DNA from: Actinomycetota bacterium | GTDB taxonomy: Bacteria > Actinomycetota > Acidimicrobiia > Acidimicrobiales > MedAcidi-G1 | DNA: 32,530 nt | Assembly: GCA_014381745.1 (NCBI GenBank) | Contig: JACNLA010000020.1 | Span: 16,833-49,362 of the forward strand | Direction: 5' to 3' | Shown: in pieces, positions 1 through 32,530 of the stretch | Layout of the letters: each line of letters starts with the position of its first letter | Numbering within the stretch: position 1 is the stretch's first letter | Position numbers and translations under genes: made by a program | The notes under the pieces: generated by a model | The model's input: only the letters and a program-made list of their open reading frames with translations | Told to the model about the DNA's origin: nothing | Databases searched by the model: none

Positions 1-1274
1 AGCTGGTCGATCTCGCCCTCACCCATAGGTGTGGAGAGGATGCCGGTTCCACTCGAAACCATGAGGATGCCGTCGTCCAGGAGCAGGGCCACGAACCTGG
101 CAAGGCGTGTCGCTGCTTCGGGATCCGGGTAGGCGTCGCGGTAGTTGATGGGAGATGGGCTCGTCATGTGGATCTGGAACAGGGAGCCTGCCCCGCTGAC
201 GCTGGCCTCAACACCACGCCGACCGATCGCCTCGTTGATTCCCTCTATTGCCATGCGGTTGAGACCGTTCAAACGCTCGACCGCCTCCTGGTCGAACAAC
301 TCCATGGCCGTGCGGCCCGCCGTCATGGTTATCGGGTTGGCTGAGAAGGTGCCCGAATGCGGTACGCGGTAGTCGTCGGAATGCGGGTTCATGACCTGCA
401 TGACGTCGCGGCGCCCGGCTATCGCACCAACCGGGAAGCCCCCTCCGATCATCTTGGCCATCGCCGTGAGATCAGGCTGAATCCCGTAGCCCTGTTGGGC
501 GCCCCCGTAGCAACCCCTGAAGGTGATCACCTCGTCAGCTACCAGCAGTGCTCCGTTGGCCGTTGTCCAGGAGCGGAGCGCATCTACGAAAGCCTGTGTT
601 GCCGGACAGAGGCCCACCCTGTGTGGCATCAGGTCTACTAGAACGCATGCGATGTCGTTGGCGTGGCCGTTCAGGATCTGCACCGCCCTCTCAACGTCAT
701 TGAAGGGAAGGACCACGACATCGTCGAGCACACCACGGGGGGTGCCATGGGCGACCGGCACGCTCTCGGGTGCATCGACACCACCCCAGTTGGCGGGTTC
801 TGCGGTCTGGCTGACCTCGGCAAAGTCGTAGGAGCCGTGGTAGGCGCCCTCCACTTTGGCGATCTTGGGGCGGCCCGTGAATGCCCTTGACACCTTGAGG
901 GTGGCCATGACCGCTTCGGTTCCGGAGTTGACGAACCTGAGCTGGTCGAAACCGGCGTTCCTGGAACATAGGTGTTCGGCGTAACGGATCTCGGCCTCTG
1001 TGGCCATCGTGTACGCCGTGCCGCGTGCCATCTGGTCGGTCACCGCCGCGACGATTGCCGGGTGGGCGTGACCGTGGATGAGGGAGGCCATGTTGTTGGC
1101 AAAGTCGATCCGTTCCACGCCGTCGACGTCGGTGATGCGACAGCCAGTGGCGTGAGCGGCATACAGGGGGTGGGGGGCACGAAGCACGGTGTTGCGGCTG
1201 ACGCCGCCGGGCAGAACCTGCTTCGCCCGCTCGTAGAGGGCCTCGGACACGCTGGGTCCGTTGTCGTCGGTCAT
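1..1274 (-). CDS. Class III PLP aminotransferase, glutamate-1-semialdehyde-like (3' end beyond window)
   Basis: This is a fold-type I, class III aminotransferase of the branch usually annotated as glutamate-1-semialdehyde aminomutase, which also contains the beta-amino-acid transaminases. Visible motifs are PGGVSRNT near the N-terminus, FVNSGTEAVMATL (phosphate binding), the ADEVITFR aspartate motif, and MAKMIGGGFPVGA with the probable Schiff-base lysine at about residue 274. The C-terminus is cut by the window start. The ATG at 1274 overlaps the stop of the CoA-transferase B gene (ATGA), so translation is probably coupled. No other hemA/hemL-type gene is nearby, and the neighbours (aminomutase, 3-oxoacid CoA-transferase) fit catabolism better than heme synthesis. 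A role in deaminating a beta-amino acid made by the upstream aminomutase is inference; the family assignment is secure. Confidence 0.85.
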   Translation of the reverse strand, partial: MTDDNGPSVSEALYERAKQVLPGGVSRNTVLRAPHPLYAAHATGCRITDVDGVERIDFANNMASLIHGHAHPAIVAAVTDQMARGTAYTMATEAEIRYAEHLCSRNAGFDQLRFVNSGTEAVMATLKVSRAFTGRPKIAKVEGAYHGSYDFAEVSQTAEPANWGGVDAPESVPVAHGTPRGVLDDVVVLPFNDVERAVQILNGHANDIACVLVDLMPHRVGLCPATQAFVDALRSWTTANGALLVADEVITFRGCYGGAQQGYGIQPDLTAMAKMIGGGFPVGAIAGRRDVMQVMNPHSDDYRVPHSGTFSANPITMTAGRTAMELFDQEAVERLNGLNRMAIEGINEAIGRRGVEASVSGAGSLFQIHMTSPSPINYRDAYPDPEAATRLARFVALLLDDGILMVSSGTGILSTPMGEGEIDQ

Positions 1275-1939
1275 CGCTCCACCTCCGTCGACCTTGCATC
1301 TCTTATCGGACCGGCCGTCAGGGCGGCTACCTCGTCGAAGCTGACGCCGGCGGTGAGGTCTACTACCTCGAAACCGTCTGGCCCTATGTCAACAACAGCC
1401 AGATCCGTGTAGATCCGGTCCACCACCCCGACACCGGTAAGGGGATAGGTGCACGATTCCACCAACTTGGGTGTTCCATCTCGGGTGCAGTGGCTGGTCA
1501 TCACGTAGACGGCCTTCACGCCCGACACCAGGTCCATGGCTCCCCCGACGGCGGGTATGGAGTCGCCACCGGTCGACCAGTTGGCAAGGTCACCGTTTGC
1601 CGCAACCTCGAGTGCTCCCAGAACACACAGGTTCAGGTGGCCGCCCCGGATCATGGCGAAGCTGTCCGCGTGGTGAAAGTAGGACGCACCGGGCAGGGCC
1701 GTGACCTGTCGCTTGCCGGCGTTGATGAGCTCGGGGTCGCCATAACCGTCATCGGGAGAAGGCCCCATTCCCAACAGACCGTTCTCGGTGTGCAGGATCA
1801 CCTCGCACCCCTCTGGAATGAACTGGGCAATCATCTCGGGCATCCCGATACCGAGGTTCACATAGGAGCCGTCGGCGATGTCTCTTGCTGCGCGTGCCGC
1901 CATCTGCTCTCGGCTGAGACCGACCGGAGCCGACGTCAT
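1271..1939 (-). CDS. scoB: 3-oxoacid CoA-transferase, subunit B
   Basis: Beta subunit of a family I CoA-transferase (succinyl-CoA:3-ketoacid / acetate-acetoacetate type, 222 aa, usual length). The HTENGLLGMG motif carries the catalytic glutamate, about E52, which forms the glutamyl-CoA thioester. Also visible are NLGIGMP near the N-terminus and the GGAMDLVSG motif. Such enzymes move CoA from succinyl-CoA or acetyl-CoA onto a 3-oxoacid. The start overlaps the end of the alpha subunit by 4 nt, and the stop overlaps the aminotransferase start by 4 nt. PcaJ (3-oxoadipate CoA-transferase) is a close relative and cannot be excluded by sequence alone, but no protocatechuate genes are present. Confidence 0.88.
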   Translation of the reverse strand: MTSAPVGLSREQMAARAARDIADGSYVNLGIGMPEMIAQFIPEGCEVILHTENGLLGMGPSPDDGYGDPELINAGKRQVTALPGASYFHHADSFAMIRGGHLNLCVLGALEVAANGDLANWSTGGDSIPAVGGAMDLVSGVKAVYVMTSHCTRDGTPKLVESCTYPLTGVGVVDRIYTDLAVVDIGPDGFEVVDLTAGVSFDEVAALTAGPIRDARSTEVER

Positions 1940-2646
1940 GGGTAGGTGACCCCGCGCGCTACAAGGTCGGACTCGTGTGCGGGTGAGCCGACGTGGACGA
2001 CGCGGTCGACGAAGATCCCCGGGGTTACAACGGCCTCGGGGTCAATCTCACCGGGCGACACGACCTCGGCGGCCTGCACGACCGTTGTGGTAGCGGCCAT
2101 TGCCATGAGGGGTGAGAAGTTGCGCGCAGTCCTGTTGTAGAGGAGGTTCCCGTGAAGGTCCGCCACCCTGGCCTTGATGAGGGCGAGGTCGGCTGTCAGG
2201 GCGTGTTCCAGCACATGGCCTCGACCGTTGAACTCGCGCTGCTCGCGCCCCTCGGCCAACTCGGTGCCAACAGCCGTTGGCGTGTAGAAGCCCGGGATTC
2301 CGGCACCGCCGGCGCGGATGCGCTCAGCCAGGGTGCCCTGGGGAACCAACTCGAGCTCTATCCGGCCGGATCGGTAAAGGTCGGGAAAGACGGTGGAGTT
2401 GGTGCTGCGGGGATACGAACAGATCATCTTGGCGACGCTGCCGGCCCTGATAAGGGCTGCCAGGCCCACCTCGCCGCTGCCGGTGTTGTTGTTGACGACG
2501 GTCAGGTCGGTGGCACCGTGGTCGATGAGGGCGTGGATCAACTCGATTGGGCTGCCAGCCTCGCCGAAGCCGCCGATCATTACGGTCGCGCCGTCCGCCA
2601 CTCCAGCAACCGCCTGTTCAGGATCGGCGACCCTCTTGTCGATCAC
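1936..2646 (-). CDS. scoA: 3-oxoacid CoA-transferase, subunit A
   Basis: Alpha subunit of the same family I CoA-transferase (236 aa). The N-terminal GATVMIGGFGEAGSP is the glycine-rich CoA-binding signature, and VVNNNTGSGEVGLAALI and PQGTLAERIRAGGAGIPGFYT are family landmarks. The start is a GTG only 9 nt after the aminomutase stop and in the same frame, so the two are almost certainly one transcript. It forms a heterodimer or heterotetramer with subunit B in the cytoplasm. The true substrate is not shown by the sequence; neighbours suggest a 3-oxoacid derived from amino acid breakdown. Confidence 0.88.
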   Translation of the reverse strand: MIDKRVADPEQAVAGVADGATVMIGGFGEAGSPIELIHALIDHGATDLTVVNNNTGSGEVGLAALIRAGSVAKMICSYPRSTNSTVFPDLYRSGRIELELVPQGTLAERIRAGGAGIPGFYTPTAVGTELAEGREQREFNGRGHVLEHALTADLALIKARVADLHGNLLYNRTARNFSPLMAMAATTTVVQAAEVVSPGEIDPEAVVTPGIFVDRVVHVGSPAHESDLVARGVTYP

Positions 2647-2655
2647 GTCAGCCGC

Positions 2656-4095
2656 CTATGCGGGTACAGCCGTGGGCTCTTCGGTCCGGAGCGACTTCAC
2701 CCTTGCGTAGTCGAAGAGACCGGCCTCGTCGAAGAGCACCCTGTCCTCGTAGCCGTCAAACCAGATTGCCTCCGGGTTGCGGCCCACGATGCAGACCTTT
2801 CCCCTGTCGGGTGCATCGGCTGCGTTGCGGAGGATCTTGAAGATCACGACACCGTTCTCGGAGCCTGTGAGACCCGGGATGGGTTCGTCGGTGACAGCAG
2901 CCACCTCGGTCTTGCCCTTGTAGTGGGTGATGGAGAGCCTGGCGTGGGCCTCAACGCCGGAGAGGCCCTTCTGGGAATCATTGAGGGTCTGCCATGCGGT
3001 TTCAATCGGCACGTTGAAGGCCTTGTGGGCAATGATGTCGCGCCCGCAAAAGAAGTAGTGGTTCTCTATGCCGACCCGCTTGAGGGTTCTCTGCATGATG
3101 CGCAGGGCTTCGGCGTTGTCGTTGACCCCCTTGATGATCGGAGACTGGTTCTCGACGCTGATCCAGCCGCGGGAGACCACGGCGTCTACTGCCCGTCTGG
3201 CGCTGGCATTCCACTCGTAGAAGCTGTCGCCGTCCTCCATGTACGCACCGCTGTCATCCCGGGCCAGGAACTCGTCGGGGTGGTTGAAGTGGGTCATCAG
3301 CCGAAAGCCCACGTCCGGGTACGTCTTGTGGAACAGGTCCAGCATCGACAGGAAGGCCTCGTCGAAGCGGTCCGGGTGGAACGCCAGTTCCTTGGTGCCC
3401 AGGCGGATGGACTCCACCCCGGCCTCGGCCAGGGCCGTAAGCCAGCCGGCGATCTTGTTGTTGGGCAGCACCATCGGATCGCCACCCGACAGCAAAATCT
3501 CGCGGAGCTTCTCGCGGCCTGAGTCGGGATGGGTGCCACCGTTGGCTGCCACCGCCGCGTTGTGCGCCCGGACGTAGTCGGTGACCTCGACAATCTGGGC
3601 AAGACCCTTCTTGTCGACCGTGCCGTCCTGACGCTTGATCTCCTTGCGGCCGATCAGTTCCTCGCGGTAGCAGAACCGGCAGTGCGCCGAGCACGTGGAG
3701 ATGACGTACATGAGGCCCATCTCGTATTTGTGGAGCAGTCCCTCGACGGGGCTGTAGTCCATCTGGAAGCCCGGGTCCTCGGCACCCTCCAGGTTGAGGG
3801 TCTCCTCAGGTGAGGCCTTCACGAGCTTTTGAAGTGCCGCGCTGTTGCGGGCCATCTCGAAGTAGTGGCGGGTCACCTTGACGGGCATGCGTGCCTCGAC
3901 GTCACGCTCGGTTCCCCTGATCTGGACCAGGCCCGCAAGCTCTGCGTCCGTGTAGAAGCCCAGCGTGTCATCAGGAGCGGTCCCGTTGATGAATGGATCC
4001 AGGCCGTTCAGGATCTGGCGGTCGTACTTCGGGTTCTCCACATGGTCCAGCACGCGGAGTTCGCGTTCGGTGGGCTGGTACTTCGCTCTGGCCAT
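2656..4095 (-). CDS. KamA-family radical SAM aminomutase, divergent substrate pocket
   Basis: A PLP- and radical SAM-dependent 2,3-aminomutase (479 aa, longer than the roughly 420 aa of lysine 2,3-aminomutase). The [4Fe-4S] motif is C135-x3-C139-x2-C142, followed by R144, which aligns with the arginine that binds the substrate carboxylate in the clostridial enzyme. LLSGGDP and THFNHPDE are family blocks. The canonical PGGGGK around the PLP lysine is replaced by HYKGKTEV (K393/K395). The two aspartates that hold the lysine side-chain ammonium appear replaced: the first by R352 in FFCGRDIIAH, the second by a non-acidic residue near 388-390. This argues against lysine as substrate and loosely recalls glutamate 2,3-aminomutase, which has a basic residue there. 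The alignment is from memory. First gene of the operon; GGAGGG precedes the ATG. Confidence 0.85.
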   Translation of the reverse strand: MARAKYQPTERELRVLDHVENPKYDRQILNGLDPFINGTAPDDTLGFYTDAELAGLVQIRGTERDVEARMPVKVTRHYFEMARNSAALQKLVKASPEETLNLEGAEDPGFQMDYSPVEGLLHKYEMGLMYVISTCSAHCRFCYREELIGRKEIKRQDGTVDKKGLAQIVEVTDYVRAHNAAVAANGGTHPDSGREKLREILLSGGDPMVLPNNKIAGWLTALAEAGVESIRLGTKELAFHPDRFDEAFLSMLDLFHKTYPDVGFRLMTHFNHPDEFLARDDSGAYMEDGDSFYEWNASARRAVDAVVSRGWISVENQSPIIKGVNDNAEALRIMQRTLKRVGIENHYFFCGRDIIAHKAFNVPIETAWQTLNDSQKGLSGVEAHARLSITHYKGKTEVAAVTDEPIPGLTGSENGVVIFKILRNAADAPDRGKVCIVGRNPEAIWFDGYEDRVLFDEAGLFDYARVKSLRTEEPTAVPA

Positions 4096-4217
4096 GGGTT
4101 CTGCCCTCCACCACTCATGAAGCCGGAAGCGGGAACCTCCCCAACCGACACAGCGAGCCTACTGAGAAGTGATGTTCTCACATGTAACAGGTCAGGCCGG
4201 ATGGATAGCCTGCCGCG

Positions 4218-5483
4218 GTGAAACCTGCTCGTAGAGACCGGCCTGCAAGGCGTTCAGCAGCCGGCTTCTACGGCTGGCAGATGGTCGCTCTGGCCAGCCT
4301 CGTCGGTGTGCTCACCGGTCCGGGGCAGTCGATCGGTGTCTCCGTGTTTCGCCAGCACCTCTCCGACGGGCTCCGTCTCTCCGACTCTGCAATCGCCACG
4401 GCATATCTGGTTGGCACCCTGTTGTCCTCCACGTTTCAGCCGAGGATCGGCCGATGGGTCGACGAGGTCGGAGTGCGAAGGGCGTCAACGGTGTTCGGTG
4501 CCGTCTTCGCCCTGACCCTTGCCCACATGTCCCTGGTTCGTGGTGCCGTCTGGCTGGCTGTCGGCTTCTTTGGGATCAGGCTGCTCGGTCAGGGCGCTCT
4601 GAGCATGACCTCAACCGTTTCGGTCATGCACTGGTTTGAGCGACGTCGAGGGTTCGCCCTCGGCCTCAAGATGACCCTCACCATGGGAGGCATCTCGGTC
4701 GTACCGGTCCTTCTGGCTCTAGCGATCGACGCCTGGGGGTGGCGCATGGCCTGGTTGGCGGCGGCAGCCGTGGTCGCCCTCACCGCGATACCCGTCAGCT
4801 GGTTCGGTTACGTGAACCGCCCCGCCGATCTGGGGCAACAGCCCGACGGTGGGCTTCGGCCCGACGAGATCGAGGACAGATCGACGCTCCCCTCGGTCAC
4901 AAGGTCCATGGCGCTCCGGTTTCCGGGCTTCTGGATCCTCTCGGCGGTTACCGCCACCAATGCGCTCTTCGGCACAGGCCTCTTGTTCCACCAGACCAAC
5001 CTTCTGGGCGAGATCGGCTATTCGAATGCACAGGCTGCCGCAATGTTTCTGCCGCAGGCGGCTGGTGCTGTGGCCGGCGGCCTCACGTTCGGTTGGCTGG
5101 CGGACCGGAGGGTCCGTAGAAGCCTCCCGGCTGTCGTGGCACTGCTCCTGGCAGCCACGATGTTTCTGGGTGGAACAGCGACGACGTTCCCGACCATCCT
5201 GCTCTACTCGGTGATTCTGGGTGTGACGATGGGGAGTGGAGGTGCCGTTCAGGGTTCCCTGCTTCCGGCGCTCTTTGGCGTGGGCCACATCGGTTCCATC
5301 TCCGGAACCCTCGGCCTGATCGGGGTGCTGGCCTCTGCGATGGGAGCGTTGATGTTCTCGCTGGGCAACACCGTGTTCGGCAGTTACCGGGGTGCGAGCC
5401 TGTGGCTCAGCGTGCTGCCGCTGGCGGTCGCAGTGGTCGCCATCACATTGCGGCGACATTTCACCGTGGACAATCCGTCCTGA
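4218..5483 (+). CDS. MFS transporter, monocarboxylate/OFA-like
   Basis: A 421 aa polytopic membrane protein with about 12 hydrophobic segments. It starts with FYGWQMVALASLVG, the typical opening of the monocarboxylate/OFA-type MFS branch, and has a GRWVDEVGVRR loop between helices 2 and 3 and FGWLADRRVRRS between helices 8 and 9 (the two MFS loop motifs). It probably exports or imports a small organic acid or amino-acid-derived solute. The start is a GTG with no clear ribosome-binding site, so a leaderless transcript is possible. It is divergent from the aminomutase operon across 122 bp, which makes a substrate-uptake role for that pathway possible but unproven. Confidence 0.8.
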   Translation: MKPARRDRPARRSAAGFYGWQMVALASLVGVLTGPGQSIGVSVFRQHLSDGLRLSDSAIATAYLVGTLLSSTFQPRIGRWVDEVGVRRASTVFGAVFALTLAHMSLVRGAVWLAVGFFGIRLLGQGALSMTSTVSVMHWFERRRGFALGLKMTLTMGGISVVPVLLALAIDAWGWRMAWLAAAAVVALTAIPVSWFGYVNRPADLGQQPDGGLRPDEIEDRSTLPSVTRSMALRFPGFWILSAVTATNALFGTGLLFHQTNLLGEIGYSNAQAAAMFLPQAAGAVAGGLTFGWLADRRVRRSLPAVVALLLAATMFLGGTATTFPTILLYSVILGVTMGSGGAVQGSLLPALFGVGHIGSISGTLGLIGVLASAMGALMFSLGNTVFGSYRGASLWLSVLPLAVAVVAITLRRHFTVDNPS

Positions 5484-5498
5484 GGCCAAGCAGTCGTC

Positions 5499-5534
5499 AG
5501 GTCCAGCCCTGCATCCAGAATGCGGGGCTGACCT
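5499..5534 (+). terminator. Probable bidirectional terminator hairpin
   Basis: A strong inverted repeat lies just after the MFS stop: AGGTC, CAGCCC and GCAT on the left arm pair with ATGC, GGGCTG and ACCT on the right around a short loop. A T-rich tract (TTGTTT) follows on the plus strand. It sits between the MFS gene and the convergent tRNA, so it may stop transcription from both sides. Confidence 0.5.
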
Positions 5535-5544
5535 GTGGGTTGTT

Positions 5545-5620
5545 TGGAGCGGACGACGAGATTCGAACCCGCGACCCTCACCTTGGCAAGGTGATGCTCT
5601 ACCAGCTGAGCTACGTCCGC
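5545..5620 (-). tRNA. tRNA-Gly (GCC)
   Basis: Minus-strand cloverleaf of 76 nt with the 3' CCA encoded. The acceptor stem GCGGACG/CGTCCGC is perfect, the D arm is GCTC...GAGC, the anticodon stem TCACC/GGTGA encloses the loop TTGCCAA (anticodon GCC), and the T arm is GCGGG-TTCGAAT-CCCGT. The discriminator base is U, as expected for glycine tRNA. A TACAGT hexamer 11 bp upstream of the mature 5' end is a plausible -10 box. Confidence 0.95.
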
Positions 5621-5686
5621 GTCGGGGCGTAACTGTAGCGGGCACACCGGGCCATGCGACCCACCTGCAGCAGGGAGACGTGGGCC

Positions 5687-5917
5687 TCAGTCCCCTTCGC
5701 CATCGCTCAGGTCGACACGCAGGATGAGGACACCATCTTCCATGGTGGCCTCGGCATCGCCGATGATGGCGAAGTCCATGAAGTCAGCCTGGGCCTGGTC
5801 TATGAACCTCTGACGTTCCTCACCACCGATGGGTGGCATGTTTCGCGAACGGACCGCCTCGGCCCTCTCCCGGAACCGGGCCAGCATCGCATCCAGGTCC
5901 AACTCGGGGCTGCTCAC
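5687..5917 (-). CDS. Small hypothetical acidic protein
   Basis: A 76 aa ORF I do not recognise. It begins at a GTG four bases after the stop of the upstream membrane-protein gene, so the two look like one transcript. The longer frame extending further upstream is an artefact of overlap with that gene. The sequence has an amphipathic helical N-terminal half (LDAMLARFRERAEAVRSRN), a central MPPIGGEER turn, and ends in a short beta-like segment (DGVLILRVDLS) with an acidic tail. No signal peptide, membrane segment or metal-binding motif is visible. Probably cytoplasmic. Confidence 0.55.
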   Translation of the reverse strand: MSSPELDLDAMLARFRERAEAVRSRNMPPIGGEERQRFIDQAQADFMDFAIIGDAEATMEDGVLILRVDLSDGEGD

Positions 5918-5921
5918 AGGA

Positions 5922-6350
5922 TCAACTGGTCTCGACGGTGACGCCGGCATCGACGGTGGTAACGGCCGGGACCTCGACGCCGAGGTGGAGAGAGAGCAGT
6001 TCCTCGAGCTCCGGGTCACCGGGAACCACCGCATCAACTGAAGGTTCCTCAGAAGCGGCATCGACCACGACCGCTCCGGCGGAAGCAGCCCTGCGCCCAG
6101 GCCGGGTATGCCACCAGAAGGCGGCCGTAATCGCAAGCAGGGCAACTGCGATGAGCCGGATTGAGAACACGATCTGATCGATGCGTTCGCCAGCGGTAAG
6201 ACCGTTCTCGTCTACAACCGGGGGAATGGTCTCAATCGTGGTCACCTGAGCCATGACAGGGTCCATGAACAACAGCACAGCAACGGCCGAACCAACGGTA
6301 AGCAGCGCTGCGACTGTCCTACGTACCGGCATGTGCACCAACCACCCCAT
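5922..6350 (-). CDS. Hypothetical membrane protein with two hydrophobic segments
   Basis: Unrecognised protein of about 142 aa. The N-terminus, VRRTVAALLTVGSAVAVLLF, looks like a signal peptide or membrane anchor. After a short periplasmic-type stretch (TTIETIPPVVDENGL) comes a second hydrophobic helix (RLIAVALLAITAAFWW), then an arginine-rich stop-transfer HTRPGRRA and an acidic, low-complexity C-terminal tail. The topology predicts a small inner-membrane protein with a cytoplasmic tail. The start is uncertain: ATG at 6350, GTG at 6338 or ATG at 6332 are all possible, and the last gives the best signal peptide. It is followed closely by the 76 aa ORF. Confidence 0.6.
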   Translation of the reverse strand: MGWLVHMPVRRTVAALLTVGSAVAVLLFMDPVMAQVTTIETIPPVVDENGLTAGERIDQIVFSIRLIAVALLAITAAFWWHTRPGRRAASAGAVVVDAASEEPSVDAVVPGDPELEELLSLHLGVEVPAVTTVDAGVTVETS

Positions 6351-6383
6351 CCTCAACAACCAGATCAGGCAGATAATGGTAGT

Positions 6384-6399
6384 GGACCCTCCGGGGTCC
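6384..6399 (-). terminator. Possible terminator hairpin after the methionine operon
   Basis: A perfect 6-bp inverted repeat, GGACCC/GGGTCC, around a CGGA tetraloop (minus strand) lies about 20 bp after the stop of the trans-sulfuration gene. There is no clean U-run, so it may be only part of a terminator or a leader hairpin for the next gene. Confidence 0.3.
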
Positions 6400-6417
6400 C
6401 GGTTACCTCACCTGCGT

Positions 6418-7605
6418 TCAGCCGGCAGCCGAAAGGGCTCCTTGGAAATCGGCAACAACGTCACCGGCGTCCTCAAGGCCACATGAGACCCTGATGGTCC
6501 CAGGACCGATCCCCGTGGCGGCCTGCTCTTCTTCGGTCAGGCCCACGTGGGTCGTGCTTGCCGGATGGGTAACGAGCGTCTCAGGCCCCCCGAGGGTGGA
6601 TGCCAGGATCGCCAGCCTTGTCGACTCCACGAACTTCTCCCCGGCCTCTCGCCCGCCAAGCAGGTCGAAGGTCAACAGGCCGCCCATGAAGCTCATCTGG
6701 CGCTGCGCCAGGTCGTGTTGCAGGTGTGACTCCAGGCCCGGATAGGCGACGCGACTCACTGCGTCGTGACCTTCCAGAAACTCGGCAAGGCGCTGGGCGG
6801 TCTCGGACTGTCGGGCAAGGCGGACACCAAGAGTGCGGACACCGCGGTGGGCGTTGAGGGCGTCGGCCGGAGAGGCATTGGCGCCATGCAGCACAGCGAA
6901 GCTCCACAGCCAGGTCATCAACTCCTGTGAACCCGAGACCACGCCGATGCTGGCATCGTTGTGCCCGGCAATGGCCTTGGTGGCCGAGTGGAGGACAAGA
7001 TCGACACCGTGGGCAATTGGCTGCTGGCCCAACGGTGTCGCAAATGTGGAGTCCACTACCGTCATCGGGCCGGCCAACGCTCCAAGTTCATCCAGGTCAA
7101 CCAGGTCCAGATAGGGGTTGGCCGGGGTCTCGGCCACGACGAGCATCGTCTTCCCTGGGCGAATGGCCTCGGCAAATGCACCCGGCTGTGTTCCATCCAC
7201 GAACGTGACGTCGATCCCGAAGCGTGGGCAGACGGTCTGCAACAGCAGCTGTGTTCCGGCGTAGATCTGGCGTTGGGCGACTATGTGGTCACCGGTCGAG
7301 CAGAGCCCCAGCACCACGGCGCTCATCGCCCCCATCCCCGAGGAGAACGCGCGGGAGGCCTCAGCGCCCTCAAGCTCAGCGATGGTCGCCTCGAAGGCGT
7401 TGATGGTCGGGTTGCCGTAACGGGAGTAGAAGCGCTCCGGTGCCGCCGCTGTAGCCAGCCCGCGGCCCTGCTCTACCGAGTCATAGGCAAACGCCGTGGT
7501 CGCCCACAAGATGGGCGCCAGGGCTCCCTGGTTGGACTCCCGACCGGCCAGGACTGCCATCGTCTCAGGAGCAAACTCTCTGTCAGCTTCATTCCGTTCA
7601 GCCAT
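6418..7605 (-). CDS. PLP-dependent trans-sulfuration enzyme (MetB/MetZ/MetY type)
   Basis: A Cys/Met-metabolism PLP enzyme (395 aa from the ATG at 7605). Landmarks are YSRYGNPT (phosphate and PLP contacts), the SSGMGAM block, and LHSATKAIAGH with the Schiff-base lysine at about K210. It incorporates sulfur from cysteine or sulfide into an activated homoserine, giving cystathionine or homocysteine directly. Family members with these three reactions cannot be separated by eye; length favours MetB or MetZ over the longer MetY. The gene overlaps the end of metX by 8 nt, so it uses the O-acetylhomoserine made by MetX and is under the same riboswitch. The open frame extends upstream, but GGAGG precedes the ATG at 7605 and that start matches the family N-terminus. 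Confidence 0.85.
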   Translation of the reverse strand: MAERNEADREFAPETMAVLAGRESNQGALAPILWATTAFAYDSVEQGRGLATAAAPERFYSRYGNPTINAFEATIAELEGAEASRAFSSGMGAMSAVVLGLCSTGDHIVAQRQIYAGTQLLLQTVCPRFGIDVTFVDGTQPGAFAEAIRPGKTMLVVAETPANPYLDLVDLDELGALAGPMTVVDSTFATPLGQQPIAHGVDLVLHSATKAIAGHNDASIGVVSGSQELMTWLWSFAVLHGANASPADALNAHRGVRTLGVRLARQSETAQRLAEFLEGHDAVSRVAYPGLESHLQHDLAQRQMSFMGGLLTFDLLGGREAGEKFVESTRLAILASTLGGPETLVTHPASTTHVGLTEEEQAATGIGPGTIRVSCGLEDAGDVVADFQGALSAAG

Positions 7606-8833
7606 GTCCCTCCACCTCCCGGAGAAAGTCAGCCAGGTGTACCCCCACCTCGCGGGTTGCGAGAAGGAAACCGTCATGCCCATCGGGGCTGTTGATCACG
7701 TGGTGTTCGCAGCGTCCACCTGCGGCGACGATCACGTCCCTCAGGTTCGCCTGCTGGTGAACCGGGTACAACATGTCCGAGTCGATGCTCACCGTGAGCA
7801 CCGGGACCGACAAGAAGCGGGCCACGGCCGATTCCAGGCTGCCACGGTCCCTTCCGATGTCGTGCAGGTCCATGGACCGGTTCAGAACCATGTAGCTGTT
7901 GGCATCGAAACGACGAGCCAACTTGGCCCCGTGGTAGTCGAGGTAGGACTCGACCTGAAAGCGGTCCCACAGGTCGTACAACGAGCGAGGGTCGACCAGC
8001 TCGCGCGAGAACCGGTCGGTGAACACCTCGTCGCTGCGGTAGGTGACCTGGGCCACCGACCGTGCCACAGCTAGGCCCGCAGCTGGACCGTCCCCGGGTT
8101 CGGCGTCGTAGTAGTCGCCGCCGCGAAAGCGCGGGTCCAGAGCCAGGGCGGTCCGGCCCACAGCGCTCCAGGCGATCTGCTGGGCGCTCGCAGCAAGCGT
8201 GGTCGCCAGCGGAGCAATCGAGCGGACCCTGCGTGGAAACATTACGCCCCACTCCAGAACCTGCATCCCGCCCATCGAACCGCCGACCACGGTCAGCCAG
8301 CGGTCTATCCCGAGATGATCCGCAACGCCGGCCTGACAGCGCACCATGTCCCGGGCTGTAACGGTCGGAAAGCTGGAGCCGTACGGGCGATCGGTGGAGG
8401 GGTCGACAGACGCCGGTCCGGTGGACCCTTGACACCCGCCCAGGACGTTGACGCACACGATGAAGTGCCTGTCGGGATCAAGGGCGCATTCTGGTCCGAT
8501 CACCCCGTTCCACCAGCCAGGAGTCGCATGACCGTGCCCGATCCGACCGTGAGCATGCGAGTCGCCGGTGAGGGCATGACACACCAGGACCGCGTTGTCG
8601 GCCTCAGGGCTCAACTCGCCCCAGGTCTCGTAGGCCATGGTGACCTGTTCAAGGACACCACCTGCTTCGAGCACAAAAGGCCTGCCGTGGGAGACATCCA
8701 CGAATCGCCGATCACCGACAGGATCGCCTGACCTCCATGCACCCGAAGCGGGAAGGTCGTCTGCGTAGGCGCGCGGATGCCTGGGCAGGTCGCCGGGACC
8801 AGCCCCAGCTCCACCAACCACGTCGCGCGTCAT
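7598..8833 (-). CDS. metX: Homoserine O-acetyltransferase
   Basis: An alpha/beta-hydrolase-fold acyltransferase (411 aa) that acetylates homoserine in the first committed step of methionine synthesis. Motifs are CHALTGDSHA, NVLGGCQGSTGP (oxyanion and substrate region), the nucleophile elbow GGSMGGM with S186, and the C-terminal SIDSDMLYP aspartate and DGHDGFL histidine. GGAGGAG lies just before the ATG. A SAM-sensing leader precedes it, and the trans-sulfuration gene overlaps its 3' end. A homoserine succinyltransferase activity exists in some MetX relatives and is not excluded. Confidence 0.93.
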   Translation of the reverse strand: MTRDVVGGAGAGPGDLPRHPRAYADDLPASGAWRSGDPVGDRRFVDVSHGRPFVLEAGGVLEQVTMAYETWGELSPEADNAVLVCHALTGDSHAHGRIGHGHATPGWWNGVIGPECALDPDRHFIVCVNVLGGCQGSTGPASVDPSTDRPYGSSFPTVTARDMVRCQAGVADHLGIDRWLTVVGGSMGGMQVLEWGVMFPRRVRSIAPLATTLAASAQQIAWSAVGRTALALDPRFRGGDYYDAEPGDGPAAGLAVARSVAQVTYRSDEVFTDRFSRELVDPRSLYDLWDRFQVESYLDYHGAKLARRFDANSYMVLNRSMDLHDIGRDRGSLESAVARFLSVPVLTVSIDSDMLYPVHQQANLRDVIVAAGGRCEHHVINSPDGHDGFLLATREVGVHLADFLREVEGHG

Positions 8834-8894
8834 CGTCTCCTCCAGGGGGAACGCATTCCGGGCTCTGCGCCGGCGGATCGGCGCTTACGCCGTC

Positions 8895-9012
8895 ACCGGA
8901 CACTTAGTTGCCCCTTGCGGGACCACATCCCCACCCCGGAGGGCAGGTGAGCACCTTGGGTGTCCGTCCCAGGTTGCCGGACCCGGCGAACCGGGCCACT
9001 CATGATGTCTTT
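8895..9012 (-). promoter_or_regulatory. SAM riboswitch, SAM-IV-type aptamer
   Basis: On the minus strand, in the leader of metX, the RNA reads CAUCAUGAGUGGCCCGG, a UUCG-capped stem, then CCGGCAACC and GGUGCUCACC. These are the core conserved blocks shared by SAM-I and SAM-IV aptamers. P1 can form from ACAUC near 9004-9008 and a downstream GAUGU. After P1 comes an extra small hairpin (CCC-GCAA-GGG) and a single-stranded tail, the arrangement expected of SAM-IV or SAM-I/IV rather than SAM-I. Binding of S-adenosylmethionine should reduce metX expression. A GCGCCG/CGGCGC stem lies between the aptamer and the GGAGGAG of metX, so translational control is plausible. Confidence 0.85.
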
Positions 9013-9046
9013 CGACAGAGTCTAGGGGCCCTCGGGTGGAGTCTGG

Positions 9047-10768
9047 TCAAACTCCTGCCGGGTGGCGGCTCCACCACCACTCCAGAACCGGTGATTCCTT
9101 GACCCCGTATGCCCTACACATGACCGATCCGAAGGCCAACCAGACCTCCGGCCCCGCTTCTCCAGCCGATTTCCAGAGTTGTTGCACCAACTCCTCACCC
9201 TCAGACCATGCACCCTCATCGACCGGCAGTGGAATTCCACACACCTGGCGTGCAGACAGCTTGATCCGGTCAGATGCCCTCGCAGCTCCAAGCGTCGTTC
9301 GGGCAGCCATGGCCGTCACCGGTGGTGCAGACAGCGCCGCTGCCAGCTTCCAGAGGAAACCAGTCTCGGGTTCGACGATGAGCAGCGGTGTCACGGGAAC
9401 CATCTCCCCCGTCTCATCGACCACCACCTCTATGACCCTTGTCTGGGTCGCTACGAGAAGCTTGGGACGCCGACGGGCCTCCAGCCAGTTCGCCACGCTC
9501 GGGTCAACTCCGGCAACCGAATCCCGGTCAACGACGGGAGCAATCCAGTTGCGGCCGGCGAACCGGGCGGGCTGATCGGCCCAACCGCAGCGAAGAGGAT
9601 CGACGAGGCCGGTGGTTATGAGCGGAGACCCGGTGTCAGAACCACCGCTGCGCTCCCGCGTTGCCGGCACCAGGCCGTAGTAGTGCTGCCTGAAGCCGGC
9701 GGTCACCGATGCCCTCTCCCCTACCGGGCCAACAGCTTCAGACGTAGCCCTCAGGTTGACAGACGGAATGCCCAGCAATTCAGAGACGAGACCTCCCCAC
9801 CGCTCACCCGTCTGGGGCGCCGCTACCTTGCCGGCCGGTGACACTTCACGATCCACAAACAGGCGAACAGACGCCTGACGCGATCCTCTCCTGACCACCG
9901 GGGCACAAACCTCTGTCCTGCCCCCGAAGATCCGGGTGCGGTCGAACCAGAGCGCCTCGAGGCACCCACCAGACAACAGACGGGATCGAACCGACGCAGC
10001 GTCCCTGGCAGCCAGCAGTGACTGGGGTTGGATCAGCGCCATCCTGCCCTGATCCACCAACAGGTCCAGCCCAAGTGCCAGGAAGAGCCAGGCCGTGTCC
10101 GTGTAGGCGCCGACCAGATCCCCGAAACGCTCCCGCAGAACCTTTCGCTCGTCAACATCTCGAACGGTTCCTCCCCGAACCTGTCCCAGGAACGGCGGGT
10201 TACCGACAACTGCCTCAAAGCCCGCCTCAGGCCGGCCAGCCCAGAGGCCCGCAGGGTCCCGGAGGGAGTCACCGACGACTACGCCGGCGATCTCCCCGCT
10301 TGGGGTTCCCGCCCACGAGGCGAGGGTCCAACGACATACAGCAACCGCCAGCGGGTCAATGTCGGCCCCGAACAACATCCGGGTGGCGATCTCAACACGT
10401 GTGCCCACGCCCATGTCAAACAGCCGTTGGGCCGCAGCCAACAGGAAGGCTCCGCCGCCGCATGCCGGGTCCACGACGGTTCCACGAGCAACCACCTGAG
10501 CCACGAGGGCAGCCGCCACCTCAGGAGGCGTGTAGAACGCTCCGAGGCTGCGCCGGTCCTGCCAGTCCATAAGGCTCTCGTAGAGCCGTCCCAGCCCACC
10601 ACCGTCTGTCGGGTCGACGGGACCATCGAGCACCACTGGCTCGATGACGTCGCCGTCGACCATGAAAGCAGGTCCACCCGACCCGGCAACAGCAGAAGCC
10701 AGCACCACCTCGATTGGAACCCCAGCGCTGAGAGCGGCCCGTGCCCCTGATGTGGTCGAGCCGTTCAC
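9047..10768 (-). CDS. Solitary N6-adenine DNA methyltransferase (Eco57I/TaqI type)
   Basis: A gamma-class adenine-N6 DNA methylase of about 573 aa. GAFYTPPEV (motif X region) is followed by DPACGGGAFL (motif I, SAM binding) and VVGNPPF (catalytic motif IV). The C-terminal half, with hydrophobic and aromatic stretches such as RQHYYGLVPATRERSGG, is the probable target-recognition region. The GTG at 10768 is chosen because it falls 10 nt after the helicase stop; an in-frame ATG at 10834 would overlap the helicase. No nuclease, specificity subunit or BREX/DISARM partner is adjacent, so it looks like an orphan methylase co-transcribed with the helicase. A fused endonuclease domain is unlikely at this length. 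Confidence 0.82.
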   Translation of the reverse strand: MNGSTTSGARAALSAGVPIEVVLASAVAGSGGPAFMVDGDVIEPVVLDGPVDPTDGGGLGRLYESLMDWQDRRSLGAFYTPPEVAAALVAQVVARGTVVDPACGGGAFLLAAAQRLFDMGVGTRVEIATRMLFGADIDPLAVAVCRWTLASWAGTPSGEIAGVVVGDSLRDPAGLWAGRPEAGFEAVVGNPPFLGQVRGGTVRDVDERKVLRERFGDLVGAYTDTAWLFLALGLDLLVDQGRMALIQPQSLLAARDAASVRSRLLSGGCLEALWFDRTRIFGGRTEVCAPVVRRGSRQASVRLFVDREVSPAGKVAAPQTGERWGGLVSELLGIPSVNLRATSEAVGPVGERASVTAGFRQHYYGLVPATRERSGGSDTGSPLITTGLVDPLRCGWADQPARFAGRNWIAPVVDRDSVAGVDPSVANWLEARRRPKLLVATQTRVIEVVVDETGEMVPVTPLLIVEPETGFLWKLAAALSAPPVTAMAARTTLGAARASDRIKLSARQVCGIPLPVDEGAWSEGEELVQQLWKSAGEAGPEVWLAFGSVMCRAYGVKESPVLEWWWSRHPAGV

Positions 10769-10778
10769 CGATCCGAGC

Positions 10779-11948
10779 TCAGGCTGCTTCCTCGGTCGGG
10801 TCCCATGCGTGCAGGTCAGAGAGGCGGTCGTCATTTGAGAAAACCTCGACGATCGGAAACTTCATTCCGAGTCGACGCAACAACTTGCGAACTTCGAGTT
10901 CCTCGCTCCAGATGACGAGGCTCACGACCACACCGGACTCACCTGCTCGAGCCGTCCGGCCCGACCGGTGCAGGTAGGTCTTGGCGTCAGAAGGCGGGTC
11001 GTAGTGGATGACCACGTCAACGTCGTCGACGTGGATGCCCCGTGCCGCAACGTCGGTCGCCACCAGCGCCTTCACCTTTCCCTTGTCGAAGTCGCCGAGG
11101 GCCTTTTCCCTCTGGCTCTGGCGAAGGTCACCGTGGATTGCAGCTGCGTTCACGCCCTCCTCGATCAACTTCCGGGTCAGCTTGTCGGCTCCCCACTTGG
11201 TGCGAGAAAACACGATCGTCTTGTTGGAGGCGTTGATGATCGCCGCCGCCACCTTCACGCGGTCCATTTCGTGGACTGCCAGGAAGCGGTGCTCCATCTC
11301 CTCGACCGTCGCCTCGCCTGCAGCGATCTCGTGCATAACCGGATCCTGCTGATAGCGGCTGATCAGGCCCCCGACCATGCCGTCAAGCGTGGCTGAAAAG
11401 AGCAGGGTCTGGTGGTCGGACTCGGCCCGACGCAGAATCCACTCGACCTGCGGCATGAAACCCATATCGGCCATGCGGTCGGCCTCGTCGATGACCACCT
11501 TTTGAACGTTTGCCACCGAGAGTTCCTTGCGCTCAATCAGATCGATCATGCGGCCCGGTGTGGCCACAACCAACTCAACACCCCTCTCCAGGGCAGCAAT
11601 CTGTTTCTCGATTGGAGCCCCCCCGTAGACGGCCAGAACCGAGATGTCTCTGGCCTTCGCCAGGGGCTCAAGCTCACGACACACCTGCACCGCCAACTCA
11701 CGGGTCGGAACCAGAGCAAGGCCAGTTGGGCGCCCGGGCTTGGCCTTCGAGAGAAGTTGTACGAGCGGAAGGCCGAAGGCAAGGGTCTTTCCGGAACCGG
11801 TCTTGGCACGCCCACACACATCGCGGCCAGCAATGCCATCCGGAATGGTGAGGGTCTGGATTTCAAACGGGGAGGTAATGCCCCGCTCGGTCAGAACGTC
11901 GACCAGGTCCTGGTCGACGCCCAGATCGGCGAACTGGGTCGTCGTCAT
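10779..11948 (-). CDS. DEAD-box ATP-dependent RNA helicase
   Basis: A compact two-domain DEAD-box helicase (389 aa). Motifs in order are the Q-motif region (FEIQTLTIP), AKTGSGKT at 48-55, PTRELA, TPGR, DEAD at 154-157, SAT at 185-187, a conserved domain 2 with VATDVAARGIHVDDVD, and HRSGRTARAG. There is almost no C-terminal extension, so it lacks the RNA-binding tails of DeaD/CsdA. It probably remodels RNA in ribosome assembly or mRNA decay. The downstream methylase gene follows after 10 nt. The 184 bp upstream (11949-12132) hold no gene I can support and probably carry its promoter and leader. Confidence 0.92.
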   Translation of the reverse strand: MTTTQFADLGVDQDLVDVLTERGITSPFEIQTLTIPDGIAGRDVCGRAKTGSGKTLAFGLPLVQLLSKAKPGRPTGLALVPTRELAVQVCRELEPLAKARDISVLAVYGGAPIEKQIAALERGVELVVATPGRMIDLIERKELSVANVQKVVIDEADRMADMGFMPQVEWILRRAESDHQTLLFSATLDGMVGGLISRYQQDPVMHEIAAGEATVEEMEHRFLAVHEMDRVKVAAAIINASNKTIVFSRTKWGADKLTRKLIEEGVNAAAIHGDLRQSQREKALGDFDKGKVKALVATDVAARGIHVDDVDVVIHYDPPSDAKTYLHRSGRTARAGESGVVVSLVIWSEELEVRKLLRRLGMKFPIVEVFSNDDRLSDLHAWDPTEEAA

Positions 11949-12132
11949 CTGTCTTCATTTCTCGGCGGCCGGGCCACCGGGTTCGTCACCCGCGGTCTCG
12001 TGCGGGTATCGCCACCGCCGTTCACGGGTGACGATTCCGGCCCGGGGTCGACACACAAGCGATCGACTTGGCCCGGACGGGCACCTACAAGCCTACCTCC
12101 GCAAGGCACGTGTCGTCAGAAACCACCAGCCT

Positions 12133-12411
12133 TCAACCTGCGACCACCCGCCCGTCGACCACCCTGACCCCCTCTACAGCCAATATCCGTGCCTGTTCCG
12201 ACTCCAGCCCGGGAACAAGTCGCCCGGTAGAGGTAACGACCCTCCACCAGGGCCAGCCTTCGCTGTCTCGAAGGAACCGCCCCACGGCGCGATGGGCACC
12301 GGGATAGCCGGCTTCGGCAGCGACCTCACCGTATGAAACCACCTCACCCTGACGAAGGGCCCCCAGGACCTCGGCAACCGCCAGTTCGAACGGGGTTCCG
12401 TCCGAGGCCAT
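12133..12411 (-). CDS. Alkyltransferase-like protein (Atl), catalytic Cys replaced by Trp
   Basis: A 92 aa protein with the fold of the C-terminal domain of O6-alkylguanine-DNA alkyltransferase. The helix-turn-helix part (VVSYGEVAAEAGYPGAHRAVGRFLR) contains the usual arginine-finger region. The active-site PCHRV of MGMT is PWWRVV here, so the acceptor cysteine is absent. Known Atl proteins with W or A at this place bind O6-alkylguanine without removing the alkyl group and hand the lesion to nucleotide excision repair. The gene begins 5 nt after the cyclase stop and is the last gene of its operon. Confidence 0.85.
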   Translation of the reverse strand: MASDGTPFELAVAEVLGALRQGEVVSYGEVAAEAGYPGAHRAVGRFLRDSEGWPWWRVVTSTGRLVPGLESEQARILAVEGVRVVDGRVVAG

Positions 12412-12416
12412 GGCCG

Positions 12417-12956
12417 TCAGTGGGTGGCTCCGGGTGAAGCCAGACGAACCAACTCGATTGGTTCGGCGAAACCGTTGATCTGATGCGGTCCGAGACCCTC
12501 ATGGCCGGTGTTGACGAGCAGGTCAGACACCATCGAAGCCGGTGCCAGGACCTCGTGGGGTTGTGCCTTGTCACACAGGCGCGAAGCCAGGTTCACGGCG
12601 TCGCCGATGTGGTCCTCGCCCTCAATCAACAGGACCCAGCCCCGGGCTATGCCGGCCCGCAGAGGCAGCACCGACCCGGCTGCGTCTATACATGCCTCGA
12701 TCTCGACCACGGTCTCCACCAGTGGTTCAGGCTCGACACCCACGAGCATCGCCCCGTCACCCAGGAACTTGGCCACCCGAACGCCCTTGTCGCCAGCGAT
12801 ACGACGGACAACGGCCCGGAAGTCGATGATCACGTCAACTGAAGGACCGTCGCCCTCGGTGTCCATGAACGCCGTGAAGCCCGACAGGTCGATGAAGGCA
12901 AAGGTCCGGTCCACCCGCTTTCCGATGCTTCTGGCAGCCTCGCCCATTCTTGCCAT
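12417..12956 (-). CDS. Single-domain class III adenylate cyclase-like protein
   Basis: A 179 aa protein made only of a class III nucleotide cyclase homology domain. FIDLSGFT carries the first metal aspartate (D23) and KFLGDGAM the second (D67). K63 and D115 are at the positions that select adenine in adenylate cyclases. GDAVNLASRL supplies N122 and the transition-state R126. All catalytic residues appear present, so it could make cAMP as a homodimer, yet there is no sensor, HAMP or membrane domain. It lies 9 nt after lgt and 5 nt before the Atl gene. Enzyme activity is inferred from these residues only. Confidence 0.8.
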   Translation of the reverse strand: MARMGEAARSIGKRVDRTFAFIDLSGFTAFMDTEGDGPSVDVIIDFRAVVRRIAGDKGVRVAKFLGDGAMLVGVEPEPLVETVVEIEACIDAAGSVLPLRAGIARGWVLLIEGEDHIGDAVNLASRLCDKAQPHEVLAPASMVSDLLVNTGHEGLGPHQINGFAEPIELVRLASPGATH

Positions 12957-12965
12957 GCGGGCAGG

Positions 12966-13817
12966 TTAGTAAATGTCCGATCCGGTATCTGCACCCAACC
13001 CGCCGGAGCGCCCGGCCAAAGCCACCGCTCCTCCAACGACGATCGCCACGAGGCTCATCCAGATGTTCACCCTCCACCCCAAGAGGAGAAATGCCGCGTC
13101 GACCCGAATGGTCTCCATCCAGAGACGACCCACGCCGTATCCGAACACCCACAGGCCAATGAGGTAACCCGGCTTCAAAACTCCACGGCGGTCAACCCGA
13201 ATCAGGAACCACGCCAGGGCCAGGTTCCACACCCCCTCGTATAGGAAGGTCGGATGAAATGCCGTTGCCTCCAAGTACCGGGCAGGACGATGCGCCTCGT
13301 CGATCCGGAGGGCCCACGGCAGGTCGGTGGGACCACCAAACACCTCCTGGTTGAACCAGTTTCCCCACCGACCGATCGCCTGTGCGATAGGCAACGTCGG
13401 GACGAGCGAGTCAAGCATTCCCGAGACGCTCATTCCACGCTGTCGGGCCACCAGCACACCGACCAGAACACCGGCGGCAAGACCACCGGGTATTCCCAGG
13501 CCGCCCTCCCAGATGAAGAACACGTCGCCCCAGCGCCCGGTGAAACGCTTCCAGTCAGTGGCCACGTGATATATCCGTGAGCCAACCAGCCCGGCTGGCA
13601 CGGCCCACATCGCGAGCGCCGAGATGTCATCGGGGTCACCACCCCTGGCAGTCCACCTGCGCTGACCGACCCACACGGCTGCAACCACGCCGAGGCCGAT
13701 CATCAGGCCGTAGGCACGAAGTTCCAGCGGACCAAGGTGAATCGACCCAGAGGATGGGCTGGGAATCGAGGCCAACACAGAACCCAACGGACCGGCTGAC
13801 AGGAATGAGGAGAGCAT
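12966..13817 (-). CDS. lgt: Prolipoprotein diacylglyceryl transferase
   Basis: Integral membrane enzyme (283 aa from the ATG at 13817; a TTG three codons earlier is possible) that transfers diacylglycerol from phosphatidylglycerol to the lipobox cysteine of prolipoproteins. Family blocks are WEGGLGIPGGL, QAIGRWGNWFNQEVFG (the Lgt signature with the essential arginine) and HPTFLYEG. About seven hydrophobic segments are visible. It follows the acyl-CoA dehydrogenase by about 20 nt and probably shares its transcript, though no functional link between the two is evident. Confidence 0.95.
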   Translation of the reverse strand: MLSSFLSAGPLGSVLASIPSPSSGSIHLGPLELRAYGLMIGLGVVAAVWVGQRRWTARGGDPDDISALAMWAVPAGLVGSRIYHVATDWKRFTGRWGDVFFIWEGGLGIPGGLAAGVLVGVLVARQRGMSVSGMLDSLVPTLPIAQAIGRWGNWFNQEVFGGPTDLPWALRIDEAHRPARYLEATAFHPTFLYEGVWNLALAWFLIRVDRRGVLKPGYLIGLWVFGYGVGRLWMETIRVDAAFLLLGWRVNIWMSLVAIVVGGAVALAGRSGGLGADTGSDIY

Positions 13818-13837
13818 GGCGTTCAAGACCCTAGAAG

Positions 13838-15640
13838 TCAGGCTGAGAAGCCGTCGGCCGAAATGGCAAACAGGTCGTCAGCTCCGGCAGTCACCGCACC
13901 CAACTGTGCCCGAGCGACCGGAAGCAACTGCTCGGCGTAGAAACGGGCCACGACGATCTTGCCCTCCAGGTGCTCAACGTCGCCGGAGCCCTCGTCGAGG
14001 CGACGACGGGCTCCGAGTGCGAGGCGGGCCAGGAGCCAGCCGCCGACCAGCTGACCGAACATCTTGAGGTATGGCGTGGCTCCGGCAAGCGCCTCGTTTG
14101 GGTCGTCAACCCCGTTCGAGATGATCCAGGCTGTGGCCTCACGAAAAGCGGCCAATGCATCGGCCAAGTTCGAACGGATCGAATCGAACTGGTCCCCCGC
14201 CGCCTCGAGATCACCGTCGAGAGCGGCGATCTCGTCGAGCAGATCGCCCATGACGCCACCGGCACGCAGGGACAACTTGCGGCCCACCAGGTCGATGGCC
14301 TGGATGCCGTTGGTTCCCTCGTAGATTGGTGAGATACGGGCATCGCGCAGGTGCTGGGCAGCACCCGTCTCCTCTATGTAGCCGTAGCCGCCGTGCACCT
14401 GGATCCCCAGCGACGCCATCTCGACGCCAACGTCGGTGCACCACGCCTTGGAGATGGGTGTGAGCAGTTCGGCCCGCTCTGATGCAGCCTGACGGGCGTC
14501 CGGATCGAGATGGTGGCCGGCAACATCGATGGTCGACGAGTTGAGATACAGCAGGCACCGCATGGCATCGGCGTAGGCCCGCATCGTGAGCAGCATCCGC
14601 CTCACATCAGGATGTTCGACGATGGGAGACTGCTCGCCCCGGGGGGCACCCACCGCCGTGCCCTGGCGACGCTCGATTGCGAATGCAGTCGCCTGCTGGA
14701 GGGCCCTCTCGGTCACGGCCAGGCCCTCTACGCCCACACCCAGGCGGGCGTTGTTCATCATCTTGAACATGTAGCGCATTCCCTGATGTTCCTCACCTAT
14801 GAGATAACCCACGGCGCCGTCGCCGGATTCCCCGTAGGAGAGGACACAGGTCGGGCTGGCATGCAATCCCAACTTGTGCTCCAGGGACACGCACGTGTAG
14901 TCGTTGCGCTCACCGAGGGAACCGTCGTCGCCCACCAGGTACTTGGGGACAATGAACAGCGAGATGCCGCGCGTTCCCGGCGGGCTGTCGGGTGTGCGGG
15001 CCAGCACCAGTTGAATGATGTTCTCGGCCAGCTCGTGCTCGCCAAAGGTGATGAAGATCTTGGTGCCGAAGATGCGGTAGGTACCGTCGCCCCGAGGGAC
15101 TGCGCGTGTGGTGAGAGCACCCACATCTGAGCCTGCCTGAGGTTCGGTCAGGTTCATGGTGCCGGACCACTCGGCCGTGGCCATCTTCGGGATGTACGTC
15201 TGCTTCTGCTTGTCGTCACCAAAGGCATGGATCGCCTCGGCCGCACCGACAGTAAGCATCGGGCCCATTGACCATGACCGGTTCGACGTTGCCAACAGCT
15301 CGGTGAGAACCGTCTGGACACATGCCGGAAAGCCTCCTCCGCCGTACTCTGGGTCCTGGGAGATGGCGCCCCAACCGGCCTCCACGAACCTGTCCCACGC
15401 TGCGTGGAACTCCCTGGGAACCGTGACCACGCCGTCGTCGACCGAACATCCCTGTTCGTCACCGACACGGTTCGTAGGAGCAATCACCTCGGCAACGAAA
15501 CGCCCCAACTCGTCGAGCACCCCGTCGATGGTCTCCGCATCGACGTGGTCAAAGTCGGGGAACCCGCAGATCTCATCGACCTCGCAGATCTCAGCCAGAA
15601 CAAGGCGGATGTCATCGAGCGGGGGCTTGAAGTCACTCAT
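13838..15640 (-). CDS. Acyl-CoA dehydrogenase, long (DmdC-like) type
   Basis: A 600 aa FAD-dependent acyl-CoA dehydrogenase, longer than the standard 380-400 aa because of a C-terminal helical extension after about residue 460. Landmarks are MNLTEPQAGSDVG, ITFGEHELAENIIQLVLART (the region often annotated in this subgroup), HGGYGYIEE, and IYEGTNGIQAIDLVGRK, which holds the likely catalytic glutamate. This long subgroup includes 3-methylmercaptopropionyl-CoA dehydrogenase (DmdC) as well as general medium- or long-chain dehydrogenases, and substrate cannot be read from sequence. No dmdB or dmdD neighbour is present. First gene of the operon leading to lgt, the cyclase and Atl. Confidence 0.88.
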   Translation of the reverse strand: MSDFKPPLDDIRLVLAEICEVDEICGFPDFDHVDAETIDGVLDELGRFVAEVIAPTNRVGDEQGCSVDDGVVTVPREFHAAWDRFVEAGWGAISQDPEYGGGGFPACVQTVLTELLATSNRSWSMGPMLTVGAAEAIHAFGDDKQKQTYIPKMATAEWSGTMNLTEPQAGSDVGALTTRAVPRGDGTYRIFGTKIFITFGEHELAENIIQLVLARTPDSPPGTRGISLFIVPKYLVGDDGSLGERNDYTCVSLEHKLGLHASPTCVLSYGESGDGAVGYLIGEEHQGMRYMFKMMNNARLGVGVEGLAVTERALQQATAFAIERRQGTAVGAPRGEQSPIVEHPDVRRMLLTMRAYADAMRCLLYLNSSTIDVAGHHLDPDARQAASERAELLTPISKAWCTDVGVEMASLGIQVHGGYGYIEETGAAQHLRDARISPIYEGTNGIQAIDLVGRKLSLRAGGVMGDLLDEIAALDGDLEAAGDQFDSIRSNLADALAAFREATAWIISNGVDDPNEALAGATPYLKMFGQLVGGWLLARLALGARRRLDEGSGDVEHLEGKIVVARFYAEQLLPVARAQLGAVTAGADDLFAISADGFSA

Positions 15641-15658
15641 GGCCGAAGGGTACCCGCA

Positions 15659-15686
15659 CCCAGCCCGGGCCTACCGGTCGGCTGGG
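15659..15686 (-). terminator. Possible terminator hairpin after tdk
   Basis: A perfect 7-bp inverted repeat CCCAGCC/GGCTGGG with a GC-rich 14-nt loop lies a few bases after the thymidine kinase stop and before the next minus-strand gene. It lacks a U-tract, so efficiency is doubtful. Confidence 0.3.
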
Positions 15687-15690
15687 CGGT

Positions 15691-16329
15691 TCAGCCGGCC
15701 TGCTTCACCATGGCCTCAAGCTGGGCCTGATCAGCCACGGCCTGCCCCGAGTCGCCGGACAGCCAGTGTCTCCGGCATCGCAGGTCATAGCTGACCTGAT
15801 GGTTTTCGGGATCATCGACCACGAACAGCTCACCGTCGTAGACCTGCACCCCGTTTACCAGACGGGCATTGTGGGTTGCCTGGGACCCACACCAGCAGCG
15901 GGCCTCAACTTGGACCTCGACGCTCTCGTCGGCCATCTCCAAGAGGCGCTGGGTTCCCTCGAACAACAAGCCCTGGAATGAGGTGAGGAGTCCGAAGGCG
16001 TACACGTCGGTGCCGAGCTCGTCGACGATCCGGGCCAACTGGTCGACCTGTTCTGAGAGGTAGAACTGGGCCTCGTCGCAGACCATGTAGTCGAGGCGAC
16101 CGTGCCGCTCCTTCATAGCCAGCGCCAACTCGAAGAGGTTCAGCCGGGGGCCCACCTCTACCGCATCTGCTGAGACGCCCAAAGCGCTCGAGACCTTGCC
16201 TCCCTCCCTGTCGAGTTGACTGCAAAGCAGGCCCTCTAGGCCACGAGACGTGAGGTTGTGATGAATTTGCAGGGCCAAGGTGCTCTTGCCCGACCCCATG
16301 GTGCCAAACGAAAAACGCAACTTTGCCAT
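15691..16329 (-). CDS. tdk: Thymidine kinase
   Basis: Type II thymidine kinase (212 aa) that phosphorylates thymidine for dTMP salvage. The P-loop GTMGSGKS lies at residues 9-16, the DEAQFY motif at 85-90, and the lasso/zinc region follows with CWCG and RCRRHW supplying the metal ligands. The ATG at 16329 is preceded by GGAGGG; the open frame upstream of it is spurious. It begins 25 nt after the nrdJ stop, so the two deoxynucleotide genes are probably co-transcribed. Confidence 0.93.
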   Translation of the reverse strand: MAKLRFSFGTMGSGKSTLALQIHHNLTSRGLEGLLCSQLDREGGKVSSALGVSADAVEVGPRLNLFELALAMKERHGRLDYMVCDEAQFYLSEQVDQLARIVDELGTDVYAFGLLTSFQGLLFEGTQRLLEMADESVEVQVEARCWCGSQATHNARLVNGVQVYDGELFVVDDPENHQVSYDLRCRRHWLSGDSGQAVADQAQLEAMVKQAG

Positions 16330-16354
16330 CAGGCACGACCCTCCGGCAGGACGT

Positions 16355-19117
16355 TCACGAACACCCGCTGGTAGCACCGCAGTCGGTGCACACGTAACAA
16401 GACCCGGCTCGCTGCATTGCCACGCCGCAGAGCATGCACATCGGTGCTGAGCTGGAGCTACCGGGTGTGAGGTGTGCGGCGAACTGTGCTGCCGAAGGGA
16501 TGCTCGGCGGATCGGGCGGTATATCGCCGCCCTGACGGGTCTCGGTGGCGGATTCCTCCACACCCGGAAGGGTCGGCTGGATGCGCTCGGTGCTAGTGAG
16601 GATGTTCATCTCGGCACGCTCCTCGGACGTCAGGTACTCGACCGCCAGACGTCTGAACAGGTAGTCGATGAGGCTCGTTGCAATGCGCAGCTCAGGGTCG
16701 TCGGTCATGCCAGCAGGCTCAAAGCGCATGCCCGTGAACGCCTCGACGAAAGCCCGCAGGGGCACGCCGTACTGGAGGCCGTGGCTGAGCGAGATGGCGA
16801 AGGCATCCATGATCCCCGCCAGGGTCGAGCCCTGCTTGGAGACCCGAACGAAAATTTCTCCGGGCCTGCCGTCTTCGTATTCTCCGACCGTGACGAAGCC
16901 CTTGCAGTCAGCGACCCTGAAGTCAAAGGTAAGCGACTTGCGGCTACGGGGCATCTTGCGGCGTACAGGCTCACCGGGTGGGGTGGCCTCAGCTGGCTTG
17001 TCGGCCGGCTTGTTCTCGCCCTTGCCGGAGGAGAGCGGCTGGCCGACCTTGCAGTTGTCGCGGTAGATGGCAACTGCCTTTAGGCCCAGCCTCCACGACT
17101 CCATGAACAGCTCCTCGACGTCGTCGACAGAGACGTCCTCGGGCATGTTGCAGGTCTTTGAGATGGCTCCCGAAAGGAACGGCTGGACAGCTCCCATCAT
17201 GCCGATGTGGCCCATGTGGTGGATCGGGTTGTCGCCCATCGAAGTCGCAAACACGGCGGCGTGCTCGGACCTGAGGTCTGGACACCCGATCACCGAATGG
17301 TTCTCGTCTATGTAGGAGACGATGGCAGCCGACTCCTTGTCGGTGTATCCCAACCGTTCAAGAGCCCTTGGAACGGTGCGGTTCACGATCGACATCGTGC
17401 CGCCACCCACAAGGCGCTTTGTCTTCACCAACCCCAGGTCGGGTTCGATCCCGGTCGTGTCACAGTCCATCAACAGGCCGATGGTTCCGGTGGGTGCCAG
17501 AACCGTCGCCTGGCTGTTTCGTACCCCGACGCGTTGGGCGAGAGCACATGCCTCGAACCAGGCCTCGCGTCCTGCAGCCACGATTACCGGTGCCGTGGCG
17601 TCATCGAGCAACTCCGCTGCCTCACGGTGGCGTTCGAGCACACCGAGGGTCGGCTCCCGGTTTGCCTCGAAACCGGCATATGGGCCCATGCGGTCTGCCA
17701 GGCGAGCCGAGGCCCGGTAGGCCTGACCGGTCATAAGCGAGGTGACCGCCGCAGCCACAGCCCGACCCTCGTCGCTGTCGTATGGCATGCCCAGCGCCAT
17801 CAGCATGGCGCCCAGGTTGGCGTATCCCATTCCCAGTTGGCGAAATGCGCGGGCGTTTTCACCGATAGGCACGGTCGGATAGTCGGCGTTGCCGACCAGG
17901 ATTTCCTGGGCAGTGAACACCACGTCGACCGCATGGCCGAAGCCCTCGATATCGAAGCCGCCGATAGCTGCCGAGGCATCGCCCTGGTCGAGAAACTTCA
18001 ACAGGTTCAGGCTGGCCAGATTGCAAGCCGAGTTGTCGAGGTGAACATACTCACTACAAGGATTACTTGCGTTGATTCGGCCTGTGTTTGAGGCTGTGTG
18101 CCAGGAGTTGATGGTGGTGTCGAACTGCATGCCCGGGTCGGCGCACTCCCATGCGGCCTGTGAAATCTGACGAAACAACTCGCGGGCCCGGACCGTGTCG
18201 ACCACGGAACCGTCGGTGACGGCAAGCAGGTCCCAGTCGCCGTCTGCTTCCACGGCAGCCATGAACTCATCGGTCACCCGGATCGAGTTGTTGGCGTTCT
18301 GGTACTGGATGGAGTGACTGTCGGTACCGTCAAATCCGACGTCGAAGCCGGCCTCTTCGAGCACACGGATCTTGTTCTCCTCTCGTGCCTTGCACCAGAT
18401 GAAGTCCTCGATGTCGGGATGAACTGCGTCCAGGATGACCATCTTGGCTGCACGCCGCGTCTTGCCTCCACTCTTGATGGTGCCTGCCGAGGCGTCGGCG
18501 CCACGCATGAAGCTGACCGGTCCGCTGGCCGATCCGCCACCGGCAAGTGTCTCGCGTGAAGAACGGATGCGGCTCAGGTTCACGCCTGCACCCGAACCAC
18601 CCTTGAAGATGGTTCCCTCCTCGACGTACCAGTTCAGGATGGATGACATCTGATCGTCGACCGAGAGGATGAAGCAGGCCGATGCCTGCTGGGGAACACC
18701 GGCCACTCCGATGTTGAACCAGACCGGAGAGTTGAAGGCGGCCCGCTGGGTGACGATCAGGTACTTCAGCTCGGCAGCAAAGGTTGCCGCCTCGTCGTCG
18801 TCAACGAAATAGCCGTCGCGCAGGCCCCACTCGGTGATGGTGTCGACCACGCGGTCAGCCACCTGCCGTAGCGATGACTCTCGCCCAGCGGTGCCCAGCG
18901 AACCCCGGAAGTACTTCTGGGCCAGGATGTTGGTTGCGTTCACAGACCAGTCGGCGGGAACCTCTACGTCGAGCTGTTCGAAGGCCACGCTGCCGTCTCG
19001 ATGGTCGACCAGACGGGAATCGCGTCGTTCCCATACGACCGAGTCGTACGGATCAGATCCAGCACTCGTGAAGTGTCGGCCAAGTCCGAGCACTCCCCGA
19101 TCGGGTACCAGCGTCAT
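16355..19117 (-). CDS. nrdJ: Adenosylcobalamin-dependent (class II) ribonucleotide reductase
   Basis: A 920 aa class II ribonucleotide reductase that reduces ribonucleotides to deoxyribonucleotides with an adenosylcobalamin radical, independent of oxygen. FNSPVWFNIGV and SACFILSVDD (redox cysteine) are followed by GGSGAGVNLS, NPCSEYVHLDNSACNLASLNL (catalytic Cys and Glu) and PTGTIGLLMDCDTTGIEPD. The C-terminus ends in a four-cysteine zinc ribbon (MCMLCG...CYVCTDCG), usual in this family. The ATG at 19117 has AGGAG upstream; longer frames are unsupported. The upstream 19118-19336 holds an ATGTACAT palindrome but no cobalamin riboswitch or NrdR box pair that I could recognise. Followed by tdk. 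Confidence 0.95.
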   Translation of the reverse strand: MTLVPDRGVLGLGRHFTSAGSDPYDSVVWERRDSRLVDHRDGSVAFEQLDVEVPADWSVNATNILAQKYFRGSLGTAGRESSLRQVADRVVDTITEWGLRDGYFVDDDEAATFAAELKYLIVTQRAAFNSPVWFNIGVAGVPQQASACFILSVDDQMSSILNWYVEEGTIFKGGSGAGVNLSRIRSSRETLAGGGSASGPVSFMRGADASAGTIKSGGKTRRAAKMVILDAVHPDIEDFIWCKAREENKIRVLEEAGFDVGFDGTDSHSIQYQNANNSIRVTDEFMAAVEADGDWDLLAVTDGSVVDTVRARELFRQISQAAWECADPGMQFDTTINSWHTASNTGRINASNPCSEYVHLDNSACNLASLNLLKFLDQGDASAAIGGFDIEGFGHAVDVVFTAQEILVGNADYPTVPIGENARAFRQLGMGYANLGAMLMALGMPYDSDEGRAVAAAVTSLMTGQAYRASARLADRMGPYAGFEANREPTLGVLERHREAAELLDDATAPVIVAAGREAWFEACALAQRVGVRNSQATVLAPTGTIGLLMDCDTTGIEPDLGLVKTKRLVGGGTMSIVNRTVPRALERLGYTDKESAAIVSYIDENHSVIGCPDLRSEHAAVFATSMGDNPIHHMGHIGMMGAVQPFLSGAISKTCNMPEDVSVDDVEELFMESWRLGLKAVAIYRDNCKVGQPLSSGKGENKPADKPAEATPPGEPVRRKMPRSRKSLTFDFRVADCKGFVTVGEYEDGRPGEIFVRVSKQGSTLAGIMDAFAISLSHGLQYGVPLRAFVEAFTGMRFEPAGMTDDPELRIATSLIDYLFRRLAVEYLTSEERAEMNILTSTERIQPTLPGVEESATETRQGGDIPPDPPSIPSAAQFAAHLTPGSSSSAPMCMLCGVAMQRAGSCYVCTDCGATSGCS

Positions 19118-19336
19118 TTGGGGCTCCTGATTTCCTGTCTTGCCGTCTGGGTCTGCCGGCGCCTGTGTCCCCCAAATGAAGCCGGGGTACGAATGTACAT
19201 ATCGCGAGTGACAACCTCCGGGACCCTCCCCGGAACAACCACCGTCGCACCATACGGAGTTGCCCCTGTGGACGACTAGGGGACTTGTTGTGGATTTCGC
19301 GATCGGGCAACACGGGGGTGGGTTACGGTCAGAGCC

Positions 19337-20098
19337 GTGCACCAGGTGTTTCCCTCCGACGGCGACAGGACCGAGGTGGACCCCGCCTTCCTCCTCCACG
19401 ACGACGTCAGACAAACCGACGGAACGCGACCCTGGGTGCTCTTGAACATGATTTCCTCGGCTGACGGTGCCACAGCGGTGGACGGGGTGTCAGGTGGCCT
19501 CGGTGGCGATGCCGACCGACGTCTTCTTGGCACTCTGCGCGGCCTGGCAGACGTGATCCTCGTAGGTGCCGGCACGGTAAGGGCAGAGAACTACCGGTCC
19601 CCCAGAACCCCCGACGACCGTGTCGGGGTGCTGCGTGCAACCAGCGGACGACCCCCTCGACCACGCCTGGCCGTGGTCTCGGCCAGCCTGTCACTTGATC
19701 CAACGGCAGCAATGTTCACGCCCGTAGACCCGGGTGACCCGCCACCGCTCATCTACACCACTGCCGGAGCACCGACGGACAACCGGAGAATGCTGGCGGG
19801 CGTGGCTGAGGTTGTTGGCGCCGGTGAGGGCGGCCATGTCGATGTACGCCTCGTGATGGCCGACCTGTTCAGACGTGGGGCAGGGGTGGTGCTCGCCGAA
19901 GGCGGCCCCTCACTGAACCACCAACTGGTTGATGCCGGCCTCGTCGACGAGCTGAACCTGACGATCTCGCCCCTGCTGGCCGGCGGTACTGCCAAGCGGA
20001 TCCTGGCCGGACCTGCCCTCAAGGTGCCCGCCGGCCTCAGGCTTGACCGGGTTCTGACCGATGACGGCTTTCTGTTCTGCCGTTACCTGACCGCCTGA
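19337..20098 (+). CDS. RibD C-terminal-domain reductase (pyrimidine reductase family)
   Basis: A 253 aa protein of the dihydrofolate-reductase-like RibD C-terminal fold. VLLNMISSADGATAVDG at about 33-49 is the substrate-binding opening, ADVILVGAGTVRAENY the NADPH-binding region, and VLAEGGPSLNHQLVDAGLVDEL the conserved C-terminal block. Stand-alone members reduce 5-amino-6-ribosylamino-pyrimidine phosphate in riboflavin synthesis or act on other pteridine-like substrates. No rib genes are adjacent, so the exact role is open. The GTG start has no evident ribosome-binding site, and it is divergent from nrdJ. Confidence 0.78.
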   Translation: MHQVFPSDGDRTEVDPAFLLHDDVRQTDGTRPWVLLNMISSADGATAVDGVSGGLGGDADRRLLGTLRGLADVILVGAGTVRAENYRSPRTPDDRVGVLRATSGRPPRPRLAVVSASLSLDPTAAMFTPVDPGDPPPLIYTTAGAPTDNRRMLAGVAEVVGAGEGGHVDVRLVMADLFRRGAGVVLAEGGPSLNHQLVDAGLVDELNLTISPLLAGGTAKRILAGPALKVPAGLRLDRVLTDDGFLFCRYLTA

Positions 20099-20172
20099 GC
20101 GTGCTCAAAGACAAGTTTGGCCGACTCACCGTGGCCATGGTCTGCCACATGGCAGAGAGGCCTGGGTCTGCG

Positions 20173-20565
20173 CTACAGCCCTGAGGGAAGGGTTATGCGC
20201 TGGCCCGGCAGGATGAGCGGCCCACCAGAGGCCACGGCAAGTCGGTCTACTGTGAGCCGCAGATCGACCCCGGGGGGGTTGATGCGCTCAGCGATCTCCC
20301 AGAGCGTGTCTCCGGGCTGAACTACGTACACGACGGGCTCACCGGCGGCTCCAACCGGGGTTGACCCCGGCGAACCGTTGACACGACCAATCAGCTCACC
20401 ACCGGCGAGCGATGCCAGAAACACGACGGTGGCAAGCACTGCTGCAGCCAGAGTGCGACGACGCCTATATACCGATACTGAGAGGGTCTGAGCTGGCATC
20501 CGGCGATGGAGCACCCGGATCGGTTCTGTCGAATAGGCCTGAAGTAGGTGAGCTGGAGAGGTCAT
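20173..20565 (-). CDS. LysM-domain membrane protein divergent from lexA (YneA/ChiZ-like)
   Basis: A 130 aa protein with an N-terminal cytoplasmic stretch, one membrane anchor (TLAAAVLATVVFLASLAGGEL) and a C-terminal LysM domain (VVYVVQPGDTLWEIAERI...LILPGQRITLP) that would bind peptidoglycan outside the membrane. AGGATG precedes the ATG; M23 is an alternative start. Small single-pass LysM proteins sit divergent from lexA in Bacillus (YneA) and mycobacteria (Rv2719c/ChiZ), where SOS induction makes them block or delay division. Identical architecture, position and the SOS boxes upstream make the same role likely here, but that is inference. Confidence 0.82.
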   Translation of the reverse strand: MTSPAHLLQAYSTEPIRVLHRRMPAQTLSVSVYRRRRTLAAAVLATVVFLASLAGGELIGRVNGSPGSTPVGAAGEPVVYVVQPGDTLWEIAERINPPGVDLRLTVDRLAVASGGPLILPGQRITLPSGL

Positions 20566-20634
20566 GGCCTACATCCTGCAGCGGGGGTGTGACAGCCGCA
20601 GTCCGCCGCCGCACAGATACCGAACACAGGGTCC

Positions 20635-20663
20635 TTGACACGGAACGTCTGTTCGGGGAACAT
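20635..20663 (+). promoter_or_regulatory. Candidate lexA promoter with SOS box in spacer
   Basis: TTGACA (20635-20640) and GAACAT (20658-20663) are 17 bp apart on the plus strand. The spacer contains GGAAC-GTCT-GTTCG (20642-20655), one mismatch from the actinobacterial SOS box. This would allow LexA to repress its own gene, with a leader of about 100 nt. Confidence 0.45.
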
Positions 20664-20671
20664 ATGTGCGA

Positions 20672-20685
20672 CGTACAGGTGTTCG
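20672..20685. promoter_or_regulatory. Imperfect SOS box
   Basis: CGTAC-AGGT-GTTCG differs at one position from the CGAAC-N4-GTTCG consensus and lies between the two better boxes. It may be a weak, cooperative LexA site. Confidence 0.4.
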
Positions 20686-20696
20686 ATCATGTCGTA

Positions 20697-20724
20697 AGTG
20701 TACCGAACACCTGTTCGATTGCAA
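20697..20724 (-). promoter_or_regulatory. Candidate LysM-gene promoter with perfect SOS box
   Basis: On the minus strand TTGCAA (20724-20719) and TACACT (20702-20697) are separated by 16 bp. The spacer is filled by CGAAC-AGGT-GTTCG (20704-20717), a perfect palindromic SOS box. LexA bound here would exclude RNA polymerase, so the LysM gene should be induced by DNA damage. Confidence 0.65.
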
Positions 20725-20772
20725 CTGATTCCCCCAAGTCCCCGAAACCAAGCCCGAGAGCGAGCAGCAGCC

Positions 20773-21405
20773 ATGAGCCACAAGGACCTCACCGACAGGC
20801 AGCGCCAGATCCTGAACTTCGTCGACTCGCACACCCGTGAGCACGGATACCCACCGTCGGTACGCGAGATCGGCAAGGCCGTGGGGCTCACCTCCCCCTC
20901 CACCGTCCACTCACACCTGGCAACCCTCCAGGAACGCAACTACCTGCGCCGCGACCCCAGCAAACCACGCGCCATCGAGGTCCGCCTTGACCCAAGCACC
21001 GGCGCCGCCGTCGACCGGGGTGCGGTCCGCCATGTTCCCCTCGTGGGTGACATCGCGGCCGGCACCGGGGTTCTGGCAGTCGAAAACATTGAAGAGTCGG
21101 TTCCCATGCCCTCAGAGTTCACCGGCAACGGCGACCTGTTCATGCTCCGCGTCCGAGGCGACTCCATGATCGAAGCCGGCATCTTCGACGGCGACCACGT
21201 TGTGGCCCGGGTACAACCCACAGCCGACCCCGGAGACCTCGTCGTGGCCGGAATCCCCGGCGACGAGGCAACCGTCAAGCACCTGCGAATCGACGGCGAC
21301 ACCGTCGTGCTGGTTCCCTCAAACGCCAACTACGAGGAACTCCGCTACACGGCAGACGAGGTCACCATCTACGGCCGTGTCGTCACCGTGCTCCGCAGAC
21401 TCTGA
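20773..21405 (+). CDS. lexA: LexA, SOS-response repressor and self-cleaving protease
   Basis: A 210 aa LexA. The winged-helix DNA-binding domain (LTDRQRQILNFV, YPPSVREIGKAVGLTSPSTV) occupies the first 70 residues. The S24 peptidase domain has the cleavage bond A96-G97 in DIAAGTGVL, the nucleophile S131 in RGDSMIEAG and the general base K169 in EATVKHL. RecA filaments trigger its self-cleavage, releasing SOS genes. The ATG at 20773 is the family start; the frame reaching back to 20698 crosses the operator and is not used. Convergent with dapE, 10 nt apart. Confidence 0.96.
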   Translation: MSHKDLTDRQRQILNFVDSHTREHGYPPSVREIGKAVGLTSPSTVHSHLATLQERNYLRRDPSKPRAIEVRLDPSTGAAVDRGAVRHVPLVGDIAAGTGVLAVENIEESVPMPSEFTGNGDLFMLRVRGDSMIEAGIFDGDHVVARVQPTADPGDLVVAGIPGDEATVKHLRIDGDTVVLVPSNANYEELRYTADEVTIYGRVVTVLRRL

Positions 21406-21415
21406 TTCGGCCGGG

Positions 21416-22480
21416 TCAGGCTCCGGCCTGTAGCAGGCGGTTGAGGGTGGCGTAGCAGGCCTCCAATGCACTCCGTTCAACCCGCTCGTCGGCCGTGTGG
21501 GCGAGCGTGGCCTCTCCCGGCCCGAAGTTGATAGCCGGCATCCCCCTGGCAGCAAAGAAGGCCACGTCGGTCCATCCCAACTTGGCACGCACCTCAAGCC
21601 CACCATTGGCCACCAACCCCAACAGCAACGGGTGCCGAAGTCCAGGCCGGGCCCCCGCCGCATGGTCAACCAGGACAACCACATCGCCATCACCCAGAAA
21701 CGGAGCCAGCTCATCCCTTACGTGGGCTTCGGCCTCGTCGCCGCTGCGATCGGGGGCGTACCTGTGATTAACCAAAAGGGTCACGCTGTCGGGCACGACG
21801 TTCCCTGCGATCCCTCCGTCTATTCGCACCACCTGAAGGGCCTCACGGAACTGGCAGCCGTCGACCTCGGGCTCACGGTGCTCGTAGGAATCGATGGCGC
21901 TCAACACGGCTCCGGCACGATGGATGGCGTTTACTCCCATCCAGGGCCTTGCCGTGTGGGCACGAACACCCGAGAGGACAACCTCGAACCGCATCGTGCC
22001 CTGACAACCGGCTTCGATCGAAGCGTTGGTGGGCTCACCCAGGATCGCCGCATCGCCCTCGAGCAGGTGCGGTGCCCCTGACAGAATCTCACCAAGGCCA
22101 TTGAGTTCGCTGGCCACCTCCTCTCGGGCATAGAAGACCCAGGTCACGTCCACCGCCGGCTCAGGAACCGCACGGGCCAGTTCCAACATGACGGCAAGTC
22201 CGCCCTTCATGTCGGCGCTGCCCAGACCGAAGCACGTGTCGCCCTCGATACGGGCGCCGGCGGCGGTATCGCCCGGCACCGTGTCGGTGTGACCGGCCAG
22301 AATCAGCCGATGGGCCCGACCCAGGTTGGTTCGCGCCACCAGGTTGTCACCGACCCTGTCGACGCTGAGGCCCGGAAGCCCACGCAACTCAGCCTCCAGC
22401 AGGGCAACGATCGCCGCCTCATCGTGGCTCACCGATGGAACATCCACCAGCTCGGCGGTGAGGGTCAACAGGTCGGTCAT
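21416..22480 (-). CDS. dapE: Succinyl-diaminopimelate desuccinylase
   Basis: An M20 metallopeptidase-family enzyme (354 aa) that removes succinate from N-succinyl-LL-diaminopimelate in lysine and cell-wall synthesis. LAGHTDTVP and GLGSADMKGGLAVM supply zinc ligands, and YAREEVASELNGLG carries the catalytic and metal glutamates. GVRAHTARPWMG is the start of the dimerisation lid domain. The ATG at 22480 matches the family length; upstream frame is spurious. Last gene of the run that also contains dapC, dapD and dapF, which supports the DapE call over other M20 enzymes. Confidence 0.9.
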   Translation of the reverse strand: MTDLLTLTAELVDVPSVSHDEAAIVALLEAELRGLPGLSVDRVGDNLVARTNLGRAHRLILAGHTDTVPGDTAAGARIEGDTCFGLGSADMKGGLAVMLELARAVPEPAVDVTWVFYAREEVASELNGLGEILSGAPHLLEGDAAILGEPTNASIEAGCQGTMRFEVVLSGVRAHTARPWMGVNAIHRAGAVLSAIDSYEHREPEVDGCQFREALQVVRIDGGIAGNVVPDSVTLLVNHRYAPDRSGDEAEAHVRDELAPFLGDGDVVVLVDHAAGARPGLRHPLLLGLVANGGLEVRAKLGWTDVAFFAARGMPAINFGPGEATLAHTADERVERSALEACYATLNRLLQAGA

Positions 22481-22514
22481 GGCAGGCAGGGGTGTTCCGT
22501 GGGCAACCGCGGCG

Positions 22515-23339
22515 TCAGGTGGTGACACCGTGTGTGCGCAAGATGTCGTTGAGGGCCGACTTGTCGTGGCGCTCACCGGGATCCAGGCGCCTGATGACGA
22601 GCACACACGGCAGGCCGAACCGGCCTCCGTCGAAGTCGCGGGCCCGGCTGGCCTGAACGGCGACACACCACGATGGCACCTCGCCCCTGCTCAACTCGTC
22701 GCCGGTTTCGGCGTCGATCACGGGGATAGAACCCGTAAGGACCGCGCCCGCACCCAGGACCACGCCGTCGCCTACACGGGCGCCCTCTGCCACGATGCAG
22801 CGACTTCCTATCAGGCAGTCGTCGCCCACGACAACGGGGACCGCGTTGGGCGGTTCGAGCACACCGCCGATACCCACGCCACCCGAGAGGTGCACGTTGC
22901 TGCCAATTTGTGCGCAGGACCCGACGGTCGCCCAGGTGTCCACCATGGTGTTGGCCCCCACATAGGCACCGATGTTGATGTAGCTCGGCATCATGATCAC
23001 GCCGGGCCCCTGATAGCTGCCCCACCGGGCCGACGCTCCGGGAACGACCCTCACGCCACGGGCCGCGTAGTCGGTCTTGAGTGGGATCTTGTCAGCGAAC
23101 TCGAATGGTCCGACCTCGATGGTCGACATCTGGGCCTGTCGGAACAGGAGCAGGATGGCCAACTTCAGCCACTCGTTGACGACCACACCACCTTCACCGT
23201 CAGGTTCTGCGACACGGGCCTCGCCAGCATCCAGCAGGTCGATTGCGGCGTGGATCGCGGAGTTGGCGGCATCGTCTTCGGCATCCAACGACTCGCGTGC
23301 AGCCCAGATGTCCTCGATCTGTCTACGGAGCTCTGACAT
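22515..23339 (-). CDS. dapD: Tetrahydrodipicolinate N-succinyltransferase
   Basis: A left-handed beta-helix (hexapeptide repeat) acyltransferase of 274 aa that uses succinyl-CoA to acylate tetrahydrodipicolinate. The repeats run through GVIMMPSYINIGAYVGANTM, TVGSCAQIGSNVHLSGGVGIGG and GSRCIVAEGARVGDGVVLGAGA. It matches the shorter, proteobacterial-type DapD architecture with an N-terminal helical cap. Placed between dapC and dapE, 34 nt before the latter. Confidence 0.95.
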   Translation of the reverse strand: MSELRRQIEDIWAARESLDAEDDAANSAIHAAIDLLDAGEARVAEPDGEGGVVVNEWLKLAILLLFRQAQMSTIEVGPFEFADKIPLKTDYAARGVRVVPGASARWGSYQGPGVIMMPSYINIGAYVGANTMVDTWATVGSCAQIGSNVHLSGGVGIGGVLEPPNAVPVVVGDDCLIGSRCIVAEGARVGDGVVLGAGAVLTGSIPVIDAETGDELSRGEVPSWCVAVQASRARDFDGGRFGLPCVLVIRRLDPGERHDKSALNDILRTHGVTT

Positions 23340-23386
23340 GGCGCCGAGGCTACAGCCCGGGATGTGGCTGCCGGGAACTGGTTACC

Positions 23387-24496
23387 TCAGATACCGGCTC
23401 GCTCACGGAGCAGGCCGATGCGGTCGTCGCCGGCCACCGCCGCCAGGCGCACATGTCCCGCACCTGCAGCGCCGAAGAACTCCCCCGGGCTGACCACCAT
23501 TCCGACCTCGGCGGCGAGCATCCGGGCGAACCCCCATGCGTCGCCCTCCGGAGCAGGCACCCAGAGGTAGAAGGCGCCGTCGGGCATCGGCGCAACCACG
23601 CCCAGCGCCGCCATCACCTCGATCAGAGACTCGAGCCGCCGCCTGTAGCGACCACGCTGGACATCTACATGTTCCTGGTCTGACAGGGCCGCAACTGCAG
23701 CCGCCTGGGCCGGGCCGGGAACCATGAAACCCTGATGCTTGCGCACCTCCTGAAGGTATAGAACCAGATCGGGATCACCGGCGTAGTAGCCGACTCGTAG
23801 CCCGGCCAGGTTCGAGCGCTTGGACAACGAGTGCACAGCCAACACGCCGTCTGAGCCATGCTGCAGCACCGACCTGGGTTGACCGTTCCAGGTGAACTCC
23901 GCATAGCACTCGTCTGACAGGACGGTCACACCATGCGCACGGCCCCAGGATGCCGCTGCCCCCAGGTCGTCGAGACCCCCTGCCGGGTTGCCTGGCGTGT
24001 TCACCCATAGTGCCAAGGCTCTCGCTGCGTCCTCCTCGGCTATCGCCGACAGGTCGAGGCACCATGCCTCGTCAACTGGAACCGCAACCGCCCTGCAGCC
24101 GGCCAACTCGGCTCCCATGGCATACGACGGATACGACACAGCCGGATAGAGGACCGTGTCGCGATCGGGAAACCTCAGCCGGAGCAGATGGGGAAGGCCC
24201 GTAACGAGTTCCTTGGTTCCTATACATGCCCCTATCTCACTCGGGTCAAGGTCCACGCCGAGGCACCTGTCGGCCCAGCCGGCCACAGCTGCCCTCAGAT
24301 CAGGGCTTCCGATCGAAGGTGGGTACGTGCGGGCCGGGTCCGGTTCAGCCAGGGCGGCAGCTACCAGGTCGGGCACCGGGTCGCTGGGGTTCCCGACAGA
24401 AAGATCCACCGATCCACCGGGAAGCGATGCAGCCACCTGTTTGATGTCTCCGATCCGGTCGAACGGGTACGGGGGTGGTTCAAATCCGGTTGCCAT
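23387..24496 (-). CDS. dapC: Succinyldiaminopimelate transaminase
   Basis: A class I/II PLP aminotransferase (369 aa) converting N-succinyl-2-amino-6-ketopimelate to succinyl-diaminopimelate. The N-terminus PPPYPFDRIGDIK and DLSVGNPSDP are typical of actinobacterial DapC. WVNTPGNPAGG and SDECYAEFTWNG flank the PLP-contact residues, and SLSKRSNLAGLRVGY contains the Schiff-base lysine. GGGAG precedes the ATG at 24496. It lies between hflX and dapD; the pathway context supports DapC over other transaminases. Confidence 0.9.
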   Translation of the reverse strand: MATGFEPPPYPFDRIGDIKQVAASLPGGSVDLSVGNPSDPVPDLVAAALAEPDPARTYPPSIGSPDLRAAVAGWADRCLGVDLDPSEIGACIGTKELVTGLPHLLRLRFPDRDTVLYPAVSYPSYAMGAELAGCRAVAVPVDEAWCLDLSAIAEEDAARALALWVNTPGNPAGGLDDLGAAASWGRAHGVTVLSDECYAEFTWNGQPRSVLQHGSDGVLAVHSLSKRSNLAGLRVGYYAGDPDLVLYLQEVRKHQGFMVPGPAQAAAVAALSDQEHVDVQRGRYRRRLESLIEVMAALGVVAPMPDGAFYLWVPAPEGDAWGFARMLAAEVGMVVSPGEFFGAAGAGHVRLAAVAGDDRIGLLRERAGI

Positions 24497-24512
24497 CTCG
24501 TCTCCCTGGACC

Positions 24513-25871
24513 TCAGCCCGACGTGCCGGCCCGATCGGGCCCAGTTGCGAACTCCGCCAGCCGACCCGCCGAACCTTCGTCCAGTCGAGCCTCGACAATC
24601 CAGCCATCGTCGTCAGCAGCCTCTGACAGGACCTCGCCCTCGCGGTGGACCATGGCCAAGACGTCGCCCCGGTCGAAAGGCACCGACAACAGAACCAGGC
24701 TCGTGACCGCACGCAGCCTCCGTCCGACCTCTGCGAGGAGCTCGTCGGTTCCATCGCCGGTGACAGCTGACACGATGACCGAGTCGGGCTCACGGGCCGC
24801 CAGGCGGGCGGCCTCGGTTGGAGCCAGATCGGCCTTGTTGAACACGAACAGTTCCGGAACCTCGTCGGCACCGATCTCGGTCAGCACATGGCGGACGGCG
24901 TCGATGCTCCCCATCGGGTCGGGGTCTGAGGAATCCACGACATGGAGCAGCAGGTCCGCGTCGACGACCACGTCCAGGGTCGACTTGAACGCATCAACCA
25001 GTTGGTGGGGCAGCTTGCGTACGAAACCCACCGTGTCGGTCATGTAGACCGACTCTCCGCCCGGCAGGTCCAGACGACGGGTGGTTGCATCGAGGGTCGC
25101 GAAGAGGCGGTCCTCGACGAGCACCCCCGCGTCGGTCAGCCGGTTCAGGAGCGTCGACTTGCCTGAGTTGGTGTAGCCCACAATTGCCACGGACCTGTTG
25201 CTGGTGCGGCGCCTGGCCTTTGACTGGGTGGCCCGGTGCCTGCGCACCTGCTTCAGGTCCGCTTCGAGGCGGCTGACCCTGCGCATTAGTCGCCTCCGGT
25301 CGACCTCGAGCTGCGTCTCACCCGGCCCACGGGTACCTATGCCGCCACCCTGCTGACTGAGCACCTTGCCCATGCCTCGCAGCCTCGGAAGCCGGTAGCG
25401 CAACTGGGCCAACTCGACCTGGGCCTTACCCTCGAGGCTGCTGGCGTTCTGGGCGAATATGTCAAGGATCACGGCCGTGCGGTCCAGAGCGGAGCGCTTC
25501 AGGATCGCAGTCAGGTTGCCCTGCTGGGCGGGGCTCAACTCGTCGTCGAACACGACCGTGTCGGCATCGTGTGCCTCGGAGATGTCTCGAATCTCGGCTG
25601 CCTTGCCGCTTCCCACGAACGTGGCCACGTCGGGACTCTCGCGCGACTGGTGTACCCGTGCCACAGCATCTGCCCCCGCCGTGTCCACCAACTGGGCCAG
25701 CTCATCGAGGGAGGCCTCGGTCACCTCTTGATCTCCCCGGTTGAGGGTGACCCCCGCCAGAACTATTCGTTCACGAAAGGCCCGGTCGATGAGCCCGGAG
25801 CTCTCGCCGCCAAACTCACCGAAACCTCCCCGGTGGGACCCAACATCGCTGCGGTCCCGGTCACCACCCAT
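24513..25871 (-). CDS. hflX: Ribosome-associated GTPase HflX
   Basis: A 452 aa GTPase that splits stalled or heat-damaged 70S ribosomes. The HflX-specific N-terminal domain contains GSGKAAEI and VVFDDELSPAQQGNL, followed by QGGGIGTRGPGETQLEVDRR and a basic coiled coil. The G domain has VGYTNSGKSTLLN (G1), TLDATTR (G2), DTVGFVRKLP (G3) and VFNKADL (G4). The ATG at 25871 overlaps the dapF stop by 11 nt (ATGGGTGGTGA), indicating translational coupling. Confidence 0.95.
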   Translation of the reverse strand: MGGDRDRSDVGSHRGGFGEFGGESSGLIDRAFRERIVLAGVTLNRGDQEVTEASLDELAQLVDTAGADAVARVHQSRESPDVATFVGSGKAAEIRDISEAHDADTVVFDDELSPAQQGNLTAILKRSALDRTAVILDIFAQNASSLEGKAQVELAQLRYRLPRLRGMGKVLSQQGGGIGTRGPGETQLEVDRRRLMRRVSRLEADLKQVRRHRATQSKARRRTSNRSVAIVGYTNSGKSTLLNRLTDAGVLVEDRLFATLDATTRRLDLPGGESVYMTDTVGFVRKLPHQLVDAFKSTLDVVVDADLLLHVVDSSDPDPMGSIDAVRHVLTEIGADEVPELFVFNKADLAPTEAARLAAREPDSVIVSAVTGDGTDELLAEVGRRLRAVTSLVLLSVPFDRGDVLAMVHREGEVLSEAADDDGWIVEARLDEGSAGRLAEFATGPDRAGTSG

Positions 25872-26691
25872 TGTTGACCTCGTGGTCATCAACAAAGACG
25901 GACGTAACGCTCAACACCATGGGATCCCCGATCACAACCGTGGTGGTTCCCCCTGGCATCAGGACCTGGACCGTCTCGTCGATTTCGCCCCATCCGCTTG
26001 CCGCCGCCGCCGCAGCGCAGGCCCCGCTTCCACATGCCTCGGTAAGGCCAGCTCCGCGCTCCCACGTACGAAGCCGCAAGTGGGAGGTGTCAGAAACCGA
26101 GACCATGTGAATGTTGCAACCCACGGGCTCGAAGATGGCCTCAAGCGCCGGACCCACGACGGCCAGGTCGACATCGTCGGGGTCGTCGACCTCGACGACA
26201 AGGTGTGGGTTGCCCATGTCGACGCTGGCGACTCGACCAACCCGAGGACCGCCAAGGTCGACGACAAGTCGTGAGATGTCGGGACCGCTGTCTGCGGCAC
26301 CCATCTCGACCGTGGCCGAAACCTCCACATCTGTAGAGGTTCCCTTCACCCGTATTCGCCGGGGGCCCGCGGCGGTGTCGACGACCACGTCGAGATCCCG
26401 GCGTCCAGGCAGGGTTTGCAGGATTGCATGGCCGAAACAGGCGAGGCCGTTTCCGCTCACCTCTGCCCGACTTCCATCGCTGTTGAACAGGGTGAAGGTG
26501 AGCCGGTCCGGCTGGTCGAGGTGCGTGGGGGTGCCGAACACGAGGCCGTCGGCCCCTATGCCGGCGATGGGTTCACAGGACCAGCGGGCCAACTCGGGCC
26601 CGCTCGCGGGCACCTCGTCGGTGAACGCGATGAGGAACTGGTTCCCGAAACCGTGACAGCGGATCAGATGCACGGGAACAGTCTCGCCCAC
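25861..26691 (-). CDS. dapF: Diaminopimelate epimerase, with Ser at the first catalytic Cys position
   Basis: A two-domain DapF (276 aa) that converts LL- to meso-diaminopimelate. RCHGFGNQFLI, GIGADGLVFG and GNPHLVVEVDD are family blocks. The second catalytic cysteine is present (TEACGSGACA, C220). At the first, canonical CGNG is SGNG here (AEVSGNGLACFGH, S79), so one of the two acid-base thiols is replaced by serine. I chose the GTG at 26691 because AGGAG lies 6 nt before it; an ATG at 26739 and a GTG at 26673 are alternatives. It overlaps or closely follows miaA and overlaps hflX. Confidence 0.88.
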   Translation of the reverse strand: MGETVPVHLIRCHGFGNQFLIAFTDEVPASGPELARWSCEPIAGIGADGLVFGTPTHLDQPDRLTFTLFNSDGSRAEVSGNGLACFGHAILQTLPGRRDLDVVVDTAAGPRRIRVKGTSTDVEVSATVEMGAADSGPDISRLVVDLGGPRVGRVASVDMGNPHLVVEVDDPDDVDLAVVGPALEAIFEPVGCNIHMVSVSDTSHLRLRTWERGAGLTEACGSGACAAAAAASGWGEIDETVQVLMPGGTTTVVIGDPMVLSVTSVFVDDHEVNNGW

Positions 26692-26720
26692 CGAGGGCTC
26701 CTCACAACGCACGGTTTGCG

Positions 26721-27650
26721 TCACCGGCCACCGGTACATCCATCAAACCGCTCAACCAACTGATCCAGCACATCAAGCGGGTCCTCGTCAGCGTCAAGCC
26801 ATGTGATGCGCTGATCACGCCTGAACCAGCGTTCCTGACGCCGAGCGAAGCGCCGCGTAGCCACAACGGCATCTTCGATGGCCTGCTCCAGGCTGCAGCG
26901 CCCCTCCAGGTGCTCGATGACCTGCCGGTAGCCAAGTGCCTGGCGTGCGGTACGTGAAAGCCCACCCGGTCGACCTGAAAGGGTCGCCACCTCATCAACG
27001 AACCCGGCTGATAGCTGTGCTTCATAACGATCCGCTATCCGTTGGTCAACCACGGATCTGGGGAGCCGAATGCCAACCTGTGTGAACGGAGTAGGTGGAT
27101 AGCTGTCGAGACCTGGTCCAAATGACGAGAACGGGCGACCAGCCCCCAGACACACTTCGAGTGCCCTGACTACTCGACGCCGGTTGGTGGGTTCCATCCT
27201 GTCGGCAGCCGGCGGATCGAGTTCCTTGAGCTTCGCGTACAGGACCGATACGTCGGGTTCGGCCTCGAGAGTTTCCCTGACATCGTCGAAGCGTCCCGGA
27301 ATCTCCAGGTCGTCGACGACGGCGCGGACGTGAAGCCCGGTGCCACCAACGAGCACGGCACGTGCGCCACGGCCTGAGATCCCGGACAGGACCTCGGTGC
27401 ACGTTTCCTGGAAGGCCGAGACGCTGAACTCCTCGGCCGGGTCGACGACATCCACAAGGTGGTGGGGCACCTCGGAGCGATCAGCCTCACCCGGTGTGGC
27501 CGTACCGATGTCCATTCCCCTGTACAACTGCATTGAGTCCATCGAGACCAACTCGATTCCGGATCGGAGCCGGGCCAGCTGCATCGCCAGAGCCGACTTA
27601 CCAGAGGCGGTTGTTCCAACGAGCACAAGGTGCCCGTTGGGTGTCGTCAT
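26721..27650 (-). CDS. miaA: tRNA dimethylallyltransferase
   Basis: A 309 aa prenyltransferase that adds a dimethylallyl group to A37 of tRNAs reading codons starting with U. The P-loop is GTTASGKSAL, followed by DSMQLYRGMDIGTATP (substrate aspartate and RNA contacts), VGGTGLHVRAV and TRRFARRQERWFRRD. It follows miaB by 20 nt, so the two consecutive steps of ms2i6A37 synthesis are encoded together. Confidence 0.95.
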   Translation of the reverse strand: MTTPNGHLVLVGTTASGKSALAMQLARLRSGIELVSMDSMQLYRGMDIGTATPGEADRSEVPHHLVDVVDPAEEFSVSAFQETCTEVLSGISGRGARAVLVGGTGLHVRAVVDDLEIPGRFDDVRETLEAEPDVSVLYAKLKELDPPAADRMEPTNRRRVVRALEVCLGAGRPFSSFGPGLDSYPPTPFTQVGIRLPRSVVDQRIADRYEAQLSAGFVDEVATLSGRPGGLSRTARQALGYRQVIEHLEGRCSLEQAIEDAVVATRRFARRQERWFRRDQRITWLDADEDPLDVLDQLVERFDGCTGGR

Positions 27651-27670
27651 AATCTCTGGACCGCCGTGTC

Positions 27671-29134
27671 TCAGGCCGAGGCCACAGGAATCCGACGCCG
27701 GTGGAGTGGGGCGGCGGTCACCTCCAGCAGCTCAGCGTGCAGGTAGTGGGCGGCTGCCCCGGTGATCTCTACCTCGGCATAGGCCCCGGCTGTCAGGCCC
27801 CTACCGGCCGCCAGGTGCACAAGCTTGTTCTGTCGGGTTCGGCCTGTCACCTGGCCGGGTTCCCGCTTGGAGGGCCCTTCGATAAGGACCTCCTCGACTC
27901 GGCCGATGCGCGCCTCGTGACACATCCGGGCGGATCTCTGCAACACGACCTGAAGTCGTTCGAAGCGGTCCACCGAGACGGAATGTTCCACGAAGTCGGC
28001 TTTCATCTCTGCGGCCTCAGTGCCTTCCCTGGGAGAGAACACGAACGTGTAGGCGGAGTCAAATGCCGCCTCGGCAGCAACCTCCATGGTGGCCTCGAAG
28101 TCGCCCTCGGTCTCGCCTGGAAACCCGACGATCAGATCGGTGCTCACAGCCAGGTCCACCACCCCTGAGCGTGCGTCAGCCAGACGCTCCAGGTAGCGGC
28201 CTGCCGTGTAGCCACGGTGCATCGCTGCCAGAACCCTGTCGCTGCCGGACTGGATAGGAAGGTGGAGGTGCTCACACACGGCGGGCACGCCAGCCATCGC
28301 AGCGATCGTCTCGGGGCGAAGGTCCTTGGGGTGGGGGCTGGTGTAGCGCACCCGCCGGATTCCCTCCACTGAACCGACGGCTTCCAGCAGGTCGGCAAAC
28401 AGCGGCCGGGAGCGACGCCTGTCGTCGGCTACCCAATTTGGACCGGCTTCGAGAGTGTCGGCTGCATCCGGCTCCGTGGATCTCAGCCGGGTGGTCAGGT
28501 CGCGGCCATAGGAGTTCACGTTCTGGCCGAGGAGGGTCACCTCGGTAACGCCATCGGCGGCCAGTACCTCGACCTCTGAGACGAGGTCACCGAAATAGCG
28601 GCTCAGCTCAGGGCCACGAACCGAGGGCACGATGCAGAATGCGCAACTGTTGTCACAGCCGATCTGGATGGTCACCCAGGCCCTGTGGTCCTGCTCACGC
28701 CGCATAGGCAGCACAGTTGGAAATGCTTCGGCATCGTCGCGCACGGTCTCTTCGAGAATTTCAATGACGGGTCCCTGTTGGCGTGCACGATCAAGCAACT
28801 CGGCAACTCGATGAACGTTGTGGGTTCCAAACACCACGTCCACGTGACCGGCGCGTTCTTGAATGAGCTGACGGTCTTTTTGTGCGAGGCATCCCGCCAC
28901 AGCCACCTGAAGGCCAGGGCGGGCAGCCTTCTCGGCTTTCAGGTTGCCCAGTGCCCCGTAGAGCTTGTTGTCTGCGTTCTCGCGGATGCAACAGGTGTTC
29001 AATACGATCACGTCGGCATCGTCCTCTGACGCCGCCGGGACCATTCCGTCGGCTTCGAGCAGGCCGGCGATTCGCTCGCTGTCGTGCTCGTTCATCTGGC
29101 ACCCGTAGGTGCGCAGGGAATAGGACCGGCTCAT
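27671..29134 (-). CDS. miaB: tRNA-2-methylthio-N6-dimethylallyladenosine synthase
   Basis: A 487 aa methylthiotransferase that adds the methylthio group to i6A37. The N-terminal UPF0004 domain supplies three cysteines (YGCQMNEHDSE, NTCCIRENA, VAGCLAQ) for one cluster. The radical SAM motif is GCDNSCAFCIVP, and a TRAM domain ends the protein. An insertion of about 25 residues rich in acidic and arginine residues (around RLRSTEPDAADTLEAG) sits in the radical SAM barrel loop. The ATG at 29134 is the likely start; a GTG two codons upstream is possible. Confidence 0.95.
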   Translation of the reverse strand: MSRSYSLRTYGCQMNEHDSERIAGLLEADGMVPAASEDDADVIVLNTCCIRENADNKLYGALGNLKAEKAARPGLQVAVAGCLAQKDRQLIQERAGHVDVVFGTHNVHRVAELLDRARQQGPVIEILEETVRDDAEAFPTVLPMRREQDHRAWVTIQIGCDNSCAFCIVPSVRGPELSRYFGDLVSEVEVLAADGVTEVTLLGQNVNSYGRDLTTRLRSTEPDAADTLEAGPNWVADDRRRSRPLFADLLEAVGSVEGIRRVRYTSPHPKDLRPETIAAMAGVPAVCEHLHLPIQSGSDRVLAAMHRGYTAGRYLERLADARSGVVDLAVSTDLIVGFPGETEGDFEATMEVAAEAAFDSAYTFVFSPREGTEAAEMKADFVEHSVSVDRFERLQVVLQRSARMCHEARIGRVEEVLIEGPSKREPGQVTGRTRQNKLVHLAAGRGLTAGAYAEVEITGAAAHYLHAELLEVTAAPLHRRRIPVASA

Positions 29135-29204
29135 GCGCACAAGGTTAGGTGCTCCATGCCGCCACAGCCCCGCCGCCTACGGAGGACCGATGCTCCGACC
29201 GGGC

Positions 29205-29234
29205 CGCCGCCCCTGGAGGGGGAACGGGGCGGCG
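29205..29234 (-). terminator. GC-rich hairpin downstream of recA
   Basis: A perfect 9-bp inverted repeat CGCCGCCCC/GGGGCGGCG with a 12-nt loop lies in the 133 bp between the recA stop and miaB. There is no U-tract, so it may act as a weak terminator or processing stem. No recX gene is present in this gap. Confidence 0.35.
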
Positions 29235-29267
29235 ACCGTTGGCCAGATGTTCCCGGATGTATTCGGT

Positions 29268-30422
29268 TCAGTCCCCTATCGAGATCGGCTCGTCGTCGGC
29301 CGCAGTGAACTCGTCGGCTGCCCCGGGCTCGACCTCATCAGTGGCCTCGGGCTCAGCCGTGACCGCGGGCTCCGGCTCGGCGGGTGCCACCTCGCGCCAG
29401 ACCCGATCGGTGATCTCGATCATGGTCTCGGGGTTCTCGACGAGGAAGGTCTTGGCGTTCTCACGGCCCTGACCGAGTTGCTCGCCTTCGTAGGTGTACC
29501 AGGCGCCCGACTTCTTGACGATGTCGAGGTCGACGGCCAGGTCTATGACCGAACCCTCACGGCTGATTCCCTTGCCGTACATGATGTCGAACTCGGCCTG
29601 CCGGAACGGCGGAGCGCACTTGTTCTTGACAACCTTGACCCGGGTACGGTTTCCGACAACCTCGACACCGTCCTTGATGGCCTCTATCCGACGGATGTCA
29701 AGACGTACCGAGGAGTAGAACTTGAGCGCCCTGCCACCGGGTGTTGTCTCAGGTGACCCGAACATGACACCGATCTTCTCGCGCAGCTGGTTGATGAAGA
29801 TGCAGATGGTGTTGGACTTGTTGAGGTTGGATGTCAGCTTGCGTAGTGCCTGTGACATGAGCCGGGCCTGGAGACCGACGTGTGTGTCGCCCATCTCGCC
29901 CTCGATCTCGGCCCGTGGGGTGAGGGCCGCCACCGAGTCGATGACGATCACGTCGATTGCGCCGGAGCGGATCAGCATGTCGGTGATCTCAAGGGCCTGC
30001 TCACCGGTGTCGGGCTGGGAGATCAACAGCTCGTCGACATCTACGCCAATTGCACGTGCATAGACGGGGTCCATGGCGTGCTCTGCGTCCACGTAGGCGC
30101 AGATGCCGCCGTTGCGTTGGGCCTCGGCGACCACATGGATGGCCAGGGTGGTCTTTCCGGACCCCTCGGGGCCGTAGATCTCGGCAACCCTGCCGCGGGG
30201 CAGACCACCTATGCCCAACGCCAGATCGAGCGCCAGTGCCCCGGTGGGGACCGACTCGATGGCCATGGAGCCCTTGTCGCCCATCTTCATCACGGCGCCC
30301 TGACCGAACTGCTTCTCGATCTGGCCCAGAGCCATGTCGAGGGCCTTGTCGCGCCCCTCGGGAGTGGCCTGGACCACTGGCTGGTCTGTGCTGCCGTTCT
30401 TGTTCCTGTTGTTCTTTGCCAT
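29268..30422 (-). CDS. recA: RecA recombinase
   Basis: A 384 aa RecA, which forms filaments on single-stranded DNA, drives strand exchange and stimulates LexA self-cleavage. [13 protein letters not shown] is the Walker A motif, [22 protein letters not shown] spans Walker B and the L1 loop (read here in parts), and [20 protein letters not shown] holds loop L2. The C-terminus is acidic and extended (about 45 residues rich in E, D, A), which usually tunes DNA binding. The actinobacterial partner recX is absent from the usual place directly downstream. Confidence 0.97.
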
Positions 30423-30552
30423 CTTGTCTCTCCGTTTCCGGTGATCTTTCGCGAATCGTTCCGGGATGTGGTCTTGTTGGATCGGTTGCGGATGAACCTA
30501 CGAACGGGGTGTGACAGTGGCCCCGCAGGAGTGCCCCTCAGCGAATGACATC

Positions 30553-30582
30553 ATCGTAATTGCGAACAGGCGTTCGATGCAA
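30553..30582 (-). promoter_or_regulatory. recA promoter with SOS box
   Basis: On the minus strand TTGCAT (30582-30577) and TACGAT (30558-30553) are 18 bp apart. The spacer holds the perfect palindromic SOS box CGAAC-GCCT-GTTCG (30563-30576). LexA should therefore repress recA until damage, as in the lexA/LysM region. The leader to the recA ATG would be about 125 nt. Confidence 0.7.
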
Positions 30583-30637
30583 GCATCTTTGACAATTCAT
30601 GGAAATCCACTACCGGTTGCCATTACCGTCCAGCCCC

Positions 30638-31042
30638 ATGACCACCGATGAGACCGACGATGAACTCCGCTCTCGTCTGACACCCCTGCAGTACCACTGC
30701 ACCCAGGAAGCCGGTACCGAGGCGCCGTTCACAGGCGAGTACTGGGACGACGAGCGCGCCGGCACCTACAGCTGTGTCGTCTGCGGTGAGCCCCTCTTCG
30801 AGAGCACCACCAAGTTCGACGCAGGCTGTGGATGGCCCAGTTTCTGGGAACCAATCAGCGACGACCTCATAGATGAACGCCCCGACCACAGTCTCGGCAG
30901 AGTACGCACCGAGACCACGTGTGGTTCGTGTGGAGCCCACCTGGGCCATGTCTTCCCCGACGGACCCCAGCCCACCGGCGACCGCTACTGCATCAACTCA
31001 GCCTGCATCACCCTCGAACCCGACGGCGGCCCGGCCGCCTGA
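30638..31042 (+). CDS. msrB: Peptide-methionine (R)-S-oxide reductase
   Basis: A 134 aa MsrB that repairs R-methionine sulfoxide in proteins. Two CxxC zinc pairs are visible (CVVCGEPLF and [10 protein letters not shown]), with GWPSFWEP and [20 protein letters not shown] carrying the catalytic cysteine in RYCINS. The ATG at 30638 fits the family; a further in-frame ATG at 30599 would add 13 unusual residues. It is convergent with the damaged thpR gene, whose restored stop lies only 3 nt away. Confidence 0.95.
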
Positions 31043-31045
31043 CGA

Positions 31046-31539
31046 TCAACTCAGGGCGAACCGCTCCAGGACCTCGTAGCGGGCTCCTTCGGGCTGGGTC
31101 TCGCTGCGTACCAGGCAGATCTCGTCAGCTTGGAACGATGCCGAGATGGGAGTGCCGGCCGATCCGGCCGGTACCGGGCCTCGGGCCCGGGCCAGGGTGA
31201 GGTGTCCCAGGAACGGCCGACTACTCGGCGGCTACCGACCTCGGCCGTGAGCGCTGTCACGGCGGCGGCAACCTCATCCAATCCGGCGACTGGCACCATC
31301 ACTACGCGGTTACCCAACACGGCCGTGGCCGGACCAACCTCGGCAACAGCTGACGGTGTGGAGAGCCTGGCCAGCGCACCGATCACCACAGCCGGGTCGG
31401 TCCGGCCCAGGAACCGCAGCGTCACGTGCCACTGGTGTGGTGCGGTCCAACGCAGGCCCGGTGCCTCGGGACGGGGCAGGCCGGTCAGGCGATTGATCAA
31501 CTCTGTCGGCGGCACCACGGCGAGGAAGAGGCGCATCAT
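31046..31539 (-). pseudogene. thpR: RNA 2',3'-cyclic phosphodiesterase / 2'-5' RNA ligase family, frameshifted
   Basis: The N-terminal part (MRLFLAVVPP, then HQWHVTLRFLG with the first HxT motif) is in one frame and continues until about V-G-S-R-R-V. The second half of the family, RPFLGHLTLARARG with the second HxT motif and a normal C-terminus ending in YEVLERFALS, is in another frame, reached by restoring one missing base between about 31214 and 31240. With that base the product would be 164 aa, close to family length, ending 3 nt from msrB. Unrepaired translation runs through a nonsense tail to a stop at 31051-31053. This is either a recent inactivating deletion or a sequencing error. Confidence 0.8.
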
Positions 31540-31560
31540 CTGAGGAAGGTATCCATTGCA

Positions 31561-31594
31561 GAAAAATAGTCGTGCCACCCCGGAGGGTGGCACG
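31561..31594 (-). terminator. Intrinsic terminator of the tracrRNA
   Basis: A perfect 10-bp inverted repeat CGTGCCACCC/GGGTGGCACG (31571-31594) with a 4-nt loop is followed on the minus strand by ACTATTTTTC. This is a textbook Rho-independent terminator reading away from cas9, ending about 20 nt before the thpR start. Confidence 0.85.
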
Positions 31595-31670
31595 GTCCGA
31601 GATGCCCCTTGGAGCAGAGCCCGCGAATTGAAATCTTGTCAAGACAAGACGCCCAATTCAGGTTCAAGTT
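31562..31670 (-). ncRNA. Candidate tracrRNA, divergent from cas9
   Basis: The minus strand encodes a structured RNA of about 110 nt beginning AACUUGAACCUGAA, the likely anti-repeat. Next is a nexus-like region: GAAUUG...CAAUUC (31659-31654 with 31630-31625) around UCUUGU-CUUG-ACAAGA. A second stem UGCUC-CAAG-GGGCA (31616-31603) and a terminal GC-rich hairpin follow. The order and short motifs (GAACCU, then a stem, then GCUCC) resemble what I recall of actinobacterial type II-C tracrRNAs such as that of Corynebacterium diphtheriae. No repeat array is in the window, so base pairing to a repeat is untested. The predicted repeat should begin with something close to TTCAGGTTCAAGTT. Confidence 0.75.
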
Positions 31671-31676
31671 GGCCTC

Positions 31677-31704
31677 ATTCTACACAGGCCTCCGGTGGCT
31701 GCAA
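31677..31704 (-). promoter_or_regulatory. Candidate tracrRNA promoter
   Basis: On the minus strand TTGCAG (31704-31699) and TAGAAT (31682-31677) are 16 bp apart; TAGAAT matches five of six -10 positions. Initiation 6-8 bp downstream would start the RNA near 31670, directly at the proposed anti-repeat. Confidence 0.6.
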
Positions 31705-31787
31705 GTGGGTGTCCCCTTTCGCCTGTCACAGCCGATCACTACTCTCGTCTTCATTCCACAATGTGGCATGTCCGGAAAGGGGCAACC

Positions 31788-32530
31788 GTGAAGAGGGTGC
31801 TGGGTCTTGACCTGGGGACGAACTCGATTGGCTGGGCGGTAATCGACGTGCCTGACGAGGACGACGACGGCGGTTCGGTTGTGGCCATGGGTTCGCGGAT
31901 CTTCACCATGGGTGCTGAGGAGGCCGGTTCGGCTCTGGTCACACCGGCCAAGGAACGCCGCCTGAAAAGGTCTATGCGCCGCCAAATCGCACGTAGGGCC
32001 AAGCGACGCCGGCGCATTCGAGAGGAACTCACCCGGATCGGCCTGCTCCCCGAGGACGACTCCACCTTTGACACCCTCATGGATACTGATCCAAGTGACC
32101 TGCTCAGGCGTTCCGGCGAGGGCGAAGAGTTGACGCTGCGCGAGGTCGGCAGGGTCATCTACTGGTTCTCGTCCAAGCGCGGTTTCCTGAGCCTGCGTTC
32201 AGAGGGCGCCGACCTGACCGACGATGACGACGAGCGTGCAGTTCGCCCCCGCTACCGCAAGCCACAGGTGCATTCCGAGACAGGCGAAATCGTCAACGCC
32301 GGGCAGGAGGACCTGCTCGTGGGGTTCCTCCGGGATCAGGCCGTGCACCACCCCGACCTCATTACCGACCAGTTGATCTTCGGGGCCCGCGGTCAGTTGA
32401 CCTACCCGATGCGACCGATCAGCCGGGACCGGTTCATCGGTGACGGGACATGGCTGGACGAGTTCGGCATCCACGGTCTGGCCTTCTCCCAGCTCAGCAT
32501 CTACTGGGGTGAGAAGACCATCGGCAGGTG
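31788..32530 (+). CDS. cas9: Cas9, type II CRISPR effector nuclease (N-terminal 247 codons; continues past window)
   Basis: The frame is open to the window end. VLGLDLGTNSIGWAVID is the RuvC-I motif with the catalytic aspartate at residue 8. An arginine-rich bridge helix follows (ERRLKRSMRRQIARRAKRRR, about residues 56-75), then VIYWFSSKRGFLSLR, matching the RRGF-type segment of the recognition lobe in type II-C Cas9s. The terminal SIYWGEKTIGR resembles the segment before the zinc-coordinating CE motif in larger II-C proteins. GTG at 31788 is favoured by GGAAAGGGG about 6 nt upstream; an in-frame ATG at 31761 would add nine residues. A CCACA-A-TGTGG palindrome (31756-31766) overlaps that ATG. 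HNH, RuvC-II/III and PAM-interacting domains are outside the window, so integrity is unknown. Confidence 0.93.
   Translation, partial: MKRVLGLDLGTNSIGWAVIDVPDEDDDGGSVVAMGSRIFTMGAEEAGSALVTPAKERRLKRSMRRQIARRAKRRRRIREELTRIGLLPEDDSTFDTLMDTDPSDLLRRSGEGEELTLREVGRVIYWFSSKRGFLSLRSEGADLTDDDDERAVRPRYRKPQVHSETGEIVNAGQEDLLVGFLRDQAVHHPDLITDQLIFGARGQLTYPMRPISRDRFIGDGTWLDEFGIHGLAFSQLSIYWGEKTIGR

Follow-up and report, generated by a model that had tools for sequence, protein, structure and literature searches.

The gene at positions 2656..4095 on the reverse strand of the window, the 32,530 nucleotide stretch of actinomycetotal DNA analysed here, encodes a radical SAM/PLP aminomutase from a KamA-like family of its own, proposed to act as an L-2-aminoadipate 2,3-aminomutase. 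It is very likely a beta-amino-acid-forming mutase which feeds a beta-keto acid CoA pathway. Its substrate is probably L-2-aminoadipate, and there is a fair likelihood that L-2-aminoadipate 2,3-aminomutase represents a new activity and the central reaction of a previously undescribed aerobic route for the degradation of lysine and 2-aminoadipate. We infer catalytic steps, substrate, direction and residue roles from residues, fold, operon, partner families, neighbourhoods and co-occurrence.

The aminomutase and its active site

The open reading frame starts with ATG and encodes a 479 amino acid protein. Models of the NCBIfam KamA superfamily match this protein, each with a score far under its cut-off: TIGR00238 for the KamA family subfamily (97 bits, cut-off 199.2), the AblA-like model (84 of 396 bits), arginine 2,3-aminomutase (83 of 600 bits), glutamate 2,3-aminomutase (TIGR04368, 78.3 of 650 bits), EpmB (78 of 369 bits) and lysine 2,3-aminomutase (TIGR03820, 76 of 525.4 bits). 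A Pfam search at E 0.001 gave no matches. The sole solved relative found by sequence at E 0.001 is the clostridial lysine 2,3-aminomutase (LAM; 2a5h), with an E value of 5.5e-14 which improves to 5.7e-17 when the family profile is used as query. An AlphaFold2 model was built from 44 family members, these being the rows kept from the 53 first tried in the family alignment after removal of L057, which has a stop codon, and of eight more dropped for a shorter list. The mean pLDDT of the model is 79.8, lower near the cluster, where the block means for residues 101-160 are weak (51-59). The model matches 2a5h with a Z of 27.5 over 320 residues at an rmsd of 4.4, the next entry having a Z of 12.8, and Foldseek gives an E value of 1.9e-13 for the same pair. 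By its CX3CX2C motif, its carboxylate arginine, its PLP lysine (assigned by position alone) and its modelled LAM fold the window protein is a member of the KamA-type radical SAM/PLP aminomutase superfamily.

Residue conservation was counted in 88 distinct homologous loci, the window excluded and duplicate loci removed; L008, a distant homologue, had been excluded from an earlier set of counts. Invariant are C135, C139, C142, R144, R352, D353, H391, Y392, G394 and K395. The three cysteines form the CX3CX2C motif of the [4Fe-4S] cluster (3670..3693, reverse strand, as for all residues given here). R144 (3664..3666) is the counterpart of LAM R134 and follows the third cluster cysteine by two positions, like in 2a5h. 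The first-pass annotation had described the cluster cysteines and the carboxylate-binding R144 as kept, and so they are. In the clostridial enzyme we take D293 and D330 to be the side-chain-binding aspartates, R134 the ligand of the alpha-carboxylate and K337 the PLP lysine. These residue names were sought in PMC9105233 and none was found there.

The replacement of the first aspartate by R352 (3040..3042), claimed in the same annotation, is borne out by two alignments. With phmmer R352 falls, without gaps, on residue 293 of 2a5h (query residue 365 ends at chain residue 306, an offset of 59), and in a profile-profile alignment with six KamA-family proteins it falls on the Asp which all six have in their YQCD-type motif. 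Five of these are LAM-like, of which the four scored against the lysine 2,3-aminomutase model reach 510, 516, 497 and 423 of 525.4 bits, and the sixth is an EpmB above its own cut-off (522 of 369 bits). The second aspartate site was placed by hand count from two anchors; the printed alignment stops at residue 381. Counting backward from the PLP lysine gives S388 (2932..2934), which is Ser in 86 of the 88 loci, and counting forward from the LSG motif gives I389, both non-acidic as had been proposed, so that neither of the two acidic side-chain-binding residues of lysine 2,3-aminomutase has an acidic counterpart in the window protein. The loop HYKGKTEV (residues 391-398, 2902..2925) does stand in place of PGGGGK, with the refinement that the lysine itself is retained as K395, the proposed Schiff-base lysine for PLP; as K395 is kept, the loss of the glycine loop need not mean the loss of PLP function. 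A basic residue at the first side-chain site would fit a substrate with an acidic side chain.

The absence of both aspartates, the score of 76 against a cut-off of 525.4 bits and the position of the protein in a tree agree with the earlier view that the substrate is probably not lysine. In this tree of 34 rows a branch with an SH-aLRT of 100 divides all 17 family rows from those of the LAM-like proteins and EpmB; it is a quick tree with a program warning about long branches, and nothing beyond this separation was taken from it. The window protein falls outside the EpmB and the three LAM-like proteins; EpmB is the only representative of the verified lysine clade here, as the LAM-like rows of the tree are just or well under the lysine 2,3-aminomutase cut-off. 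Lysine 2,3-aminomutase (KamA/AblA, 2a5h) and EpmB are thus similar to the window protein in fold, CX3CX2C motif, carboxylate arginine, GGD motif and position of the PLP lysine, but the window protein has Arg and Ser for the aspartates and HYKGK for PGGGGK, its family carries inserts between the cluster and GGD, and its gene is found in an operon with a CoA-transferase and a transaminase. The warning that automatic naming as lysine 2,3-aminomutase would mislead holds only in part: the protein stays under every NCBIfam cut-off, and its Mesorhizobium homologue carries the label 'hypothetical protein'.

Operon partners and neighbouring genes

The aminomutase gene heads a tight operon, which the first-pass annotation had not noticed and which hints at the substrate. 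In this operon the gene is followed, on the same strand, by 3-oxoacid CoA-transferase subunit A (1936..2646; TIGR02429, 345 bits, cut-off 128.5), 9 bases away, subunit B (1271..1939; TIGR02428, 295.7 bits, cut-off 243.55), which shares 4 bases with subunit A, and an aminotransferase of class III and beta-amino-acid type (3..1274; PF00202), which shares 4 bases with subunit B and is cut by the start of the window. Both CoA-transferase subunits are above the 3-oxoacid CoA-transferase cut-offs. The full aminotransferase open reading frame, available in L176, has 476 amino acids. Divergent to the operon is a gene for an MFS transporter and possible importer (4218..5483, forward strand; PF07690), which is found beside or near the aminomutase gene in six loci of the window's group, some of them being the same locus twice. 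In two relatives of the window, L177 and L178 (the same loci as L009 and L010), MenB/BadI-like and BadH-like genes lie between the MFS gene and the aminomutase gene, where the window has none. Further along the reverse strand of the window are a Cys/Met-type PLP enzyme and a MetX-like homoserine O-acyltransferase (6418-8833), probably a pair for methionine or cysteine synthesis, and a 595 amino acid N6 DNA methylase (PF02384, Eco57I-like) whose open reading frame overlaps that of a DEAD-box helicase (9047-11948).

Relatives of the aminomutase were collected by a scan of genome contigs, from which the best 80 of 191 were kept (69-89% identity). All three partners are near the aminomutase gene in 52 of the 55 loci with at least 4.5 kb of downstream sequence, the aminomutase being without partners in the remaining three (L020, L024 and L062), and in 14 of the 25 loci with shorter flanks. 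No partner is present within the 193 to 4,315 bases downstream in L021, L022, L045 and L056 (4.3 kb in L045). L036 and L038 are among the few loci with partners on the other strand. An RpiR-type regulator is near the aminomutase gene in 53 of the 80 loci, a thiolase in sixteen and a gene for a branched-chain-type substrate-binding protein in eight. In the 18.5 kb around the operon on the window contig no gene resembling the operon thiolases was seen. A carbon-nitrogen hydrolase-DUF2848 fusion and a Cupin_7 protein are encoded at L018:1105-2568 and L021:2766-3107, upstream of an ABC transporter which adjoins the aminomutase gene; they are a possible hint to the imported compound.

The best solved relative of the operon aminotransferase is the Sphaerobacter beta-amino-acid transaminase (6k8h). 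According to the accessible part of the published description, this enzyme takes beta-leucine and aromatic beta-amino acids at rather low rates, and its R36 might bind the substrate carboxyl (PMC10589169). R36 corresponds to R27 of the operon aminotransferase, which is kept in all 68 sequences compared; with a characterised beta-transaminase as closest relative and the carboxylate arginine kept, the enzyme is classified as a beta-amino-acid class III transaminase. An extra arginine, R32, is present in 67 of the 68, in a position occupied by Ser in 6k8h and ForI, and this second arginine would suit a dicarboxylic substrate. The Acidobacteriota operon L174 carries a different class III aminotransferase (4886-6256, reverse strand), 34% identical to that of the Mesorhizobium plasmid and apparently a replacement.

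One aminomutase copy (L104, 67% identity) is located on this conjugative Mesorhizobium plasmid, together with a ferredoxin, the aminotransferase and a CoA-transferase of another, glutaconate-type family. The subunits of this CoA-transferase share 79-83% identity with their Chelatococcus counterparts, which adjoin pcaF in a pca operon, and 77-79% with those from a pca operon of Methylocella. The beta subunit reaches 81% to the Chelatococcus protocatechuate operon and 78.5% to Methylocella, and the alpha subunit 83% to Chelatococcus across 230 residues. The alpha gene has a frame change near its 3' end and there is no match for its first 19 residues, so this CoA-transferase copy is possibly broken or misread. 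The ferredoxin gene directly follows the aminomutase gene and encodes a likely electron donor; a BREX defence cluster is found about 5 kb away. Four operon thiolases were scored against TIGR02430 (pcaF, cut-off 597), of which those of L174 (670 bits) and L036 (680 bits) are above the cut-off, while those of L080 (551 bits) and L154 (568 bits) are under it, yet still have TIGR02430 as best model.

Source of 2-aminoadipate and distribution of the family

In two loci the operon adjoins a gene which would supply 2-aminoadipate. In L042 the operon is followed by an RpiR gene, head to head with an L-piperidine-6-carboxylate dehydrogenase gene (NF050084, 807 of 730 bits), behind which a protein with both saccharopine dehydrogenase domains is encoded, and in L153 it is a gene for this dehydrogenase (736 of 730 bits) which adjoins the end of the operon. 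These are only two of 90 loci, many with short flanks, composed of the 80 surveyed, the plasmid locus, L153-L156, L171-L174 and the window; if a genome is taken to have some 3,500 genes, chance alone would, as a rough estimate, give fewer than 0.1 immediate neighbours of this kind.

Co-occurrence was compared in 246 sampled Planctomycetota genomes. The dehydrogenase (E at most 1e-120) is present in all eight genomes with the aminomutase versus 96 of the 238 others, and a lysine 6-transaminase above cut-off in six of the eight versus 35 of 238; Fisher tests, uncorrected for kinship, give p values of 0.0009 for the dehydrogenase and 0.0003 for the transaminase, which become 0.002 and 0.0015 when the centre genome is omitted. 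Of the genomes behind the named loci 32 of 41 carry the dehydrogenase at E 1e-80. Lysine 6-transaminase above cut-off is present in 14 of 42 genomes, these 41 and that of the window, versus none of 14 controls.

The window's own group is different in this respect. At E 1e-80 the dehydrogenase is absent from the window genome and from the 20 others searched in its family, and five of these 21 carry the aminomutase. It is likewise absent from nine of the 41 genomes behind the named loci, two of which (L010 and L012) are also among the 21. A lysine 6-transaminase above cut-off is found neither in the window genome, whose transaminase matches are all below that cut-off, nor in the Acidimicrobiia behind L010, L012, L014, L015, L017 and L018; the link to lysine therefore rests on other lineages. 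Five of the genomes without the dehydrogenase (L012, L014, L015, L017 and L018) have a gene for a branched-chain-type substrate-binding protein within the locus, in several directly beside the operon, which makes import a plausible supply, and as a guess the MFS transporter of the window may import 2-aminoadipate. The other four (L010, L022, L026 and L079) are without such a gene in the locus. Given that the window's group is without the dehydrogenase, its aminomutase may act on a different acidic substrate, with glutamate as the first candidate.

The spread of the family is patchy, with members in Planctomycetota, Acidobacteriota, Acidimicrobiia, Verrucomicrobia and Gemmatimonadota and on the rhizobial plasmid, a distribution which suggests horizontal transfer. 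The aminomutase is present in eight of the 246 Planctomycetota genomes, sample centre included, with scores dropping from more than 900 bits to 111 and nothing in between, and in five of 247 genomes from the phylum of an Acidobacteria MAG, centre included and one copy cut by a contig end. In 398 genomes from the phylum of a Lysobacterales MAG it is found in the centre genome alone. A sample of 296 genomes from the window's own phylum contains, besides the window, one distant homologue only. Within the window's genus three of six other genomes carry the gene, and one of 30 from other genera of the family.

Proposed route and alternative substrates

In the proposed mechanism the [4Fe-4S] cluster would cleave SAM to give the 5'-deoxyadenosyl radical, and the substrate would be held as a PLP aldimine via K395, with R144 binding the alpha-carboxylate and R352 the distal one. 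Transfer of the amino group from C2 to C3 would then turn L-2-aminoadipate into 3-aminoadipate, which the operon aminotransferase would convert to 3-oxoadipate and the CoA-transferase to 3-oxoadipyl-CoA. A thiolase, encoded in some operons and presumably elsewhere in the genome in others, would finally yield succinyl-CoA and acetyl-CoA. In many hosts 2-aminoadipate could be formed from lysine by a lysine 6-transaminase or dehydrogenase, giving piperideine-6-carboxylate, followed by L-piperidine-6-carboxylate dehydrogenase; import is the probable source in the group of the window.

2-Aminoadipate is preferred because of the pca-like CoA-transferase of the plasmid, the two thiolases over the pcaF cut-off and the two loci adjoining the dehydrogenase. 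It is the one-carbon-longer homologue of glutamate, and it is the operon context which points to the longer of the two. A glutamate 2,3-aminomutase, leading by way of 3-aminoglutarate and 3-oxoglutarate to a CoA ester, is unlikely but would account for the basic residue at the first site, which recalls the glutamate enzyme, whose side-chain sites we take to be a Lys/Asn pair. Glutamate is moreover found in every cell, so no feeder gene would be needed, which would suit the window genome. The score of 78 bits is however far from the TIGR04368 cut-off of 650, the plasmid CoA-transferase and two of the four scored thiolases match 3-oxoadipate enzymes, the partners indicate a six-carbon diacid, and the feeder genes near or together with the operon produce 2-aminoadipate. 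Glutamate was ranked second since pca-type partners and an aminoadipate-forming dehydrogenase were found.

The invariant R352 of the aminomutase and the extra R32 of the aminotransferase favour a second carboxylate in the substrate, and together with the 3-oxoadipate-type partners they make a neutral or aromatic amino acid (leucine, phenylalanine or methionine), processed by the same transaminase and CoA steps, improbable. Such a substrate would agree with the acceptance of beta-leucine and aromatic beta-amino acids by the related Sphaerobacter transaminase, in the accessible part of its description (PMC10589169), with the branched-chain-type substrate-binding protein gene in eight of 80 loci and with the BadH/BadI-like genes which some relatives have next to the operon; the window has none of these in the interval from its MFS gene to its aminomutase gene. 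Operation of the pathway in reverse, from 3-oxoadipate to 2-aminoadipate, for lysine or as a solute, is the least probable and would be hard to credit given the co-occurrence with genes which make 2-aminoadipate from lysine. The mutase, transaminase and CoA-transferase reactions are all reversible in principle, but the condensing direction of the thiolase is unfavourable.

Degradation of L-2-aminoadipate as proposed here follows the logic of lysine fermentation (kam cluster) and of aerobic beta-lysine degradation, in which an aminomutase is followed by formation of a beta-keto acid and by CoA transfer. It differs from both in its proposed substrate and in its enzymes: none of the four operon genes codes for a lysine 5,6-aminomutase, a diaminohexanoate dehydrogenase, a cleavage enzyme or an acetyltransferase. 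The last two steps, by 3-oxoadipate CoA-transferase and 3-oxoadipyl-CoA thiolase, are those of the beta-ketoadipate pathway (pcaIJF), but 3-oxoadipate would derive from an amino acid and not from protocatechuate or catechol. In Phaeobacter lysine is broken down via cadaverine and 5-aminopentanoate and via pipecolate and 2-aminoadipate (PMC5653290); the text of that study does not mention an aminomutase. In the accessible parts of the open-access literature, which leaves most subscription journals outside, we found no description of a 2-aminoadipate 2,3-aminomutase and, for 3-aminoadipate or for lysine catabolism with 3-oxoadipate, no account of an aminomutase step; 'beta-aminoadipic acid' appears in the accessible part of PMC9854754 only as a title in the reference list. 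Nothing was found in the open-access literature on pcaIJF of S. meliloti.

If the proposal is true, lysine breakdown would be joined to the beta-ketoadipate pathway without loss of carbon as CO2, in a degradation route with succinyl-CoA and acetyl-CoA as its direct end products. One more substrate would be added to the few listed for 2,3-aminomutases, a conserved radical SAM family which is without a name and is found in many uncultured bacteria would be assigned its substrate, and a possible enzyme route to 3-aminoadipate would be at hand. Several more KamA-superfamily groups without names were seen at L090-L098 and L113-L132 (CHAYCTFCFRWAQF type and CGAYCRYCFRKRLF type), and the two members scored from these groups, L090 and L113, are under every curated cut-off.
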